Positions 1 to 64,000 of a stretch of 64,000 nucleotides of DNA are shown here, piece after piece (position 1 is the first letter of the stretch; every line of letters starts with the position of its first letter). The position numbers and the translations under genes were made by a program. Where the stretch lies: NCBI GenBank assembly GCA_028284765.1, contig JANQRA010000003.1, forward strand, positions 208,500 through 272,499, in the 5' to 3' direction. The notes beneath the pieces are model-generated. The model saw nothing but the letters and a program-made list of their open reading frames with translations, was not told the DNA's origin and did no database searches. Source of the stretch: Acidimicrobiia bacterium (GTDB taxonomy: Bacteria > Actinomycetota > Acidimicrobiia > Spongiisociales > ZC4RG35).

Positions 1-414
1 CTGGGTCCGGTTCTGATGGAGGAGCGCGACTGAGTCGATTCCTCCAGAAAGGGCCATCGCGTTCTTGGCGCCCGGGGCGGGTTGGCGAGGGGCGGATAGG
101 GTCTCGCATTCAATTGGGATCCTCTGCGAGTCCTTGAACCATCGGTACCGCACTTGCCTCGCTCGCTCCAGGCCCTCGATCACTGTCGGGCACACCTGAG
201 CTTCGATGCTGACTCGCGGCTCAAAGTGAAAACTGGCAGCGATCGACGCTGGAATCAGGAACGCCTCAGGGCATGCCCACAAGTATTCGGCGTGGGCCTC
301 GTCGGTTGCGAACTCGATGACCTGGCGGTCCCGTTTTCGGCGCTCCCAGAGGACAGTGGCGGATGCTGTTGCCCACCCATCGCGGGTGCCGGACTTCAGG
401 TCAACGATTCTCAA
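1..414 (-). CDS. PP-loop ATP-pyrophosphatase-like protein (partial, runs off left edge)
   Basis: I translated this by hand on the minus strand; 138 codons are inside the window and the C-terminal part is missing. Residues 123-128 are SGGIDS, the PP-loop (SGGxDS) of N-type ATP pyrophosphatases such as QueC, asparagine synthetase and WbpG-like amidotransferases, which adenylate a substrate before amination or thiolation. The first 120 residues have no family I recognise. The likely start is a TTG at 412-414 overlapping the stop of the rmlC-like gene, so the two are probably co-transcribed. The substrate is unknown; the location suggests a sugar or envelope precursor. The PP-loop is solid and the function is not. 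Confidence 0.6.
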   Translation of the reverse strand, partial: MRIVDLKSGTRDGWATASATVLWERRKRDRQVIEFATDEAHAEYLWACPEAFLIPASIAASFHFEPRVSIEAQVCPTVIEGLERARQVRYRWFKDSQRIPIECETLSAPRQPAPGAKNAMALSGGIDSVALLHQNRTQ

Positions 415-964
415 ACCGGAAGGGGCTTCTGAAATCAGCCCAAGTTGGTGCGTTCAGGTCCTTCTCAGAGAGAATCGGATCTCCGCTCAACTCCCACTGA
501 ATACCCAGATCTCGGTCGTCCCATCGGAGTGCGGAATCGAGTTCAGGGTCCCAGAAGGCGGAACTGAAGTAGGAGACATGTGTGTCATCGCTGAGTGTGC
601 AGAACCCATGTGCGGTGCCTGGCGGTAGATACAGCTGAGACCAGTTCTCTTCGGAAAGCCTCGTAGTGACGTAGTCGCCAAATGTCGGAGAGTCAGCTCG
701 CAGGTCAACCCCAACGTCCTGAATGGCCCCTCGGGTGACTCTGACGAGTTTTGCAGTAGGGCTTGGAGGCAACTGAAAGTGCAGTCCACGAATGGTGTTG
801 GTTCGAGTGCTCGCAATGTGGTTTTCCTGAACGAACTCAACGTCGATGCCCAACTCGTCCACCGACCGGGAGTTGAAGACCTCCGACAGAAATCCCCTGT
901 CGTCTGTATGCCGTGCAGGCTGGACCAATCGGACTCCCGGCATGTCCCCCAATTCGACTCTCAC
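401..964 (-). CDS. dTDP-4-dehydrorhamnose 3,5-epimerase family protein (RmlC-like)
   Basis: This 187-residue cupin is full length for RmlC, which epimerises dTDP-4-keto-6-deoxy-glucose at C3 and C5 on the way to dTDP-rhamnose. Visible motifs are RGLHFQ with the catalytic His at residue 62, the strand VGVDLRADSPTFG at 85-97, PGTAHGF at 115-121 and WDDRDLGIQW near 148-157. The position where RmlC usually has a catalytic Tyr (before a Pro, near 137) reads Phe-Trp, so a C3-only or C5-only epimerase, or another dTDP-ketosugar substrate, is possible. It lies 9 nt downstream of a membrane-protein gene on the same strand and overlaps the next gene. Confidence 0.82.
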   Translation of the reverse strand: MRVELGDMPGVRLVQPARHTDDRGFLSEVFNSRSVDELGIDVEFVQENHIASTRTNTIRGLHFQLPPSPTAKLVRVTRGAIQDVGVDLRADSPTFGDYVTTRLSEENWSQLYLPPGTAHGFCTLSDDTHVSYFSSAFWDPELDSALRWDDRDLGIQWELSGDPILSEKDLNAPTWADFRSPFRFENR

Positions 965-973
965 GACATCAAG

Positions 974-1855
974 CTAGCCCGTTTGAGCCCGATCCGTTCG
1001 TCGAGATATCTCACTCAGGATGAAGTACGCAGCCCCTACGAAAACGCCGAGTCCCACGGCAGCTGGTGCCGCATCTTCCATTAGGCCAAAGAAACGAGCC
1101 GCGACCAGAACCAGGAGTGAATGCGTCCCGAGGATCAGCCAGGGGCTGATCCGAGCGTGACCACGGGGAAGAAGTGGAAGGAGAGCGAGGATCCCCATCG
1201 CTCCGATTGCGCCCACGATCGAACCCGGCCGGTCCGCACCACCGGAGCCGGCTACCCAGACCACCATTGCCCCAAGACTGAACGCTCCTGGTGCCACGAT
1301 TCTGCCGTCTATGCCTTTGACCGTGGCGAGGGAGAGGGGCACGGCAACTCCGAGCAGAACTCTCGCTCCCTCGGTTTCGGGCACTGTGGTCCAAATCCCG
1401 AATGCGCTGATGGCAAACAGGATCCCCAGAAGATGTCGGTGTGACGCCTGCTTCCAGTAGTGGAGCGCTAACCCCAACCCCACGGCCACCACGGGAAGCG
1501 TCAGATTGATCCATCGAGCGTCCGCGATATCGCTGCGACTGGAAACGAATGCCGCACCGATAGCCACGAGAACCGCTCCGAGTGTCTTCCTCTGGTCCCA
1601 CGGGCGTTCTGAGACATCCTCAATGAGCCAACCGCCGATCGCACAGGTGACCACACCTACGGCCAGACCTAAACGCTGTCCGACGGCCAGATTCACGCCA
1701 AGCAAGGAGCCAGCCGCCACAGCGAGACCCCACCCGGGTAGACCGTTCTCCGCTCGCACCAGTAGGAAAACTGCAAGCAGCGCCACACCGATCGCCAATC
1801 CGGTGAGGAACTCGGCGCGCGTGAGCAGATCGAGGAGCGTTGAGATCGATTCCAA
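974..1855 (-). CDS. multispan membrane protein of unknown function
   Basis: The 293-residue protein is almost entirely hydrophobic, with roughly nine candidate membrane helices separated by short loops, an N-terminus MESISTLLDL and a basic tail ending RRTDRAQTG. I do not recognise the family. It starts at an ATG and ends 9 nt before the RmlC-like gene, so they likely form an operon. The setting suggests a role in envelope polysaccharide export, polymerisation or lipid-linked sugar handling, but nothing in the sequence proves this. Confidence 0.6.
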   Translation of the reverse strand: MESISTLLDLLTRAEFLTGLAIGVALLAVFLLVRAENGLPGWGLAVAAGSLLGVNLAVGQRLGLAVGVVTCAIGGWLIEDVSERPWDQRKTLGAVLVAIGAAFVSSRSDIADARWINLTLPVVAVGLGLALHYWKQASHRHLLGILFAISAFGIWTTVPETEGARVLLGVAVPLSLATVKGIDGRIVAPGAFSLGAMVVWVAGSGGADRPGSIVGAIGAMGILALLPLLPRGHARISPWLILGTHSLLVLVAARFFGLMEDAAPAAVGLGVFVGAAYFILSEISRRTDRAQTG

Positions 1856-1895
1856 TGCCGGGCGACTCTATGACGGGTCGACGCCTAGGCGGTGG

Positions 1896-3560
1896 TCAAC
1901 AGTTGGATCCGTCGATCTTGACCTTGGTTCCCGGGACGACGTTGTCCCACACGACATCGGAGCATTTCAGCCCGGTGTTGTTGAAGACATAGGTCGTGGC
2001 CAGGTCACCGGAGTCTTGAGCATTGCGAATGATGAACTTGTCGATCGCCACATCGGTGAAGACAGGTGCGTCGTCGTCGATTCGGTGCTTCATGGCGATC
2101 ACCGTGTCGATCTTCCCGCCTGTCAGTGTCCAACCCAGGGCATGGATCTCAACGAACTCGACGTCGACGTTTCGGTAGTCGTAGTCGTTTCGGTACGCAC
2201 CGTGGTCAATACCGTCACCCTTGAATCCGTTGATGATGTGCTGCTCACTGTCGTTCTGCCAGACGAAGATCCCATTGCAGGCCGATCCGTAAGAAGCATT
2301 GTTGGTGAAAGTCCATGAGCTCGGCTGTTTGTTGTTCAGCTCGGGCCATTGGAAACCGGAGCAGTCCTTCGGGTGGGAAGGCTTCACGTTGCGTGCAACC
2401 GAGTTCTTCACCACGTTGCCCTTACCTGCCCCAAGCTCGAAGGCGGACAGCCTCGTGCCCCGGTTGTCACCGATGCAGTTGGTCACGCCATCTGCGAGAG
2501 CATGGTCATAGACGATGTCGTTCGAGTTGTTCACCTGGCTGGTGGACTGAAACTCCGGTGGATCCCACCAGTAGGCGTCACATTTGCCGTTCTTCGCGAT
2601 GGTGTGGCGGAATGTGATCCCGTGAGATCCGTGCGGCACGAAGGCATGGTTCTTCGAACCGACGACCGCAACTCCTTCGACGATCGTGCCGCGTGTTGAG
2701 TTGCCATTGAGGTGCCAGTGCAGCGAGTAGTCACCGAGTGAGCCGGTGCCAGAGTTCTTCACTGCGAAGTACTTGAGGACCGACTTTCCGGCGCCCTGAT
2801 GGAACATGATCCGCTGGAGGTTGGAGAAGTTGATATCTCTGGAGACGTTGGCGTTGGACCCATTGCCCGACCAGGTGAAGACCTCGGAGCCCCGGAAGTC
2901 TGCCTTGCCGCCATTCATGAACATGATCTGATGGCCGTTGCCGTCGAGGTTCACTCCGGGACGAGCGACCAGCGTCCCTCCCATCACCATCAAGTCACCC
3001 TGGAGGGAAATGTTCCCTTTCAGCTCAACCGTTCCGGTGACCGTGCATGGACACGCCGTGCCGGTGATCGTCCCGGTCACCACTGGTGAGCTGGCTTCTG
3101 TTGTGGTTGGGCTTGGGGGAGAGGTTGTGGTTGGCGAAGACGGTTTGGTGGTTGGACTTGACGGTTTGGTCGTTGTCGGCGACGTCGGTTTGGTGGTGGG
3201 TGAGCTCGACTTGGGTTCGGTTGTGGGTGACGACTCAGGCTGTGTCTCGTCGCTCGCCGATGAGGCCTCAGAGGTAGTTGTCGTATCGGCTGCCTCCTCG
3301 GAATCCGTGGGAAGCGGAGCTTGGGGGGCTGTAGCAGCAGCCTCCGGTACTCCGGCGACTGATGCCGTGGGGGAGGGTGGTTCGATCAAGGCTTGAGGGT
3401 CCTCTTCCGCAGCGAGGATCACGCGATAGTCCGAGTCAGTGGTCTCTGAAGATGAGAACGGATTGAAGTCCTCGAACACCTGGGGCATCGTGAGCGCCAG
3501 CGCAGGGGCGAGGATGAATAGGACAGCGATGCCCATGAGGACTCTGAGTGAGCGGTTCAA
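1896..3560 (-). CDS. surface-anchored parallel beta-helix protein, CEMIP/G8-like
   Basis: The best start is a TTG at 3558-3560 preceded by GGAG at 7-nt spacing, giving 554 residues; a longer reading frame upstream would run into the divergent gene. Residues 8-25 are a membrane anchor or signal (LMGIAVLFILAPALALT). Residues 60-158 are a Pro/Ser/Thr-rich linker with repeated SPTTTKP units. From about 164 to the end the pattern is that of a right-handed beta-helix. The segments YSLHWHLNGN at 278-287 and PHGSHGITF near 309-317 resemble the His-rich repeats of CEMIP/TMEM2/fibrocystin-type helices, a family that includes hyaluronan-degrading proteins. An exported glycan-binding or glycan-cleaving protein is inferred. 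Confidence 0.65.
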   Translation of the reverse strand: MNRSLRVLMGIAVLFILAPALALTMPQVFEDFNPFSSSETTDSDYRVILAAEEDPQALIEPPSPTASVAGVPEAAATAPQAPLPTDSEEAADTTTTSEASSASDETQPESSPTTEPKSSSPTTKPTSPTTTKPSSPTTKPSSPTTTSPPSPTTTEASSPVVTGTITGTACPCTVTGTVELKGNISLQGDLMVMGGTLVARPGVNLDGNGHQIMFMNGGKADFRGSEVFTWSGNGSNANVSRDINFSNLQRIMFHQGAGKSVLKYFAVKNSGTGSLGDYSLHWHLNGNSTRGTIVEGVAVVGSKNHAFVPHGSHGITFRHTIAKNGKCDAYWWDPPEFQSTSQVNNSNDIVYDHALADGVTNCIGDNRGTRLSAFELGAGKGNVVKNSVARNVKPSHPKDCSGFQWPELNNKQPSSWTFTNNASYGSACNGIFVWQNDSEQHIINGFKGDGIDHGAYRNDYDYRNVDVEFVEIHALGWTLTGGKIDTVIAMKHRIDDDAPVFTDVAIDKFIIRNAQDSGDLATTYVFNNTGLKCSDVVWDNVVPGTKVKIDGSNC

Positions 3561-3789
3561 AGCGGATCTCCAGTTGATGCGAAACTCCAGGGCTGGGCGT
3601 GTGGTGGTACAACGCGGCATCCTGGCTTTTTGGCCATACCCGCTTTTTCGGCCGCATCGACGTCGGCTTGAGATGTTTTCTTGATAGGCCCAGAGGCCCA
3701 TTCCTCGCCGATTGGTTGCTGGGAAGCTTAGGTGGCGGTGTGGCCTACACGAATTGCGAGAATTGGCCCACACGAGAAGGGCGTTGCGG

Positions 3790-4650
3790 GTGACTGAAAT
3801 CAAGATCAGAGAGCTTGATGACGCCGATGTCCAACCTGCCTTGGCGATTCTCGCAACGGAGTTCGGCCCGGAATTCACGGCGGATTGGTTCCGTTGGAAA
3901 CACCGCAGCTCACCATTTGGTCGGTCGCTCGGATGGGTCGCGACCGATTCGCAGGGTGTCGCTGGGGTTCGGTTGCTACTCCCTTGGGAGTTTGAGTCCG
4001 CTCGCGGGGAGCTCTCCGCTTATCGGCCGTGTGACACCGTTGTCCACCCACGCGCTCGGGGCAAAGGAGTGTTTACGGGGCTCATGAGACACGCCATAGC
4101 CTCGCTCGAGAGCGACGTTGACATTCTGTTCAACACACCGAACTCCCAGAGCCGTGGCGGGTACTTCAAGATGGGCTTCGTCGTAGATCACGAGTTGGGG
4201 CAGCGTCTCGGCGTGAGTCGGCGTACCCGAGAAGGGCTAGCGAAGCCGGTGGCCGAATCTGATTCAGGAGGTTCGGAGTCGCCACGTACGGTCAGGACCG
4301 CTGAGTTTCTGCGCTGGCGCTATGAAGAGTGTCCCGTGCGTGAATACGTGTCCATCGGCTTGGAAAGCGTCGACGAAGAACACGGGCTCGTTTGTCGAGT
4401 TAGCGATAGCAGTCGAGTCAGGCAGCTCCTGATACATGAGCTCTGGGGCTCCGACACTGTCCGTCGTCGTCTCGTGCGAGCGGCCTCGGCGCACAACGGC
4501 ACCCGTGTCGTCCGGGTACGTGGCTCCGACAGGGACGCTCTTCCCTTTTCGATAGTCCGTGGATCCACCCTCGTGACCAGGTTTGAGACTGCTGGGCCCT
4601 CAGGTGGGCCACTGGACCTCTCCCTGGGCGATGTTGAGGACGTCCTGTGA
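3790..4650 (+). CDS. GNAT-family N-acetyltransferase in the polysaccharide cluster
   Basis: The chosen start is the GTG at 3790, preceded by GAAGGG about 8 nt upstream; an in-frame upstream ATG at 3712 would add 26 atypical residues. The 286-residue product carries a GNAT acetyl-CoA-binding motif (VVHPRARGKGVFTGLM, about residues 85-100) and a GGYFKMGF motif, and looks like a GNAT with an additional C-terminal domain. It probably transfers an acyl group to a sugar or amino sugar. It overlaps the next glycosyltransferase gene by 4 nt and starts a plus-strand run of five genes. Confidence 0.7.
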   Translation: MTEIKIRELDDADVQPALAILATEFGPEFTADWFRWKHRSSPFGRSLGWVATDSQGVAGVRLLLPWEFESARGELSAYRPCDTVVHPRARGKGVFTGLMRHAIASLESDVDILFNTPNSQSRGGYFKMGFVVDHELGQRLGVSRRTREGLAKPVAESDSGGSESPRTVRTAEFLRWRYEECPVREYVSIGLESVDEEHGLVCRVSDSSRVRQLLIHELWGSDTVRRRLVRAASAHNGTRVVRVRGSDRDALPFSIVRGSTLVTRFETAGPSGGPLDLSLGDVEDVL

Positions 4651-5765
4651 GGGCGCTTCATGTGATCAACTCGCTCGGCGGCTCTGGCGGTGCCGAACAT
4701 GGGCTGGTTCGCGAGATCAGTCGCTTCGCTCCCGATGTCGAGAACACAGTCGTCCGGCTCTTTGAGAAGGATCAGATCGGGCATCAACTAGAAGCAGTGG
4801 GGATTCCCGTGATACCACTGGGACTTGATGCGAGTAGTGCGGGCCGGAATTGGCCGGTCGGAGCGCGGAGGCTGCGGAGCATCATCGGTGATCTGAAGCC
4901 TGACGTCCTCCAGACCTCTCTGTTTGCAGCCAACCTGGTTGGGCAGCTATCCACTCGAGACACGCCGATCCTGTCGACTTTCACGCTCAGCGGCGAGTCG
5001 CACCTCTTGCAGAGGTATCAACCAGGTGCCGCATCTTTGAGGGCATCGATGCTGCGAAAGGTCGCGGGCTACGCGGCTAAAAGAGAGAACGTGAGTTTCA
5101 GGGCCCTCACCGACGATGCCGCTGAGACCAACATCGGTCTTCTCGGTGTGGACCCGAGTCGGGTCACGACGATCCCAAGGGGTGTTCCCGAATTCGAGGC
5201 CGAGCGAAGCAGGGCCGAGTTGGAGCTGCCCGAAGAAGTGCCACTCTTGCTCAACGTCGCAAGGCAGGCCGCACAGAAGGGACAGACCGATCTCATAGAG
5301 GCCTTTGCTGCGATACGCCGCTCTGTCCCGGCCCATTTAGTGATCGTCGGACGGCGCGGCGATGCCTCGGCTGCGCTCGAGGGCTCGATTGCGAGTCACG
5401 GGCTTGGGGCGCATGTATCTCTTGTCGGCTACACCGACGACGTCGGCTCATATCTCCACGAAGCCGATCTTTTCGTGTTCACCTCGTTCATGGAGGGTCT
5501 CGGGACAGCCGTCGTCGAGGCCTTGTCGGTTGGCCTAGGCGTTGTCGCATATGACATTCCTCCTGTGCGTGAGGCCACACATGACGGTGAGTTCGCAGCG
5601 CTTGTCGAGGCTGGCAACCAGGCGGCATTTGCAGAGACGGTGCTCGCAGAGCTCAGCAGCGCTGAGCGACGGCATCCGGAGCGTGCGAAGGCAATCCTCG
5701 AGAGCCACGGGATAGAAGCCATATCACGACGAGTCGAAATACTCCTGCGAGAGTTGGCTGCATGA
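4647..5765 (+). CDS. GT4-family glycosyltransferase
   Basis: This 372-residue protein has the GT-B layout of retaining GT4 enzymes. The N-terminal domain begins MRALHVINSLGGSGGAEHGL, with the usual glycine-rich loop. The C-terminal nucleotide-sugar domain has PLLLNVARQAAQKGQ, LVIVGRRGD and the E-x7-E region FMEGLGTAVVEALSVG. It should add a sugar to a lipid-linked or growing polysaccharide at the cytoplasmic face. It starts at a GTG whose last bases form the stop of the preceding gene and overlaps the next gene as ATGA, so translational coupling is likely. The donor and acceptor cannot be read from sequence. Confidence 0.88.
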   Translation: MRALHVINSLGGSGGAEHGLVREISRFAPDVENTVVRLFEKDQIGHQLEAVGIPVIPLGLDASSAGRNWPVGARRLRSIIGDLKPDVLQTSLFAANLVGQLSTRDTPILSTFTLSGESHLLQRYQPGAASLRASMLRKVAGYAAKRENVSFRALTDDAAETNIGLLGVDPSRVTTIPRGVPEFEAERSRAELELPEEVPLLLNVARQAAQKGQTDLIEAFAAIRRSVPAHLVIVGRRGDASAALEGSIASHGLGAHVSLVGYTDDVGSYLHEADLFVFTSFMEGLGTAVVEALSVGLGVVAYDIPPVREATHDGEFAALVEAGNQAAFAETVLAELSSAERRHPERAKAILESHGIEAISRRVEILLRELAA

Positions 5766-6643
5766 GCATTGTGCGAAGGCTTGGATTTGGCGTTATGGGC
5801 GCTCTGGCCAGGCCGGTCCGTGCCTTGTCGGACAACACGAAGCTCAGAGTTCTGGCGTACCACGACGTCAGCGATGTCGACGCTTTCGAGCGCCAGGTCG
5901 AATACCTGGCACACGCCTACGAACCCGTGGTCCCGCCTTTCGATGGCGTGCCTTCCAGCAAGGACCGAAGGGTGTGGATCACCTTTGATGACGCAGATCC
6001 GACGGTCGTCAGCAATGCCCTTCCGGTCCTGCAGCGATACGGGATCACGGCATCGACATACGTCTGTCCAGGATTGGTAGACACCGAGGTGCCCTTCTGG
6101 TGGGAGACGGTGGAACACGCCAGATCACTAGGGATCTCCGATGGATCCATCCCCGACCTGAGGACTCTCAAAGGCTGGGGCGATCCCAGGCGCCGGGAGT
6201 ACGTTGCGAGCCTCGGCGAGATGATACGAACCCGATCTGGTCAGTTCCGGCGAACTCAGATCACGAGTGAGCAGCTAGCGACTTGGATGGACTCCGGGAA
6301 TCGAATCGGAAACCACTCTTGGGACCATCCCATCCTCTCGACATGTGAGCCCGCGGTCCAGGAAAGTCAAATTGCCAAGGCCCATGATTGGCTGGTGTCT
6401 CGTGGCATGTTGAGCGATGCCACATTTGCCTACCCTGACGGCGATGCCACCGAGACAGCTGTGGATACGCTCCAAACGCTGGGTTACGAAGCTGCACTGC
6501 TCTTCGATCATCGCGTCTCCTCGGGCCTGCCGTCGATGAGTGTGTCGCGCATTCGAGTCAACGCTTCCGACTCACTCAGTGAGTTCAAGGCGAAAGTGTC
6601 GGGAGTCCATCCGGCGCTCCACCGGATACGAGGTGGGAGCTGA
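5762..6643 (+). CDS. polysaccharide deacetylase (NodB-homology) family protein
   Basis: The 293-residue product has the carbohydrate esterase 4 metal site: the DD pair in WITFDDADP (Asp76-Asp77) and the HxxxH in GNHSWDHP (His185, His189), followed by FAYPDGDAT. Such enzymes remove N- or O-acetyl groups from glycans with a divalent metal. The first 25 residues are basic and mildly hydrophobic but not a convincing signal peptide. The gene overlaps its upstream neighbour by 4 nt and abuts the aminotransferase gene, so it belongs to the same polysaccharide operon. Confidence 0.85.
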   Translation: MSIVRRLGFGVMGALARPVRALSDNTKLRVLAYHDVSDVDAFERQVEYLAHAYEPVVPPFDGVPSSKDRRVWITFDDADPTVVSNALPVLQRYGITASTYVCPGLVDTEVPFWWETVEHARSLGISDGSIPDLRTLKGWGDPRRREYVASLGEMIRTRSGQFRRTQITSEQLATWMDSGNRIGNHSWDHPILSTCEPAVQESQIAKAHDWLVSRGMLSDATFAYPDGDATETAVDTLQTLGYEAALLFDHRVSSGLPSMSVSRIRVNASDSLSEFKAKVSGVHPALHRIRGGS

Positions 6644-7756
6644 GTGGATCGGGTCTATCTATCCCCACCCGACGTCGGCGAAGCGGACCGAGATGCACTC
6701 AATCGCGCTTTCGACAGCGGTTGGATCGCTCCGCTGGGTCCGGAAGTCGACGCCTTTGAAGTCGAGTTGGCTGAGAAGATCGGGCGTTCTAACGCTGTCG
6801 CCCTGAGCAGTGGCACTGCGGCCCTTCACTTGGGCCTGCTTCTCGAAGGAGTAGGTGCGGGTGACAAGGTTCTGGTGTCGAGTCTGACCTTTTCGGCGAC
6901 GGCGAATGCCATCTCTTATGTAGGGGCTGAGCCGGTGTTCATCGACTCTGATGCTGAGACGTGGAACATGGATCCGAGCCTTCTGAACGAGGCGTTGAAG
7001 TCGGGGAGCTACGCCGCATGTATGCCAGTTGACATCTATGGCCAATGTGCCGACTACAGCCAGATCGAGGCGGCCTGTAGGGAGCACGGCGTGGCCCTGA
7101 TCGAGGACGCAGCTGAGGCCTTGGGAGCGACCTTGCATGGCCGTCCTGCGGGATCGTTTGGCGACGTTGCTGCTTTGTCTTTCAACGGAAACAAAATCAT
7201 CACCACCAGCGGCGGAGGCGCGTTGCTCACCGATGATGAAGATGCCGCGGCTGAAGCTCGGTTCCTAGCGACGCAGGCCCGTGATCCTGCTCCTCACTAT
7301 CAGCACAGCCGGATCGGCTACAACTACCGGCTCTCGAATCTCCTTGCAGCCCTCGGGCGGTCTCAGTTGTCAGATCTCGATCGCCGTGTGGAGGTGCGTC
7401 GACGCATCAATGCCACGTACCGTGATGGACTGGGCGACCTCGATGGAATCGAGTTCATGCCGGAGGCGGAAGGTTCGCACTCCACCTTTTGGTTGACGGT
7501 CTTGACGGTCGATCCCAGTGTCACAGGTGTCCACCGTGAGGAGTTGCGAACCGTCCTCGAGGAGCAGAACATCGAAGCACGTCCGGCCTGGAAACCCATG
7601 CATCTTCAACCCGTCTTCGCCGAGTGTGAGAGTTTTGGCGGTGAAACCTCTTCTCGGCTCTTTGACCAAGGTCTCTGTCTTCCGAGCGGATCGAATCTCT
7701 CCGCAAGCGATCAGCAGAGGGTTATCGATGTCATCCGAGCGACTTTGGGGAATTGA
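6644..7756 (+). CDS. DegT/DnrJ/EryC1/StrS-family sugar aminotransferase
   Basis: At 370 residues this matches PLP-dependent nucleotide-sugar aminotransferases such as WecE/ArnB/PglE. The PLP lysine is Lys184 in SFNGNKIITTSGGG, Asp155 in IEDAAEALGA should contact the cofactor, and ALSSGTAALHLGL (about 53-65) is the phosphate-binding region. It converts a keto sugar nucleotide into an amino sugar using glutamate or another donor. The GTG start immediately follows the deacetylase stop. With the neighbouring GNAT this gives the pair needed for an N-acylated amino sugar, though the exact sugar is unknown. Confidence 0.88.
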   Translation: MDRVYLSPPDVGEADRDALNRAFDSGWIAPLGPEVDAFEVELAEKIGRSNAVALSSGTAALHLGLLLEGVGAGDKVLVSSLTFSATANAISYVGAEPVFIDSDAETWNMDPSLLNEALKSGSYAACMPVDIYGQCADYSQIEAACREHGVALIEDAAEALGATLHGRPAGSFGDVAALSFNGNKIITTSGGGALLTDDEDAAAEARFLATQARDPAPHYQHSRIGYNYRLSNLLAALGRSQLSDLDRRVEVRRRINATYRDGLGDLDGIEFMPEAEGSHSTFWLTVLTVDPSVTGVHREELRTVLEEQNIEARPAWKPMHLQPVFAECESFGGETSSRLFDQGLCLPSGSNLSASDQQRVIDVIRATLGN

Positions 7757-8133
7757 TGCAGATTCTGGGACTAGGCGTGGACCTTGCTGATATCGAGAGG
7801 GTGGGTGGGGTCCTGGCTCGCTATCCCAGGTTTGCCGAGCGCTGCTTCACAGACCACGAGCGCGAGTATGCGTTTCGGTTCGCGAAGCCCGAGCGTCGCT
7901 TGGCGGCGCGGTTCGCGGGTAAAGAAGCAGTGATGAAGTCGCTGGGCACTGGCTGGCGGCGCATCCGCTGGAAGGACGTCGAGATCACTGGTGGTGGAAA
8001 GCCAACAGTCAAACTGTCAGGCACCGCCGAGCGCCGCGCCTCGGCATTGGGGGTAAGCGAGATCCTGGTCACCATCACTCACACAGACACGTCAGCCCTT
8101 GTGATGGCAGTCGCCGTTGGCGATCACGACTAG
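7756..8133 (+). CDS. acpS: holo-[acyl-carrier-protein] synthase
   Basis: The 125-residue protein transfers 4'-phosphopantetheine from CoA to acyl carrier protein. The opening GLGVDLADIERV holds the magnesium-binding Asp9, and FAGKEAVMKSLGTGW holds Glu57 and the CoA-binding lysines; both are diagnostic. I chose the ATG at 7756, which shares one base with the aminotransferase stop, over a TTG one codon earlier. In many actinobacteria acpS directly precedes nnr and alr; here a 3 kb opposite-strand cassette intervenes. Confidence 0.95.
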   Translation: MQILGLGVDLADIERVGGVLARYPRFAERCFTDHEREYAFRFAKPERRLAARFAGKEAVMKSLGTGWRRIRWKDVEITGGGKPTVKLSGTAERRASALGVSEILVTITHTDTSALVMAVAVGDHD

Positions 8134-8144
8134 GGGCCAACAGG

Positions 8145-9398
8145 TCAACTCGCCTTTCGATTGGCTCCGGTGAACGGCTTCGCAGGCGGTAGGGCCAAGT
8201 CCCTCAAACGCCCGAACACGTAGTTGCTTGCGATCTCATTCTGGAGTCCCAGGGCCTTGGCCTTCGCAGCGAGGCGTTGCCGTCTCACCTGGTAGTGCTG
8301 GCGTCGTGCGAGCGCCCTGAGGAGGTCCCACCTGGTCGGCGGTTCACCGGTACTCGCCTCGATCAGATTCTTCTCCAGTTTGTCCCCGATCGAACCACGC
8401 CCATATTGCCCCTTCAGTGCATGCGCCACGGCCGCCACGTCGGACTCTCGGTTTGGGTTCATTGCGTCCTCGATTTGCTCGGACAAGGGGTCAGTACCGG
8501 CGAGGCCTTCGCCGACCCCGTAGAACCCATGACTGCTCAAGGCTTCGATCGAATCGAGCGAGACAACACGAGAGAACCCTTCCCGGCCAACAACGACAGT
8601 CGGAATCTGTGCTGATGCCGCCCTGACGACTGTCACACCGTTGCCGACCACCACATGGGCCAGGGCGATGGCCGGGCCCGGGTCCAGCATGGCTCCTGTG
8701 AAGTAGACAGTCCCTTGTCCGACGTCCTCGTTCACGGCTTCGGCCGCCGTCTCGTAGATCACCCTTGCCGGTCCATCGCCAACGATCATCAACCTCCAGC
8801 CGCGACGACCAAGCTCGTGCATGGCGGAGATCGTGCGAAGAATGGCCTCTCTCTTGAACGGCTCGACCAGGCGGGAAACCAGCACCAACGTCTTGTTGTG
8901 GTGTTTCCAATCGTCACCGCTCGAGAGGGCGAGAGGCTCCGGCAGGTCTGGGTTCACCGGTGATTCCAAGACGCTGACTTCCCCGGTCCGCCATCGTGCA
9001 GTGAATTCGGCGAGGTCTGGCATCCCCACCGTCAGGGGGATGCTCTCAGGCAGGAACCAAGGAACCCGTGTCGAGAGGATCGATCCGAGCACCGGGGTGT
9101 TCGAGCCCGCCGACGCCAGGCATGCCTCCAGAATCGCCCGGACTTCGTATGCGTGAATCACGTCCGGTCGGAACCCGCGTATGTGGTCTCTGATCGTCCG
9201 CAGCCGCGCGGCCCGAAAGGAGGTAGGCGCCAGGGGATGGGGGGCGATATCAGCAGATCTCAACCGTCCACCTAGTGGTCCGTGCTCAGTTGCCACCCTC
9301 ACCTCGACTCCCCGCCCAGACATCTCCTCGGCCATGTCGACGGCATGCAGTTGGGTGCCGCCGATGTCGAGATTCTTGGGGAGGGTGAGGACGCGCAT
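8145..9398 (-). CDS. GT4-like glycosyltransferase
   Basis: This 417-residue protein opens MRVLTLPKNLDIGGTQLHAVDMA, the typical N-terminal GT-B motif of GT4 enzymes, and has the nucleotide-binding strands NKTLVLVSRLVEPFKRE and LMIVGDGPARV. The usual E-x7-E motif is degenerate; the matching region reads GVTVVRAASAQIPTVVVGREGFSRVV, so donor chemistry may differ or activity may be reduced. The last 60 residues are basic. It is encoded 1 nt after the ABC permease gene and forms an opposite-strand cassette with it, suggesting the glycan it works on is exported by that transporter. Confidence 0.78.
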   Translation of the reverse strand: MRVLTLPKNLDIGGTQLHAVDMAEEMSGRGVEVRVATEHGPLGGRLRSADIAPHPLAPTSFRAARLRTIRDHIRGFRPDVIHAYEVRAILEACLASAGSNTPVLGSILSTRVPWFLPESIPLTVGMPDLAEFTARWRTGEVSVLESPVNPDLPEPLALSSGDDWKHHNKTLVLVSRLVEPFKREAILRTISAMHELGRRGWRLMIVGDGPARVIYETAAEAVNEDVGQGTVYFTGAMLDPGPAIALAHVVVGNGVTVVRAASAQIPTVVVGREGFSRVVSLDSIEALSSHGFYGVGEGLAGTDPLSEQIEDAMNPNRESDVAAVAHALKGQYGRGSIGDKLEKNLIEASTGEPPTRWDLLRALARRQHYQVRRQRLAAKAKALGLQNEIASNYVFGRLRDLALPPAKPFTGANRKAS

Positions 9399-9399
9399 C

Positions 9400-10221
9400 T
9401 CAGTACCCCGCGAGGAGACCCATCTTCCGACCGAATCTCATCGCCCGCCCGAATACCCAGATCGAGAGGGGTGTAAGCAGCACAACAAAAAGCACCAGGA
9501 CCGCGATCGCCTCACCTCCAGACGGTCCAGTGAGGCCATCTTTCAGCGGGAGCAGAGCGTGGCGCATTCCTGCAACCACGTATGTATGGACAAACAGATA
9601 GGACAGCCATCTCACTGCAGCTGGAATCTGATCGATCGGGAAGTAGACACCAGAGAAGACCAGTGCCCCCAGTGAGTAGAACGCCAGTACTGGATCGCCT
9701 CTCTTAGCCAGGACCTTGACGCCTGCGGCTAGGGCGCCGATGGCGAGTCCTGCGAGCATCCCGAGGCCACCTACCCCAATGGCGGTTGCGAGACCTCCTG
9801 TGTCGATAGTCGCTCCGAGAATCAGAGCCGTGATCGACACGACGGCTGCTGCGACAGCGGCATTAAAAACTGGCCAGGCGGCCATCGCATAGGGAAGCGA
9901 GTTCCACCTGATTGGCTGGGCCAGGATCGTCTCGAAGAAGCCACGCGAAACCGCCAGGTCGATTTGGTTGGTCAGGGCCCTGAGACCGGCGTTGAGGGTC
10001 TGTAAAGCGACGAGGCCGACCATGACAAAAGTGAAGTAGTCGCCGCCCACCTCGGGTGTGTCGCTCTCCACAAAGCCAGCAACGAAGAAGTAGACGACCA
10101 CTGGTCCCAAGGTGCCTATTTGTTGAGAGATGAAGCCAAGCGGGTATTTGATCGCCGTGCTCCAACCGAGATAGAGGAATGCTCGACCGATCATGAGCCC
10201 CCGGATGACCGCAGCAGTCAC
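9400..10221 (-). CDS. ABC-2 type transporter permease
   Basis: The 273-residue protein has about six membrane segments in the ABC-2 layout, with the conserved region VLAFYSLGALVFSGVYFPIDQIPAAVRWLSYLFVHTY, split here by prose only, lying between about residues 180 and 216. ABC-2 permeases of this size export polysaccharides, lipids or drugs. It overlaps the ATPase gene by 4 nt and is followed 1 nt later by a glycosyltransferase gene, which favours glycan or glycolipid export. The partner ATPase is the adjacent gene. Confidence 0.85.
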   Translation of the reverse strand: MTAAVIRGLMIGRAFLYLGWSTAIKYPLGFISQQIGTLGPVVVYFFVAGFVESDTPEVGGDYFTFVMVGLVALQTLNAGLRALTNQIDLAVSRGFFETILAQPIRWNSLPYAMAAWPVFNAAVAAAVVSITALILGATIDTGGLATAIGVGGLGMLAGLAIGALAAGVKVLAKRGDPVLAFYSLGALVFSGVYFPIDQIPAAVRWLSYLFVHTYVVAGMRHALLPLKDGLTGPSGGEAIAVLVLFVVLLTPLSIWVFGRAMRFGRKMGLLAGY

Positions 10222-11192
10222 TTTGCATCTCCCCAGGTTGTGGCAAGCACATCGAGGAGCGTGGGCCGGAAGGGGTTCACCGACACCAATCGATCTGTTG
10301 TGTTCAGTGTGCCCAGAACAGCACCAACTTCTGTGGTGCCGGTGACGACGATGCGATGGGGATCTTCATGGCTGGCCACAACCCGCCAGTCGTTGCCGGC
10401 ACTTAGAAGGTCAAGTGCATCCGACGCGGCACCAGGGTCCTGGAACTCCAGTTCGACAGAGTCTCCCGCATGTTCGGACAAGAACGATTCCAGGCCTCCC
10501 TGATAGACGGTCTTTCCTTCGTCCAGCAAGATCATTCGCTCGCCGAGAGTTTCGATCTCTTCCAGCCGGTGTGAGCTCAGAAGGACAGCCGTCCCTCTCG
10601 CTCTCGCAACGTCGAGGACGATCTTCAGAATGTCCCGAGCGGCGACGGGGTCGATGGCGGATGTGGGTTCGTCCAGTACAAGTACCGGAGGGTTGCCGAG
10701 GATTGCCCGGGCCAATTGGAGCCGAGCACGCATCCCCGTAGATATGGCAAACACGGTCCGGTCGGCCAGTGCTGACAAACCGACGGACTCGAGGGCCAGC
10801 TCGATCTCTTTGGCCAGGTGGGCACCGGACATACCTCTCATCGCACCCTGGAAGGAGAGGTTCTCGCGAACGCTGTGCCGCATGAGCAGCGTCCTCTCCT
10901 CTGCAGGAGCGAACCCGATGTGAGCCCTCGCCCTTCGGCCGTCTTTGATCGAGTCATGTCCGTTGACGGTGACCCTCCCCGAACTGGGTGTGGTCAGACC
11001 TGTGCAGATCCGGAAGAGTGTCGACTTGCCAGCTCCGTTCGGCCCGATGACAACGCAGGTCTCGCCTGGCTCGAGTCGGAGGCTCGTTTCTCTCAGAGCG
11101 TTCACGGGCTGGCGAACTTGGGTTCGCAGCAGCAGTCGCATGGCCCTCGGCATCGGGTCGTAGGTCTTGGTGACGGCTTCGACCTCGATCAT
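10218..11192 (-). CDS. ABC transporter ATP-binding protein
   Basis: The 324-residue ATPase has Walker A GPNGAGKST at 50-58, a divergent signature STGMRARL at 151-158 in place of LSGGQ, Walker B VLVLDEPTSAIDP at about 170-182 and the switch His in SSHRLEE. The STGM signature is common in ABC-2 exporter ATPases. A C-terminal domain of about 90 residues follows the catalytic core. It is the first gene of the minus-strand ATPase-permease-glycosyltransferase cassette and is divergent from nnr across 92 nt, which should hold both promoters. Confidence 0.92.
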   Translation of the reverse strand: MIEVEAVTKTYDPMPRAMRLLLRTQVRQPVNALRETSLRLEPGETCVVIGPNGAGKSTLFRICTGLTTPSSGRVTVNGHDSIKDGRRARAHIGFAPAEERTLLMRHSVRENLSFQGAMRGMSGAHLAKEIELALESVGLSALADRTVFAISTGMRARLQLARAILGNPPVLVLDEPTSAIDPVAARDILKIVLDVARARGTAVLLSSHRLEEIETLGERMILLDEGKTVYQGGLESFLSEHAGDSVELEFQDPGAASDALDLLSAGNDWRVVASHEDPHRIVVTGTTEVGAVLGTLNTTDRLVSVNPFRPTLLDVLATTWGDAK

Positions 11193-11284
11193 GTCTCACA
11201 TCCCCTGGGCACTACCCATTCAGGCTAAACGGCGTCCAATCGGGCCACTAGGCCGAAGGTGCGTGGTCGTCCTAACCTCGCGGG

Positions 11285-12643
11285 GTGAGGCCGATTCTGA
11301 CTGCCGACGAGTATCGCCGGATCGACAAGGCGTACCAAGGAGACCTCCTTGCGGCCATGGAACGAGCAGGCCACGCCGTCGCTCTAGCCGCAGCGCGATG
11401 GGGAGCGGGATACGGAAAGCGGGTCCTCGTTCTGGCGGGTCCGGGTAACAACGGTGGAGACGGATACGTCGCTGCTCGAATCCTTAGGGAGCGTGGGGCC
11501 CAAGTCGTCGTGCATGCCCTCGGTCCTCCGAGAACTCCCGAAGCAAGTGCGGCTGCGGCTTCCGCGGGAGTCCCGGTCGTTCAACTCGGCGAACCGTCAG
11601 ACTGTGACTTGATCGTGGACGCACTGTTCGGAGGCGGTGTGCGGGGAGGGATCTCCGAACCGATGAGGGCGTGGATGGAACTGGATGTGCCAGTTGTCTC
11701 AGTTGACTATCCAACCGGTCTCGATCCGCATACCGGTCAGGTGTTGGAGCACGCTTTCACCGCTCAAGAGACCGTCACGTTTTCGACCTTGAAGACCGGC
11801 CATGTTCGAGGTGACGGCCCAGCTCGATGTGGTGTCGTGACTGTCGTCGATATTGGCATCAACGGAGGAGAGCCTTCGTTTTTCATAGCCGAGGCTGAGG
11901 ATGCTCATCGGCCACATCGTCGAACTGATGACCACAAATGGTCGGCTGGCTCGGTTCTTGTTGTTGGGGGCTCGCCGGGCATGGTGGGTGCCGCTGTGTT
12001 TGCCGGAAAGGCTGCCCTCCGGTTCGGGGCAGGTGCTGTGGTTCTCTCAACTCCTGTCGGCCCCTCGGTCCAACAGCTTGCACCCGAACTCGTGGTCCGA
12101 ACTGCGGAAAACGTCTTGGAGGACCTGGAGAGAATCGACGTCGTCCTCGCCGGCCCAGGCCTTGATGCTGGGGACGTCGGGCCGTATGAACCGATTCTCA
12201 GAAAGGCAAAACGGGTGGTCCTCGACGCCGGCGGGCTCGATCCGGACCTCCTCGGCATGGCGATCGAGGGCGATGCGGAGGTCGTCGTCACTCCTCACGA
12301 TGCTGAGTTCGCCCGGGTTGCCGGTGTTGGCGCTGGGACATACTCAATTCGGGCTTTCGCCAGTCGCCACGGAATCGTCGTTCTCCGAAAGGGCAATCCA
12401 ACGATGATCACCGACGGTTGTCCGCCCGTCTTCGTCGACTCAGGTGGACCTGAGTTGGCGACGATGGGAACCGGCGATGTTCTTGCCGGGATGATCTCAG
12501 CACTCATGGCACGTGGCCTGGAAGGCGTTGATGCGGCGATCTCTGGTGCCTATTGGCACGGGGTGGCTGGTGCTCAGCTTCAACGACGCCAGAGTGTGAC
12601 TGCGGATCGGCTGGTCGAAGAAGTCGGACGTTTCGCATGGTGA
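11285..12643 (+). CDS. nnr: bifunctional NAD(P)H-hydrate epimerase / ADP-dependent dehydratase
   Basis: This 452-residue fusion repairs hydrated NAD(P)H. The N-terminal YjeF-like epimerase domain (about 1-200) has VLAGPGNNGGDGYVAAR and the metal Asp in IVDALFGGG. The C-terminal ribokinase-fold dehydratase (about 215-452) has HKWSAGSVLVVGGSPGM and the nucleotide site MGTGDVLAGM. The GTG at 11285 gives the natural N-terminus MRPILTADEYRRID. The 3' end overlaps alr by 7 nt, the usual arrangement of this pair. Confidence 0.93.
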   Translation: MRPILTADEYRRIDKAYQGDLLAAMERAGHAVALAAARWGAGYGKRVLVLAGPGNNGGDGYVAARILRERGAQVVVHALGPPRTPEASAAAASAGVPVVQLGEPSDCDLIVDALFGGGVRGGISEPMRAWMELDVPVVSVDYPTGLDPHTGQVLEHAFTAQETVTFSTLKTGHVRGDGPARCGVVTVVDIGINGGEPSFFIAEAEDAHRPHRRTDDHKWSAGSVLVVGGSPGMVGAAVFAGKAALRFGAGAVVLSTPVGPSVQQLAPELVVRTAENVLEDLERIDVVLAGPGLDAGDVGPYEPILRKAKRVVLDAGGLDPDLLGMAIEGDAEVVVTPHDAEFARVAGVGAGTYSIRAFASRHGIVVLRKGNPTMITDGCPPVFVDSGGPELATMGTGDVLAGMISALMARGLEGVDAAISGAYWHGVAGAQLQRRQSVTADRLVEEVGRFAW

Positions 12644-13713
12644 GACCTACGTATGTCGAGATTGACCTTTCAGCCATTGCACAGAACGTCAGGGCGTTTC
12701 AGGCGCTGATTGCTCCTTCGGTCGTCTGCGCCGTCGTGAAGGCCGACGCGTACGGCCATGGTGATGTCCCTGTCGCTCATGCCGCCCTGCAAGCAGGCGC
12801 CAGGAGTCTTGCGGTTGCGCTTGTGGAGGAGGGCGTCAGGCTGCGCGAGGCCGGGGTCGAGGCGCCGATCTTGGTTTTGAGCGAACCTGACGTCACAGCG
12901 GTCGAAGATCTTGCCCGGTGGAACCTCACACCAACGGTCTACTCAGCCGACTTCATAGAAGCTCTCGCAGCATCCGACCTCCAGTTCGACGTCCAGATCA
13001 ACGTCGACACCGGTATGCATCGGGTAGGAGCCGAGCCCGAGCATCTCGCCGCTTTGATGGAAGCGGTCGATCGTCACCGTTCCCTGGATTTGGCGGCGGT
13101 GTGGACGCACTTCGCCGTGGCCGACAGCGATCCAGATTTTACGCGCCATCAGATAGAGGTTTTCGACGAGGCTTTGGATGGCCGGGATGTCCCTTTCCAG
13201 CATCTATGTAACACTCCCGGCGCCGTGCTGTTTCCGGAGGCGCGTCGCCATATGTGTCGAATCGGTCTCGGGCTCTACGGATTGCATCCTTCAACTGAAA
13301 CCGTGCGACAGCTCGACCTCAGACCGGCCATGAAATTCGTTTCCCAGGTGACCCATGTCCAAAGAAGATCGAAGGGTGATCGTCCGAGCTACGGAAGGGT
13401 TCGAGAGCTGGAACGTGATTCAACGGTGGTGACGGTGCCGGTCGGATACGCCGACGGCTTCGTGCGAGAGTTGTCGAATCAAGGCAGCGCACTGATCGGC
13501 GGCCAGGTGTTCCCTGTTGCCGGCACGGTGACTATGGATCAGATCGTGATCGATGTTGGCGATGAGGACGTGGCCATCGGTGACGAGGTCGTGCTCCTTG
13601 GTAGTCAAGGAGAGGCGAGTATCACGGCAGACGATTGGGCCGACTTATTGGGGACGATTTCCTATGAGGTCGTTTCTTCGATCGGGCCACGGGTTCCGAG
13701 GAGGTATGTGTGA
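12637..13713 (+). CDS. alr: alanine racemase
   Basis: The enzyme interconverts L- and D-alanine for peptidoglycan. From the ATG at 12637 it is 358 residues, with the PLP lysine Lys35 in VVKADAYGHGD, the N-terminal strand RPTYVEIDLSAIAQNV, and the C-terminal PVGYADGFVRELSNQ and AGTVTMDQIVIDV segments that complete the active site at the dimer interface. Longer in-frame starts upstream lie inside nnr and give an unlikely extension. It overlaps nnr by 7 nt and the next gene by 4 nt. Confidence 0.95.
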   Translation: MVRPTYVEIDLSAIAQNVRAFQALIAPSVVCAVVKADAYGHGDVPVAHAALQAGARSLAVALVEEGVRLREAGVEAPILVLSEPDVTAVEDLARWNLTPTVYSADFIEALAASDLQFDVQINVDTGMHRVGAEPEHLAALMEAVDRHRSLDLAAVWTHFAVADSDPDFTRHQIEVFDEALDGRDVPFQHLCNTPGAVLFPEARRHMCRIGLGLYGLHPSTETVRQLDLRPAMKFVSQVTHVQRRSKGDRPSYGRVRELERDSTVVTVPVGYADGFVRELSNQGSALIGGQVFPVAGTVTMDQIVIDVGDEDVAIGDEVVLLGSQGEASITADDWADLLGTISYEVVSSIGPRVPRRYV

Positions 13714-14594
13714 ACGATTCCATCACAAGTGTGCCGGGGATCTCCGTTGGCCACTGGACTGATGTCGAGGCCGGGACTGGATGCACAGTGGTGACGCTGC
13801 CCGAACCAAATGTCGTGGCTGGAGAAGCCAGAGGTGCTGCTCCCGGCACGCGGGAGTACGCACTGCTGCAACCGGGGATGCGCGTCACTCAGGCCCAGGC
13901 CTTCTTGCTCACCGGCGGCTCGGCGTTTGGTCTGGCTGCTGCTGACGGTGTTGTGAAGGGTCTCGTTGAAGACGGGCGTGGGCACGACACCGGAGTCGTC
14001 AGGGTGCCAATCGTCCCGGCGGCGGTGATCTTCGATCTGTTTCCAGGAGATCCATCGGCGAGGCCCGGTCCGGACGAAGGGTTGGCGGCGTATCGGTCCG
14101 CATCTTCGGATGAAGTCGCGTCCGGGAGACTGGGTGTGGGCACGGGGGCCACGGCTGCGAAGTGGCGTGGATTCGAGAACATGGTTCCAGGAGGTCTGGG
14201 CTCGGCCAGCCGGCAGGTTGGCGCGGCATCGGTGGGCGCTTTGGTCGTCGTCAACGCTGTCGGAGATGTCTTTTCTTTGTCCGGCGAGTCCCTCACCGGT
14301 GGTGATCATGAGCCGGGCCCGCCCCAGCTGTTTGCCGATCCAACCGTCAATACGACACTCGCCGTGGTTGCCACTGACGCCAAGCTCACCAGAGCCGAAT
14401 TGGGACGGCTGCTGGTCAGGGCCCATGACGCGTTTGCCGTGTGTCTCCGACCTGCTCACACGAGATACGACGGTGATGTCGTCTTTGGTGCGTCCGTCGG
14501 TGAGATCAACGAAGACGTTGAGGCTCTGGCTGAGGCAGCCTTTGGGGCGACAGCTGCTGCGATTGAGAAGTCGGTGCGAGCCGCCAACAGCTGA
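13710..14594 (+). CDS. P1-family (DmpA/NylC-like) self-processing peptidase
   Basis: The 294-residue protein has the hallmarks of peptidase family P1: the N-terminal [33 protein letters not shown], and a predicted self-cleavage point at Asn214-Thr215 in [14 protein letters not shown], after which Thr215 would be the nucleophile. Known members are D-aminopeptidases, beta-peptidyl aminopeptidases and 6-aminohexanoate oligomer hydrolases. It overlaps alr by 4 nt (GTGA), so it is co-translated with D-alanine synthesis. A role on D-amino-acid peptides is tempting but only inferred. Confidence 0.85.
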
Positions 14595-14611
14595 GCTGGC
14601 ACAATGGGCCT

Positions 14612-15187
14612 ATGGAGGCGATCCCCCAGACGTACGCAGAGGTAAGGGATGCCGCCCTCGCATGCACAATGTGCCGGCTGTCCGAGACTCGGAACAACGT
14701 CGTCTTTGGAGCCGGGGACCCCAACGCCAGATTGATGTTCGTCGGGGAGGCGCCTGGCAAGAACGAGGATCTACAGGGTGTTCCGTTTGTAGGCGCGGCA
14801 GGGCGACTGCTCGATGAGCTCCTCGCTGGCATCGGACTGGCGAGGGATGACGTCTACATAGCCAATGTTCTCAAGTGCCGTCCTCCGGGCAACCGAGACC
14901 CAAAGCCAGACGAAATCGACTCATGCAAGGGCTATCTGCGTTCTCAGATACGGATGATCTCGCCCGAAGTCGTGGTGACGCTGGGCAACTTTGCTACAAA
15001 GCTCCTCGTGCCTACCGAGATCGGAATCACACGCATGCGCGGCCAGAGAATCACCTCCTGGTGGCTGGGCGCCACCCTCGTCCCCACCTTCCATCCCGCC
15101 GCCGCACTTCGTGGCAGGCCGTCGGTCAGGCAGGACATGGAGCAGGACTTCACGATCGTCAAAGAACTCTTGGACGCCGGGAGATGA
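14612..15187 (+). CDS. family 4 uracil-DNA glycosylase (iron-sulfur)
   Basis: The 191-residue enzyme excises uracil from DNA. It has the family 4 motifs GEAPGKNED (about 45-53), [10 protein letters not shown] (88-97) and FHPAAALR near 159-166, plus four cysteines (Cys18, Cys21, Cys89, Cys105) in the positions that ligate the 4Fe-4S cluster of this family. It begins at an ATG 17 nt after the P1 peptidase and overlaps tsaE by 4 nt (ATGA). Confidence 0.92.
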
Positions 15188-15636
15188 TCGAGATTCGCTG
15201 TCCCACACCGGCTGACACTGAGAGCCTCGGTGGGCGGCTGGCCGCCGAGATTCGCTCTGGCGACATCGTGGTCCTCTCGGGAGGTCTCGGCGTCGGGAAG
15301 ACCCTCTTCACTCGAGGACTGGCAACCGGGTTGGGTGTCGAAGAGGAAGTGACGAGTCCCTCGTTCATCATCGCCCGTGAATATCGAAGCGGCTTCATGC
15401 CACTCGTTCACGTGGATGTGTATCGACTGGGCTCTTTCAACGAGTTCGATGACCTCGATGTGTTCGAAGCCGCAAGAGAAGGTGTTCTCGTTATCGAGTG
15501 GGGCGAGGCTGTCGAATCGGCCGTCGGCTCCAATCATCTCAGGATCGAGTTTGACGTAGCTGAGGACGAGAGCCGTACGCTGCGACTCGTGCCATCTGGT
15601 GATTGGTCACGCCGGCCCTTGGAGTCACTGCTTTGA
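15184..15636 (+). CDS. tsaE: tRNA threonylcarbamoyladenosine biosynthesis ATPase TsaE
   Basis: TsaE powers formation of t6A37 in ANN-decoding tRNAs together with TsaB and TsaD. From the ATG at 15184 the protein is 150 residues with the P-loop SGGLGVGKTLFTRGL, the SPSFIIAREY segment and HVDVYRL, all characteristic. The open frame extends upstream inside the uracil glycosylase gene, but the ATGA overlap at 15184 and homologous length fix the start. The tsaE-tsaB-rimI-tsaD genes overlap successively, indicating one transcript. Confidence 0.95.
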   Translation: MIEIRCPTPADTESLGGRLAAEIRSGDIVVLSGGLGVGKTLFTRGLATGLGVEEEVTSPSFIIAREYRSGFMPLVHVDVYRLGSFNEFDDLDVFEAAREGVLVIEWGEAVESAVGSNHLRIEFDVAEDESRTLRLVPSGDWSRRPLESLL

Positions 15637-16340
15637 AACTGCTCGCAATTGAAACGTCGACCCCCGGATCTTCGGTGGCTGTTGTCGAGGACCGTCGGAC
15701 CTTGGCTGCTGCGTCTCGCATAGATCGGGCCGGTCATGCCGGGTTTCTCGTCCCCGCCATCGACTTCTGCTTCGACCAGGTCGGATGGTCGCCGGTTGAC
15801 CTCGATGCGGTGGTCGTCGATGTAGGCCCTGGTCTCTACACCGGGATCCGGGTCGGCATCGCCTCCGCCCAGGGATTGGCTGCGGCCTTCGGGATCCCGA
15901 TCATCCCTGCGCTGTCTGTCGATGCGATCGCCCTCGAGGCGAAGACCGGGCACCGCATGATCTGGGCTCTTGTCGACGTGCGGAGAGGCGAATGGGCTGT
16001 AGCCCGCTATCGACCCGTTCCAGGCGGTGTCGTGAAGGAGGGGGTAACCGAGCTGGTGACACCGGACGAGCTGAAGGCCATGCTCTTGGCGTCGACCGAG
16101 GGTTCGCTGGTCGTTGGCGACCATGCATCGCTGCCGGAGGGCTTCTTCCGAGGACTGACAAATGTGAAGACCGCCAAACCTCGCTTCCCGTACGCGGTTG
16201 CGCTCGCCGATATTGGGGCTGGCAAGTTCGATCGGGACGAGTACCCCGGCCCAGACGACATTCGCCCCAACTACATGCGAGAAGCTGATGTCACTATCAA
16301 CTGGGACAAGATCCATGCGGAGAGCCCATGGGCGACGTGA
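15633..16340 (+). CDS. tsaB: TsaB, t6A biosynthesis scaffold subunit
   Basis: TsaB is an inactive actin-fold paralogue of TsaD that dimerises with it. The 235-residue product starts with KLLAIETSTPGSSVAVVED and has the signature GPGLYTGIRVGIASAQGLA. I chose the TTG at 15633, which overlaps the tsaE stop as TTGA and places the conserved LAIETS at the N-terminus. The metal-binding histidines of TsaD are absent, as expected for TsaB. It overlaps rimI by 13 nt. Confidence 0.94.
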   Translation: MKLLAIETSTPGSSVAVVEDRRTLAAASRIDRAGHAGFLVPAIDFCFDQVGWSPVDLDAVVVDVGPGLYTGIRVGIASAQGLAAAFGIPIIPALSVDAIALEAKTGHRMIWALVDVRRGEWAVARYRPVPGGVVKEGVTELVTPDELKAMLLASTEGSLVVGDHASLPEGFFRGLTNVKTAKPRFPYAVALADIGAGKFDRDEYPGPDDIRPNYMREADVTINWDKIHAESPWAT

Positions 16341-16804
16341 CGACCTTGGTCATAAGGCGAATGTCCCACGATGACGTCCCCGAAGTGGCCTCACTTGAGA
16401 GCGCAAATCAGCCTTCTCCCTGGTCGGTCAGAGTCTTTCGTGACGAGTTGGAGCAGCCGAATCGGATCTACTTGGTGGCTTCGGCCGAGACTGTTGTGGC
16501 CTTCGGAGGAGTGATGGTCGTGGGGGAGGAAGCCCATGTGACCAATCTCCTCGTTGCTCCAGAGCATCGTGGTGTCGGCATCGGGCGAGCACTGATGGTT
16601 TCCCTGGTCGAGGAGGCGGTTGCGGTCGGTTCCCGTCATCTCACACTTGAGGTTCGAGCCGGGAACGAGCCAGCCAGAGGGCTCTATTCCTCTCTCGGTC
16701 TGGTGCCTGTCGGCGTCAGGCCTCGCTACTACGGCGATGAGGATGCGCTGATTCTCTGGGCGCACGACATCGACGAAGCGGGATATTTGGAGGGTCTGGC
16801 ATGA
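16328..16804 (+). CDS. rimI: ribosomal protein bS18 alanine N-acetyltransferase-like GNAT
   Basis: The 158-residue GNAT has the acetyl-CoA motif [22 protein letters not shown] and the C-terminal motif [17 protein letters not shown], followed by [14 protein letters not shown], which is typical of RimI. RimI acetylates the N-terminal alanine of ribosomal protein S18. Its place between tsaB and tsaD is the standard order in actinobacteria, which supports the name. It overlaps tsaB and shares ATGA with tsaD. Confidence 0.9.
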
Positions 16805-17802
16805 ACCCCACCATCCTTGCGTTCGAGACGAGCTGTGATGAGACGGCTGTCGCAGTCGTTCGTGGCACAGAGGCTCTTTCCAATGTCATCTCGTCGCAGG
16901 TAGATCTCCACGCCAGGTTCGGGGGAGTGGTTCCGGAGGTTGCCGCGCGAGCGCACGTCGAGTCCATCAGGTCCCTCACCCATAAGGCCCTCACTGAGGC
17001 ACAGATTCACCCCGACGATCTCGACGGAGTTGCAGCCACCGCAGGGCCGGGCCTTGTCGGTGCTCTCTTGGTGGGTCATTCCTTTGGCAAGGCAACGGCG
17101 TGGGCGAGGCAACTGCCGTTTGTTGGCATCGATCACATGGAAGGCCACCTCATGGCTCCTCGGATTCAGTTCGAAGAGTTCCAGCCACCCGCTGTCGTTT
17201 TGCTGGCTTCGGGCGGGCATTCCCAAATCGTCCATGTCTCCGGCTGGGGCGACTACGAAACGATGGGGCAAACGATCGATGACGCGGCCGGAGAAGCCTT
17301 CGACAAGCTCGCACGGGTGATGGGGCTCGGGTTTCCCGGTGGTCCAGCCATCGATGCGGCCTCTGACGACGGAGACGGGGACGCCGTCAAGTTCCCTCGC
17401 GCCCTTCCCGATCGTCCGTACCACTTCTCGTTCAGCGGTCTCAAGACCTCGGTCGTCACCTACCTGGACAAAGCAAAGAAGAGCGGCGATCTGCCATCTT
17501 TGGCCGATGTTGCGGCTTCGGTCCAGGAGGCGATCGTGGATGTGCTGGTGGACAAGACGTTCGCCGCCGTCGACGCCACCGGCTCAAAGGTGGTGGGTGG
17601 TGGTGGCGGGGTGTTGGCGAATCGACGTCTCAGGCATCGCTTCGCCGAGGAGGCCGATAAGCGAGGGGTGACACTCGCGATGCCTGACCCGATTCTCTGC
17701 ACCGACAACGCGGCCATGATCGGGGTTGCCGGGGCTCATTGGCTCTCAGAGGGTCGTCTCACGGACTGGGCGGAGTCCGTTGATCCTTCAATGGTCCTTT
17801 GA
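16801..17802 (+). CDS. tsaD: tRNA N6-adenosine threonylcarbamoyltransferase TsaD
   Basis: TsaD transfers threonylcarbamoyl from its AMP adduct to A37 of tRNA. The 333-residue protein opens with [16 protein letters not shown], has [14 protein letters not shown], the iron-binding His112 and His116 in DHMEGHL, and the nucleotide-binding [11 protein letters not shown] and [15 protein letters not shown] segments. Length is normal for the family. It overlaps rimI by 4 nt; the next gene, a sulfotransferase, begins within 5 nt of its stop. Confidence 0.96.
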
Positions 17803-17806
17803 GATC

Positions 17807-18565
17807 GTGGTTGTTAAGAGCACTCGGCGCGCCTTCAGGCGGGCGACAGCAAGTCGAAGATCACTACCTCGACTGATCGGAATCGGAACAATGCGGGGTG
17901 GGACGGACTCCGTGTTCAAAGCACTTTCGAGTCACCCCGACGTCGTGAGACCGACTCGAAAGGAGGTCCACTTCTTTGATGTCCACTTTCATCGAGGAGT
18001 GAACTGGTACCGGGCCTTCTTTCCGGCAGGCGACCGGTACAGCATCGACGTCAGCCCCTCATACATGTCGCATCGTGACGCCGCTGCCAGAGCTGCATCG
18101 GTTGTCCCCGACGCAAAGGTGTTCGCTCTTCTCCGTGATCCGACGCAACGTGCCGTCTCCCACTATCGGCTCCGAAAAGGCAAAGGAGTTGAGTCGCGAT
18201 CGTTTGCCGAGGCGATTGACGAGGAGTTGGCAACAGACGTCTCGCCGTTCGCCGAGTACCGGTATGCCTACGAGATCCCCTACCTCGGCGGCGGTTTGTA
18301 CGCACAGCAACTCGAACCGTGGTTCCAAGAGTTTGGATCGGCATTGAAGATCATCGACTCCGCAGATCTATTCAACGACTCCAAGGCACAGATGCAGGAC
18401 CTGTTGGTGTTCGGCGGGCTCGACAAGGCAGATATCGAGCTGCCCAGGTCCAATGCATCGCCAGCGGGGTCGGAGCCCGAGAACACGGACCGGGTGCGTG
18501 AGTTCTTCGGTAAGCATGACCAAAGACTGTCCGAGCTGACAGGTCGTCGTTTCAGCTGGATGTAG
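17807..18565 (+). CDS. sulfotransferase family protein
   Basis: The best start is the GTG at 17807, giving 252 residues; an upstream in-frame start would lie well inside tsaD. Residues 24-38 (IGIGTMRGGTDSVF) correspond to the 5'-phosphosulfate loop of PAPS-dependent sulfotransferases, KEVHFFDVHFHRG is the family's second motif, and ALLRDPTQRAVSHY is the 3'-phosphate-binding motif. These enzymes sulfate carbohydrates or other acceptors. It is unrelated to its neighbours, tsaD and groES, and a second sulfotransferase lies at 32775-33620. The ribosome binding site is weak. Confidence 0.8.
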   Translation: MVVKSTRRAFRRATASRRSLPRLIGIGTMRGGTDSVFKALSSHPDVVRPTRKEVHFFDVHFHRGVNWYRAFFPAGDRYSIDVSPSYMSHRDAAARAASVVPDAKVFALLRDPTQRAVSHYRLRKGKGVESRSFAEAIDEELATDVSPFAEYRYAYEIPYLGGGLYAQQLEPWFQEFGSALKIIDSADLFNDSKAQMQDLLVFGGLDKADIELPRSNASPAGSEPENTDRVREFFGKHDQRLSELTGRRFSWM

Positions 18566-18605
18566 CGCACTTACAAAGGTTGAGCGGTTCCCGCTCAGAT
18601 TCGAT

Positions 18606-18632
18606 TTAGCACTCTCCTCCTCAGAGTGCTAT
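18606..18632 (+). promoter_or_regulatory. CIRCE operator 1 (HrcA site) upstream of groES
   Basis: TTAGCACTC at 18606-18614 and GAGTGCTAT at 18624-18632 are separated by 9 nt and match the CIRCE inverted repeat with one terminal mismatch. CIRCE is the DNA site of the heat-shock repressor HrcA. Confidence 0.93.
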
Positions 18633-18638
18633 CTTCCG

Positions 18639-18665
18639 TTAGCACTCACAAGCAAAGAGTGCTAT
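18639..18665 (+). promoter_or_regulatory. CIRCE operator 2 (HrcA site) upstream of groES
   Basis: A second copy, TTAGCACTC at 18639-18647 and GAGTGCTAT at 18657-18665 with a 9-nt spacer, lies 6 nt after the first and 33 nt before the groES start. Two tandem sites imply tight HrcA repression of groES-groEL. Confidence 0.93.
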
Positions 18666-18698
18666 CAGCACACGTAGATGCTCAAGGAGGAGCTACGT

Positions 18699-18989
18699 AT
18701 GAAGCTTCAGCCACTCGGCGATCGAGTAGTGGTCACACCGACAGAGGATGCGGAATCTCGCACGCCTTCAGGTCTGGTCATTCCCGACACCGCCAAGGAG
18801 AAGCCCCAAGTAGGAGAAGTAATCGCCGTTGGCCCGGGCGCCCGGGACGACGACGGAGAACGCATCGCAATGGACGTTTCGGTGGGGGACAAGGTCCTCT
18901 ATTCGAAGTTCGCAGGCACCGAAGTCAAGCTCGACAGCGGTGAGCACCTCGTCCTCAGCGAGCGCGACATTCTGGCCATAGTCAACTGA
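18699..18989 (+). CDS. groES: co-chaperonin GroES
   Basis: The ATG at 18699 is preceded by a strong AAGGAGG; a further ATG at 18678 is upstream of that site and is rejected. The 96-residue product reads [14 protein letters not shown] at its N-terminus, has the mobile-loop region [18 protein letters not shown] and ends [11 protein letters not shown], all GroES. It caps GroEL during folding. Two CIRCE sites precede it and groEL follows after 14 nt. Confidence 0.97.
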
Positions 18990-18997
18990 GGAGCTGA

Positions 18998-20635
<1,638 letters not shown>

Positions 20636-20660
20636 TCCACGACCACTTCGTTTCGAACGA

Positions 20661-20687
20661 AAACGGGGCCCTTCATGGGCCCCGTTT
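20661..20687 (+). terminator. terminator hairpin after groEL
   Basis: AAACGGGGCCC at 20661-20671 pairs perfectly with GGGCCCCGTTT at 20677-20687 around the loop TTCAT; the right arm ends in TTT and is followed by CTC. It closes the groES-groEL operon 25 nt after the stop. Confidence 0.85.
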
Positions 20688-20703
20688 CTCATATGGTGCC
20701 GAA

Positions 20704-22209
20704 GTGCGGCAGAAGTACAATGTCCGATTGGTGGGTATTGGGGCGATCGACAAGAAGTACTTGGTCCTGGCCGTTTTGGTCTGGACTGGGCTGGTCATTC
20801 ACACGCTGAGCGCCGACTGGTCGACAGACTTCCAATTCCACACCGCGGCGATCGCTGAATTCTCTACGAATCTGTTCGATCCTCGGCACATCTTTGTTGT
20901 GCCCGAGCTCCCTCACCACAGCCTTTCCTTCTATCACCAGGTTTGGGGTGCGCTGGCCTCAGCGACAGGCCTCTCGGCGCTCTCGATGGCCCAGGTCGTT
21001 GCGGTCGTCAACCTGACTGCCCTACTCGTTGTCATACCTCCGTTCGTTCGAGTGTTCGACAAACGACCAAGCGCACCGTTCGTCGCTCTCCTGCTCTTTC
21101 TTCTTGCCTGGGGCCCAGGAGCCTGGCGGCTCAGTTCGCTCTTGAATCTGAACTCACTCGGATTCGGACTTCCGTATCCGTCTTACTTCGTCGTGTGGCT
21201 GTCGATGTTGGCGGTGGTAATCGTGTCCAAGGTCATGCGAGACAGGGGGCTCAGTTGGCTGACAGCCCTCCTATTCGCATTCGTTGGGTTCGTTGGCTCC
21301 AACGCTCACCTGGCGATCTTCGGGGCCTTCGGATTGCTGCTAGTCGCAGTCGTCGTCACCGCTGAGGATGCGGGGCGAAGGGTGGGTCTCCTGGCTCTGC
21401 TGAGCTTTGGTGGTGGTGCACTCATCGGGGCCCTCTTCTATCCGTACCCACCACTGATCGACATCGTCACTGCCACCGGGGTCGTGGACGACCAGAACCG
21501 GACGGTTTATCAATCGGTTCTGATCCGCACCGCACCATCCCTCCTCGGGTTGGTTCCGCTGGTGCTCCGCCGTCGCAACTGGAGAACCGATCCGCTCGTG
21601 TTCGCGTTTGCGCTCTTGCTGGCTGTGTACGCCGCAGGCGCCATCCTGCGCACGTTCGTGTTGGGACGTGTGATCGTCGTCATGATGATCATCCTCCAGT
21701 TGGCGCTGACGACTTGGTTCCTCGATATCTGGGATCGTTCCGACCAGCGACAGAGGCGGCTTGCTGTTGGTGTCAGCGTGGTCATTTCGACGATGTTGTT
21801 GGCGCTTGCTACTTCCGCCCTGGTTCGGATGGTGCCGACGGTCTTGTTGCCAGAGAGTGTCGCCAGCGACACCCGCCTCGACACTCCCGTCGACTGGCTC
21901 AAAGACGTCGATTCCATTCTCGAGCCTGATGATGTGGTGTTGGCCCCGCTGGACCTCTCGCAGTTCTTCCCCACAGTCGGCCCCAAGATCGTCGCACTCG
22001 ATCCGGCGGCCTTTGTTGACGACCAGCCAGAGCGTGTTGCCGACACCGAACGGTTCTTCTCAGAGTTAGACCTCTCGGTGATCGATGATTACGACGTCAC
22101 TTGGATCGCATACACTCCCGACTTGGTATCACCGGGGGTAGCGGCTGACATCGACATGCTGGGGGATGTCGTCCGTTTCGATGACGTGGTGTTGGTTTCC
22201 CTGAACTAA
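20704..22209 (+). CDS. multispan membrane protein, possibly GT-C-like
   Basis: The 501-residue product has about ten membrane helices up to residue 390 and a C-terminal soluble part of about 110 residues. An extracytoplasmic first loop with acidic residues (ADWSTDFQFH, about 39-48) and the PYPPLID segment recall GT-C glycosyltransferases and lipid-sugar enzymes, but I see no decisive motif. The GTG at 20704 lacks a clear ribosome binding site, so the start could be a few codons later. It stands between the groEL terminator and the sugar-nucleotide operon. Confidence 0.55.
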   Translation: MRQKYNVRLVGIGAIDKKYLVLAVLVWTGLVIHTLSADWSTDFQFHTAAIAEFSTNLFDPRHIFVVPELPHHSLSFYHQVWGALASATGLSALSMAQVVAVVNLTALLVVIPPFVRVFDKRPSAPFVALLLFLLAWGPGAWRLSSLLNLNSLGFGLPYPSYFVVWLSMLAVVIVSKVMRDRGLSWLTALLFAFVGFVGSNAHLAIFGAFGLLLVAVVVTAEDAGRRVGLLALLSFGGGALIGALFYPYPPLIDIVTATGVVDDQNRTVYQSVLIRTAPSLLGLVPLVLRRRNWRTDPLVFAFALLLAVYAAGAILRTFVLGRVIVVMMIILQLALTTWFLDIWDRSDQRQRRLAVGVSVVISTMLLALATSALVRMVPTVLLPESVASDTRLDTPVDWLKDVDSILEPDDVVLAPLDLSQFFPTVGPKIVALDPAAFVDDQPERVADTERFFSELDLSVIDDYDVTWIAYTPDLVSPGVAADIDMLGDVVRFDDVVLVSLN

Positions 22210-22304
22210 CGCCTGTTGTGGTCAATAACCACTGTGAGTAGTCTTGTCGTTGGCGAATATTGAGGGAGGGTCCGTGAAAGCGGATATATCAAGAGGGGCG
22301 ACCT

Positions 22305-23516
22305 GTGGCTGAAAGCAGGTCAATTCCGTCCGATCAGAACAGTTCGGGCAGATCGTTTGGAAGAGCTGAACAGGACGCTCTTGCAGATGTCATGACCAGC
22401 GGGACCCTCTTTGGTCCCAAGGGAAAGCAAGTCAAGGCGCTTGAGGGAGCGTTTGCCGATTGGCAGGGGGCGGCGCACGCGATAGCTGCGAGTTCAGGCA
22501 CAGCCGCGATCCACACCGCGCTGAACGCACTAGCCCTCGAGCCGGGCGACGAGGTCATCACCACGTCCGTGACTGACATCGGCGCACTGACCCCGATCCT
22601 CTATGAAGGTGCGATTCCGGTCTTCGCCGATGTCGACGCGCGCACCGGGAACCTGACAGCCGAGTCTGTGGCTCAGAAGCTGAGCGACCGGACCAAGGCG
22701 GCCATCGTCACTCATCTCCTGGGCAATCCGGCCGACACCCCTTCGATCGCCGAGGCAGCCCCTGGTGTCCCGATACTCGAAGACTGTGCCCAATCGTTTG
22801 GCGCAACCCTTGCCGGCCCGAAGGTTGGTACGACGGGAGCTGTGTCCTGTTTCTCGTTGCAGCAGGGGAAACACATCACTGCAGGCGAAGGTGGTCTCAT
22901 CGCGACCGACGACGCTGTCCTCGCAAAGAGGATGAAGCTCTATGTGAACAAAGCCTGGGACTACGACCAGCCGTCGGACCATGACTTTCTAGCTCTGAAC
23001 TACCGCATGACCGAGCTTCAGGCCGCCGTCGCCCGGGCGCAACTCGTCGGGCTCGACGATCACATCGACGTGAGACAGACGAATGCGCAACTCCTCGGGT
23101 CGCTGATTGACGAGGTTGACGGGGTTGAGCCTATTCCAGTGATAGATGGCGCGACATCCTCCTACTGGCGCTACGGAGTCCTGGTAGACCCCGATGTCAT
23201 TCCGGGTGGCAATGAAGCCCTCGCAGCCAAGCTACGGAGCGTCGAAGTCCCGGCTGCCTCGCGTTACATCAAGAAGCCGGCGTTCCAGACGAATCTCTTC
23301 CAGAACCAGACGACCTTTGGCAACTCGAGGTGGCCCTTCACGTTGGCCAGGCCTGAGGCGTTGGACTACTCGCCTGACCTCTATCCAGGAACCTTCTCTT
23401 TCTTGGACCATGTTGTCGTTCTTCCGTGGAACGAACGTCTCGACGCCGGTCACATCCAGAGAATCGGCGAAGCGATCCGAGACGGTGTGGCCCAGTTGGT
23501 GAAGGAGGCCGCATGA
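22305..23516 (+). CDS. DegT/DnrJ/EryC1/StrS-family aminotransferase
   Basis: The 403-residue PLP enzyme starts at a GTG preceded by AGAGGGG. SSGTAAIHTALNAL, ILEDCAQSFGA and CFSLQQGKHITAGEGG (with the PLP lysine) mark the family. It would aminate a 3-keto sugar nucleotide in the pathway with the downstream Gfo/Idh dehydrogenase and the WbpD-like acetyltransferase. It overlaps the dehydrogenase gene by 4 nt. WbpE-like function is inferred from this gene set. Confidence 0.85.
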   Translation: MAESRSIPSDQNSSGRSFGRAEQDALADVMTSGTLFGPKGKQVKALEGAFADWQGAAHAIAASSGTAAIHTALNALALEPGDEVITTSVTDIGALTPILYEGAIPVFADVDARTGNLTAESVAQKLSDRTKAAIVTHLLGNPADTPSIAEAAPGVPILEDCAQSFGATLAGPKVGTTGAVSCFSLQQGKHITAGEGGLIATDDAVLAKRMKLYVNKAWDYDQPSDHDFLALNYRMTELQAAVARAQLVGLDDHIDVRQTNAQLLGSLIDEVDGVEPIPVIDGATSSYWRYGVLVDPDVIPGGNEALAAKLRSVEVPAASRYIKKPAFQTNLFQNQTTFGNSRWPFTLARPEALDYSPDLYPGTFSFLDHVVVLPWNERLDAGHIQRIGEAIRDGVAQLVKEAA

Positions 23517-24502
23517 CCCTGCGACTCGGCATAGTCGGGGCCGGAGGAATCGCTTCGGCGTACTCGCAGATAATCGCCGATTGCGACCGGGTAGAAGCGG
23601 TCGGTGTGGCCGATATCGATCCGATGGCTGCCAAGACCATGGCGCTGGCCCTCGACACCGAGCCCTATGACTCGCATCTCGCCTTGATGGAGATGGCCAA
23701 GCCGGATGCTGTGATCGTTTGCACGCCACCGAACACGCATCGAAGTGTGACCACTGACTTCCTGGAGGCAGGCGTCAACGTGATGTGCGAGAAGCCGCTC
23801 GCCATGACGACAGGCGATGCTCGGGCAATGCTTGAAGTTGCTGCATCCAGCTCGGCGATCCTGACCATGGCGTCGAAGTTCCGATACGTCGCCGACGTCC
23901 GGGCGGCACGAGAGATCGCTCAGTCAGGCGTCATCGGTGATTTGATCTTGATTGAAAACACCTTTGCCTCCAGGGTGGCGATGGGGGAACGTTGGAATTC
24001 GCAGCCTGAGATCGCAGGAGGAGGGGTTCTGATTGACAACGGCACCCACTCCGTGGATGTGATCCGCTACCTGATGGGGCCGATCGATCAAGTGATGGCT
24101 GTTGAAGGGAGACGCGTCCAGGGATTGGATGTCGAAGACACCGCTCAGATCTTCCTGAAGAGCAAAGACGGTGTGCGTGCCACCGTCGACCTTTCTTGGT
24201 CCGTGAACAAACAGAGGGACTGGTTCATCGAGATCTACGGGTCGGGAGGCACGATCCAGGTCGGCTGGCAGGAGTCGAGGTACCGGATTGGTGACGACGG
24301 AGAGTGGATTTCGATCGGGGACGGATACGATCGAGATCAGGCGTTACGTGATCAGGTATCCAACTTCGCCGCCGCCATCAATGGAGGAGAGCCGCTTTTG
24401 ATCAATGCTTCCGATGCAATCGCCTCCGTCGAGGTGATCGAAGCCGCCTATCGATCGATGGCGCGTGATGGGTGGGTTCCTATCGAGGCGTCCGTCGGTT
24501 AG
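23513..24502 (+). CDS. Gfo/Idh/MocA-family oxidoreductase (WbpB-like)
   Basis: The ATG at 23513 (ATGA overlap) gives 329 residues. The N-terminal Rossmann motif is LGIVGAGGIASAY, the substrate-binding signature is VMCEKPLAMTTGDA with the family Glu-Lys-Pro, and IDNGTHSVDVIRYLMG carries the catalytic His. The enzyme should oxidise C3 of a sugar nucleotide with NAD(P), supplying the substrate of the upstream aminotransferase. The same trio appears in diacetamido-hexuronate pathways. Confidence 0.88.
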   Translation: MTLRLGIVGAGGIASAYSQIIADCDRVEAVGVADIDPMAAKTMALALDTEPYDSHLALMEMAKPDAVIVCTPPNTHRSVTTDFLEAGVNVMCEKPLAMTTGDARAMLEVAASSSAILTMASKFRYVADVRAAREIAQSGVIGDLILIENTFASRVAMGERWNSQPEIAGGGVLIDNGTHSVDVIRYLMGPIDQVMAVEGRRVQGLDVEDTAQIFLKSKDGVRATVDLSWSVNKQRDWFIEIYGSGGTIQVGWQESRYRIGDDGEWISIGDGYDRDQALRDQVSNFAAAINGGEPLLINASDAIASVEVIEAAYRSMARDGWVPIEASVG

Positions 24503-24504
24503 AG

Positions 24505-25092
24505 ATGGCGGCCCGAATCCATCCAACCGCCATCGTCGAGGATGGCGTGGAGATTGGCGAGGGCACGTCGATCTGGGACAACGCTCACGTTCGAGGGCCA
24601 AGCGTCATCGGTGCGGCCTGCATCATCGGGGAGAAGTCGTACATCGCTTACGACGTGCGGATCGGCAACCGCGTCAAGATCAACGCGCACGTCTACATCC
24701 CAACGGGTGTGACAGTCGAAGATGGAGTGATGATCAGCGCCGGAGCGATCTTTACCAACGACCGTCAACCCCGTGCTACCAATCCCGAGCTGACCGAGCT
24801 TCGTGGTTCCGGACCTGATGATCACACTCTTCCGACGCTCGTTCGTGAAGGAGCCACTGTTGGCGCCGGTGCAGTAATCGGGCCGGGCCTCACCATCGGT
24901 CGGTTTGCGATGGTCGGGATGGGCGCTGTCGTGACAAAGGATGTCGGGGACTTCGCGATCGTTGTCGGCAACCCAGCGCGACGGATCGGTTGGGCTTGTG
25001 CCTGCGGGGCCCGATTGCCGGACTCTCATGTTTGCTCTGATTGCGGACGTATCTACTCAGGCGACGGTGACTCGTTGGCGTCGAGCGAATGA
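24505..25092 (+). CDS. left-handed beta-helix sugar N-acetyltransferase (WbpD/WlbB-like)
   Basis: From the ATG at 24505 the protein is 195 residues of hexapeptide repeats. The segments AHVYIPTGVTVEDGVMIS, IFTNDRQPRA and LVREGATVGAGAVIGPG match the layout of WbpD-type UDP-3-amino-sugar N-acetyltransferases, and NPARRIGW ends the helix. The last 35 residues carry a CxC...CxxC zinc-ribbon-like tail (ACACGARL, HVCSDCGRIY). It likely acetylates the amino group installed by the upstream DegT enzyme. Confidence 0.87.
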   Translation: MAARIHPTAIVEDGVEIGEGTSIWDNAHVRGPSVIGAACIIGEKSYIAYDVRIGNRVKINAHVYIPTGVTVEDGVMISAGAIFTNDRQPRATNPELTELRGSGPDDHTLPTLVREGATVGAGAVIGPGLTIGRFAMVGMGAVVTKDVGDFAIVVGNPARRIGWACACGARLPDSHVCSDCGRIYSGDGDSLASSE

Positions 25093-26369
25093 GCCGGGTG
25101 GCGATCGTCGGAGGAGGGGTGCTGGGCGGCTGGATGGCCTTGCGCATGGCCGATGAGGGCTTCGACGTGACTCTGTATGAAGCCTCTGAAACGCTTGGTG
25201 GCCTGGCCGCACCATGGACCATTGGTGATGTCACCTGGGACAAGCACTATCACGTGACACTGGCGGGTGACAGTTTCACACTCGGACTGATCGACCGGCT
25301 CGGTCTGGAGTCCGAGATGGAGTGGGTCGAGACACGAACAGGCACCTGGGTGAATGGCGAACGGTATTCGATGTCGAACGTCCTTGATTACATCCGCTAC
25401 CCGGCCCTGTCAGTACTCGACAAGGCCCGCCTCGGCTACACGATCCTTGCCGGTGCGCGGATCAACGACTGGAAGCCGCTGGAGCAGGTCACTGTCGAAG
25501 CCTGGCTTCGGGAGAAGTCGGGTGACAGGGTTTTTGAGTCTTTTTGGCTGCCACTGCTCAAGTCGAAGCTCGGTGATGCCTACAAGCAGACTTCGGCTGC
25601 ATTCATCTGGATGACGATCAAACGTCTCTACTCGGCGCGCGGCAACAGCGACAAGAGCGAGCAGTTCGGCTACGTCCACGGTGGCTACGCCAGGACCGTT
25701 GAAGCTCTGGAAAAGGAGCTCATGGCAAACGGTGTCGCAGTTCACACCGGAGTTGCGGTAGTTAGCGTCGATGACGGACCCTCGGTGGTCGCCGGTGGTA
25801 GGGCCGACACTTTCGACCAGGTGATCGTCACGACGCCTCCAGCCATAGCCGCAAGGCTGGTGCCCGGTCTCAGCGAGGAAGAGGTCCAAAGTCTCCTCGA
25901 CCTCGACTATCAGGGAATTGTCTGTGCTTCCTTACTGACCCCGCAGCCCTTGGATGGCTACTACCTCACATACCTCTACGACGAGGCGCCTTTCACTGGT
26001 GTCATCGAGATGTCAGCTTTCGTCGATCGTTCCGAGTTCGGCGGGCGGTCGCTGATTTATCTCCCCCGGTACAGCGATCCGTCCGATCCCATTTTCCAGG
26101 AGTCCGACGAGTCCATTGAGCGCAGGTTCTTGGATGGTCTCAAGGAGGTTTACCCATACTTCGATCCTTCCATGGTGGAAGCCTTCAAGATCTCGAGGGT
26201 CCGCCATGTCTTCCCGGTCTCCACTCTGGGGTATTCCAAGAAGGTGTTGCCGTTCGCGACGAGCATGAGGGGCGTGGCCCTCGTCAATTCCTCCCAGATC
26301 GTCAACGGGACGCTCAATGTGAATGACACATTGCGGCTCGCCGAAGAAGCGCTCGCGGAGTTCCTGTGA
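25089..26369 (+). CDS. FAD-dependent amine-oxidase/protoporphyrinogen-oxidase-like protein
   Basis: The 426-residue flavoprotein opens with a Rossmann FAD motif, VAIVGGGVLGGWMALRMADEG, then TLYEASETLGGLAAPW, and ends with the second FAD segment VALVNSSQIVNGTLNVNDTLRLAEEAL. This layout is shared by protoporphyrinogen oxidases, carotenoid enzymes and UDP-galactopyranose-mutase-like proteins often found in polysaccharide clusters. The substrate is unknown. It overlaps the acetyltransferase by 4 nt and the next gene by 1 nt. Confidence 0.78.
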   Translation: MSRVAIVGGGVLGGWMALRMADEGFDVTLYEASETLGGLAAPWTIGDVTWDKHYHVTLAGDSFTLGLIDRLGLESEMEWVETRTGTWVNGERYSMSNVLDYIRYPALSVLDKARLGYTILAGARINDWKPLEQVTVEAWLREKSGDRVFESFWLPLLKSKLGDAYKQTSAAFIWMTIKRLYSARGNSDKSEQFGYVHGGYARTVEALEKELMANGVAVHTGVAVVSVDDGPSVVAGGRADTFDQVIVTTPPAIAARLVPGLSEEEVQSLLDLDYQGIVCASLLTPQPLDGYYLTYLYDEAPFTGVIEMSAFVDRSEFGGRSLIYLPRYSDPSDPIFQESDESIERRFLDGLKEVYPYFDPSMVEAFKISRVRHVFPVSTLGYSKKVLPFATSMRGVALVNSSQIVNGTLNVNDTLRLAEEALAEFL

Positions 26370-27322
26370 TGTCGCGTCTCGCAAGCATCTCAATCGATCT
26401 CGACAATCAGTGGTCGTACATGAAGACTCACGGTGACGACGCTTGGGCTGAATTCCCGACCTACCTGGACACAGTAGTCCCCCACATCGAGAGCTTCGCC
26501 GATCGTCACGATGTGACGCTCACGGTTTTTGTGGTCGGTCAGGACGCCGAACTCGACTCCAATCGAGACGCCCTGGCGGTTCTTGGCAAGAGCCGCCACG
26601 AGATAGCCAATCACTCGTTTCACCATGAGCCCTGGCTCCATCTCAAGTCCGACGAAGAGGTTGCGATCGAGTTGAAGAGGGCCCATTTCGCCATCGGTGA
26701 GGCCACCGGCCAGGAGCCCAAGGGATTCAGGGGGCCTGGGTTCAGTGTTTCAGAGAGCACACTCCGAGCACTCGTTGACCTCGAGTACACCTACGACGCT
26801 TCGACTTTGCCCACGTTCATCGGTCCACTCGCACGTGCCTTCTACCTGCGAGCCAGTGATCTCAACACGGCAGAGTTGGACCAAAGGGAGAAGCTTTTTG
26901 GGACTGTCCGGGATGTGTTCCGGTCGATCAGGCCCTATCGATGGGACAACGGGCTGGTCGAGATCCCGGTCACCACGATGCCGTTCATGAGGGTTCCGAT
27001 CCATGGGACCTACTTGCTGTATCTGGCCAGATGGTCGGAGACCCTTTCGTATGCCTACCTCAAGACGGCCGTCGGGCTCTGTCGAATGGCTGGTGTCGAG
27101 CCGTCGATGCTGCTCCACTCGCTCGACTTCATTGGGGGAGACGACGTGACCAACCTCGCCTTCTTCCCGGGAATGGACATGGAAGGAGCCAAGAAGCGTC
27201 AGCTCCTAGACGGGTACTTGAGGATCCTGGGCCGTGACCACGAGTTGGTCGATATGGCCCGACACGTGTCAGCCGTCTCGGCGTATGGACTCCCCGTCAA
27301 GTCGAGCAGCACGCTCGCCTGA
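26369..27322 (+). CDS. polysaccharide deacetylase family protein
   Basis: The ATG at 26369 (or a GTG one codon earlier) gives 317 residues. SISIDLDNQ near the N-terminus replaces the DD motif by D-x-D-N, the metal-site histidines are in NHSFHHEPWLH, and FRGPGFSVSESTL is the family arginine-proline segment. Family members deacetylate glycans; the changed first motif makes the chemistry less certain. Its last 54 nt overlap the 3' end of the opposite-strand GT2 gene, an antisense tail-to-tail overlap. Confidence 0.78.
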   Translation: MSRLASISIDLDNQWSYMKTHGDDAWAEFPTYLDTVVPHIESFADRHDVTLTVFVVGQDAELDSNRDALAVLGKSRHEIANHSFHHEPWLHLKSDEEVAIELKRAHFAIGEATGQEPKGFRGPGFSVSESTLRALVDLEYTYDASTLPTFIGPLARAFYLRASDLNTAELDQREKLFGTVRDVFRSIRPYRWDNGLVEIPVTTMPFMRVPIHGTYLLYLARWSETLSYAYLKTAVGLCRMAGVEPSMLLHSLDFIGGDDVTNLAFFPGMDMEGAKKRQLLDGYLRILGRDHELVDMARHVSAVSAYGLPVKSSSTLA

Positions 27323-28363
27323 CCTCTCGGCGTCGGCCAGCCAGGCACCCTGAAACCACAACTCCTCGAAGTAGCGCTTCGATTGCGCTGAGATGATCCC
27401 GATGCTGAAGAGCTGGACGGCCAGCACCATCGAGATCCCTCCGATGACCACGCTGTGCGGGCTGAGGGCGAACGCATCCGCTGCGGCACCCGATATCACG
27501 GCGTCGAGCGAGCCTGACTGGTCGGGCAAGAACGTCAAGAAGTGCCAGAAAGCCCATCCCAGCGAGTAGGCGGCGAGCACAAACAGGATGAATCCGGGGA
27601 CGATGAAGAAGCTGAAAGGCCGGAATATGAACCCGGAGAAGATCGAGTCGATGATCATCGTGACATAGCGGAGCTTGCCGCTGCGCTCCTTGGTCTCTTC
27701 CTCGTTCCTGGTCCAGACGAGGTGCCCCGGTATCTCGATGACGAGACGGCGTAGGAGAGTGGCTTTGTAGATGATCTCGGCGTTGATCTGGTTGTCGACT
27801 GACTTCAGGCTGATGTTGTCTATGAAATCGCGTCGATAGGCGCGGACCATCCCGGTGACGGTTGAGATGTGGTGCAAGGACAGCCTTCGGAGCATCCAGT
27901 TGGCGTAGCGGCTCATCACGGCGCGCATTCGTGGAACCCCGGTGACAGACCCACCTTCCATGTAGGGAGACGCCACGACGAGGCTCGCACCAGTCGTCTG
28001 CATCGTCTGCACGAGTCGATCGATGTGCTCCGGTGCGTAGCTCAGGTCTGAGTCGAAGGTGACGAGAATGTCCCCTTGGGCATTGTGGAATCCGGTCCGA
28101 AGCGCTTGACCGAGACCGAAGTTCGCGGAGTGACTGATGAGGCGTACACCGTCGTGACCGTCGGCAAATCGGATGGCCTCGGCGCCGGTGTCATCGCTGC
28201 TGCCATCATCGATGACCAGCAGCTCCCACTCGAAAGGGAGCTCTTGTAGATGGGCGTGGAGCGTCTCGAGGTTCGAATAGAGGGTCCGCGCCTCGTTGTA
28301 GGCAGGGACGATCAGGGACACGAATGTGTTCGACTGGTCCCCACCAGGAATTGCCTGACTCAT
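27269..28363 (-). CDS. GT2-family glycosyltransferase with C-terminal membrane helices
   Basis: This 364-residue protein has a GT-A domain of dolichol-phosphate-mannose-synthase type: VSLIVPAYNEARTLYSN, LLVIDDGSSDDTG and the metal-binding VTFDSDLSY. Two hydrophobic stretches at about 250-275 and 300-325 anchor it. Such enzymes transfer a sugar to a polyprenyl phosphate at the membrane. The extreme C-terminus overlaps the convergent deacetylase gene. It is probably co-transcribed with the upstream wecB-like gene, 59 nt away. Confidence 0.85.
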   Translation of the reverse strand: MSQAIPGGDQSNTFVSLIVPAYNEARTLYSNLETLHAHLQELPFEWELLVIDDGSSDDTGAEAIRFADGHDGVRLISHSANFGLGQALRTGFHNAQGDILVTFDSDLSYAPEHIDRLVQTMQTTGASLVVASPYMEGGSVTGVPRMRAVMSRYANWMLRRLSLHHISTVTGMVRAYRRDFIDNISLKSVDNQINAEIIYKATLLRRLVIEIPGHLVWTRNEEETKERSGKLRYVTMIIDSIFSGFIFRPFSFFIVPGFILFVLAAYSLGWAFWHFLTFLPDQSGSLDAVISGAAADAFALSPHSVVIGGISMVLAVQLFSIGIISAQSKRYFEELWFQGAWLADAERSGERAARLDGESIRRDG

Positions 28364-28422
28364 TGCCTCCTCCGCAATGAGAATCTACCCCGAATCTCGC
28401 CCCGCACAACGGGCCGATGGCA

Positions 28423-29478
28423 CTAAGTCAGCAGTTTCTGGATCTCCTTGGCCGACCGGGCTCCAGCGTCGCCGTCTCCGTATGGCGATCGGATGTCAGC
28501 GAGAGTGTCTAGGTCGTGGGGGTTTCCGGCAAGCCATGCTTCTGCAGCAGGTCCGATCTTGATTGGGTCCTCGATGAGCTTGCAGAACGTCCCAATGACT
28601 TCAGGCCGCTCGGTTGATCTTCGAAGGACCACCATTGGCTTCTTCATCACCGAGACCTCCTCCTGAAGGCCTCCGGAATCACCGATCACCAGCGAACTCG
28701 ATCGGAGCAGGCCGAGAAACTCCAGGTATCCCAAAGGGGGTCGCGAGTCGAGCGTCCCGACGGACAGGTCGATTCCATGTCGGTCGGCCATCGCAGATGT
28801 ACGGGGGTGGACTGCGAAGATCACCGGGATCGACAGGGTGCCCAGCTGGCTCACGATTTGGGCGAGCCGTGTCGGGTCGTCCACGTTCTCAGGTCTGTGA
28901 AAAGTGGCTACCGCGTACGGCTCCTGCGCTCCCGCCGGCGGCAGAGTTCCTGAGAGATGCTGGACAGCATCAACGACGGTATTGCCGGTGACGACCACAC
29001 CCTCGCCCGTGATGCCTTCTTTGGCAAGGTTCTCCGCCGAGGTCGGTGTGGGCACCAGGTGGAGGTCGGCGATGTGATCGGTGACAACCCGGTTGTGCTC
29101 CTCTGGCATAGCTCGGTCGTAGCTGCGGAGCCCCGCTTCGACATGCGCGATCGGGATGCCTCGTGCGTTGGCTGCGATGGCGGCACCCATTGTGGTGTTG
29201 GTGTCTCCTTGGACAACGACCACATCCGGCAGGTTCTCTGCGAATAGCCCATCCAGGGTCTTGACGGTCTCGCCGATCTGGGCTCCGCGTGAGGTCCCTC
29301 CTACACCGAGGTTGTGGGTCGGTTCGGGCAGCGCAAAGAGATCGAAGAACACCTTCGACATTGCATCGTCGAAGTGCTGGCCAGTGTGGATGATGTCGGT
29401 GTCGGGCTGCAGCTCGGCGATGACGGGAGCGAGCTTGATTATCTCGGGCCTGGTCCCGAGTACGACCGCTATCGACAC
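28423..29478 (-). CDS. wecB: UDP-N-acetylglucosamine 2-epimerase (non-hydrolysing)
   Basis: The 351-residue GT-B-fold epimerase converts UDP-GlcNAc to UDP-ManNAc or acts on the related diacetamido sugar. Signatures are VLGTRPEIIKLAPVI, IHTGQHFDDAMS, HVEAGLRSYDRAMPEEHNR, TFHRPENVDD and DSGGLQEE. With the DegT, Gfo/Idh and WbpD-like genes on the other strand it would complete a route to a UDP-2,3-diacetamido-manno sugar (a WbpI role), so the wecB symbol describes the family rather than the proven substrate. Confidence 0.9.
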   Translation of the reverse strand: MSIAVVLGTRPEIIKLAPVIAELQPDTDIIHTGQHFDDAMSKVFFDLFALPEPTHNLGVGGTSRGAQIGETVKTLDGLFAENLPDVVVVQGDTNTTMGAAIAANARGIPIAHVEAGLRSYDRAMPEEHNRVVTDHIADLHLVPTPTSAENLAKEGITGEGVVVTGNTVVDAVQHLSGTLPPAGAQEPYAVATFHRPENVDDPTRLAQIVSQLGTLSIPVIFAVHPRTSAMADRHGIDLSVGTLDSRPPLGYLEFLGLLRSSSLVIGDSGGLQEEVSVMKKPMVVLRRSTERPEVIGTFCKLIEDPIKIGPAAEAWLAGNPHDLDTLADIRSPYGDGDAGARSAKEIQKLLT

Positions 29479-29481
29479 GGT

Positions 29482-30327
29482 TTAAGAGAGCCCGAGCTCA
29501 TTCGCCCACTTGTCGAGTCTTGGGATGACTTCTTCCGCTCCCAGCGGTGGCAGGGAGAAGACTGCCCGGTCAACTCCAGCTTCTTCCAGATCTTCCACCA
29601 TGTGGGTCTTTGCTGAATATGCGGTCACTTCGAAAGCGTCTCCGTCGCGTCCGACATCGGAGACCGCCTGACGGACTCGCTTGATTTCACCGCCTATGTC
29701 GTGCCGGGTGGCAAGAGGGATCCACCCGTCGCAGTAGTCGACCATGTCGGCGAGTGTCTTGGGACCTGCGGCTGCCCCCATGACGATGGGCGGGTGAGGC
29801 TTCTGGGCCGGCTTGGGCCACGCCCAGGATGGCTCTAGCGAGAGGTGTTCGCCCTCGTACTCGGCCTCGTCCTGGGTCCACAGAGCCTGCATGATTCTGA
29901 TCTTGTCTCGCATGAGGTCTCGCCGCTTCAGATAGGGGGTTCCGTGCTGGGCCATCTCCTCCTTGTTCCATCCGTAGCCCACGCCGAAGATCACGCGCCC
30001 GCCAGATACGAAGTCGAGGGTTGCGATTTCTTTGGCCGTCCAAATCGGATCACGTTGTGCAAGCAGCGTGATCCCTGTGCCCAGCTTGAGAGTTGTGGTG
30101 ACGGCAGCCGCCTGAGACAGGGCAACTATCTGATCGAGTGAGCGCCAATACATGTCGGGGAGCGGGGGTGCGCCCGCTTGACCACCCCATGGGGTCTTGC
30201 GTGATGTTGGAATGTGTGAGTGCTCAGGGATCCAGAGGGAATCGAATCCCCGGGCTTCGACCTCCCTGGCAAGGACGTCTGGCCGAATTGCTGTATCGGT
30301 GGGGAAGATGAACACTCCGTACTTCAT
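29482..30327 (-). CDS. LLM-class F420-dependent oxidoreductase
   Basis: The ATG at 30327 gives 281 residues starting MKYGVFIFPTD; an ATG six codons earlier is possible. Motifs WIPEHSHIPTS, LGTGITLLAQRDP and VIFGVGYGWNKEEMA are those of the actinobacterial luciferase-like F420 family (TIM barrel). The substrate is unknown. It ends 3 nt before the wecB-like gene on the same strand and is divergent from the MidA-like gene across 17 nt. Confidence 0.85.
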   Translation of the reverse strand: MKYGVFIFPTDTAIRPDVLAREVEARGFDSLWIPEHSHIPTSRKTPWGGQAGAPPLPDMYWRSLDQIVALSQAAAVTTTLKLGTGITLLAQRDPIWTAKEIATLDFVSGGRVIFGVGYGWNKEEMAQHGTPYLKRRDLMRDKIRIMQALWTQDEAEYEGEHLSLEPSWAWPKPAQKPHPPIVMGAAAGPKTLADMVDYCDGWIPLATRHDIGGEIKRVRQAVSDVGRDGDAFEVTAYSAKTHMVEDLEEAGVDRAVFSLPPLGAEEVIPRLDKWANELGLS

Positions 30328-30344
30328 CTGACCCACGGTATCCA

Positions 30345-31361
30345 ATGAACCTCAAAGAACGCATCATCGAGGAGATCTCGCTCAGCGGGCCGATGCCGTT
30401 CGAGCGGTTCATGGAGGTGTCGCTGTACGACCCCGATGGCTTCTTCGGCGGCGCCAAGCTCCGCTCGGAGAAGGCAGGCGACTTCCTCACCTCGCCCGAA
30501 GTGTCCTCCCTGTTCGGAGAGACTCTGGCGAGATACGTCGAACAGGCGCATCAACGTCTCGGTGATCCGTTTCAGTTGGTTGAGGTTGCCGCCGGATCGG
30601 GTTCACTGATCCGTCCGTTGCTGGAGAGCTACGAAGTTCCGGCCTCGGCCGTTGAGGTCTCTCCTGCGGCGAGGGAATCGCTCGCAAAGTTGGTGCCTGT
30701 GACCTCTGAGCTTCCGGAGTCTGTTCGAGGTGTCATCCTTGCCAACGAGCTGTTGGACAATCTCCCCATGGCTCTGGCGCAGAGGATGGACGGCACCTGG
30801 AGGGAGCGCTGGGTGGGGGCCGAGGGAAACGAGCTCTCATTTGTGGACGCCCCTGTTCGTCCCGAGGTCGAAGCCTGGCTGGACGAGTATGCCGGCCCGG
30901 TCGATGACGGCGGCTGGGTGGAGGTCCAGCTAGCAGCCGGCGAATGGGTTCGGGAGGCCATCGATGCCCTCACCGAGGGCTCCATTCTCATCTTCGACTA
31001 CGGCGACACCGCTGAGAACCTGTTGTCGCGTCGTCGCGACGGGACTTTGCGGACCTACCGGTCCCATCACCTCGGTCCGCATCCCCTCGACGAACCTGGG
31101 GAGACCGACATCACGGCCGACGTGAACTTCTCTGCGCTCATGGTGCCGGGGGCGACACTCCATCGTCAGGATGAATTTCTTTCCAGGCTTGGCTTGCGGG
31201 ACCGGTTGTCTGAGCTCCGGCATGCCGAACTGGAGGCGGCCAGGGATGGGGCCGAGATGGAACGTCTGAAGCTCCGAACCCTCAAGACTGAGGCTGAGAC
31301 CTTGCTTCATCCCCGTGGTTTGGGGGACTTCAGGGTTCTCGAGATCGTCGTGGGGCCGTGA
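30345..31361 (+). CDS. MidA/NDUFAF7-type SAM-dependent methyltransferase
   Basis: The 338-residue protein has the opening pattern of this family: GPMPFERFMEVSLYDPDGFFG, then GDFLTSPEVSSLFGETLARY and the SAM loop LVEVAAGSGSLIRPLL, with VILANELLDNLPM downstream. In mitochondria the homologue dimethylates an arginine of complex I; the bacterial substrate is not known. The ATG start is clear. A short lipoprotein gene follows within 1 nt. Confidence 0.87.
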   Translation: MNLKERIIEEISLSGPMPFERFMEVSLYDPDGFFGGAKLRSEKAGDFLTSPEVSSLFGETLARYVEQAHQRLGDPFQLVEVAAGSGSLIRPLLESYEVPASAVEVSPAARESLAKLVPVTSELPESVRGVILANELLDNLPMALAQRMDGTWRERWVGAEGNELSFVDAPVRPEVEAWLDEYAGPVDDGGWVEVQLAAGEWVREAIDALTEGSILIFDYGDTAENLLSRRRDGTLRTYRSHHLGPHPLDEPGETDITADVNFSALMVPGATLHRQDEFLSRLGLRDRLSELRHAELEAARDGAEMERLKLRTLKTEAETLLHPRGLGDFRVLEIVVGP

Positions 31362-31362
31362 G

Positions 31363-31821
31363 TTGAGAATAACTGAGCTACGAGTAGCGCTCATTGCCGC
31401 CGCTCTGCTGACAGCAGCTGGCTGCTCTGATGCATCATCCGATGGCTCAGAGGGGACCACAACGACGAGTGGTGTTGTCGTCTCAACCACCGTCACGACT
31501 GCGCCACCGGAGACGATTCCTGCGAATGTCAGCGTCGTCCTGGAAGAGAGCGTGGTGACTGGGGTTATCGAGCAAGCGACGGCTGAATTCGAGGTAGAAG
31601 CTGGATTCTTCCAGCCGGTGGTTGCGCTATGGGCAACATGGAATGATGGGTCGTTGAATTGTCCTGAGGAGGGTGAGGAGTACACCCAGGCCGAGGTCGA
31701 AGGGCAGTGGGTCGTGCTGACCGACGGGACCCTGGTCTATGACTATCGAGCGGGTGCCGATGGCGAGTTTCGCTATTGCCCCGCCGGACGTCCGCCTACC
31801 AGCTCGAGAGCAGAGCGTTAG
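31363..31821 (+). CDS. small predicted lipoprotein
   Basis: The TTG at 31363 gives 152 residues with a lipoprotein signal: a basic start, hydrophobic core and lipobox LTAAGC, so Cys20 or nearby would be lipidated. A Thr/Val-rich linker and a globular domain with KDGSLNCPEEGEEY-like acidic and Cys-containing stretches follow (the actual text is NDGSLNCPEEGEEY). The family is not recognised. It directly follows the methyltransferase gene. Confidence 0.65.
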   Translation: MRITELRVALIAAALLTAAGCSDASSDGSEGTTTTSGVVVSTTVTTAPPETIPANVSVVLEESVVTGVIEQATAEFEVEAGFFQPVVALWATWNDGSLNCPEEGEEYTQAEVEGQWVVLTDGTLVYDYRAGADGEFRYCPAGRPPTSSRAER

Positions 31822-31889
31822 GGAGAACTGTCGGCGAAGGGCCTGGTCAGCCCACATAGATATGTCCGGTGGCCTTCTAAAATTGGCTC

Positions 31890-32732
31890 ATGAACAGTCT
31901 CAAAACTGTTGGATTGCTGGCCTTCATGACGGCCCTGCTTGCGCTAGTGCTGTCTGTGTTTCAGGTGAACTTCGGCTTCATCCTCGTGTTCATCGTCGGC
32001 TTCAACCTGCTCGCCTTCTTCTTCTCCGACAGAATGGCCCTTGCCTCCAGTGGAGCGAAGCCGGTAACCGAAGCCGAACTACCTCAGGTCTATTCCATCG
32101 TTCGTCGCCTGACGACCCAGATGGACATGCCGATGCCATCGATCCACGTCATCGATTCTCCTCAACCCAACGCCTTTGCCACCGGTCGGTCTCCGAGGAA
32201 GGCGGCGGTTGCCGTGACAACAGGGATCCTCCAGGTGCTCTCGGATGGGGAACTCGAAGGGGTCCTTGGTCATGAGCTAGCCCACGTCCAGAACCGAGAC
32301 ATCCTGATTGGATCGATTGCCGCAATGATCGGTGCTGCGCTCTCGGTGGTGGCCAGGATGGGCTTCTGGTTCGGCGGGGGCGGTGATCGCAACAATCCTC
32401 TGGGGGCAATAGGTGCGATCCTGTCCATCATCATTGCCCCGTTTGCAGCGATGCTGATCCAGTTCGCCATCTCCCGAACACGAGAGTTCCAAGCGGACAA
32501 GTCAGGTGCCGAGATAACCGGTCAGCCGCTGATGCTGGCCTCGGCGCTGGAGAAGATCTCCGCGGGGACTGCAAGAGTCCCGATGCGGGTGAACGAGTCG
32601 ACGAGCCAGCTCTTCATCGACAACCCGCTGAAGGCGGTGCGAGGCCGAGGCATGTCCCGACTCTTCAGCACCCATCCCCCCACCGAGGAGCGGATCAAGC
32701 GTCTCCACGACATGGCCATGGGCATCAGCTGA
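31890..32732 (+). CDS. htpX: membrane zinc metalloprotease HtpX
   Basis: The 280-residue protease has two N-terminal membrane helices, the zinc motif HELAH at 128-132, a second pair of helices near 145-195 and the third zinc ligand region REFQADKSGAEI. HtpX degrades misfolded membrane proteins. Length and order of elements match the family. It is convergent with a sulfotransferase gene; two inverted repeats between them may end both transcripts. Confidence 0.95.
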   Translation: MNSLKTVGLLAFMTALLALVLSVFQVNFGFILVFIVGFNLLAFFFSDRMALASSGAKPVTEAELPQVYSIVRRLTTQMDMPMPSIHVIDSPQPNAFATGRSPRKAAVAVTTGILQVLSDGELEGVLGHELAHVQNRDILIGSIAAMIGAALSVVARMGFWFGGGGDRNNPLGAIGAILSIIIAPFAAMLIQFAISRTREFQADKSGAEITGQPLMLASALEKISAGTARVPMRVNESTSQLFIDNPLKAVRGRGMSRLFSTHPPTEERIKRLHDMAMGIS

Positions 32733-32766
32733 ACCCGGGGTTCATATCGCCATATATGGCTGATAT
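32730..32766. terminator. inverted repeats between convergent htpX and sulfotransferase
   Basis: TGAACC at 32730 pairs with GGTTCA ending at 32744, and immediately after it GCCATATATGGC (32749-32760) is a perfect palindrome extended by ATATC and GATAT on its flanks. Together they fill the 42-nt gap between two convergent genes. A bidirectional terminator is likely, although no long T tract is present. Confidence 0.45.
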
Positions 32767-32774
32767 CGGATCAA

Positions 32775-33620
32775 CTACGCATCGTCGTCGAATGGATCCC
32801 ATTCCGGGATCCTCATGCCCAACAGCTTCTCTAACTCGGCGTTGTGGGGTGCGAAGAACCGCTCCAGGTCCCGTTTCATATCAGCCGGGATTGTCGGAAC
32901 CGGCGGAGTCCTCCGGGTGTTGAACCGCTCCACAACTCTCCGGGCGAACCGGTTGGGGATGTCACGCGCAGCTGACCGGACTCGAACTGACCGAAACTCG
33001 ACGTAAGGGTTGATCCGCTCTCCGAGGATGTCCGGTTCGAACGACTCGTCGATCTCCAGGTGCGAGCAAAACTGTCTGTATGTGCGGGCGGGGTCTTCGA
33101 CCATCCGCTCGAAGATCGTCGTTGAGATCTGTGACCGGTCGAATCGCTCGATCATGTCCCGGAAGTTCCAGGCGTAGAGCGACGCACCAATCATTCGGGT
33201 TTCCGCGGTAGGGCGGCCCTCCCGATCAAGAACGGCCACCTCGTGGGCGACGATCTCTTCGAACTCTCTTGTTTCCAGCTTGCGCTCCCGCAGTGTGAGG
33301 AAACCAGACCAGGCGCGCGCTGTGGGGTTGCGGAGCGTCGCCAGCAGTTTTACGTCGGGAATGTGCTGGCGGATGCGATCCAAAGCTGCTGGTGTGGACA
33401 TATAGCGTGGCGAGGCCTCGCCGCACATCGCAGCCGGAGGTGCGTTCTCAAAATGACTCTTGTACCAGTCGATGCCCCTCTCGTAGTGCTCGTTGAAGAA
33501 GCGAAGCTCCTTCTGCTCAGCCATGAACACCTCGGGGTGAGCCCCCAAGTATCGAGCGAGCGACGTGGTTCCGCTGCGCGGCGCCCCGACGATCAAGAAG
33601 TCCGGAAAACGTGCCCCCAT
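32775..33620 (-). CDS. sulfotransferase family protein
   Basis: The 281-residue protein has the PAPS loop FLIVGAPRSGTTSLARYL at about residues 8-25, the motif ELRFFNEHYERGIDWY and the 3'-phosphate segment ATLRNPTARAWSGF. It is a better canonical match than the sulfotransferase at 17807. It should sulfate a carbohydrate or surface glycan. It stands alone, convergent with htpX and divergent from the tRNA-tuf operon. Confidence 0.9.
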   Translation of the reverse strand: MGARFPDFLIVGAPRSGTTSLARYLGAHPEVFMAEQKELRFFNEHYERGIDWYKSHFENAPPAAMCGEASPRYMSTPAALDRIRQHIPDVKLLATLRNPTARAWSGFLTLRERKLETREFEEIVAHEVAVLDREGRPTAETRMIGASLYAWNFRDMIERFDRSQISTTIFERMVEDPARTYRQFCSHLEIDESFEPDILGERINPYVEFRSVRVRSAARDIPNRFARRVVERFNTRRTPPVPTIPADMKRDLERFFAPHNAELEKLLGMRIPEWDPFDDDA

Positions 33621-33643
33621 TTGGTCAAGTCAACCTAACCACA

Positions 33644-33673
33644 TTGGGCACTGCTGTTGCCCACGGCTAAGAT
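33644..33673 (+). promoter_or_regulatory. candidate promoter of the tRNA-tuf-rpmG transcript
   Basis: TTGGGC at 33644-33649 and TAAGAT at 33668-33673 are separated by 18 nt and sit about 45 nt before tRNA-Tyr. The spacer contains the inverted repeat TGGGCA...TGCCCA. This is a pattern match only. Confidence 0.35.
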
Positions 33674-33685
33674 TCCGGACTCGTG

Positions 33686-33709
33686 AACCACGTGTTTTTG
33701 CACGTGGTT
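33686..33709 (+). other. perfect 9-bp hairpin upstream of tRNA-Tyr
   Basis: AACCACGTG (33686-33694) pairs perfectly with CACGTGGTT (33701-33709) around TTTTTG. Each arm contains the palindrome CACGTG. It lies between the candidate promoter and tRNA-Tyr and could be a processing site, attenuator or protein site. Confidence 0.6.
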
Positions 33710-33718
33710 TCGGTGTGC

Positions 33719-33801
33719 GCCGGGATGTCCGAGCGGCCAAAGGAAGCAGACTGTAAATCTGCCGGCATACGCCTACGGAGGTTCGAATCCTTCTCCCGGC
33801 A
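33719..33801 (+). tRNA. tRNA-Tyr (GTA)
   Basis: The acceptor stem GCCGGGA (33719-33725) pairs with TCCCGGC (33794-33800), followed by discriminator A. The anticodon is GTA at 33753-33755. The 83-nt length reflects the long variable arm expected of tRNA-Tyr. The T loop GTTCGAATC is canonical. CCA is not encoded. Confidence 0.95.
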
Positions 33802-33839
33802 CTCTGACGTCCTAAGCGTCAATTGACAACAGAAAGCAG

Positions 33840-33882
33840 GGAGAATCGCTTGCGATTCTCCAACCTGTTGCGAAGCAACAGG
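33840..33882 (+). repeat. double-hairpin module in front of tRNA-Thr
   Basis: Hairpin one pairs GGAGAATCG (33840-33848) with CGATTCTCC (33853-33861) around CTTG. After AA, hairpin two pairs CCTGTTGC (33864-33871) with GCAACAGG (33875-33882) around GAA, so its tip is GCGAAGC. A matching module precedes tRNA-Met at 34059-34092. Confidence 0.7.
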
Positions 33883-33886
33883 CCGC

Positions 33887-33959
33887 GCCCCGTTAGCTCA
33901 GACGGTAGAGCGCTTCCATGGTAAGGAAGAGGTCTTCGGTTCAATTCCGGAACGGGGCT
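33887..33959 (+). tRNA. tRNA-Thr (GGT)
   Basis: The acceptor stem GCCCCGT (33887-33893) pairs with ACGGGGC (33952-33958) and the discriminator is T. The anticodon loop ATGGTAA between CTTCC and GGAAG gives anticodon GGT. The T loop GTTCAATTC is normal. Length is 73 nt without encoded CCA. Confidence 0.94.
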
Positions 33960-33962
33960 CTG

Positions 33963-34008
33963 TCTCTCGCCTTTGGCGAGAGATGGAGGAATGGCGAACC
34001 ATTTCTCC
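33963..34008 (+). repeat. two hairpins between tRNA-Thr and tRNA-Met
   Basis: TCTCTCGCC pairs with GGCGAGAGA around TTT (33963-33983). Directly after, GGAGGAATGG pairs with CCATTTCTCC around CGAA (33985-34008) with one G-T wobble. They continue the run of hairpins separating the tRNAs. Confidence 0.65.
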
Positions 34009-34058
34009 CGCAGCTTTGTTGCGAGGCAGGAGATCATGAAGGCGAGCGAGAGCGAGCC

Positions 34059-34092
34059 GGAGAGGCTCTCCAACCTCAAGCGAAGCTTGAGG
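34059..34092 (+). repeat. double-hairpin module in front of tRNA-Met
   Basis: GGAGA pairs with TCTCC around GGC (34059-34071); after AA, CCTCAAGC (34074-34081) pairs with GCTTGAGG (34085-34092) around GAA. The second hairpin uses the first two bases of tRNA-Met. Order, the AA linker and the GCGAAGC tip equal the module before tRNA-Thr, while the stem bases have changed on both sides together. Confidence 0.7.
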
Positions 34093-34164
34093 CGGCGTAG
34101 CTCAGTTGGTGAGAGCGCTCGACTCATAATCGAGAGGTCGGCAGTTCGAGTCTGCCCGCCGCTA
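34091..34164 (+). tRNA. tRNA-Met (CAT), elongator type
   Basis: The acceptor stem GGCGGCG (34091-34097) pairs with CGCCGCT (34157-34163), the first pair being G-T, with discriminator A at 34164. The anticodon loop CTCATAA gives CAT at 34125-34127. A paired acceptor end and GTAGCTCAGTTGGT D-arm favour the elongator over the initiator; a lysidine-modified tRNA-Ile is less likely. Confidence 0.92.
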
Positions 34165-34172
34165 CAGAATGG

Positions 34173-34195
34173 CCGACGAGAGGAGTCCTCGTCGG
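34173..34195 (+). other. hairpin in the tuf leader
   Basis: CCGACGAG (34173-34180) pairs with CTCGTCGG (34188-34195) around a 7-nt loop. It lies 9 nt after tRNA-Met and 31 nt before tuf, and probably marks processing between the tRNAs and the tuf message. Confidence 0.5.
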
Positions 34196-34226
34196 TGGAA
34201 GGTAAGCAAGGAAGGAAAACGACAAC

Positions 34227-35417
34227 ATGGCCAAGGCCAAGTTCGAGCGGACGAAGCCGCACGTAAACGTGGGGACGATGGGTCACATCGACCACGGCAA
34301 GACCACCCTCACAGCAGCCATTACCAAAACGCTGGCTGAGCGGGTTGGAGGCGAGAACCAGTTCACCGAGTTCGAGAACATCGACAAGGCACCGGAAGAA
34401 CGGGAGCGTGGAATCACGATCTCGATCAGCCACGTCGAATACGAGACGGAGAACCGTCACTACGCCCACGTCGACATGCCAGGCCACGCTGACTACATAA
34501 AGAACATGATCACCGGCGCCGCTCAGGTCGACGGTGCGATCTTGGTTGTCTCAGCGGCTGACGGCCCGATGCCGCAGACCCGTGAGCACGTTCTCCTTGC
34601 GCGTCAGGTTGGTGTGCCCAGCATCGTTGTGTTCCTCAACAAGGTCGACATGGTCGACGATGAGGAACTCCTCGATCTCGTCGAGCTCGAGGTTCGTGAC
34701 CTTCTCACCGAGTACGAGTTCCCTGGTGACGATGTCCCGGTTGTTCGTGGCTCCGCCCTGAAGGCTCTCGACGGAGACTCCGACTCACAGGATCAGGTCA
34801 TCGAATTGATGGACGCCGTCGATTCGTACATTCCGGATCCTGAGCGCGACACCGAAAAAGACTTCCTGATGTCGATCGAGGACGTGTTCTCGATCACCGG
34901 CCGTGGAACCGTTGTCACCGGTCGGATCGAGCAGGGAATACTCAACGTCAACGAAGAGGTTGAGATCGTTGGTATCCGCGACACTCAGAAGACTGTCGCC
35001 ACCGGCATCGAGATGTTCCGCAAGCTCCTCGACGAGGGTCGTGCGGGCGACAACGTTGGTGTCCTCCTCCGTGGTATCGGTAAGGACGATGTGGAGCGTG
35101 GTCAGGTTCTGGCCAAGCCGGGTTCGATCACTCCGCACACCGACTTCGAAGCTCAGGTCTATGTCCTGACCAAAGAAGAGGGCGGGCGTCACAACCCGTT
35201 CTTCCCGGGCTATCGCCCCCAGTTCTACTTCCGCACCACGGACGTGACGGGGACGGTCCAGCTTCCGGAAGGCACCCAGATGGTGATGCCTGGTGACAAC
35301 ACGGAGATGACGGTCGAGCTGATTGCTCCGATCGCCATGGACGAGGGTCTTCGTTTCGCCATCCGTGAGGGTGGCCGGACCGTCGGCGCCGGACGCGTCG
35401 TCAAGATCAACAAGTAG
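34227..35417 (+). CDS. tuf: translation elongation factor EF-Tu
   Basis: The 396-residue GTPase has G1 GHIDHGKT at 19-26, [26 protein letters not shown] and the NKVD motif, followed by the two beta-barrel domains ending [17 protein letters not shown]. It delivers aminoacyl-tRNA to the ribosome. AGGAAGGAAAA before the ATG is a good ribosome binding site. It shares a transcript with three upstream tRNAs and rpmG 9 nt downstream. Confidence 0.98.
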
Positions 35418-35426
35418 GGAAATCAA

Positions 35427-35588
35427 ATGGCATCTGACAAGAGACCGCCGCTCACACTTGCCTGTACCGAGTGCAAACGGCGGAACTACGTGACGACGAA
35501 GAACAAGTCGAACACTCAAGATCGGCTTGAACTGAAGAAGTACTGCCGGTTCTGTCGCAGCCATACGGCGCACAGAGAAACTCGGTAG
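35427..35588 (+). CDS. rpmG: 50S ribosomal protein bL33
   Basis: This short 53-residue protein reads [20 protein letters not shown] at its start and carries two CxxC pairs (Cys13/16 and Cys40/43), so it is the zinc-binding form. It ends SHTAHRETR, normal for bL33. The ATG lies 9 nt after the tuf stop. It would be missed by a length cut-off. In many actinobacteria secE-nusG follow; here a terminator and a dehydratase gene do. Confidence 0.96.
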
Positions 35589-35600
35589 GAACCGTCCAGA

Positions 35601-35630
35601 GAGAAAGGCCCCCGGAAGGGGGTCTTTCTC
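35601..35630 (+). terminator. terminator hairpin after rpmG
   Basis: GAGAAAGGCCCCC (35601-35613) pairs with GGGGGTCTTTCTC (35618-35630) around GGAA, a 13-bp stem with one G-T pair. The right arm contains TCTTTCTC. It closes the tRNA-tuf-rpmG transcript. Confidence 0.85.
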
Positions 35631-35650
35631 GTTGGCTAGCGTGATCCCTG

Positions 35651-36388
35651 ATGAATATCGCTGACCTAGAAGGACGGACCTACGGGCCCAGGTCGTGGAC
35701 CGTGAACGCCGATGCTGTCGCCGCCTACGAGTCTTTGACCGGGGCAGACGGCAAAGGCTTCGCCCCACCTGGTTTCGCAGCTGCGGCGCTCTTTGCCGTG
35801 GCGCCTGAACTCTTGGCCGAGCTCTACGAGATGTCTGTGATCCACGGAGAGCAGTCGTTTGCATGGAACGGTCCAATCGAGATCGGTCATACCTATACCG
35901 TGACCGGGGAAGTGAGCCGGGTCCGGGAGCGAGGTGGTGTCCACTTTGTGACCTTCGAGGTCGAGGCCGGAGACGTTCTGACCGCTAAAGCCCTGTTTCT
36001 GGTGTCTGGCGACCAGCCCGCCGCAGGTTCCGCGGACGCAGGGGGAGTGGAGCCGGCTGTCGGCGATAAGGGTGGGCCGGAGGAAGGGCAACGCTCTGCC
36101 TCCAGGGCAGACCTGGTCCGCTATGCCGCTGCCACCAGAGACTGGAACCCGGTTCACTGGGACCACGAGGCCGCGACCGACGCAGGTTTCCCGGGTGTGG
36201 TGGTCCACGGTCTGCTTCAGGCCGGGTGGGCATTGGCAGCTTTCGACGGTGATCCAGCGTCGACCCGAATTCGCTTCCGCAACCCACTGAAACCGGCACA
36301 TCCGGTCGATGTGAAGGTCAATGGCAACAACGTGACCTTGTCCGACGTTGACACCGAGTATCTGACTGCCACCATCACGGTTGCGTGA
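35651..36388 (+). CDS. fused HadA/HadB-like (R)-hydratase with two hot-dog domains
   Basis: The 245-residue protein joins two hot-dog halves. Residues 1-125 resemble the FAS1-like dehydratase N-domain (HGEQSFAWNGPIEIGHTYTV, about 74-93). A Gly/Ala/Glu linker follows, and residues 145-245 carry the MaoC hydratase motif with RDWNPVHWDHEAATDAGFPG and VVHGLLQAGW. In mycobacteria hadA and hadB, which dehydrate 3-hydroxyacyl-ACP, follow rpmG, so both family and position agree. The hydratase catalytic Asp and His are present in the C-half. It overlaps the sigma-factor gene by 4 nt. Confidence 0.8.
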   Translation: MNIADLEGRTYGPRSWTVNADAVAAYESLTGADGKGFAPPGFAAAALFAVAPELLAELYEMSVIHGEQSFAWNGPIEIGHTYTVTGEVSRVRERGGVHFVTFEVEAGDVLTAKALFLVSGDQPAAGSADAGGVEPAVGDKGGPEEGQRSASRADLVRYAAATRDWNPVHWDHEAATDAGFPGVVVHGLLQAGWALAAFDGDPASTRIRFRNPLKPAHPVDVKVNGNNVTLSDVDTEYLTATITVA

Positions 36389-36963
36389 GTAACCCGTCAG
36401 ACCGATCCGAGGTCGAATCCGATAGAGAGCTGGAGTTGATCTCCAGAGCTCAGCAGGGCGATCGCTCTGCGTTTGCAGCGTTGGTGAGACTCCACCAGGA
36501 CGAGGTGTTCACGTTGGCCCGAAGACTTGTCGGTGACCCGCATCTGGCGTCAGATGTGGCCCAAGAGACGTTGATTCGCGCTTGGAAGTCGATTGGGCGT
36601 TTTCGTGGTGACGCCAAGCTCTCGACTTGGCTGTATCGCATAACCGTCAACACGGCCTGGACGCACAAAGAGCGGGCCAAGAAACATCGTGCAACTCCGA
36701 TCGATGACCACATCGAGCTCGCGGCACCTGACGGCGTGGACAGTCCTGAGTTCGTGGGCGAGGTGGTCGAGTTACGGGGTCGACTCAAATCCGCTCTCGA
36801 TCGATTGCCAGACGGTCAGAGGAATGTGGTTGTCATGAAGGACATCTACGGGTGGTCCCACGCCGAGATCGCCGAGGCGATGGACATTTCTGTGACCGCC
36901 GCCAAGGTTCGGCTCCACCGGGCGCGAGCGCGGCTTGCCCGAGACCTGGAGGAGTCGGCGTGA
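36385..36963 (+). CDS. ECF RNA polymerase sigma factor
   Basis: The 192-residue protein has region 2 (FAALVRLHQDEVFTLARRLV, DVAQETLIRAWKSIGRFRGD with the core-binding and -10 segments, LSTWLYRITVNTAW) and region 4 (LDRLPDGQRNVVVMKDIYGWSHAEIAEAMDIS). It is an SigE/RpoE-like ECF factor. GTG overlaps the upstream stop, and the anti-sigma-like gene follows with a 4-nt overlap, the usual sigma/anti-sigma arrangement. Confidence 0.92.
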   Translation: MSNPSDRSEVESDRELELISRAQQGDRSAFAALVRLHQDEVFTLARRLVGDPHLASDVAQETLIRAWKSIGRFRGDAKLSTWLYRITVNTAWTHKERAKKHRATPIDDHIELAAPDGVDSPEFVGEVVELRGRLKSALDRLPDGQRNVVVMKDIYGWSHAEIAEAMDISVTAAKVRLHRARARLARDLEESA

Positions 36964-37289
36964 GCGTGGTGTGTGAGATGGCCGCACCGTTTGTGGCGAA
37001 CTCGGCCGTTGAGAACTCGGACGTGGCTCGACCTTTCCGGAGTCACGCCACAACCTGTCTCAAGTGTCAGGCGCGTCACGCTGCGATGGCGCGGACGGCA
37101 CGTGAACTGACGGCGCTGGCGGGTGAGACCGCCGTAGCCCCTGCCGATCTGGAATGGCGCGTGATGTCCTCACTGGAAGGCGAACTCGCGGTGGAAAGGA
37201 CATGGCGGAAGCCAGTCGCGTGGGTTGCAGCAGTTGCGTCAATGGCCGCTGCGGTTGTCTTCTGGAGGATCAGGCCGAAAGGAGCTTGA
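36960..37289 (+). CDS. zinc-finger-like anti-sigma factor with one membrane helix
   Basis: The GTG at 36960 (GTGA overlap) gives 109 residues. His29, Cys33 and Cys36 in SHATTCLKC form the H-x3-C-x2-C core of zinc-containing anti-sigma factors. A single helix at about 87-103 (VAWVAAVASMAAAVVFW) anchors it, with almost nothing outside the cell. It should hold the adjacent sigma factor at the membrane. The start and role follow from the overlap and motif. Confidence 0.75.
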   Translation: MSVVCEMAAPFVANSAVENSDVARPFRSHATTCLKCQARHAAMARTARELTALAGETAVAPADLEWRVMSSLEGELAVERTWRKPVAWVAAVASMAAAVVFWRIRPKGA

Positions 37290-37296
37290 CAACTAG

Positions 37297-37334
37297 ATAC
37301 TCAGTATGCATACTCCGTGACTAAATACGGAGTA
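37297..37334 (+). promoter_or_regulatory. palindromic operator in front of the PadR gene
   Basis: ATACT-C-AGTAT (37297-37307) overlaps AGTAT-GC-ATACT (37303-37314), and TACTCCGT (37311-37318) pairs with ACGGAGTA (37327-37334) across 8 nt. These overlapping dyads end 4 nt before the TTG start and are the likely PadR binding site. Confidence 0.7.
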
Positions 37335-37338
37335 ACTA

Positions 37339-37842
37339 TTGGGTATCAAAGAAGGTCTTCTCGCACTCCTGGCCGACGGCCCCCGTCATGGCTACCAGCT
37401 CAAGGTCGATCTAGAAACGGCAACGGCTGACGCCATTCCCGTGAATGTCGGACAGGTTTACAGCACCCTGCAGCGCCTCGAACGCGATGGTCTTGTTTCC
37501 AAGGGTGGGGTGGATGATGAGGGGCGCGACGTCTACGAGATCACCGCTCCAGGAGGTGATGTCTTGCGCGATTGGCTCAACAGTCCCGTCGACCTGGCGG
37601 CTGCCGGCCGGGACGAGATCTCGATGAAGGTTCTGATCGCGATCTTCACCGGAGGCCTGGATCCCAAGGCAGTGATTGAGGGTCAGCGGACAGCAACTAT
37701 GGGACTGCTGCAGGATCTGACCCGTTTCAGGGCAGAGGAGGAGGATGCCGATGTCGCATGGCATCTTCATCTCGACAGGTTGATCTATTCCGCTGAAGCC
37801 GAGCTCAAGTGGCTCGACCGCGTCGAGGAGCGTGTTCGGTGA
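37339..37842 (+). CDS. PadR-family transcriptional regulator
   Basis: The 167-residue protein begins at a TTG. Residues 1-75 form the winged helix (EGLLALLADGPRHGYQLKVDLE, VNVGQVYSTLQRLERDGLV, VYEITAPGGDVLRDWL) and the C-terminal half is the helical dimerisation domain of the Vir type. PadR proteins repress efflux or detoxification genes and are released by drugs or phenolics. It overlaps the ABC ATPase gene by 4 nt, so it probably controls that exporter and itself through the dyads upstream. Confidence 0.9.
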   Translation: MGIKEGLLALLADGPRHGYQLKVDLETATADAIPVNVGQVYSTLQRLERDGLVSKGGVDDEGRDVYEITAPGGDVLRDWLNSPVDLAAAGRDEISMKVLIAIFTGGLDPKAVIEGQRTATMGLLQDLTRFRAEEEDADVAWHLHLDRLIYSAEAELKWLDRVEERVR

Positions 37843-38555
37843 GCGAACCAGTCTTGAAGATGCGGCGTATCGGAAAGACCCATGGCAAAGGTGCGCAACG
37901 AGTCGACGCTCTGGTGGACGTCAACCTCGATGTCGCCGCAGGCGAGTTCGTCGCCATCACCGGTCGAAGCGGGTCAGGCAAGACGACTTTGCTCAACATC
38001 GCCGGAGCTCTGGATGAGCCGACTACCGGGAACGTCTCGGTTGTTGGTCACGACCTCGGAGACCTTTCGAACAAAGAGCTGGCCCGAACTCGACGTGTCG
38101 CCGTTGGATACGTGTTCCAACAGTTCAACTTGCTCCCGGCACTCACCGCGGCCGAGAACATCTCGCTTCCACTGGAGCTCGACGGCATGACGACCGCAGA
38201 AGCACGGGAGTTGGCCGAGGTGGCGCTGAGTGAGGTGGGTCTCGACGGGATGGGCGATCGATATCCCGATCAGCTGTCGGGTGGTGAGCAGCAACGCGTT
38301 GCCATCGCCCGGGGCCTCGTGGGTCCGCGTTCACTGCTGCTTGCAGACGAGCCGACGGGAGCTCTGGATGAAGCCACCGGCGAGTCGGTGCTCAAGCTTT
38401 TGCGTGAGCGTTGTGAAGCCGGTGCGTCCGCCTTGATGGTCACTCATGAGCCCGCGTTTGCCGCTTGGGCCGATCGCGTCGTGCGACTTCGGGACGGCCA
38501 GATCGAGGAGATTTCCGTCAGGTCGTTCGCCACTTCAAACGCGGATCTCTTCTGA
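37839..38555 (+). CDS. MacB/LolD-type ABC transporter ATP-binding protein
   Basis: From the GTG at 37839 the ATPase is 238 residues, with Walker [13 protein letters not shown], the Q-loop [13 protein letters not shown] typical of the MacB/LolD group, signature [15 protein letters not shown] and Walker [13 protein letters not shown]. It pairs with the FtsX-like permease whose ATG overlaps its stop by one base. Such systems push lipids, peptides or drugs mechanically rather than by alternating access. PadR control suggests drug or stress export. Confidence 0.93.
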
Positions 38556-41227
38556 TGAGTGGACGTCGTGTCGCACTAGGCGTGGCGTTCAAGAACGCTC
38601 GACGTAACAAGAAGAGGACCTTCTATCTGGTGTTGCTGATCGCTGTCCCGGTGATGGTGGCGGTTGTGACCTCAGCGGTGGTCCGCCTGGGACACATTTC
38701 GGTTGAGGAGCACACGGCGTATCAATTCGGAGGCACCAATGTCCTGCTGTTCACTCGGGACCTGCCACCCGATGCCGAATCGTGGCTTGAGAGCGAGATC
38801 GAACGTCTGGCTCCGGGATCCCAGCGGCTCGCCTACCGCGACAACTGGATGCGTTTCACCTCGGACGCGGGTGGTCAGGTCCTCGACCTAGATCTATCGG
38901 ACCCGCTCGCTGAAGGTCAACTCACCCTCGCCGAAGGTCGTGTTCCATTTGAGCGCGATGAGACCGTGATTACCGAGCATGCCGCATCCCTGCTCGACGT
39001 CAGCATCGGTGACACCGTCGAGCTGGGACGTCGGCAGAAAGCAACGTTCGAGGTAGTGGGTCTGACCTCGCATCCGGTTCTGTGGCGCATCAACAGCGCG
39101 GTGGTGACCACAGAAGGCTTCGATCGCGTCTTTCCAAGCACGTTCCAGGAGACCGTGTTGCTTGCTGTTCCCGATGACATGGTGTTTACGGAGAGCCTCG
39201 GGAGATCGTGGGATGAAGCTCGCTTCCAGTTCTATCCGGGTGATGTGGAATGGCCCAAGCCCGAAGAGCTCTGGTTTGTTCCCGATGAGTACTGGCCGCA
39301 TCTGAGCGACGACCAGATCGCAGAAGCCATCCGCCAGTCGCTCGGAGGAACCGCTCCCGCCGCCGCCGAGGAGTACATCTACTCGTTGGGAATCGAGATC
39401 CAAGAGCCGATTCCCAACCTCCACGCGGAGAGCAGGTCACAGCAGCTACTTTGGAACAACGAGAGCCTTGTCCAACAAGGACCGGTGGTCGGCACGGGTG
39501 TGGCAGCTCTGATTCTCGCGGAGGTGGGCTTCATCGCAGCGGCCGCCTTCGCCACTGGTGCCCGCCGTCGACTCCGTGAGATCGGATTGATGAGCGCCAA
39601 CGGTGCGGATGTGCGACACGTGCGCGCTTCGGTTCTTGGCGAGGGACTTGTCGTGGGCGTGGCCGGCGGGATGTTCGGATCGATGCTCGCCTTCTTCTTG
39701 ATGGTCCTGGGGCGGCCTGTTGTGCAGCGATTCGTGGAGAGGAGAATCGACGACTTTCCGTTCACCATCGCTGACATGGCTGGACCACTTGTCGTTGCCG
39801 TTCTGGCGTGCATTCTTGCGGCTTGGCTTCCGTCGCGGACCATCTCAGCGGTGCCGACACTCACCGCTCTCCAGGGTCGTATGCCGGTCACCGCTCCCAA
39901 AACTTGGGTCCTGCCGGTCGGGTTTGGTTTCGCCGGTTTGGGCTCGCTGCTGCTTGGCGTCGGATTGGCAAGCCAATCGACCCGGGGAGGCGCGGTCGCT
40001 GTCTTTGGAGCGGTCCTGATGATCGGGGGAGTGGCGATGCTGGCCGGACCGCTGGTGGCATGGATCGCCGAACACGCCGATCGATTCTCAGTGACGCCCC
40101 GCATAGTCCTCCGTGACTCGGGAAGGCAGCGAGGGAAGGCTGCAGCAGCAGTTGCGGCGACGATGGTCATACTCATGGCGCCCGTTGCTGCCTTGGCCAC
40201 CAATGCACAGTATGAAGCTCTTGAGCTGACCGATGGCCTTCGGTCCGACCACCCGCAGATGGTCGTCTCGGGTGGCTTCGATGAAGATGTGGGCGACGTG
40301 GACCTGACAACTGAAGACATCTCACAAATCAGAGCCGCCATGCCAGACGCCAAAGTCGCAGCTTTTGACGTACTTGGAGTGGTGGCTGAGCTCCCAGGGC
40401 ACCTGGAAGCCAAGCTGCGAACTGATGTAGACGATTTCATCGAACCACCTCGATGGCAGGTGGCAATAGTCAACGACGAGCTGAAGCAATTGCTAGCCGA
40501 TCCTCGTGTCGACGAGATGCTCGAACGCGATGGAGTGATGCTGATTGGAGTGTCAGAGCGTCAATCGACCATCAGTCTCGATGGAGCGTCGGTGAGTGTC
40601 AGCGAGGTGCCGATCGGAGTAGCGCGCTACTCGTTTCCTCGGGTGATCGTGACCGAAGACTATGCGGACCGGTTCGGAGACACGCTCAGGCGACCAATGG
40701 CAGTGATTCAGGTGGAACAGACGCTTGCTGAGTCCCTTTTCGGCTCTCCGTTCGAGCCCCTGTGGGTTTCGGACCTTCACCTACAACTCTCAGGCGGCCG
40801 CGGTGGGTCGCCGCAGGTTGTGGTCGCAATCACCTTCCTCCTGACGACGATCGTAGTGTTGATTGTGGTTGCCACCATTACTGCGTTGTCGGCGGCGGAA
40901 GGAGACCGTGATTTGGAGACCATCGTCGCGGTGGGGGCAACGAACGCCATTCGAAGAAAGTACTTGGGACTCCAGTCCGGTATTCATACCTTTCTGGGCG
41001 CTCTCCTGTCGGTGCCGCTGACACTCCTGGTCATGTGGACCGTCTACTCCGCCGGCAATACCGCCTACATCCAGGCCCGAAACTTCGCTATCTGGGATTC
41101 GTCGCAGCTGTTCATCCCGTGGAACTGGATTGCTCTGCTTTTGGTTGGACTGCCGCTGGTTATCGGTCTGATCACCTTTCTCGGCGTCCGCTCGGCACCG
41201 ACGACGCCGCCCAGGAGGGCGACCTAG
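38555..41227 (+). CDS. FtsX-like ABC transporter permease
   Basis: The 890-residue permease has the two-module FtsX layout: a helix at about 24-44, a large outer domain to about 320, three helices near 330-450 with ALILAEVGFIAAAAFATGARRRLREIGLMSANGA, another block of helices near 455-560, a second outer domain and a final three helices ending GLITFLGVRSAP. The ATG at 38555 is preferred over in-frame starts inside the ATPase gene. It ends 3 nt from the convergent selenoprotein gene. Confidence 0.88.
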   Translation: MSGRRVALGVAFKNARRNKKRTFYLVLLIAVPVMVAVVTSAVVRLGHISVEEHTAYQFGGTNVLLFTRDLPPDAESWLESEIERLAPGSQRLAYRDNWMRFTSDAGGQVLDLDLSDPLAEGQLTLAEGRVPFERDETVITEHAASLLDVSIGDTVELGRRQKATFEVVGLTSHPVLWRINSAVVTTEGFDRVFPSTFQETVLLAVPDDMVFTESLGRSWDEARFQFYPGDVEWPKPEELWFVPDEYWPHLSDDQIAEAIRQSLGGTAPAAAEEYIYSLGIEIQEPIPNLHAESRSQQLLWNNESLVQQGPVVGTGVAALILAEVGFIAAAAFATGARRRLREIGLMSANGADVRHVRASVLGEGLVVGVAGGMFGSMLAFFLMVLGRPVVQRFVERRIDDFPFTIADMAGPLVVAVLACILAAWLPSRTISAVPTLTALQGRMPVTAPKTWVLPVGFGFAGLGSLLLGVGLASQSTRGGAVAVFGAVLMIGGVAMLAGPLVAWIAEHADRFSVTPRIVLRDSGRQRGKAAAAVAATMVILMAPVAALATNAQYEALELTDGLRSDHPQMVVSGGFDEDVGDVDLTTEDISQIRAAMPDAKVAAFDVLGVVAELPGHLEAKLRTDVDDFIEPPRWQVAIVNDELKQLLADPRVDEMLERDGVMLIGVSERQSTISLDGASVSVSEVPIGVARYSFPRVIVTEDYADRFGDTLRRPMAVIQVEQTLAESLFGSPFEPLWVSDLHLQLSGGRGGSPQVVVAITFLLTTIVVLIVVATITALSAAEGDRDLETIVAVGATNAIRRKYLGLQSGIHTFLGALLSVPLTLLVMWTVYSAGNTAYIQARNFAIWDSSQLFIPWNWIALLLVGLPLVIGLITFLGVRSAPTTPPRRAT

Positions 41228-41230
41228 ACC

Positions 41231-41497
41231 TCAGTCGTGGGCGTACTTGGTGACGCCCTCCCCGTACTTCTCCTCGAATAGCCTTGCTACCTCGCCTTCT
41301 TCGGCGTGTCGGCCGGTCTCTTTCTTCGAGTAGAGCATTTCGCCGTCGACAACGACATCGAAGACCCCGCTAGAGCCTTGGATGAGGGTCGTTGACTCAA
41401 CGACGTGCTGGTAGTCATGCAGTATCCCGTTGACCGCGCTCACGGCGCGGGGGAGATAGTTTCAAGGAACGCAGTAGGTGATCTCGATCTTGTGCAT
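41231..41497 (-). CDS. SelW/Rdx-family selenoprotein (CxxU), read through an in-frame UGA
   Basis: From the ATG at 41495-41497 the frame reads MHKIEITYCVP, then TGA at 41462-41464, then NYLPRAVSAVNG and on to KYAHD, 88 residues with Sec at 12. SelW/Rdx thioredoxin-fold proteins have exactly C-x-x-C/U at this point, with Y before and NYLPRA-like residues after, and the VFDVVVDGEMLYSKKETGR segment is the second family signature. So the UGA replaces the second redox Cys. An ordinary gene caller would start at a GTG at 41443 and lose the active site. A SECIS-like hairpin follows the UGA. It lies 28 nt after a cupredoxin gene. A broken gene is the alternative, but nothing else is damaged. Confidence 0.88.
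41434..41464 (-). promoter_or_regulatory. UGA selenocysteine codon and SECIS-like hairpin of the SelW-like gene
   Basis: The UGA is at 41462-41464 on the minus strand. After 11 nt, CCGCGC (41450-41445) pairs with GCGCGG (41439-41434) around CGTGA. Spacing, a short stem and a G at the second loop position fit bacterial SECIS elements recognised by SelB. Confidence 0.75.
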
Positions 41498-41525
41498 GGC
41501 TGAAACGATAGCCCTGCTCATCTGT

Positions 41526-42035
41526 TCAAGCTTCGAGGACGACAACCTTGACCGATCCGAGGACGTGGGCCGAGCAGATGCCTATCGACTCACCCGACTC
41601 CGAGAATCGTTGCCGGAGGCTTTCGCCCTCACCGACGGTGAATGGGCCAACGAAGTGCAGTTGGTCATCGTCGTTGACGATCTCGATCGTCTCACCAACT
41701 CGAACTTCTAAGACCTCGGGCAGGATGTTGATCTCTTCTCCAGCTTCGATCGATGCGCCGGCTCCCGCAGGAATGACGAATTGGTGGTCTGCTTCGCCGG
41801 AGGAGTCATCGTCGACCGACAGACTTCCAACTGGGCCCCACCAAACGAACGACACCGGCCCGTCTGCTTTGATCTCACCGGTGTCTCCACCGCTCAGTGC
41901 TCCTGGCACGGTGGCAAGGGTTGGGACAGATTGAGTCTCGGCGTCTCCCCGGCTCCATGTCAGGGCGGCTGCCACGACCAGGACTGTCAGCAGGGCGGCG
42001 AAAACGACGATTGTTCGGCGATGGGCGGTGATCAT
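41526..42035 (-). CDS. membrane-anchored cupredoxin-like protein
   Basis: The 169-residue protein has an N-terminal anchor (VVFAALLTVLVVAAALTW, about 10-27), an acidic linker and a C-terminal cupredoxin half: VLEVRVGETIEIVNDDDQLHFVG with His127, and GICSAHVLG with Cys154 and His157. The fourth, axial Met of plastocyanin-type sites is not where expected, so a His-Cys-His site with another axial ligand or none is inferred. It probably handles electrons or copper outside the membrane. The SelW-like gene follows by 28 nt, so the two are likely one transcript. Confidence 0.72.
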   Translation of the reverse strand: MITAHRRTIVVFAALLTVLVVAAALTWSRGDAETQSVPTLATVPGALSGGDTGEIKADGPVSFVWWGPVGSLSVDDDSSGEADHQFVIPAGAGASIEAGEEINILPEVLEVRVGETIEIVNDDDQLHFVGPFTVGEGESLRQRFSESGESIGICSAHVLGSVKVVVLEA

Positions 42036-42149
42036 CTACTCATCTCGGGCGGTGTTAGATAGATCGGTAGCTTCCCGGGCCTCTTGAGATGAAGGAATCT
42101 ACGTGGCCCTTCGTGGTCAGCGTAGGTCTGAGTCCGTCATACTGAGACC

Positions 42150-44153
42150 ATGCTGGTCGGGACCGTTGAGTTCACTCTTTTCGCCTTGCTCGTCGTGATC
42201 CTCGCCGGACCGATGATCGCGGAGCGGTTTCGTATCCCTGGACTGCTGGGACTCATCTTCTTCGGGATGGCGCTTGGCCCCAACGTTCTCGGCTGGTTGG
42301 GCCGGGTCGGATTGGTCGAAGACCTGGGGACCATCGGGATTATCTATCTGATGTTCCTCGCTGGGCTTTCTTTCAATCTCAAGTCGTTCTCTGAGAGTCG
42401 TAGATCAGCGATCACCTTCGGGCTGCTCGGCTTTGGTGTTCCTTTCGTGCTCAGCCTGTGGGTGGGCGTTGACTTCCTCGATCAGGAGCTGGCGTCGGCC
42501 GCCTTGATCGGGGCCATGTGGGCTTCGAACACCCTCGTTGCCTACCCCGATGTGCGATCGGCAGGCTTGTCGGAGACTCGCTCGGTGTCGGCCTCTGTAT
42601 CGGCAGGTGTCGTAGCCGACCTTCTGTCGCTCCTGATCCTCGCGGTGGTCACATCGCAGGCGGTCATCGAGTCATCCTTCGTGGAGGAGATCCTTGGTCG
42701 GGCCGAGCCTCAGGGGCAGCGGCTTTCCCTGATCGTGTCGATTCCTCTGCTGATCGGATTCACGCTATGGGCCCTTCCTCGTATCGCGACATGGTTCTAC
42801 GTGAAGGTCGGTCACTCACGGGTCCAACGACTCCTGTTCTCGTTGTCCGGCATGGCGGGTGGTGCAGCGCTTGCAGTTGCCGGAGGCCTTGAGGGAATCA
42901 TCGGTGCGTTCCTCGCCGGTCTCGGCCTCAATCAGAGAGTCCCGGCAGGGAGCGAGCTGATGGATCGAATCGACTTCGTCGGCTCCACGATCTTCATCCC
43001 GGCGTTCCTCGTGTCGATTGGCCTCACCATCGATCCGGCTGCCTTCTTCGACATCGAGACCGTGGCGCTCGGGCTGATTTTCACGGGCCTGGTGGTTGTT
43101 GGAAAGACGATCGGAGTTGGTGTCGCCGGTCTCATCAGTCGCTATTCGATCGTGGAGATCGGGCTGATGGCTTCACTCAGCTTCGGTCAGGCGGCGTCCA
43201 CGCTGGCCATCGCCCAGGTCGGTCTTGGTCTCGGCTTCTTCGGTCAGGACGTGGTCAACGGAGCGATTTTCGCCATCGTCGCTACCGCCTTGATCACTGC
43301 AATCTCAACGAGGTTCTTCATCAATCGGATGCCGAAGCCGGAGAAGCCGCCAGCATCACTTGGAGAGCGGATCCTCGTCGACGCTCGGGCGACCGAATCG
43401 GACCTCGATCTGGTCATGGATTTCGCCGGAGGTCTGGCCCATCTTGACGGAGGCGTGTTGATTCCGTTTGCGGTCCACGAATCTGGAGGACTCGACGTGG
43501 CCCGAAGCAACATCGAGTCTGCGGAAGAAGCAGCGGCTCACGCCGGCCATGATGCGGAGGGCGTTGTCAGGGTCTCAGGTTCCTTTGCGACGGGGACGGC
43601 CGAGCTGATGCTGGAAACCGACGCAACCTTGTGCGTCCTGCCCTGGACCAGGGGACAGTTCGGATCGAGCTATGTGTTTGGTTCGGCTTTGGATTCGATT
43701 GGATCGATGAGTCCGATTCCAATTGCCGCCGTTCAGATCCTCAGACCGTGGACGCGAGTGGTGATTGTGATCGGTGAGAACAGGATCGACTGGCATCGAG
43801 AGGACGCCGACCTGGCTTTGGAGGTTGGGCGGAGTGCGGTTCGATCCGAAGAAGGGGGAGCGATCGTATTCGCACGCGACACGAGTCCGTTCATCAGCGA
43901 ACTGACCGAAGATCAAGGCTTCGACATCCGAACCGGCAAGCTGAGCGTCGAGTCACTCAACAACATGCTCGAGCCAGACGATCTGTTGGTTGTCCCTGCC
44001 TATGTCCTCTACGGAGCATCCACGCCAGACCGGCTGCGGCTGAGTAGAGCGGCCACTGGTCGGAATGTTGCGCTGGTGGCCGGTCCCCGCCGAATGATCA
44101 TCGGCAAGGGGGAAACCCGACGGATGGAGCGTCTGGTCGGACCTCGGACCTGA
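42150..44153 (+). CDS. Kef/CPA2-type cation:proton antiporter with C-terminal soluble domain
   Basis: The 667-residue protein has about twelve membrane helices up to residue 395, including VVILAGPMIAERFRIPGLLGLIFFGMALGPNVLG and GLSFNLKSF, typical of CPA2 exchangers. The last 270 residues are soluble and include two stretches resembling universal stress protein folds (ILVDARATESDLDLVMDFAG and VVIVIGENRIDWHRED). These could bind a nucleotide and gate transport. It exchanges Na+ or K+ for H+. It lies divergent from the cupredoxin-SelW pair. Confidence 0.88.
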   Translation: MLVGTVEFTLFALLVVILAGPMIAERFRIPGLLGLIFFGMALGPNVLGWLGRVGLVEDLGTIGIIYLMFLAGLSFNLKSFSESRRSAITFGLLGFGVPFVLSLWVGVDFLDQELASAALIGAMWASNTLVAYPDVRSAGLSETRSVSASVSAGVVADLLSLLILAVVTSQAVIESSFVEEILGRAEPQGQRLSLIVSIPLLIGFTLWALPRIATWFYVKVGHSRVQRLLFSLSGMAGGAALAVAGGLEGIIGAFLAGLGLNQRVPAGSELMDRIDFVGSTIFIPAFLVSIGLTIDPAAFFDIETVALGLIFTGLVVVGKTIGVGVAGLISRYSIVEIGLMASLSFGQAASTLAIAQVGLGLGFFGQDVVNGAIFAIVATALITAISTRFFINRMPKPEKPPASLGERILVDARATESDLDLVMDFAGGLAHLDGGVLIPFAVHESGGLDVARSNIESAEEAAAHAGHDAEGVVRVSGSFATGTAELMLETDATLCVLPWTRGQFGSSYVFGSALDSIGSMSPIPIAAVQILRPWTRVVIVIGENRIDWHREDADLALEVGRSAVRSEEGGAIVFARDTSPFISELTEDQGFDIRTGKLSVESLNNMLEPDDLLVVPAYVLYGASTPDRLRLSRAATGRNVALVAGPRRMIIGKGETRRMERLVGPRT

Positions 44154-44198
44154 AATCCTCGCTCGGATCGGAATACTCCAGGCCTTCCGGTAGCTTCA

Positions 44199-45593
44199 AT
44201 GGCTGTGCTCGACACATCTGACCAGCAGACCACTGTTCTCCTGATCTCGACCTACGAGATGGGTCGGCAACCGTTTGGTCTGGCTTCGCCGGCGGCTTGG
44301 CTTGGCGCAAGAGGCGCCTCGGTGACAGTCAAGGATCTCTCAGTAGAAGACGTCAGCGATGTGACACTCGCGGCATCAGGTGTCGTCGCGTTCTACTTGC
44401 CTATGCACACTGCGACCCGGCTGGCGGCTCCACTGATCGAGAGAACCCGACGCGTCAATCCCAATGCCGTGATTGCCGCGTACGGCATATACGCACCTCT
44501 GAATGACGGCTATCTGAAGCAACTCGGTGTCGACCATGTTTTTGGTGGGGAGTTCGAAGAGGGGCTCTCGGCGGTGGTTGAAGGAAGGGAACCCGAGGAA
44601 GGTCGAAAGCGGACTCGTTTCATCGTTCCCGAGCGAAATGACCTTCCTGCTCTGAGCAATTACGCCCGGCTTCGGTTTCCCGATGGAGAGACGAGAGTCG
44701 TCGGCTACACCGAGGCATCACGGGGCTGCAAGCATGAGTGTCGGCATTGCCCTGTCGTTCCCATCTATCAGGGCAGCTTCAACATCGTTCCACCGGAGGT
44801 CGTTCTCGATGACATCTCCAACCAGGTGGCAATCGGTGCCGAACACATCACGTTCGGCGACCCCGACTTCTTCAATGGCCCCGCTCATGCCGTCAGGGTC
44901 ATCGAGGGGATGAAGGGTCGGCATCCCGACGTGACCTACGACGCTGTGATCAAAGTCGAGCATCTCAAACAGCGTGCCGATCTCGTCCCGTGGCTGGCCG
45001 ACACCGGGTGTGCGTTTGTCACCACGGCTGTCGAGTCGTTCGATGATCGACTCCTCACGATTCTGGACAAGGGGCACACTGCCGCCGACTTCGAAGACGT
45101 GCTTGCCAGTGCTCGGGCTTCCGGTCTACCCATCGCTCCCACCTTCCTTGCCTTTACGCCCTGGACCACGATTGAGAGCTACGGAGCATTCTTGGAGACG
45201 ATCGAACAACTTGGGTTGGTCTCGGCGGTGTCGCCGATCCAGTACGCAATCAGGCTCCTTCTTCCGGAAGGCTCTCTCCTGCTCAGTCATCCGGACGTGG
45301 AAGCGATCACCGGATCCTTCGATTCGGAGTCGTTGGCCTATCAGTGGACTCATTCGGATCCGAGAGTCGATTCGCTCCAGGAAGATCTGTTGAAGCTGAT
45401 CAGCCATGGTCATGACGGGAGTCGGGCTGACATCTTTGAGCGGGCCTGGGCATTGGCTGCTGAACATGGGGCCGTCGAGCGGCGGGAGTCACCTTGGTCG
45501 GCAGATGTTCAGGGACTGGCGACAATTCCGTATCTCACTGAGCCCTGGTATTGCTGAGCTGAGCCCACTGACGAGCAGGTTGCTCGTATCTGA
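44199..45593 (+). CDS. radical SAM selenoprotein with Cys-Sec-Ala-Glu-Pro tail
   Basis: The frame continues through a TGA at 45555-45557: residues 449-464 read PWYC, Sec453, AEPTDEQVARI, then TGA. The protein is thus 464 rather than 452 residues. An N-terminal domain of about 130 residues resembles a cobalamin-binding fold without its His motif. Cys177, Cys181 and Cys184 in RGCKHECRHC bind the 4Fe-4S cluster that reduces S-adenosylmethionine. I recall a radical SAM family defined by a C-terminal CUAEP or CCAEP tail, and this matches it exactly. A SECIS-like hairpin follows the UGA. Substrate unknown. Confidence 0.88.
45555..45587 (+). promoter_or_regulatory. UGA selenocysteine codon and SECIS-like hairpin of the radical SAM gene
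   Basis: The UGA is at 45555-45557. After 13 nt, ACGAGCA (45571-45577) pairs perfectly with TGCTCGT (45581-45587) around GGT. The 7-bp stem, the spacing and a G at the first loop position fit a bacterial SECIS. Confidence 0.8.
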
Positions 45594-45658
45594 AACTCAC
45601 CGGGTGGCATCGTCACTAGAATCCTGACGAGGAGTTCGACTTGCTCACGGAGGCAATC

Positions 45659-45976
45659 ATGTGGGTGTTGGTCTATGCGTTTCTGTTGCTCCCCTTGGCA
45701 GCGATCACCGGGGGCATCGCCGGTGCACTCGTGGGCGGCGGCAAGGAGGACCGTCCTATTTGGCTCAACAGTCTCATCGGTTTTGGTGGTTGGACGATTG
45801 CGTGGGTAACGACGGGTTGGACCACCGGTCAATCGATGGAGGAGTTGAGTATCGGGCTGATTGTCTTTGCGGTCGCCGCTTCAGCTGTCCTCATCATGAT
45901 TGGCGAGCGGGTGAAGACTGAGTTGGTTTCCGGACAGCCGGTTCACTCAGATGGTAGGTCCGGTCAGGATTCTTGA
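45659..45976 (+). CDS. small membrane protein of unknown function
   Basis: The ATG at 45659 has GGAGG at 5-nt spacing and is preferred over a TTG at 45641. The 105-residue product has three hydrophobic segments (about 1-25, 42-60 and 68-88) and a polar tail. The glycine-rich first segment GGIAGALVGGG is the only notable pattern. The family is not recognised. It follows the radical SAM gene by 65 nt and could be co-transcribed, so a link to the selenoprotein is possible but unproven. Confidence 0.6.
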   Translation: MWVLVYAFLLLPLAAITGGIAGALVGGGKEDRPIWLNSLIGFGGWTIAWVTTGWTTGQSMEELSIGLIVFAVAASAVLIMIGERVKTELVSGQPVHSDGRSGQDS

Positions 45977-45977
45977 C

Positions 45978-46562
45978 TCACACCGGCGGCTCGGGGTCGT
46001 ATTGGATGTAGTGGCGAACTTCCGCAGCTCTTTCTCGTGATGAAAGGCGGGCGACGAGGTGCAATGCCATATCGATACCGGCGCTCACGCCGGAAGCCGT
46101 GATGACTTGCCCTCGGTCGACGAACCGGTCGTCGGGCTTGACCTTGATGTTGGAGCCGAGTCCTTCGAGAAGGTCGATGGAGCTCCAGTGTGTGGTTGCG
46201 GGCCCATCGTCCAGCAGACCTGCGGCTGCATAGACCAGGGAACCGGTGCAGACGCTGGTCATTAGAACACCCTCGTCCGCTTTCTCCCGGAGCCAGGCGT
46301 GGATGCCTTCATCTTCGACCTGGGGTCGGGTGCCACGACCGCCGGGGTAGAGAAGGACGTCGTATGCAGGGGCGTTATCGAGCGTGTAGTCAGTGAGCAC
46401 CCGCAGTCCTTTGGCACAAGTGGTTGGCTGATCAGTGTCACCAATCGTGAACACGGCTACGTCGTCGTCGAAGCCTTGCGCCCACGCCGCCAGAACCTCC
46501 CACGGGCCCGCCCAGTCGAGTTCTTCGGCTCCTTCAAAGACGTAGATCGCAATTGAGGTCAT
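45978..46562 (-). CDS. DJ-1/PfpI-family protein
   Basis: The 194-residue protein has the family nucleophile elbow in TSVCTGSLVYAAAGLL (Cys105), a conserved Glu near the N-terminus (FEGAEELDWAGPWEV) and a strand LLYPGGRGTR. The pattern is closest to the isonitrile-hydratase-like and amidotransferase-like branch. No fused AraC domain is present. It ends 1 nt from the convergent small membrane gene. Substrate not known. Confidence 0.85.
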   Translation of the reverse strand: MTSIAIYVFEGAEELDWAGPWEVLAAWAQGFDDDVAVFTIGDTDQPTTCAKGLRVLTDYTLDNAPAYDVLLYPGGRGTRPQVEDEGIHAWLREKADEGVLMTSVCTGSLVYAAAGLLDDGPATTHWSSIDLLEGLGSNIKVKPDDRFVDRGQVITASGVSAGIDMALHLVARLSSRERAAEVRHYIQYDPEPPV

Positions 46563-46638
46563 GGGGCGAGGGTAGGGATCTCAGCAGGCATCGACCCCTT
46601 GTCCGTCAATAGGGTGTGGCCCGAGGAGGAGGATTTAC

Positions 46639-47133
46639 ATGGACTACACGATCCGCCACATGGAGCAGGGCGACATGGTCTCGGTGAAGGAGATCTTCGC
46701 CGACCGGAAGCTTCTCCTCGGAACGATGCGTCTTCCGTATCCCAGCCAGGCCGCAGTGGACGAGCGATTGTCGTCAACTGAGGGCATGGTCCGTCTGGTT
46801 GCGGATTCAGACGAAGGCATCGGCGGGATAATCGAGATGCAGACTTACCCCAGCCTGCCTCGGCACAACCATGCCGGTGCGATTCACCTCATCGCCACCC
46901 ATCCGAACCATCGCGGCAGGGGAGTGGGCAGGGCCCTGATGGCGGCGATCGTCGACATGGCGGACAACTGGCTCAACCTGCGGAGACTCGAGCTATCAGT
47001 TTGGACGCCAAATGCAACGGCGATCTCGTTGTATGAGGAGTTCGGATTTGCGGTCGAGGGGACGCTCAGTGACTACGTGTTCCGTGACGGTGAGTATGTG
47101 GACGCCCTGTTGATGGCGCGGATGAACCGCTAG
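46639..47133 (+). CDS. GNAT-family N-acetyltransferase
   Basis: The ATG is preceded by GAGGAGGA, a strong ribosome binding site. The 164-residue enzyme has the acetyl-CoA motif IATHPNHRGRGVGRALMAAIVD and the C-terminal VWTPNATAISLYEEFGFAVEGTLSDYVFRDGEYVDALLMA, typical of the RimJ/phosphinothricin-like branch. The acceptor is unknown. Its last bases overlap the convergent lipoprotein gene. Confidence 0.88.
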   Translation: MDYTIRHMEQGDMVSVKEIFADRKLLLGTMRLPYPSQAAVDERLSSTEGMVRLVADSDEGIGGIIEMQTYPSLPRHNHAGAIHLIATHPNHRGRGVGRALMAAIVDMADNWLNLRRLELSVWTPNATAISLYEEFGFAVEGTLSDYVFRDGEYVDALLMARMNR

Positions 47134-47747
47134 CTCGACGAGGGGCGGAACCAGGGATGACCATCGGCGAACACCCTTTGTTCTCCAACGGTCTCGGAGA
47201 TGCACGCACTGATTCCAAGTAGTTCTTCGCGGTTGAGACCGGTTGTCATAGTTCCTGTCGAAAACACGAATCGTTCGGCTGCCTCGTAGGTGTCGATGTT
47301 TGCGTCGGCGACTCTCGTTGCAGCGCCAGATGAGATGTTGCTGACACAGGCTACGAACTCTGCTGCCAGCGTCTTGTCGCCCTGAGGGGTGAGAGGGTTG
47401 GCCGATTGGTACGCGCTGATCCTCCGGTCGAGATCCAACCGATTGGAGCATCCGGCGTAGGCCCGATCCACGGCGTCGCCTTCGCTTTCGAGGCGAGAAC
47501 CGATTTCGGTCTCGAACCCAACGAAATGGTCGGTACGAAACCGCATCGTGATCGGGAATCCCTCTTCGACGCACTCGCCGAATTCGATGAACAGCGCCTC
47601 GAGTTCCTCAGGGGATTCGATGTCAGGCTGTGCCGGGACATTTCCGCCGGCGGCGGTGACCCTGACCGACCCCTCAGTCTCAGCCTGGGTGCATGCAGCC
47701 GCGAGGAGAGCGATTGCGAAGATCAGCAGCAGCGATCGCCATGACAT
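47130..47747 (-). CDS. predicted lipoprotein with paired cysteine motifs
   Basis: The ATG at 47747 gives 205 residues with a signal and lipobox LLAAAC; longer starts would run into the divergent sigma gene. The mature part has Cys motifs FGECVEEG, YAGCSNRL, FVACVSNISSG and ISACISETVG, a C-[VI]-x-x... pattern also seen in the exported parts of the proteins at 48307 and 58585. No known family is recognised. It is convergent with the GNAT gene and divergent from an ECF sigma gene. Confidence 0.65.
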   Translation of the reverse strand: MSWRSLLLIFAIALLAAACTQAETEGSVRVTAAGGNVPAQPDIESPEELEALFIEFGECVEEGFPITMRFRTDHFVGFETEIGSRLESEGDAVDRAYAGCSNRLDLDRRISAYQSANPLTPQGDKTLAAEFVACVSNISSGAATRVADANIDTYEAAERFVFSTGTMTTGLNREELLGISACISETVGEQRVFADGHPWFRPSSS

Positions 47748-47866
47748 CGTGTTGAGAAATGTAACTGGGCCATCCAGACACCGGCTCGCGCCATAGATTC
47801 TGCCCACGCGCGTACGAGATGATCGAGAGAATTCCACTACAACCTGAGGCCCGATCCGAGCGTTGT

Positions 47867-48310
47867 ATGGGTGTGGATTCCGACGCTGAGATCTACCTCA
47901 AGTATCGAGGCGACTTACTGCGGTATGCGACATCGTTGGTCGGTCCCGATCGAGCGGAAGACGTCGTATCGACGGTCGTGTTGAGAGCGATGTCTCGCCA
48001 AAGACTCACTGAGCTCGACCGCCCCCATGCATATCTGATGAAGGGAGTGCTGAACGAGTCTCGCTCGGTTTGGCGTCGACAAACGACAGGCCCGCTGGCA
48101 GAAGCCGATATTCGCCACCTACCCGAGGAAGTTGTTGAGACGCTCGATGTCTTGTGGCGGCTTCCGGTGAGGCAGAGAGCAGCGACCTATCTCTACTACT
48201 GGGAGGATCGCCCGGTCGCTGAGATCGCCGATCTCATGGGGGTCGGCATCGGGACGGTCAAAAGGTATCTGCACAACGCCAGACAGCGATTGAAGAGGAA
48301 CCTGAAATGA
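47867..48310 (+). CDS. short ECF-type sigma factor
   Basis: The ATG at 47867 gives 147 residues; a GTG two codons on and an ATG at 47819 are alternatives. Region 2 reads YRGDLLRYATSLVGPDRAEDVVSTVVLRAM and region 4 reads LPVRQRAATYLYYWEDRPVAEIADLMGVGIGTVKRYLHNARQRL. It is related to the partial gene at the right edge of the window (shared SDAE-Y...LMRYAT-LVG pattern). The following single-span protein overlaps it by 4 nt and is the likely anti-sigma partner. Confidence 0.82.
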   Translation: MGVDSDAEIYLKYRGDLLRYATSLVGPDRAEDVVSTVVLRAMSRQRLTELDRPHAYLMKGVLNESRSVWRRQTTGPLAEADIRHLPEEVVETLDVLWRLPVRQRAATYLYYWEDRPVAEIADLMGVGIGTVKRYLHNARQRLKRNLK

Positions 48311-49068
48311 CGCTGGACAACCTGAACGAAGAGCGTGTGAGAGAGGCGTTTGCGGTGCTGACCGATGCTTCTCCTATCGGAGTGGAGTTCGAGGAGCTGG
48401 GGTCCGTGGAGATCATTAGGCCTCGCACTATCGGCCGGCCGATTGTCGCCTTCGTCTCTGCGTTGCTTGTCGTGACTCTGTTGGGTGTTCTCGGCGTTCT
48501 TCTGTTCTCATCGCCTCAGGCCCTCCCTGAAGCGAGGCCAGCGCCTAGCGATGTTGCTGGAGATCCAGCCGACCTCCCAGGGCTCCTTCCTCCGGACCGA
48601 CCTGTGTTCGATCGCCCATTGGACCTGTTACCGCCCACCTTCGAGGAGTACCGAGAAGTTGCGGAGTGGACGGTGGCTTGTATCGAGGCGGTGGGCGTAG
48701 AAGTCGTTGACTTTGGGACCGCCGACGTAGCACACGGATACAGGGGGTGGCATCCGGGCTTCTTTCCATCGGACTACTTCTCTTGGCTGACCGGAGAGGT
48801 CGATCCCAATGGGCCGGCGGGCAGTGCGGATCATGCCACTGCCTATTGCAAGCAGTGGAGCAACTACGACAATGTCTTTAACGCCTACATCAACAACCCG
48901 ACCCAGGAGCAACTCGACGACTGGCATGACTCAATCCGGGTCTGTATCGATGGCTTGGGCATTGCGTTCAGCGACGTCTTTGAAGAACCAACAGTGCATG
49001 ACGGCGGTCTCGTGTACCCCGAGTTGAAACGAGGCAGCGCAGACGTTCCCACGGACTGCTGGCCCTAA
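48307..49068 (+). CDS. single-span membrane protein, putative anti-sigma partner
   Basis: The 253-residue protein has a cytoplasmic part of about 45 residues, one helix at about 47-68 (IVAFVSALLVVTLLGVLGVLL), a Pro-rich linker and an exported domain with Cys motifs VACIEAVGV, TAYCKQW, RVCIDGLG and a final DCWP. The cytoplasmic part is short for a classic anti-sigma domain. Overlap with the sigma gene (ATGA) is the main evidence for its role. The domain family is not recognised. Confidence 0.65.
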   Translation: MTLDNLNEERVREAFAVLTDASPIGVEFEELGSVEIIRPRTIGRPIVAFVSALLVVTLLGVLGVLLFSSPQALPEARPAPSDVAGDPADLPGLLPPDRPVFDRPLDLLPPTFEEYREVAEWTVACIEAVGVEVVDFGTADVAHGYRGWHPGFFPSDYFSWLTGEVDPNGPAGSADHATAYCKQWSNYDNVFNAYINNPTQEQLDDWHDSIRVCIDGLGIAFSDVFEEPTVHDGGLVYPELKRGSADVPTDCWP

Positions 49069-49071
49069 TCC

Positions 49072-49962
49072 CTAGCTGTTTGAGTCGGACATGATCTCGT
49101 CCAGCGCTTGGTAGGCCTGGCCAGCAAAGGTCGGATTGGTTTTCGAGTAGTAGGGAATGGCTGCCACCGCCATGTGAAGAGCCCAGCCTTTTGCCCGCAT
49201 CCACTCTGGATCACTGGCAGCGACCGCTTCTCTGAATGACACACGACTGTCCGCATCGAAGAGCCACCATGCAGCGAGAAGGTCGGCACTTGGGTCGCCG
49301 ACAGTGCATCCCTCCCAATCGATGACGGCTACCAAACGTCCTTCGCGAGCCAGGAGATTGTCGCCCCGAAGGTCACTGTGCAGCCAGGCTGGTGGGCCAT
49401 CATGATCTCCAGCAGCGAGGCATGTCTCCCAGGTTTCGATGATTCGGCTTCGGTCGATGCCCTCCGGCAATTGGTTGACCCACTCACGCAGATCTTCATC
49501 CACCTCCGACAAGCTGCCAGCCCGGTAACTGCCACCGTCCGGCAGGGCATCGGTCGGCACCTTGCGCAGGGTGGTAACGAAATCAGCGAGGGCGTTTGCC
49601 GTGACATGCAGGTCGCCCACAGTTCCCTGGTTGGCTGCCGTGCCTTCGATCCAAGACACGACGGACCAGTGGGACGGGTATGCCTCGGTCGGACTGCCGA
49701 GGCCAAGATGGCGAGAGATCTCGAGTGGCAGCCGTCCTTCGAACCTCGGGAGGAGGCGAGCCTCTCGGAGCGGTCCAGGCGAGAACTCAGACGACCGCGG
49801 GAGTCGCAACAGCTTGTCGTCACCCAACCGATAGAGGACGTTGACCGTCCCAGAGGAGCGGAGTCGATCGACTGGCAAGTCGGACCACATCGGAAACTGC
49901 TCGGCCAGCAGCCGTCGAATCGTTTGCTCGTCGATTTGGAACTCGCCGGGATGCAGAGCCAT
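49072..49962 (-). CDS. aminoglycoside-phosphotransferase-like kinase
   Basis: The 296-residue protein has the kinase core of the APH family: LLRLPRSSEFSPGPLREARLLPRF around the ATP site, the catalytic loop HSDLRGDNLL at 195-204 and the metal-binding VIDWEGCTVGDPSADLLAAWW with Asp215. The family includes antibiotic and small-metabolite kinases, so drug resistance should not be assumed. It is convergent with the membrane protein gene 3 nt away. Confidence 0.85.
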   Translation of the reverse strand: MALHPGEFQIDEQTIRRLLAEQFPMWSDLPVDRLRSSGTVNVLYRLGDDKLLRLPRSSEFSPGPLREARLLPRFEGRLPLEISRHLGLGSPTEAYPSHWSVVSWIEGTAANQGTVGDLHVTANALADFVTTLRKVPTDALPDGGSYRAGSLSEVDEDLREWVNQLPEGIDRSRIIETWETCLAAGDHDGPPAWLHSDLRGDNLLAREGRLVAVIDWEGCTVGDPSADLLAAWWLFDADSRVSFREAVAASDPEWMRAKGWALHMAVAAIPYYSKTNPTFAGQAYQALDEIMSDSNS

Positions 49963-50046
49963 CTCGAGCGACGCTAACTCGGGGTCCTCTCTGACCAGTC
50001 CGAATTACACCGAGTCCGAGCATCCGGAACTGCCAGACTGGCGGGC

Positions 50047-51003
50047 ATGGACGCCGTCGAGGTTCGCGACCTCACCCGCATCTATCTGACAGGGAAGCGG
50101 CGTCGTAGCAAAGAAGAAGTTCTCGCTCTCGACTCAGTTGGTCTAGGCGTCGAAACGGGCGAAGTCCACGGCCTGCTTGGACCAAACGGGGCTGGCAAGA
50201 CGACTCTCGTCAAGATCCTGTCGACCGCTCTTCTTCCAACTGCCGGCTCCGCCTCCGTCATGGGTCATGACGTGGTTGATGAAACCGAGGAAGTCCGCAA
50301 GAGGATCGGAATCGTCTTCGGAGGCGAGCGAGGTCTATATCACCGGCTCACGCCTCGCCGGATACTCCGCTACTGGGCCGCCCTCTACAAGCTTCCCGAC
50401 GAGATCGGCATCACACGCTCGGATGAGCTGATCGAGAGAGTCGGTCTGTCGCAATGGGCCGATCGCCGTGTCGAGACTTTCTCCCGCGGCATGAAGCAGC
50501 GTCTCCATCTGGCCCGTGGGCTGATCGCTGACCCACCGGTGCTGTTCCTCGACGAGCCGACGACCGGGATGGATCCGGTCTCAGCTCATGACTTTCGCGA
50601 CTTGGTGGCCGATCTCAAGGCTGAGGGTCGCACGGTCCTGCTGACAACTCATGACATGGCCGAGGCTGAGGCGGTTTGTGATCGGATCACTCTCATCGAC
50701 CAGGGGACGATCCTCGGAACCAAGACGCCCAAGACGGTGGCCGAGTGGATGGGCACTCTGGAGAGAGTCGAGGCGGAGGACGTCCCCGCCGAGCTGATCA
50801 CACGGATACGAGCAGTGGACGGTGTTACGCACATCGAGGCAGACGAGGGCTCGGTGGTTGTCCAGACCAACCACCCGCAGGCGGTAAAGGACGCGCTCAA
50901 GCTTCTGGTGGACGGGGGAGTCACCTCTCTCAAAACGGTGCGGCCCTCCCTGGAAGAGGTGTACCTGCACGTTTTTGGGCGGGATCGGGGTATGTCGGTT
51001 TGA
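50047..51003 (+). CDS. ABC transporter ATP-binding protein
   Basis: The 318-residue ATPase has Walker A GPNGAGKTTLVKI, signature FSRGMKQRLHLARGL, Walker B VLFLDEPTTGMDP and the switch TTHDMAEAE. The C-terminal extension of about 80 residues (VRPSLEEVYLHVFG) is typical of ABC-2 exporter ATPases of the DrrA group. Two permease genes follow with 4-nt overlaps, so the complex should be an ATPase dimer with two different permeases. Confidence 0.93.
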   Translation: MDAVEVRDLTRIYLTGKRRRSKEEVLALDSVGLGVETGEVHGLLGPNGAGKTTLVKILSTALLPTAGSASVMGHDVVDETEEVRKRIGIVFGGERGLYHRLTPRRILRYWAALYKLPDEIGITRSDELIERVGLSQWADRRVETFSRGMKQRLHLARGLIADPPVLFLDEPTTGMDPVSAHDFRDLVADLKAEGRTVLLTTHDMAEAEAVCDRITLIDQGTILGTKTPKTVAEWMGTLERVEAEDVPAELITRIRAVDGVTHIEADEGSVVVQTNHPQAVKDALKLLVDGGVTSLKTVRPSLEEVYLHVFGRDRGMSV

Positions 51004-51764
51004 CGGGCTTCGTGGTCGGGTGGAGACGGCAGTGGGATCTCGTCCTCAACACACCTGGCTATTGGACGAGCATCCTCATGAACCCGTTGTTCGCAGTGGT
51101 CTTCTTGGCGATCATGAGCAATGCGGGAAGGGATGATCTTCTTGCTTTCGCTGTGTTGGCTCCGCCGTTCATGACGATGTGGGCCATGTCCCTCCTCATC
51201 TCCGGGGAGGCCGTGGTCAGAGATCGTGAGTTCGGCGTTCTGGAGGCGACCCTGGCCGCTCCGACACCCTATGGGTCGGTCACTCTGGGTCGGATTGGGC
51301 TCGTCACAACCATCTCGATGATCGGGTTCGTCGAGAGCTGGCTAGTGGCTCTGATCTTCTTCGATCCGATTCCCATCGTTCATCCTCTCGCCTTCGCAGC
51401 TGGGGTAGTGGCGTCTGCCTTCGCCATGACCGGAACCGCGCTTGGCATGTCCGCCCTATTCGTCCGGTCGACGCAGGTCCGCCGATTCCAGAACGCGATG
51501 TCCTATCCGTTCTACGTGCTCGGAGGAGTCATCGTCCCCATCGAGTTTCTGCCCGAGTGGATTCAGCCGTTGAGCAAGGTCATCTTTCTGTCATGGAGCA
51601 CTGACCTGCTGAGAGATTCCCTGGCAGTGGGTCCAGTCGAGGGTTTCTGGTTCCGCCTGGCGATGGTGGTGTTCCTCGGTGCGGCAGCGCTGGCGGTCGG
51701 CTGGTGGGCGGTGGGGAAGATGGAGGATCGTGTGAGGCGGACTGGCGAAGTGGCCTTCACATGA
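51000..51764 (+). CDS. ABC-2 type permease, subunit 1
   Basis: The TTG at 51000, overlapping the ATPase stop as TTGA, gives 254 residues and a normal N-terminus (TGFVVGWRRQWDLVLNTPGYW). About six membrane segments follow the ABC-2 pattern, including QNAMSYPFYVLGGVIVPIEFLPEWIQPLSKV. The frame is open far upstream, but that region lies inside the ATPase gene in another frame. Substrate not known. Confidence 0.87.
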   Translation: MTGFVVGWRRQWDLVLNTPGYWTSILMNPLFAVVFLAIMSNAGRDDLLAFAVLAPPFMTMWAMSLLISGEAVVRDREFGVLEATLAAPTPYGSVTLGRIGLVTTISMIGFVESWLVALIFFDPIPIVHPLAFAAGVVASAFAMTGTALGMSALFVRSTQVRRFQNAMSYPFYVLGGVIVPIEFLPEWIQPLSKVIFLSWSTDLLRDSLAVGPVEGFWFRLAMVVFLGAAALAVGWWAVGKMEDRVRRTGEVAFT

Positions 51765-52564
51765 CCGCAATCACAGACTCCCTTCGGATTCTTCGCCACG
51801 CCACCGCCTTCTCTATCGAAGAGCTCGGCGCCATCTACTCCTGGCATTCATGGGCATTCGGTTGGGTCTTGCGAGTCATTGCCCAAATCATCTTCTACAC
51901 GCTGATCGGAGTCCTTGTTCAGGACCCGGAGTTGGTCCAGTTCCTACTCATCGGCAACGTGACACTGATCGCTGCAGGTACGGCGATGTTTGCGGTGTCG
52001 TCCACTCAGTGGGAGCGTTACGCGGGGACGCTTCCCCTCTTGGTTGCCGCGCCATCTCGGATGATGTGGGTGTTCCTCGGTAGGTCGGTCCATTGGTTTA
52101 TCGACGGTTTGGCAACGTCGACGATCGGATTGCTAGTCGTCTCCGCGATATTCGATGTGCCCATCTCTCTTGGTGAGGCAATGTTGGTGATGCCGCTCCT
52201 GCTTCTGGTGATCGTCACGACGTATGGGCTGGCCACCTTCATCGGAGCGATTGTGCTCCGCTTCCCGGACACTCGGAACCTGGTCCTCAACCTGACCACG
52301 GGTGTCGTGGCGATCGTGGCCGGGGCCAACGTTCCGGTCGAGTTCTTCGCTCCACCAATCCAATGGTTTGCTCAGATCTTCCCGGTGACTCATGGGATCC
52401 AGGCGATCAGGGAGACCATCGACGGCGCAGGGTGGGCGGAGATCGGCCCTGACGTTGCCGCCTGCGCAGTGGTGGGTTTGATCTGGATCACCCTCGCTGC
52501 TGTGTCGTTCGAGCGATTCGCTGAGTCGGGACGGAAGGACGGTTCGATCGAGTTCGGTGACTAG
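51761..52564 (+). CDS. ABC-2 type permease, subunit 2
   Basis: The ATG at 51761 (ATGA overlap) gives 267 residues with about six membrane segments and the ABC-2 element LVLNLTTGVVAIVAGANVPVEFFAPPIQWFAQIFPVTHGIQ. It resembles subunit 1 in layout but not closely in sequence, so the pair forms a heteromeric channel. The ATPase is two genes upstream. Confidence 0.86.
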   Translation: MTAITDSLRILRHATAFSIEELGAIYSWHSWAFGWVLRVIAQIIFYTLIGVLVQDPELVQFLLIGNVTLIAAGTAMFAVSSTQWERYAGTLPLLVAAPSRMMWVFLGRSVHWFIDGLATSTIGLLVVSAIFDVPISLGEAMLVMPLLLLVIVTTYGLATFIGAIVLRFPDTRNLVLNLTTGVVAIVAGANVPVEFFAPPIQWFAQIFPVTHGIQAIRETIDGAGWAEIGPDVAACAVVGLIWITLAAVSFERFAESGRKDGSIEFGD

Positions 52565-52663
52565 TTGGGGACAACAGCGAACGCATGGCTTCCACTTTGG
52601 CCTTCGGCGCAACACCCGACCTAGGGTTGGCTGCGACTCGATTCCCAGGAGACGTGGCCGAAG

Positions 52664-53551
52664 ATGAACAACGAGCAGACGCAGAAGATTGACGAGGGAC
52701 GGGGGTTCCTGGCGGCTCTCGACCAGAGCGGTGGAAGCACCCCCAAAGCGTTGAAGATGTACGGGATTTCCGAGGACGAGTACTCGGGCGAGGACGAGAT
52801 GTTCGACCACATTCATGAGATGAGGTCCCGAATCATCACCAGCCCTAGCTTCACCGGTGACCGCGTCGTCGGAGCCATCCTGTTTGAACAGACCATGGAT
52901 CGACAGATACAAGGTCAGGACTCGGCCGATTACCTGTGGTCGATGAAGCAAGTGGTTCCGTTCCTCAAGGTGGACAAGGGCCTCGACGAGGAGACACGCG
53001 GGGTTCAGCTGATGAAGCCGATTCCCGACCTCGACGACTTGCTCGACCGCGCACGTGCCAAGAACGTCTTTGGCACCAAGATGCGCTCAGTCGTCAAGCA
53101 CGCCGGCACCGACGGCGTGGCAGCCATTGCGGAACAGCAGTTTGAGGTCGGGCGCACGATTCTCGAGGCTGGTCTGATGCCGATCCTCGAACCCGAGGTC
53201 GACATTCACAGTCCAACCAAGGCTGAGGCCGAGGCCCAATTGTGTGAAGCGTTGCTTGGTGGACTGGAACACCTGGGCGATGGTCAGCAGGTGATGTTCA
53301 AGCTCAGCCTGCCGAGCGAGGACAACTTCTACGCCCCACTGATCGAGCATCCGAAGGTGCTGAAGGTCGTGGCCCTCTCTGGCGGCTACAGCCGAGAAGA
53401 GGCCAACGAACGGCTCGCCCGAAACCAAGGGATGATTGCGAGCTTCTCGCGTGCTCTAACCGAGGGGCTCTGGGCGCAGCAGAGTGACGACGAGTTCAAC
53501 ACTCAACTCGATGCATCGATCGAGAGCATCTACACCGCGTCGATAACCTGA
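52664..53551 (+). CDS. class I fructose-bisphosphate aldolase
   Basis: The 295-residue enzyme cleaves fructose 1,6-bisphosphate through a lysine Schiff base. GFLAALDQSGGSTPKALKMYGI near the N-terminus, VPFLKVDKGL and LSGGYSREEANERLARN are diagnostic for the bacterial class I type. It acts in glycolysis and gluconeogenesis in the cytoplasm. It stands alone, with a hairpin just after its stop, and is convergent with a TetR gene. Confidence 0.94.
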   Translation: MNNEQTQKIDEGRGFLAALDQSGGSTPKALKMYGISEDEYSGEDEMFDHIHEMRSRIITSPSFTGDRVVGAILFEQTMDRQIQGQDSADYLWSMKQVVPFLKVDKGLDEETRGVQLMKPIPDLDDLLDRARAKNVFGTKMRSVVKHAGTDGVAAIAEQQFEVGRTILEAGLMPILEPEVDIHSPTKAEAEAQLCEALLGGLEHLGDGQQVMFKLSLPSEDNFYAPLIEHPKVLKVVALSGGYSREEANERLARNQGMIASFSRALTEGLWAQQSDDEFNTQLDASIESIYTASIT

Positions 53552-53554
53552 CTC

Positions 53555-53576
53555 CGGGATCCTGTCTCAGGACCCG
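53555..53576. terminator. hairpin between convergent aldolase and tetR genes
   Basis: CGGG-A-TCCTG pairs with CAGGA-CCCG around TCT with one bulged A. It begins 4 nt after the aldolase stop and overlaps the tetR stop, so it may terminate both genes. Confidence 0.5.
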
Positions 53577-54262
53577 AGGTGCTCGAAGCTCAGTCCTTTG
53601 GCGGGGGATTGCTGATCGTCATCAGCTGGGTGTGGTTCCAATAGCTGCGCGCAGAGCAATTGGTACGACCAAGCCTTATAGACATCGAGCGGCCAGGATC
53701 GTTCAGACACAAACACTGTCAGCGTCTCCGGGCGGTGGAGCGCGTAGACAATGTCGGCAGCTCGCTCGACTTCCAAACCCTCTTTGAGCCAGCCCCGCTC
53801 TGCGACAGACTCGACGATTCGTCTCAGTCCGAGACGTCGCGCTTCGACGATTTCATCCCAGGTCGCGGCCACTTCCTCCTCGACAGTCGCACCCTGCCTG
53901 ATCGCCTCCCAGAAAGGTGCGACACGTGCGTAGATGTCGTTTCCGTGTTCGACCATGAGGGCGATGGCGCGCCGTGCGTCGCTTGTGGTCGGGGCTTCGT
54001 CGGCCCAATCCCGATCCATGGTTTCGGTCGGCTCATCTGGGCGACCTCTCGAGGAAAGTAGAAGTTGCCGAAGCAGTTCTCCCTTGGTGTGGAACACGAA
54101 ATAGACGGTCTGTACGGCGACACCAGCCTGGTCGGCGATCGCCTGCATCGTGGTTCCGGTGTATCCGTGCTCGGAAAAGAGGAGCTTTGCGGCTTCAAGG
54201 ATCTTCCGTCGTGTTGCCGCAGCTTGTTCACGTCTCGTTTGAGGCTTCTCGGCTGCGGTCAC
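53567..54262 (-). CDS. TetR-family transcriptional regulator
   Basis: The 231-residue repressor has an N-terminal TetR helix-turn-helix (ILEAAKLLFSEHGYTGTTMQAIADQAGVAVQTVYFVFHTKGELLRQLL, about residues 21-68, broken by no gap) and a helical ligand domain. It is divergent from an SRPBCC gene, and two perfect palindromes in the gap are its probable operators. The ligand is unknown. Confidence 0.9.
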   Translation of the reverse strand: MTAAEKPQTRREQAAATRRKILEAAKLLFSEHGYTGTTMQAIADQAGVAVQTVYFVFHTKGELLRQLLLSSRGRPDEPTETMDRDWADEAPTTSDARRAIALMVEHGNDIYARVAPFWEAIRQGATVEEEVAATWDEIVEARRLGLRRIVESVAERGWLKEGLEVERAADIVYALHRPETLTVFVSERSWPLDVYKAWSYQLLCAQLLEPHPADDDQQSPAKGLSFEHLGS

Positions 54263-54264
54263 GT

Positions 54265-54309
54265 ATCTAGTTTACTAGATGTGTTCACTAGTGGTCGTCA
54301 CTAGTGAAC
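54265..54309. promoter_or_regulatory. two palindromic operators between tetR and the SRPBCC gene
   Basis: ATCTAG (54265-54270) pairs with CTAGAT (54275-54280), and GTTCACTAGTG (54283-54293) pairs perfectly with CACTAGTGAAC (54299-54309) across 5 nt. Both share CTAG cores. A possible -10 TATGCT at 54313 follows, so binding would block the SRPBCC promoter. Confidence 0.8.
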
Positions 54310-54343
54310 TGCTATGCTCCTATTCACTCAGCTAGGAGTGACT

Positions 54344-54799
54344 TTGATTGACTATGCGATTGCCAGGAAAGTGAACCGCTCTGCATCGGAGACCTTCGAT
54401 GTGATTGGGACTCACATGTACGAGAACCATCCCAAATGGGAGCCTGAAGTGCTCGAGATCAAGCGGATCACGCCGGACCCGGTCGGAGTTGGAAGCCGTG
54501 CAGTGATGGTTCGCCGTGACTTCGGGTGGAAGTCAGAAGTCGAATACGTCGTCACCGACTTCGAGCCTGGACGCAAAGTCGCCATCCATGAGCCGGACGG
54601 CGGAATGGACTTTCGGATCGGATTCGAGATCACACCAATTGACAGCGGTTCATGCAGGGTCGAAGTACAGGTGGAATCTCATCCTCAGGGGTTCGTTCGG
54701 ATCTTCAACCCAGTGATGCGCTTCGTGATGCAGAAGCGTGGCCAGAGGCTCGCAGATTCGATGGTCGAGGTCATCGAAGCCGCTCCGGCAGTGCCGTGA
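54344..54799 (+). CDS. SRPBCC (START-like) family protein
   Basis: The TTG at 54344 has AGGAG 5 nt upstream and is preferred over the ATG at 54314, which has none. The 151-residue product is of the polyketide-cyclase/dehydrase type: AIARKVNRSASETFDVIG, MVRRDFGWKSEVEYVVTDFEPGRKV, and a C-terminal long helix. Such folds bind hydrophobic ligands. It is probably controlled by the divergent TetR protein, whose ligand it may bind or modify. Confidence 0.78.
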   Translation: MIDYAIARKVNRSASETFDVIGTHMYENHPKWEPEVLEIKRITPDPVGVGSRAVMVRRDFGWKSEVEYVVTDFEPGRKVAIHEPDGGMDFRIGFEITPIDSGSCRVEVQVESHPQGFVRIFNPVMRFVMQKRGQRLADSMVEVIEAAPAVP

Positions 54800-54815
54800 G
54801 CGCAGTGAAATCCGA

Positions 54816-55427
54816 CTACTTCCGCTGATAGACGTAGGCCAGCGACGCTCCCTTGTAGGTCGCTTCGACTTCCCAACACCCGGCCTGGTTGGGGTCGATG
54901 CCAGCGATCATGAACCAACCTTCCTCCGGTATGTAGGCGTTGGTTGCTGAACCATCGTTGTCGATGACAACTGGCTCCTCTGTGTCGAGACGGGTCCAGG
55001 TCACGAACACTTCGGGTTGCTCTTCTTCGATACCACCCGGGAAGTTCGCGCTCCACCACACGCTCTTCCGGATACCGTGATCTCCGTCGACGGCGAGCGC
55101 TGTCCACAGCTCGGGTGTCCCGTACCAAACCATTCCGGCGTGGGGATACTCAGCAGGCCACGGGTCGGGTGCAGGGAAGTTCTCTGAGTAGGTGACGTCT
55201 TCGGATTCAGTGGTCACCAAACCTGGCTGTGGCGGAATCGTCGCCGGGCAATCGAAGTCTGATCCCGCCGGCGGTGCCGTTGTGGTGATGGCCAGCGTCG
55301 TTGTCGGCGCTACGTGGGCTTCGCCAGATCCGTCTGTCCCGGTGGTTGCACCACACGCCGAGAGCAGGAGTGCGGCGATGATCAACCTGGCCTTTCGCTC
55401 GACGCCCCTTGTGATCTTGCCGGTCAC
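54816..55427 (-). CDS. predicted lipoprotein
   Basis: The 203-residue protein has a basic start, a hydrophobic segment and lipobox LLLSAC (Cys25), then a Thr-rich linker and a beta-rich domain containing YSENFPAPDPWPAEYPHAG and GWFMIAGIDPNQAGCWEVEATYKGASLAYVYQ. The final segment resembles a carbohydrate- or ligand-binding beta sandwich, but I cannot assign a family. It is convergent with the SRPBCC gene. Confidence 0.65.
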   Translation of the reverse strand: MTGKITRGVERKARLIIAALLLSACGATTGTDGSGEAHVAPTTTLAITTTAPPAGSDFDCPATIPPQPGLVTTESEDVTYSENFPAPDPWPAEYPHAGMVWYGTPELWTALAVDGDHGIRKSVWWSANFPGGIEEEQPEVFVTWTRLDTEEPVVIDNDGSATNAYIPEEGWFMIAGIDPNQAGCWEVEATYKGASLAYVYQRK

Positions 55428-55479
55428 TGCAGTATCTATACACCACCGAATCCGTCGACGTTCCTTCTCACACTCCGAT

Positions 55480-56688
55480 TTACGAGTTTCGCCGGGCGAG
55501 GATCATCGCCATGGCTCCCGTCGCTAGGTAGATCGCCGCCTGAGTATTGAGGATGGGTTCGAGTGGGAGGTAGTCGACCAGAACGCCAGCGGCTATGGAT
55601 CCTGCAGCAACGCCGATTGCTTCGCTGGTGGTGAGGAATCCCACGACCCTCCCCAAGACCTCCCGCGGGCTTCGTGCCTGGATGGTTGTGAACAAGCCCA
55701 CGGCGAGGGCCGAGCCCGGGATGCCAGAAAGTGCAAAGAGGGTCACGTACAACCAGAGAGCCGTCGATACCAACGGTGCGTTCCAGAAGAGCAGTGACAC
55801 CACTCCCATTCCGATCAATCCGACAGCGAACAAAAAGGTTGGGTCAACCCGTTTCGCGACACGCGCCACCAGTACTGAGCCGACCAGCGCTCCAATCGCC
55901 ATCGTCCCCCTGATCAGTCCAACTGCGGTGCCGTCATCGCCCAGAGCTTCGATCAGGAACACCACGAAGAGCACCACGAAGCCTCCCTGTGCGATCTGGG
56001 CAACGCCGTGGATCGAGAGGACTGCTCCCAGCGGCGGATTGGCGGCTACGGAGCGGAGACCCTCGCGTATCCGACCCGCTGCTTGGCCCTTGTCTGATTC
56101 CGCTGCCGAAGTGTCCGCCCGAATCAGCCCAAGTATCGAAGCCACCAAAAGGAAGCTCGCGCTGTCGAAGACCACAACTGGTGGCAGTCCATTCCAGCTG
56201 ACCAGGACACCACCAAGAGCTGCTCCGCCCAGTCGCGCAATGCTCGAGGCCGCAGCCAGGGCGGCATTTGCGCTACCGAGCTGTTCGGCGTTGACGAGGC
56301 GGGGGAGAAGGGCAACGCTGGCTGGGTTGTTCAGTTGAGTAAGCGCCGACTGGAGCCCCATGACGATGTAGGCGGGCCAGACTCGTTCCGAGGTGACGGC
56401 GAGCAAAGGCACCAGGGCCAGCGCCTGGGCCAGGTTCGTCCAGACCAGAACAGTTCGGAGGTTCCATCGGTCGACAAGGCTTCCTCCGATTGGCCCCAGA
56501 ACTGCAGCGATGCCGAACTGCAGTACGAAGAGGATGGCGGTTGCGCTCCCGGACCCAGTCTCGATGAAGACGTAGACGGGGAGGGCGATGTTGAGGACCC
56601 AGTCTCCGGTGTCGTTGATGAGCAGGGCAGTCCACGCAATGCGGAAGTCCCTCTCATGCCATATCCCTTCGGATTCCGGTGTGGTCAC
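55480..56688 (-). CDS. MFS transporter
   Basis: The GTG at 56688 overlaps the arsR-like stop and gives 402 residues; a longer frame would run inside that gene. Twelve helices are suggested, with the loop GPIGGSLVDRWNLRTVLVWTNL between helices 2 and 3 that marks the family, as in the MdtH/macrolide-efflux group. It should exchange a drug or metabolite with protons. Operon position after an ArsR-type regulator implies regulation by it. Confidence 0.88.
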   Translation of the reverse strand: MTTPESEGIWHERDFRIAWTALLINDTGDWVLNIALPVYVFIETGSGSATAILFVLQFGIAAVLGPIGGSLVDRWNLRTVLVWTNLAQALALVPLLAVTSERVWPAYIVMGLQSALTQLNNPASVALLPRLVNAEQLGSANAALAAASSIARLGGAALGGVLVSWNGLPPVVVFDSASFLLVASILGLIRADTSAAESDKGQAAGRIREGLRSVAANPPLGAVLSIHGVAQIAQGGFVVLFVVFLIEALGDDGTAVGLIRGTMAIGALVGSVLVARVAKRVDPTFLFAVGLIGMGVVSLLFWNAPLVSTALWLYVTLFALSGIPGSALAVGLFTTIQARSPREVLGRVVGFLTTSEAIGVAAGSIAAGVLVDYLPLEPILNTQAAIYLATGAMAMILARRNS

Positions 56689-57269
56689 CCGATGGGTCGG
56701 GGAAAGGCTTGGTACACAACGTGGACGGGTGCCGCGTCTGGAAGGGTGTTCCGTTCGGTTGAGCGATAGGGACGAAGCAGCCTGGCGACTTCTGCGTTGA
56801 GCCGCTCCAGCTCTTCCGGTGTGACGCTGAGTTCGTAGGTGTGGAAGTCGACGGCGGACTTCCATGCGGGGTCGGTCGACTCCTCTGCTGCGAAGAACCG
56901 CATGACGAGACGACGATTCTCGTCCAGCTCCGCCCTCGTGATCGCTTGGCGTGCCACACGAGCGGGCATCGACTCATCGGTCCAGTCGTCACCGACCGAG
57001 AATCCTGCTGCAGTCGCTTGCCATGGTCTCGCGCGTCCGTCTTGGGATTCACCTGTTCTTTCGACGAATCCAAACCGTTCCAGCTCCCGGAGGTGGTAGC
57101 TGCACGCAGATGGGGATTCGTCGACGTGTTCCGAGCACTCGGTTGCCGTCTTGGGTCCGCCGGACAGCAGGAACGAGAGGATGCCAATCCGCGCCGGATG
57201 AGCGAGGGCCTTCATCGCATCAAGGCTGTTTACTGACTTGCGTTCCGAGGTCTGAAGGTTTTCCTTCAT
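56685..57269 (-). CDS. ArsR-family (winged-helix) transcriptional regulator
   Basis: The ATG at 57269 gives 194 residues; an upstream start at 57305 is less likely. The N-terminal winged helix reads DAMKALAHPARIGILSFLL, ECSEHVDESPSACSYHLRELERFGFVERT. No cysteine metal motif is seen. A CATAC-N5-GTATG dyad overlaps the start codon. The MFS gene follows with a 4-nt overlap and is the obvious target. Confidence 0.85.
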   Translation of the reverse strand: MKENLQTSERKSVNSLDAMKALAHPARIGILSFLLSGGPKTATECSEHVDESPSACSYHLRELERFGFVERTGESQDGRARPWQATAAGFSVGDDWTDESMPARVARQAITRAELDENRRLVMRFFAAEESTDPAWKSAVDFHTYELSVTPEELERLNAEVARLLRPYRSTERNTLPDAAPVHVVYQAFPRPIG

Positions 57270-57281
57270 ACATTGAGTATG
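57267..57281. promoter_or_regulatory. dyad over the start of the ArsR-type regulator
   Basis: CATAC (57267-57271) pairs with GTATG (57277-57281) across 5 nt. The left arm contains the start codon on the minus strand. It is a likely autoregulatory site, although five-base arms are short. Confidence 0.45.
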
Positions 57282-57404
57282 GGGTTGTGGTGGTCGAGTT
57301 GTCAAGGAAATCCTTCATGACTCTCGTTGGGTTGGCGGTCGCGTGGTGCGAGCCATCGCATCTGACGAATGCGCATTGGGACCCCGACCTATCGTCGCCT
57401 TGAG

Positions 57405-57950
57405 ATGAGCATTGATTTGAGAGTTCCGAAAGCCATCTCGGAAAAACTCACCGCCCTTGCCCTTGTAGGCCTGGGAGGTGTGTCGATATGGAATGCAGTC
57501 GCTCTCGAGGGAAGTCCGGTCTTCTTCGCGATCGTGATCTCGTTCGTGCTTCTGAGCCTTGCAGCCGTGCTCGCCGGACCCCCTTGGTGGGCCTATGCGC
57601 TGATCGCCGTTGGCGCCGGAATCCTCTTCATAGGAACGCTGTGTGGTTCCCTCGAGCGGCTGTCTGACACAGACGATCCAACGTTTCTCAAGGTTGTCGT
57701 CCTTCTGGGCTTTTCCTTCCTTGCGCTAGCCGCCGGCGCTCGTGCGGCATACGGATTGTTCACGAGCGAGGGGACAGAGCGACTGAGTGGCTGGTCCGAA
57801 CGGCCATCGGCCCCCGATCACGATGCAGCCCCCGACCAGGAGATGGACCTGTTTGAGGCTGAATGCGACTCTGGGCAATTAAGGGGTGTCATCCTCTGGC
57901 GCCTCACCACTCACGATTCACACACCGGTCTCTGTCTAGCGATGGGCTAG
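57405..57950 (+). CDS. membrane protein with a C-terminal segment shared with the 58585 gene
   Basis: The ATG at 57405 gives 181 residues. About four hydrophobic segments run to residue 125. The last 45 residues (DAAPDQEMDLFEAEC and on) match the C-terminus of the protein at 58585 (DAATDQEIDLLE) and then its 3' flank, which here is read as protein. So the tail looks like a recombination scar rather than native sequence. The core family is unknown. Confidence 0.6.
   Translation: MSIDLRVPKAISEKLTALALVGLGGVSIWNAVALEGSPVFFAIVISFVLLSLAAVLAGPPWWAYALIAVGAGILFIGTLCGSLERLSDTDDPTFLKVVVLLGFSFLALAAGARAAYGLFTSEGTERLSGWSERPSAPDHDAAPDQEMDLFEAECDSGQLRGVILWRLTTHDSHTGLCLAMG
57821..57930 (+). repeat. diverged direct repeat, copy 1
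   Basis: This 110-bp stretch corresponds to 59448-59573, with shared blocks ACCAGGAGAT, CTGAATGCGACTCTG, GTGTCATC, GCCTCAC and CACCGGTC. Relative to copy 2 about 19 nt including a stop codon are missing. Confidence 0.75.
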
Positions 57951-58018
57951 TCGCGTCTTGTCAGAGAAAGAATGATGCATGTCACAAGTACAGCGCCCCA
58001 TGGCAAATAGCTATGTGA

Positions 58019-58606
58019 ATGAGGACGGCCGAGAGTTCAATCGGTGTGACTGAGATCAACGCAAGTGAGTCAGGCGTGTCTGACTTCGAACGCCTATATG
58101 AGGGGACTGCGGAGGACGTGGTTCGCTACTTCCTGCGAAGAACCGGATCTCCTGAGACTGCAGCCGACCTCACTGCAGAGACTTTTGCTGCCGCTCTCAC
58201 ATCGTGGACCTCATATGAACTCTCTAAGGGGTCCCACAGACAATGGGTATTCGGGATCGCCCACCACCAACTGACCCGATATCTGCGGCGACGCAGGGTG
58301 GATTCACGGGCTCGGAAGGAGTTAGGAATGAGACGATCCGTCGACTTGGACGCCGAGTCCAGAGAACGAATTGAACAGCTCGTCGACCTTCGCACCGAGT
58401 TCGGTCGGCTCGATGAAGCTTTGGAGGAACTATCGAGCAAGGCAGCGAGAGCCGTCGAGCTTCGCATCGGACAAGAGCTGCCATACGAAGAAGTAGCGGA
58501 CCGTCTGGGCATTAGCGAGACCGCTGCACGGGCTCGTGTCTCGCGCGGGCTAAACCGGCTGGCAGAGATCCTGGAGGCGAGCAAATGCGCCGAATCCCAT
58601 TCCTAG
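58019..58606 (+). CDS. ECF-type sigma factor
   Basis: The 195-residue protein has region 2 (FERLYEGTAEDVVRYFLRRTGSPETAADLTAETFAAALTSW) and region 4 (LEELSSKAARAVELRIGQELPYEEVADRLGISETAARARVSRGLNRL). The ATG at 58019 is used; a GTG at 58046 is an alternative. It overlaps the following single-span protein by 22 nt. The pair is built like the one at 47867-49068. Confidence 0.85.
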   Translation: MRTAESSIGVTEINASESGVSDFERLYEGTAEDVVRYFLRRTGSPETAADLTAETFAAALTSWTSYELSKGSHRQWVFGIAHHQLTRYLRRRRVDSRARKELGMRRSVDLDAESRERIEQLVDLRTEFGRLDEALEELSSKAARAVELRIGQELPYEEVADRLGISETAARARVSRGLNRLAEILEASKCAESHS

Positions 58607-59502
58607 AGGAACTGAAACAGGAGCTTCTTGACCGCGCCCCCACCGAGACTTCCGAGTCGTTGGCTGCGCAGCGGCCGCGGTCAGGAGCATGGACGGCAGC
58701 CGCCGCATTCTCTGGAGTGGTGGCTTTCGGCCTCCTCACATGGATGGTTGCAGGGCCTCAAACAGACACCACGTCGGAGACAACACAACCGACTGGACCG
58801 TCCATGGAGCTTGTCACGGCTGACGAGATCCTCGAGGACGGAGAGATCACCAACGAGGAGCGAACCCTGGCTCGGCAGGCGGTTTACGAGTGTCTGGCGG
58901 CGGCGGGTGCCGACACCACCCTCGAACTGTTCGACGTTGACCCAATTGTCAAACGGGACTACTGGGTGGAGTACAACGATTGCTTCGCCGAGTTCCGTGG
59001 CATCGTGATCGATCCGCCTCAGCCGGCAGAGCTTTTCGATCTGTCACTACTTGCAGTCGTGGAATGCGTGGAAGACCGGTTGGGCCGTCAGTTAGGCCCA
59101 AAGACCGTCGACGAGATCGGACGACTTACGCAGGAGTCGCTCACCACGATCGAAGCGGCTCTCGACGCTGACCGGGATACTTACCTTGATTGCCAAGCAC
59201 TGCCAGCCACATTCGACCCAAACTTGACCTACGAGCCAATCGTTGGATTCCGCTTGGAAGAGGGAGATCCGAAGAGAGTCGAACTAGTGGTGGATAGCTG
59301 TGGATATTTCTACGGAGCCCGGCTGGAATCCGAAACGGACACTGAGGTTGTGGTCAGCTTCACTGCTCCTGGCGACCATGTCACAAGCGACTGTTGGACT
59401 CGTCATCCGGTGAGGCTCAAGGACCCTCTAGGCGGTCGTCCGGTTATCGACGCAGCCACCGACCAGGAGATAGACCTGCTTGAGCCGACATCGGAAGCCT
59501 GA
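58585..59502 (+). CDS. single-span membrane protein, putative anti-sigma partner
   Basis: The 305-residue protein has a cytoplasmic part of about 35 residues, a helix at about 38-56 (AAAFSGVVAFGLLTWMVAG), a Thr-rich linker and an exported domain with Cys motifs VYECLAAAG, YNDCFAEF, VVECVEDRLG, YLDCQALP and VVDSCGYF. Overlap with the sigma gene suggests an anti-sigma or sensor role. The exported domain shares its Cys pattern with the proteins at 47130 and 48307. Confidence 0.65.
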   Translation: MRRIPFLEELKQELLDRAPTETSESLAAQRPRSGAWTAAAAFSGVVAFGLLTWMVAGPQTDTTSETTQPTGPSMELVTADEILEDGEITNEERTLARQAVYECLAAAGADTTLELFDVDPIVKRDYWVEYNDCFAEFRGIVIDPPQPAELFDLSLLAVVECVEDRLGRQLGPKTVDEIGRLTQESLTTIEAALDADRDTYLDCQALPATFDPNLTYEPIVGFRLEEGDPKRVELVVDSCGYFYGARLESETDTEVVVSFTAPGDHVTSDCWTRHPVRLKDPLGGRPVIDAATDQEIDLLEPTSEA

Positions 59503-59573
59503 GACTGAATGCGACTCTGTACGTTGATACGAGTGTCATCATCGGGGCCTCACAGCCCTGATTCACACCGGTC
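59448..59573 (+). repeat. diverged direct repeat, copy 2
   Basis: This is the counterpart of 57821-57930. It covers the last 18 codons of the 58585 gene, its stop, and about 70 nt of flank, so it is the likely source. Confidence 0.75.
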
Positions 59574-59609
59574 ATCAACCTCAGATACCTGCCAGAGTCC
59601 CCGGATAGA

Positions 59610-59915
59610 ATGGTGAATACTGTGGCATCGAGCAGAGGCGGACACGGTCGAACCCCTGGAGCAACGGATCCGAGGCAAGGTCGTGCCCGTGCCGACGGAT
59701 ACTTTCGCCAAACGGCCTCAGGAATAGTTGCCGTCATTGCCAGTGTCGGTGTCGTCGCTGTAGTGGTGGCCGTCTCGCTCTTGGTGCTCCGACCTGGAGG
59801 CTTGCCGTGGGCTATTGGACTTTCAGCGGCAATGATCCTGGTCTTCTTCGTCTATCGGGCACGAAGACGGTCATCTGCAACCAGCATCGGCAAGCTTGGT
59901 GAGAAGGAAAGCTGA
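59610..59915 (+). CDS. small membrane protein
   Basis: The 101-residue product has a basic, Gly-rich N-terminus (about 1-35) followed by two helices (GIVAVIASVGVVAVVVAVSLLVL and AIGLSAAMILVFFVYR) and a basic tail. The family is not recognised. It is the first of three small overlapping membrane-protein genes. The N-terminal composition looks a little unlike neighbours. Confidence 0.5.
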   Translation: MVNTVASSRGGHGRTPGATDPRQGRARADGYFRQTASGIVAVIASVGVVAVVVAVSLLVLRPGGLPWAIGLSAAMILVFFVYRARRRSSATSIGKLGEKES

Positions 59916-60330
59916 CTCGCCTCGGCTCTTAACTCGGCCATGGGTCCTTACAGCTCTTGGCGTCGTTCTCACGGCCCTGGCGGTTGGCGCATTGTGGCTG
60001 GCACTCGCGTTGAGCACCGCTGAGGAAGACTACGTACGCGCGGTCGCGGCAATTCTGGCTGTCGGAGGGATCGTGTCGCTTTCAGCTGCGATTGTCCGAT
60101 CCTCAAGCCTCGGCAAGAGCTCGAAGGTTCAGTGGGTTCTGCTCGCGTTGGCGACGCTTGTGGTGGCGGCGTTTTCGATCGCTCCTGGGTTCTGCAGCGG
60201 ATTGGGCTGCTGGTCGACGGCGGGTCTGCCAGCACCTGACTATTGGCCGATTTCGGTGGTCGTCTTACTTGTCGCCGTTGTCGGAACCACCTGGTTGTTG
60301 TCAGGCCGGTCTAAGGAATCCAGAGCATGA
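59899..60330 (+). CDS. membrane protein of unknown function
   Basis: The GTG at 59899, or a TTG one codon earlier, gives 143 residues with four hydrophobic segments and one extracytoplasmic loop holding two cysteines (GFCSGLGCWS). The gene overlaps its neighbour upstream by 17 nt and the next by 4 nt. No family is recognised. Confidence 0.58.
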   Translation: MRRKADSPRLLTRPWVLTALGVVLTALAVGALWLALALSTAEEDYVRAVAAILAVGGIVSLSAAIVRSSSLGKSSKVQWVLLALATLVVAAFSIAPGFCSGLGCWSTAGLPAPDYWPISVVVLLVAVVGTTWLLSGRSKESRA

Positions 60331-60614
60331 GTGGAGGGCAGGCTCTTCGGAATGGACCTGAGCGCATGAGCCGAAGGCAAATGATCAAGTGGTCGGTGGC
60401 TTCCATAGCCTTCCTGGCTGCCTTCGCTCTGATTGTTTACGCGTCTTCTTCGGTTTGGGGATTCTCGGTCCAGTACTTCCTCATGGGCATCATCCCGCTA
60501 CTGATCTTTGCGTATGTCCTTGTCGCAACCCGAAGGAAGCCTGGACGAAGATATGACAAGAAGCCACCCGAGCAAGCCGACGCAGACCTGGACAACTGGA
60601 CAGGTTGGCGATAG
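60327..60614 (+). CDS. small membrane protein
   Basis: The ATG at 60327 (ATGA overlap) gives 95 residues: a basic N-terminus RRQMIKWS, two helices (VASIAFLAAFALIVYASSS and YFLMGIIPLLIFAYVLVA) and a charged tail. It is likely translated with the preceding gene. No family is recognised. Confidence 0.58.
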   Translation: MSGGQALRNGPERMSRRQMIKWSVASIAFLAAFALIVYASSSVWGFSVQYFLMGIIPLLIFAYVLVATRRKPGRRYDKKPPEQADADLDNWTGWR

Positions 60615-60769
60615 AGCCCGCCTCCCACATCTGTAGTCGGATCGCTCGGCCCGAGTTGGAATCCGAGGCCGTTGGGCAGGCGTTGCTCAGATCCACGGCT
60701 TGGGGCAGAGATGCAGGATGCATTTAGTCTCTGGCTTCTAGGACCCAGACACTCTTCCGCCATTGAGGG

Positions 60770-62212
60770 TTGTCAGATGATCTTCCCCGCCAAACCAAGC
60801 CCCGCATCCCACCGCTGTTCCGAGGCCGCTTGCTGATGGCATGGCCGATCGAGCCAACGAACGAGCAACGGGTCACGCTCGGAGCCGAATTGATCGAATT
60901 CCTGAATGCGTTCATCGAAGATCGAGGGACTGCGCCAGCATCCTCGGGAGAGCCGACGCCGGGCTTGATAGAGGAGCTCATGGCTCCACCACCGGACGGC
61001 GGGATCGATCTTGGCGTTCTACTTCAGATGTTCTCTCAATCGTTGGATACCGGGTTCGACACTGCGTCAGGAAGGATGTTTTCCTACATCCCGACAGGGG
61101 GTTTGTACTCCGCGGCCCTGGGCAATCTTCTCGCAAGTGGGACCAATCGCTGGAGTGGCGGCGCCCACGCTGCTCCAGGCGCGGTCGCAATAGAGCAAGG
61201 AGTTGTCTCGTGGATGGTCAACCTCTTCGGAATGCCGGCTGGCTCATCCGGGATTCTGGTTTCCGGCGGTTCCGTCGCAACTCTCACGGCGGTCGTTGCC
61301 GCCAGGCACCGCCTTGGTGAGAAGTTCTCTGACGGGACCATCTACACCTCGGACAGGGCACATCACTCGCTGATCAAGGCGGCAAGAATCGCCGGGATAT
61401 CCGAACAGCGGATCAGGCTCATTCCGTCTGATAGCCGCCAGCGGATGGACGTGACACGACTGCGTGAGGCGATCTCTGAGGACCTAGCGTCCGGGCTCCG
61501 CCCGATGATGGTTATGCCCACAGCGGGCACAACGGACACCGGTGCCATCGACCCCTTGAAAGAATGTGCTGAGGTGGCAAGCGAAGTGGGGGCTTGGCTC
61601 CATGTCGACGCTGCGTACGGGGGCTTCTTCCAACTCACAGAACGGGGAAGAAGTTCCCTCGCTGGCATCGAACAAGCGGACTCGATCACAGTCGATGCCC
61701 ACAAATCGCTCATGATGCCGTTCGGGTTGGGTGGTCTCTTGGTCAGAGATCCACAAGCGCTGATCGAAGCGCACTCTGGCCGCGGTGTTTACATGCGCGA
61801 CGTCTCCGAAGGATCGCTGCCGCACTACCTGGAAATGGGTCCCGAGCTGACCAGGCCATTCCGAGGACTTCCCATATGGCTGGCCCTCAACCTCCATGGT
61901 GTTTCGCAGTTCCGCGAGGTTCTAGACCGCATGCTGGACCTGACTCTGGTTGCACTCGAGAGGCTGGAATCAATGGACAACATTGAGCTGATCGGTCCTC
62001 CCGAACTGTCCATACTGGCGTTCAGATCCTCACAGGGGAATGAGGCGACCCAACGAATTCTCGACTCGGTCAACGCGACGAAGGAAATCCACCTGTCGTC
62101 GACGGAGATCGACAACAAGATCTGGATCCGACTGGCTCTACTCAGCCACCGAACGCACGAAGCTCAGGTCGACCGAGCGATGCAATTGATCGAAAAGGCC
62201 AATAGAGGATGA
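60770..62212 (+). CDS. group II PLP-dependent decarboxylase
   Basis: The 480-residue enzyme has Lys312 in TVDAHKSLMMPFG as the PLP Schiff base, Asp280 in LHVDAAYGGF for the pyridine nitrogen and the phosphate-binding SGGSVATLTAV. The family includes aromatic-L-amino-acid, glutamate and diaminobutyrate decarboxylases; the substrate cannot be chosen from this. The TTG at 60770 is weak; the ATG at 60838 (457 residues, M23) with GAGG 10 nt upstream is a real alternative. Confidence 0.88.
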   Translation: MSDDLPRQTKPRIPPLFRGRLLMAWPIEPTNEQRVTLGAELIEFLNAFIEDRGTAPASSGEPTPGLIEELMAPPPDGGIDLGVLLQMFSQSLDTGFDTASGRMFSYIPTGGLYSAALGNLLASGTNRWSGGAHAAPGAVAIEQGVVSWMVNLFGMPAGSSGILVSGGSVATLTAVVAARHRLGEKFSDGTIYTSDRAHHSLIKAARIAGISEQRIRLIPSDSRQRMDVTRLREAISEDLASGLRPMMVMPTAGTTDTGAIDPLKECAEVASEVGAWLHVDAAYGGFFQLTERGRSSLAGIEQADSITVDAHKSLMMPFGLGGLLVRDPQALIEAHSGRGVYMRDVSEGSLPHYLEMGPELTRPFRGLPIWLALNLHGVSQFREVLDRMLDLTLVALERLESMDNIELIGPPELSILAFRSSQGNEATQRILDSVNATKEIHLSSTEIDNKIWIRLALLSHRTHEAQVDRAMQLIEKANRG

Positions 62213-62242
62213 TCGAGTTGGGCGTCCGAATACCTGTTTTGG

Positions 62243-63610
62243 TCAGTCGGAGGCGTCGTAGGGTCGATGTACGGACCAGAGAGTCTCCCCGTTCGCATTG
62301 TCGACAGCGATCAATGCTTGAGTTGTGAGGATGTAAGCCGTTGCGGAGTGGGCTGTGACGTCGAAGCTGCTGGTCGCTCCAACCGAGGCAACCCAAACCT
62401 GTTGACCAGTTCGCGGGTCGAGGCGTGAAACCGTCCCGCTAGCGCGGTCAAGCATCCAGACCGACCCGCCAGCCACCGAGACAGTCGAGAAGGCATCAAC
62501 GTCGAGTGTCCAGACTTCCGACAGCTCGGCAACGTCGAACCCGGTCGCCCGGTTGTAGGCCCCGAGGATTGCAACACCCTCCGCCTCGCCCAACGGGTAG
62601 CCGAGTCCTCGAGGCTGGCGAGCCACCTCCAAACCGGCGTCGGACAGAACCACCAGGTTCGCCTGCATCCCGGTAACGACAGTGTCGGAACCGACAGCGA
62701 TCGCCCCTTCAAACCCCGTCACCTGATCGTCGTAGCCATCCAGGAATGCCTCGTCCGAGACCGGCCTACCCGTGGCTGCATCTACGACGAGCAGCCGGTG
62801 TCCGCCGTCAACGTCCAAATCATGGCTAACGATCGTCAACAAGTCGCCATGAGCGACCAGCGGATCGCAGGCGAGATCGGTCACCCATATGTCTTCGCCG
62901 GTGGCCGCATTAACCGCAGTGAGCCCATCGGAATCCTGACCCCGACAAACGTAAACGACGTCTTCGCTGGCGGCGGCGATCCATCCCGTGGTCTGCCACA
63001 CCTCTTCACCGGATGGTAGGTCGTAGGCAATCGCTGAGCCGCCTCCATCATTGCGTACAACCATCTCATTGCCGACAGCAAGCACGGTGCCGGAGTTCGT
63101 CCCCGGGACTTCCGCCACCAGCTCACCGGTGGCTGAGTAGGCATCCAGACCAGTGTCGTCGACTACAGCTATCCCATTGGCGGTCCCGACCACCTGCCCG
63201 GCGGACAAAAAGCCACCTTCGATGATTGTGGCTCGACAGTCCTCGGCGCCACAGCCGACGAGCGATCGATCGCCAAGAGGTCGATCGAGATCGACCTGCA
63301 ACACTTCCGAGTTCCCCTCGTCGGTGCACCGCGACGGGGCGCGCTGTTGCCAGAGTCGGGCGGTGATCTCGACAGCATCGTCGGATTCGGTCACTTCCCA
63401 TCCTTCGAACCGAGTGCAACCCGAGGCCACTCCACCAAACAGCGTTGAAACCAGAAGATGCTTGCCATCGGGACTGGATCCCTCCAACGTCCACTCAGTG
63501 TCGTCAACCGACCCGCCTGCAAGCTCGCCCAATTCACCACCAGGATCGCCGATCGTGGGCCCGCTACACCCCGCGAGAAGAACTGCAACGACCAACAACC
63601 AGACCTTCAC
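62243..63610 (-). CDS. PQQ-like beta-propeller lipoprotein
   Basis: The 455-residue protein has a lipobox VLLAGC (Cys15) and repeated blades of the PQQ-enzyme-repeat type, for example TGWIAAASEDVVYVC, AVNAATGEDIWVTDL, LLVVDAATGRPVSDE, SRLDPRTGQQVWVASV and AVDNANGETLWSV. An eight-blade exported propeller is likely, binding protein partners or polymers; true PQQ binding is not implied. It is convergent with the decarboxylase gene and divergent from the sigma gene at the right edge. Confidence 0.82.
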   Translation of the reverse strand: MKVWLLVVAVLLAGCSGPTIGDPGGELGELAGGSVDDTEWTLEGSSPDGKHLLVSTLFGGVASGCTRFEGWEVTESDDAVEITARLWQQRAPSRCTDEGNSEVLQVDLDRPLGDRSLVGCGAEDCRATIIEGGFLSAGQVVGTANGIAVVDDTGLDAYSATGELVAEVPGTNSGTVLAVGNEMVVRNDGGGSAIAYDLPSGEEVWQTTGWIAAASEDVVYVCRGQDSDGLTAVNAATGEDIWVTDLACDPLVAHGDLLTIVSHDLDVDGGHRLLVVDAATGRPVSDEAFLDGYDDQVTGFEGAIAVGSDTVVTGMQANLVVLSDAGLEVARQPRGLGYPLGEAEGVAILGAYNRATGFDVAELSEVWTLDVDAFSTVSVAGGSVWMLDRASGTVSRLDPRTGQQVWVASVGATSSFDVTAHSATAYILTTQALIAVDNANGETLWSVHRPYDASD

Positions 63611-63848
63611 AAGCCAATTGTGCCACTAGCCAGCAAGGACATTAACCGATATCGCCTGACGTACCTTCAAGGGAAACCGGCATTACAAAGAACCCTCAAC
63701 CGGCTCTGGGAGTACGAATACCAACAGTCCCTCTTTGGGGATGGACCTTGACAACGATGTACCAAATTGCGTCGAGTCCACATCGCAAAGAAGGCCGGAA
63801 CCTCTCGGCGGTGTGCAACGCTTGGCTGGTGTGCGGCATGGTTCTCAT

Positions 63849-64000
63849 GTGAGTGACGCCGAGGTCTACGCGGAGGTGCGGATGGACCTGATGCGGTATG
63901 CGACAGCGCTCGTCGGAATCTCCGACGCCGGGGACGTCGTGTCGTCGGTGGTCGCGAGAGTGGTTGAGCGTCGATCGCTTTCGGAGCTCGACGACCCCAA
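63849..64000 (+). CDS. short ECF-type sigma factor (partial, runs off right edge)
   Basis: Fifty codons from the GTG at 63849 are in the window. The text SDAEVYAEVRMDLMRYATAL, VGISDAGDVVSSVVARVVERRSLSELDD aligns with region 2 of the sigma factor at 47867 (SDAEIYLKYRGDLLRYATSL). The frame is open upstream to an ATG at 63742, but the homology begins at the GTG. A third sigma unit is therefore starting here. No clear ribosome binding site is seen. Confidence 0.75.
   Translation, partial: MSDAEVYAEVRMDLMRYATALVGISDAGDVVSSVVARVVERRSLSELDDP

Follow-up and report, generated by a model that had tools for sequence, protein, structure and literature searches.

An in-frame UGA at codon 12 of a minus-strand frame raises the question of whether this codon ends translation or is read as selenocysteine (Sec) in a small redox protein. 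The frame lies in the window, a 64,000-nucleotide stretch of the genome of an Acidimicrobiia bacterium (2.9 Mb, 98.11% complete), and the features at this locus are collected in Table 1. With TGA translated as U, the frame begins with MHKIEITYCVPU and ends with KYAHD, which places a C9-V-P-U12 (CxxU) motif at the N-terminal redox loop. This bears out the earlier note, which had read C9 and, with UGA at the second redox Cys, U12 from the frame 41497..41231; the downstream family signature that it had recognised, VFDVVVDGEMLYSKKE, is likewise intact in the read-through translation. Its claim that the usual gene call is truncated and lacks the active site also appears well supported; translation table 11 yielded a 70-aa product from the GTG at 41443. 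We also asked which of the 70 main ORFs in the window can be extended in frame through an upstream TGA, a test that is blind to Sec codons close to a C terminus, and the selW-like gene was the sole candidate (1 of 70). An in-frame ATG at 41521 is a possible alternative start, and inspection by eye revealed no clear Shine-Dalgarno sequence ahead of this ATG or that at 41497.

Table 1. Features at the selW-like locus (positions in the window)
Feature	Position	Strand	Remarks
Putative selW-like selenoprotein gene	41497..41231	minus	ATG 41497, 88 residues, predicted Sec12, stop TGA 41233-41231; from translation, profile matches and alignment with relatives
In-frame UGA, codon 12, putatively encoding Sec in the C-V-P-U redox motif	41464-41462	minus	TGA at the aligned position in 158 of the 159 loci read
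SECIS-like upper stem-loop, 6 bp	41434..41450	minus	Loop CGUGA (41444-41440); begins at the 12th base past the UGA; five or all six pairs form in 130 of 144 non-redundant relatives
Extended hairpin with 4-bp lower stem	41425..41454	minus	Minimum-energy fold of the window copy; lower part not common to all relatives
70-aa ORF by table 11, GTG start	41231..41443	minus	Starts at the GUG within the SECIS loop
Upstream gene, 169 aa, possibly co-transcribed	41526..42035	minus	Ends 28 nt ahead of the ATG; cupredoxin-like by eye only

The full frame matched the Pfam Rdx profile (PF10262) over residues 3-73 (E=5.2e-17, 62.3 bits, cut-off 22.6) and TIGR02174 CXXU_selWTH (50.8 bits, cut-off 34.2), and the narrower equivalog NF041051 SelTWH_Campy, a Campylobacter model, was not reached (80.4 bits versus a cut-off of 88). 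The 70-aa ORF alone scored only 34.1 bits against Rdx versus 62.3 bits for the full frame; therefore, the residues that the GTG start leaves out, before and after the UGA alike, carry family signal. When a 15-row profile was compared with solved structures, the best match was 2fa8 (E=4.7e-18). The solved Rdx-family structures (2fa8, Atu0228; 3dex, SAV_2001; 2oka; 2p0g) resemble the window gene, with a profile match to 2fa8 across the whole domain, but 2fa8 carries CxxC in the alignment where the window gene has CxxU. Animal selenoprotein W, which has a CxxU motif, was also matched by the profile (2npb, E=2e-06) but is more distant from the window gene. In eukaryotes, the SECIS element is found in the 3′ UTR instead (PMC1088965). 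Compared with the bacterial SelW-like or SELENOW-like proteins (PF10262; TIGR02174), nothing essential differs: size, CxxU motif, downstream signature and a SECIS directly after the UGA are all as in the window gene. The nearest named relatives of the source genome are Acidimicrobiales MAGs.

The UGA is conserved far beyond this genome. Among relatives from genome_contigs, it occurred at the same place in 20 of 20 loci (Acidimicrobiia, Anaerolineae, Deltaproteobacteria, Kroppenstedtia and others). A search of 345 genomes of the class detected relatives in 138 genomes (141 matches), with the TGA in 139 matches and none in two. One of these two (G148) is a fragment at a contig end, with a match that starts past the Sec site, and the other (G004) is a full-length CxxC form, in whose genome a SelA search found no match. 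For codon counts, 159 loci were read, comprising the window, all 20 genome_contigs loci and 138 found by the class search, leaving out the window's own row among the 141 matches and the contig-end fragments G148:C10 and G156:C82. The second redox codon was TGA in 158 loci, three of them UxxU rows read from the printed frame, and TGC in one (G004). The codons ahead of the UGA evolve as coding sequence, with 512, 200 and 1405 differences at codon positions 1, 2 and 3 in 707 closer pairs, and the frame stays open past the UGA in relatives, where frame-destroying changes were looked for. If the UGA were a true stop, the locus would be a pseudogene, or its true product would be the 70-aa protein that begins at GTG 41443 and lacks the active site. 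This reading, to which table 11 and the remaining Rdx match of the short ORF lend some support, is very improbable given that the UGA and both its flanks are conserved across the class and the upstream codons are under coding constraint; the Sec machinery described below is a further point against it, and the conservation already contradicts it.

Cysteine forms were found in a wider phylum sample, in which 57 of 396 genomes gave a match (58 matches, 18 of them stop-free). All 16 stop-free relatives that were aligned (L200-L215; G602 and G676 left out) have CxxC in the same columns, so that Cys at position 12, which the earlier note had looked to for support, does occur in relatives; two TGA rows from the same sample (L216, L217) are CxxU. 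Some genomes with SelA also harbour Cys forms (L200, L201, L214 and L215), so that these forms are not restricted to genomes lacking Sec. L200 and L201 come from different genomes of the same genus; a CxxC SelW alongside SelA in both likely reflects a change from Sec to Cys or the reverse.

All four components of Sec decoding that the earlier note had proposed to search for are present in the source genome. A tRNA-Sec was detected on contig C19 (74.7 bits; tRNA-SeC with anticodon tca by ARAGORN), and profile searches identified SelB (326.5 bits, cut-off 242.25) and SelA (416.7 bits, cut-off 267.9), encoded by adjacent genes at the start of contig C11. SelD (384.3 bits) is encoded outside the window on the window's own contig, C6. 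This selD (L014 1501-2427) has an in-frame UGA of its own, in HGAGUACK. Across the class, 124 of the 136 genomes that carry the UGA form gave a strong SelA match (E<1e-60), versus 104 of the 209 others (Fisher p=7e-17, which overstates the association because the genomes are related). The 12 exceptions, eight with no SelA match and four with a weak or partial one, likely reflect genome incompleteness, as all 12 are at most 90% complete. In family f12, genus g61, genomes of about 1 Mb retain the UGA-form SelW, and most retain SelA.

A bacterial SECIS is a hairpin directly 3′ of the UGA with a G in a small apical loop (PMC1088965). The hairpin described by the earlier note (CCGCGC, CGTGA, GCGCGG) was found as claimed. 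Numbering from the U of the UGA (41464) as 1, the upper stem consists of pairs 15-31 to 20-26, and the loop of C21, G22, U23, G24 and A25. G22 falls at 41443, where the table 11 GTG starts; the default call thus begins within the SECIS loop, and its start is very probably a false one that removes the active site of the selW-like gene. By itself, the window copy was only modestly exceptional against synonymous shuffles (z -1.98; 2.8% of shuffles equally low). We then compared 144 relatives, that is, the 155 TGA loci with a C..U motif minus 11 duplicates, leaving out the three UxxU rows and the Cys row. Five or all six pairs of the upper stem formed at the exact spacing in 130 of them and did not in 14. 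When the 3′ side was slid by -3, -2, -1, +1, +2 and +3 nt, this level of pairing was obtained in 0, 9, 0, 0, 0 and 0 of the 144, respectively; in several distant relatives, the hairpin is displaced by a few bases. Compensatory changes were observed at pair 18-28 (U-A in 91, C-G in 39) and pair 15-31 (C-G in 95, U-A in 25), pair 20-26 was invariant, and serine codons at position 20 were AGY in 88 of 88 cases. Against within-gene synonymous permutation, folding energy averaged z -1.30 in the 144 relatives (128 negative; p<0.05 for 34 taken singly), compared with -0.12 to -0.26 in four control windows further along. With a different null and 21 sequences, the contrast had been less marked in an earlier run (-1.02 versus -0.45 to -0.77). 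The hairpin is conserved at a fixed distance after the UGA and is stronger than synonymous codon choice explains.

The UGA could also be read as an amino acid other than Sec, by near-cognate suppression or a reassigned code. However, the selW-like gene and its upstream neighbour both end in UGA, the in-frame UGA falls on the column of the redox Cys in relatives, tRNA-Sec, SelA, SelB and SelD are encoded in the genome, and the SECIS-like hairpin is under selection, so that such a decoding is hardly credible. We consider the window gene almost certainly a SelW-like selenoprotein gene, in which UGA 41464-41462 would be read as Sec at C9-x-x-U12. This assignment draws on family, motif, hairpin conservation and a full set of Sec machinery in the same genome, all read from the sequence, and the true selenoprotein proposed in the earlier note appears well supported by that machinery, the conserved open frame and the CxxC relatives. 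Translation would start at ATG 41497, or possibly at 41521; the hairpin 3′ of the UGA is predicted to bind SelB loaded with Sec-tRNA-Sec, Sec would be inserted instead of termination, and the second UGA, 41233-41231, would terminate. The predicted product is a small thioredoxin-like Rdx-family redox protein with the active site C9-x-x-U12, in which a Cys-Sec bond may form during turnover, and its role may be that of a thiol-dependent reductase.

The neighbourhood appears not to be shared. A Pfam search with the upstream 169-aa protein gave no match, and its gene was not next to SelW in the relatives compared. Of the window ORFs lying from 33 to 50 kb, only the SelW gene recurred as such at the loci around relatives; ORFs 36385-36963, 37809-38555 and 49072-49962 were rejected as conserved neighbours, as their matches were weak and lay at other places relative to SelW.

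A different form of the redox site was found in another genus of the class, g121. SelW was present in 20 of its 22 genomes, with UGA at both redox positions (YUVPU) in 16 of the 20 (L180-L195) and CxxU in the other four. After masking of the motif, the 16 UxxU genes still formed one clade in the tree (support 0.945). SelA was detected in all six g121 genomes tested (UxxU: G322, G252, G320 and G361; CxxU: G181 and G242), and in the UxxU genes, the 42 bases past the second UGA fold into one weak hairpin near the usual place. These data somewhat favour a conversion of a CxxU SelW to a double-Sec UxxU form in this genus; the active site would presumably be a diselenide, and a single SECIS might serve both UGAs, which are six bases apart. 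SELENOW-like is given only as CxxU in the tables of two prokaryotic reviews (PMC9312934, PMC13188914), and a UxxU form of SELENOW has been published for amphioxus and Ostreococcus (PMC7539508); in the literature text searched for UxxU, nothing bacterial was found for SelW.

SelW-like proteins outnumbered every other selenoprotein family in the Sargasso Sea set (PMC1088965), were listed in Symbiobacterium, then placed in Actinobacteria (PMC1794560), and 427 CxxU genes have been reported (PMC2398784). Very few or no Cys homologues were described in Sec-containing organisms (PMC1794560), a scarcity that fits our counts. Our search of literature text found nothing evidently about Sec in Acidimicrobiia and nothing on selenoproteins in Actinomarina, and the searched text of a deep-Sep paper (PMC12013277) made no mention of SelW, SelT, Actino or Rdx. 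Given that SelW-like CxxU selenoproteins are long known and abundant in bacteria, the window gene would be an ordinary addition, and an easily mis-called one: it illustrates how ordinary gene finding can lose an active site to a probable false start within the SECIS loop. The class-wide set, with its nearly invariant Sec codon, offers a clean starting set from which the SECIS of this group could be modelled. The UxxU relatives offer a way to test whether two UGAs can be decoded by a single bacterial SECIS. If the double-Sec reading is true, the window gene would represent the usual condition in a lineage where replacement of the first redox Cys by Sec can be followed.

What the first reader, a model, noticed from the sequence alone, without database searches (positions are those of the whole stretch)
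44199..45593. Radical SAM selenoprotein with a CUAEP tail beyond the apparent stop
Seen: the apparent stop at 45555-45557 is preceded by TGC and followed in frame by GCT GAG CCC and eight more codons, giving Cys-Sec-Ala-Glu-Pro, then a normal stop. A perfect 7-bp hairpin with a GGT loop lies 13 nt after the UGA. Known: I recall a radical SAM family named for a C-terminal CUAEP or CCAEP tail. Inferred: this is a member, with Sec next to Cys forming a possible selenenylsulfide.
Basis: partly seen in the sequence, partly recalled or inferred. Interest (0 to 1): 0.9.

Follow-up and report, generated by a model that had tools for sequence, protein, structure and literature searches.

The report
Radical SAM selenoprotein with CUAEP tail
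This gene continues past an apparent stop codon that almost certainly encodes selenocysteine, giving a member of an already catalogued enzyme family (CUAEP/CCAEP-tail radical SAM proteins) that is often encoded next to an enzyme that joins amino acids, so it probably helps to make an unusual small molecule.

Summary
UGA 45555-45557 is followed in frame by AEPTDEQVARI and a UGA stop. The full-length protein scores 576 bits against NCBIfam NF040546, 'CUAEP/CCAEP-tail radical SAM (seleno)protein' (cut-off 500). All 80 homologues fetched carry C-X-AEP here; X is UGA in 34, UGC in 39, UGU in 7. Sec and Cys swapped at least 9-14 times on the family tree. The post-UGA hairpin is conserved with compensatory changes in UGA genes (87% of cells paired) and not in Cys genes (about 45%). 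The genome has tRNA-Sec(UCA), SelA, SelB and a SelD that is itself a selenoprotein. So it is a selenoprotein, but the family is already named. Less documented is its setting: in about half of the loci an ATP-grasp L-amino-acid ligase lies beside it, 50 of 52 related genomes with the enzyme also hold the ligase, and this genome has it unlinked. The nearest sister family is ArsL (arsinothricin biosynthesis), whose tail also has a vicinal Cys pair. I propose that it makes an unusual amino acid that the ligase couples into a dipeptide; this is inferred, not shown. The selenenylsulfide role was not testable.

The parts
44199..45593 (+). Radical SAM selenoprotein CDS, 464 aa with Sec at residue 453, stop UGA 45591-45593
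   Evidence: NF040546 at 576 bits; single copy in the genome
44727..44750 (+). Radical SAM [4Fe-4S] motif CKHECRHC, residues 177-184 (Cys177, Cys181, Cys184)
   Evidence: Invariant in 49 aligned homologues and in the ArsL alignment; PF04055 match 174-312
45552..45557 (+). Cys452 (TGC) and Sec453 (TGA) codons
   Evidence: Cys452 invariant; codon 453 is TGA, TGC or TGT in all 80 homologues
45558..45590 (+). Tail beyond the UGA, AEPTDEQVARI
   Evidence: AEP invariant in all 80 homologues
45571..45587 (+). SECIS-type hairpin ACGAGCA(GGT)TGCTCGT, loop 45578-45580
   Evidence: 87% of pair cells formed and compensatory changes in 34 UGA-form sequences; about 45% in Cys-form genes

Best explanation
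44199-45593 encodes a radical SAM selenoprotein of the known CUAEP/CCAEP-tail family. UGA 45555-45557 is decoded as Sec by SelB and tRNA-Sec(UCA), guided by the hairpin at 45571-45587 (strongly supported by sequence, about 0.97). The enzyme is related to ArsL. Inferred: it uses SAM and a [4Fe-4S] cluster (Cys177, Cys181, Cys184) to build a non-standard amino acid or similar acid, with the C-terminal Cys-Sec pair acting as a thiol/selenol reductant or as a soft ligand at the active site; a separately encoded ATP-grasp L-amino-acid ligase then joins the product to an amino acid to form a dipeptide (pathway about 0.4; exact chemistry unknown). The confidence below is for the selenoprotein and family identity together with a functional link to the ligase, not for the exact chemistry.
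For: NF040546 at 576 bits. All 80 homologues have C-X-AEP with X = UGA 34, UGC 39, UGU 7. 9-14 Sec/Cys swaps on the tree. Hairpin covariation 0 of 500 shuffles as high, slid controls lower, and absent from Cys genes. tRNA-Sec, SelA, SelB and a Sec-containing SelD in the genome. SelB in 22 of 25 UGA-form against 11 of 25 Cys-form genomes. L-amino-acid ligase adjacent in 38 of 81 loci, present in 50 of 52 relatives with the enzyme against 41 of 97 without, and in this genome. Oligopeptide symporter gene nearby in about 24 loci. ArsL is the next best family and its tail Cys-Cys aligns with Cys-Sec.
Against: No protein or product was measured. In this genome the ligase is on another contig, and the window neighbours are not conserved partners. 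The ligase also occurs in 41 relatives without the enzyme, so it may have other roles. The co-occurrence test ignores ancestry. The window protein sits on a long branch. Arsenic genes, expected if the ArsL reaction were shared, are essentially absent.
Confidence: 0.8

Rival explanations
1. The UGA is an ordinary stop; the protein ends ...EPWYC and the tail downstream is a remnant of a once longer gene.
For: The ORF callable by the standard code ends there. The hairpin is not exceptional as a single sequence.
Against: The AEP tail is invariant in 80 homologues, Cys replaces UGA in 46 of them, the hairpin covaries, and full Sec machinery is present.
Confidence: 0.02
2. [quoted passage not shown]
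For: ArsL is the nearest other family (259 bits), about 31-32% identity, and its RCCLKC tail aligns at the vicinal Cys pair. The ArsL reaction is proposed in PMC8552651.
Against: Below the ArsL cut-off (259 against 450 bits). Ars genes near 81 CUAEP loci: only three weak hits, whereas ArsL lies in an ars cluster.
Confidence: 0.08
3. The enzyme makes a 5'-deoxyadenosyl radical and works on a sugar or other small molecule like AprD4; the Cys-Sec pair is a redox centre that returns electrons (selenenylsulfide cycle), and the ligase association reflects a different final product such as an aminoacylated small molecule.
For: AprD4 is the best fold match (6fd2, E 8e-17, TM 0.68-0.70) and the best PDB sequence match. 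Adjacent Cys-Sec pairs are redox centres in thioredoxin reductases (general knowledge).
Against: The fold match is shared with many B12-type radical SAM enzymes, so it says little about the reaction; sequence is nearer to ArsL.
Confidence: 0.3

Closest known systems
NCBIfam NF040546, CUAEP/CCAEP-tail radical SAM (seleno)protein
   Same: Full-length match over the cut-off, same tail, same Sec/Cys choice
   Different: Nothing that defines the family differs; the window protein is a long branch within it
ArsL, arsinothricin biosynthesis radical SAM protein (NF040542, RCCLKC tail)
   Same: About 31-32% identity, same Rossmann-like plus radical SAM layout in the alignment, vicinal Cys pair at the C terminus, LAL-like ATP-grasp gene near two RCCLKC loci
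   Different: 259 bits against a cut-off of 450; CUAEP rather than RCCLKC tail; no ars neighbourhood
AprD4, radical SAM diol dehydratase (PDB 6fd2)
   Same: Best fold match, 17-19% identity
   Different: 27 bits against a cut-off of 500 for NF033070
BacD (alanine-anticapsin ligase) and other L-amino-acid ligases, for the partner gene
   Same: ATP-grasp_4 and LAL_C2 domains
   Different: Far below the BacD and DdaF cut-offs, so its substrates are unknown

Membership tests
NF040546 CUAEP/CCAEP-tail radical SAM (seleno)protein | Full-length score above the curated cut-off | tested here: met
   576.1 bits against 500, profile positions 1-467 of 468
NF040546 CUAEP/CCAEP-tail radical SAM (seleno)protein | C-terminal C-(U/C)-A-E-P tail | tested here: met
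   CUAEP with UGA at 45555-45557; 80 of 80 homologues share it
NF040546 CUAEP/CCAEP-tail radical SAM (seleno)protein | Radical SAM CX3CX2C motif | tested here: met
   C177, C181, C184 invariant; PF04055
Bacterial selenoprotein | Sec machinery in the genome (tRNA-Sec, SelA, SelB, SelD) | tested here: met
Bacterial selenoprotein | SECIS hairpin just after the UGA, conserved with compensation | tested here: met
   Rfam has no match
Bacterial selenoprotein | Cys in place of Sec in homologues | tested here: met
   46 of 80; 9-14 swaps
Bacterial selenoprotein | Selenium in the protein | not testable with these tools
   Needs 75Se labelling or mass spectrometry
ArsL (NF040542) | Score above the curated cut-off | tested here: not met
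   259 against 450 bits
ArsL (NF040542) | RCCLKC tail | tested here: not met
   CUAEP tail; only the vicinal pair aligns
ArsL (NF040542) | Arsenic gene neighbourhood | tested here: not met
   Only three weak hits near 81 loci; none in the window neighbours

The most novel reading that the evidence does not exclude
A widespread and so far unrecognised small-molecule pathway: a Sec- or Cys-tailed ArsL-like radical SAM enzyme makes a non-standard amino acid (possibly a 3-amino-3-carboxypropyl derivative of a soft element) and a dedicated L-amino-acid ligase turns it into a dipeptide, in Acidobacteriota, Chloroflexota, Actinomycetota and Pseudomonadota.
Probability: 0.3. Interest if true: 0.75.

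Novelty: new member of a known kind. Interest (0 to 1): 0.42.

Why it matters
The locus is a clear natural case of Sec/Cys interchange in a radical SAM enzyme, with a named family but no known function that I could find. The ligase partnership and the kinship to ArsL turn 'function unknown' into a testable two-gene hypothesis. Annotation that stops at the UGA would lose the tail, which holds the best conserved residues of the C terminus.

Tried and rejected
A single-sequence fold as proof of SECIS was rejected: z 0.11. Rfam gives no match at this place. The literature library has no paper with CUAEP, CCAEP or RCCLKC, and a 2026 selenoproteome review does not mention NF040546. The two Haft papers most likely to describe the family are not held, so earlier reports of the ligase link cannot be excluded. 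Arsenic genes near CUAEP loci were looked for and essentially not found. The position of the tail relative to the active site could not be measured, since model coordinates are not given.

Full report
Observation. The ORF 44199-45557 ends in ...TEPWYC at UGA 45555-45557. Reading on gives Sec-Ala-Glu-Pro-TDEQVARI and a UGA stop at 45591-45593. The hairpin ACGAGCA(GGU)UGCUCGU lies at 45571-45587, 13 nt after the UGA. The hairpin alone would prove nothing, because the 71-nt stretch folds like its shuffles.

Identity. With the UGA read through, the protein scores 576 bits against NCBIfam NF040546, named 'CUAEP/CCAEP-tail radical SAM (seleno)protein' (cut-off 500); the next family is ArsL, NF040542, at 259 bits (cut-off 450). 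The radical SAM cysteines 177, 181 and 184 are invariant. AlphaFold gives a confident model (pLDDT 90.8) whose best PDB match is the diol dehydratase AprD4, followed by B12-dependent radical SAM enzymes.

Is the UGA Sec? Eighty homologues from genome contigs all carry (Y/F)C-X-AEP. X is TGA in 34, TGC in 39 and TGT in 7. On a tree of the family, Sec and Cys forms are interspersed: 14 changes at least by parsimony, 9 forced by well supported branches. The pairs of the post-UGA hairpin form in 87% of cells in UGA genes (window included), with 25 double-change cells against 7.9 in shuffles and 1-14 in slid controls. In Cys genes the same columns pair in about 45% (145 of 322 cells, summed). This region is also coding (EEQ.AL), which inflates conservation but does not explain the difference between UGA and Cys genes. 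The window's genome has tRNA-Sec with anticodon UCA, SelA (417 bits), an overlapping SelB, and a SelD with its own in-frame UGA. SelB was found in 22 of 25 UGA-form genomes and 11 of 25 Cys-form genomes (Fisher p 0.002); the three UGA-form genomes without a hit are MAGs that may be incomplete.

Surroundings. In the window the neighbours are a sodium/proton exchanger-like gene, a small protein without a family match, a DJ-1/PfpI protein and a GNAT acetyltransferase; none is a conserved partner. Across the 81 loci (80 homologues and the window) one partner stands out: 38 loci have, on the same strand and mostly within 200 nt downstream, a gene for an ATP-grasp protein; two of those proteins scanned carry an LAL_C2 domain, the signature of L-amino-acid ligases. 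In four relatives of the window's genome (G139, G145, G147, G148) the same gene lies directly upstream instead (coordinates). This genome holds one such ligase (423 bits), unlinked, on another contig. In 149 relatives, 50 of 52 genomes with the radical SAM protein also hold the ligase, against 41 of 97 without it. This does not correct for ancestry, but direct adjacency in both orders in distant phyla points the same way. An oligopeptide symporter gene diverges upstream in about 24 loci.

Relation to ArsL. The C-terminal Cys-Sec pair aligns with the Cys-Cys of the ArsL tail RCCLKC (the tail alignment spans a gap, so this is suggestive). ArsL is proposed to transfer the 3-amino-3-carboxypropyl group of SAM to As(III) (PMC8552651). 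Two RCCLKC-tail loci, in Priestia and Alicyclobacillus, also have a LAL-like ATP-grasp gene nearby, distantly related to the CUAEP ligase (23-25% identity). Arsenic genes are essentially absent around CUAEP loci, so arsenic is not a supported substrate.

Mechanism proposed. Supported by sequence: radical SAM fold, Sec insertion, tail conservation, genetic association with the ligase. Inferred: the enzyme makes a non-standard amino acid from SAM or another small molecule, Cys452-Sec453 supplies electrons or holds a soft ligand, and the ligase forms a dipeptide. The choice between redox and ligand roles of the tail could not be made here.

Novelty. The family, its tail and its Sec/Cys duality are already in NCBIfam. 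The window adds a member. The ligase partnership was not found in the papers held, but the most relevant papers were not readable, so I do not claim it as new.

Noticed in passing
L097:1489-2511 (own genome, outside the window): SelD of this genome has its own in-frame UGA (HGAGUACKL) and is a second predicted selenoprotein, with hairpins in the 50 nt after the UGA.
   Followed up: partly
window 45641-45976: Small 111-aa protein just downstream, hydrophobic and membrane-like by eye, with no Pfam or NCBIfam match.
   Followed up: no
L032: The contig titled as a Bifidobacterium breve MAG carries a CUAEP-family gene that groups inside Acidobacteriota; probably a mislabelled or mixed bin.
   Followed up: no
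L154, L155, L156, L157 (Priestia and Alicyclobacillus plasmids): RCCLKC-tail (ArsL-like) loci also have a LAL-like ATP-grasp gene and a carboxymuconolactone decarboxylase family gene nearby, which hints at a further processed arsenic amino acid.
   Followed up: partly
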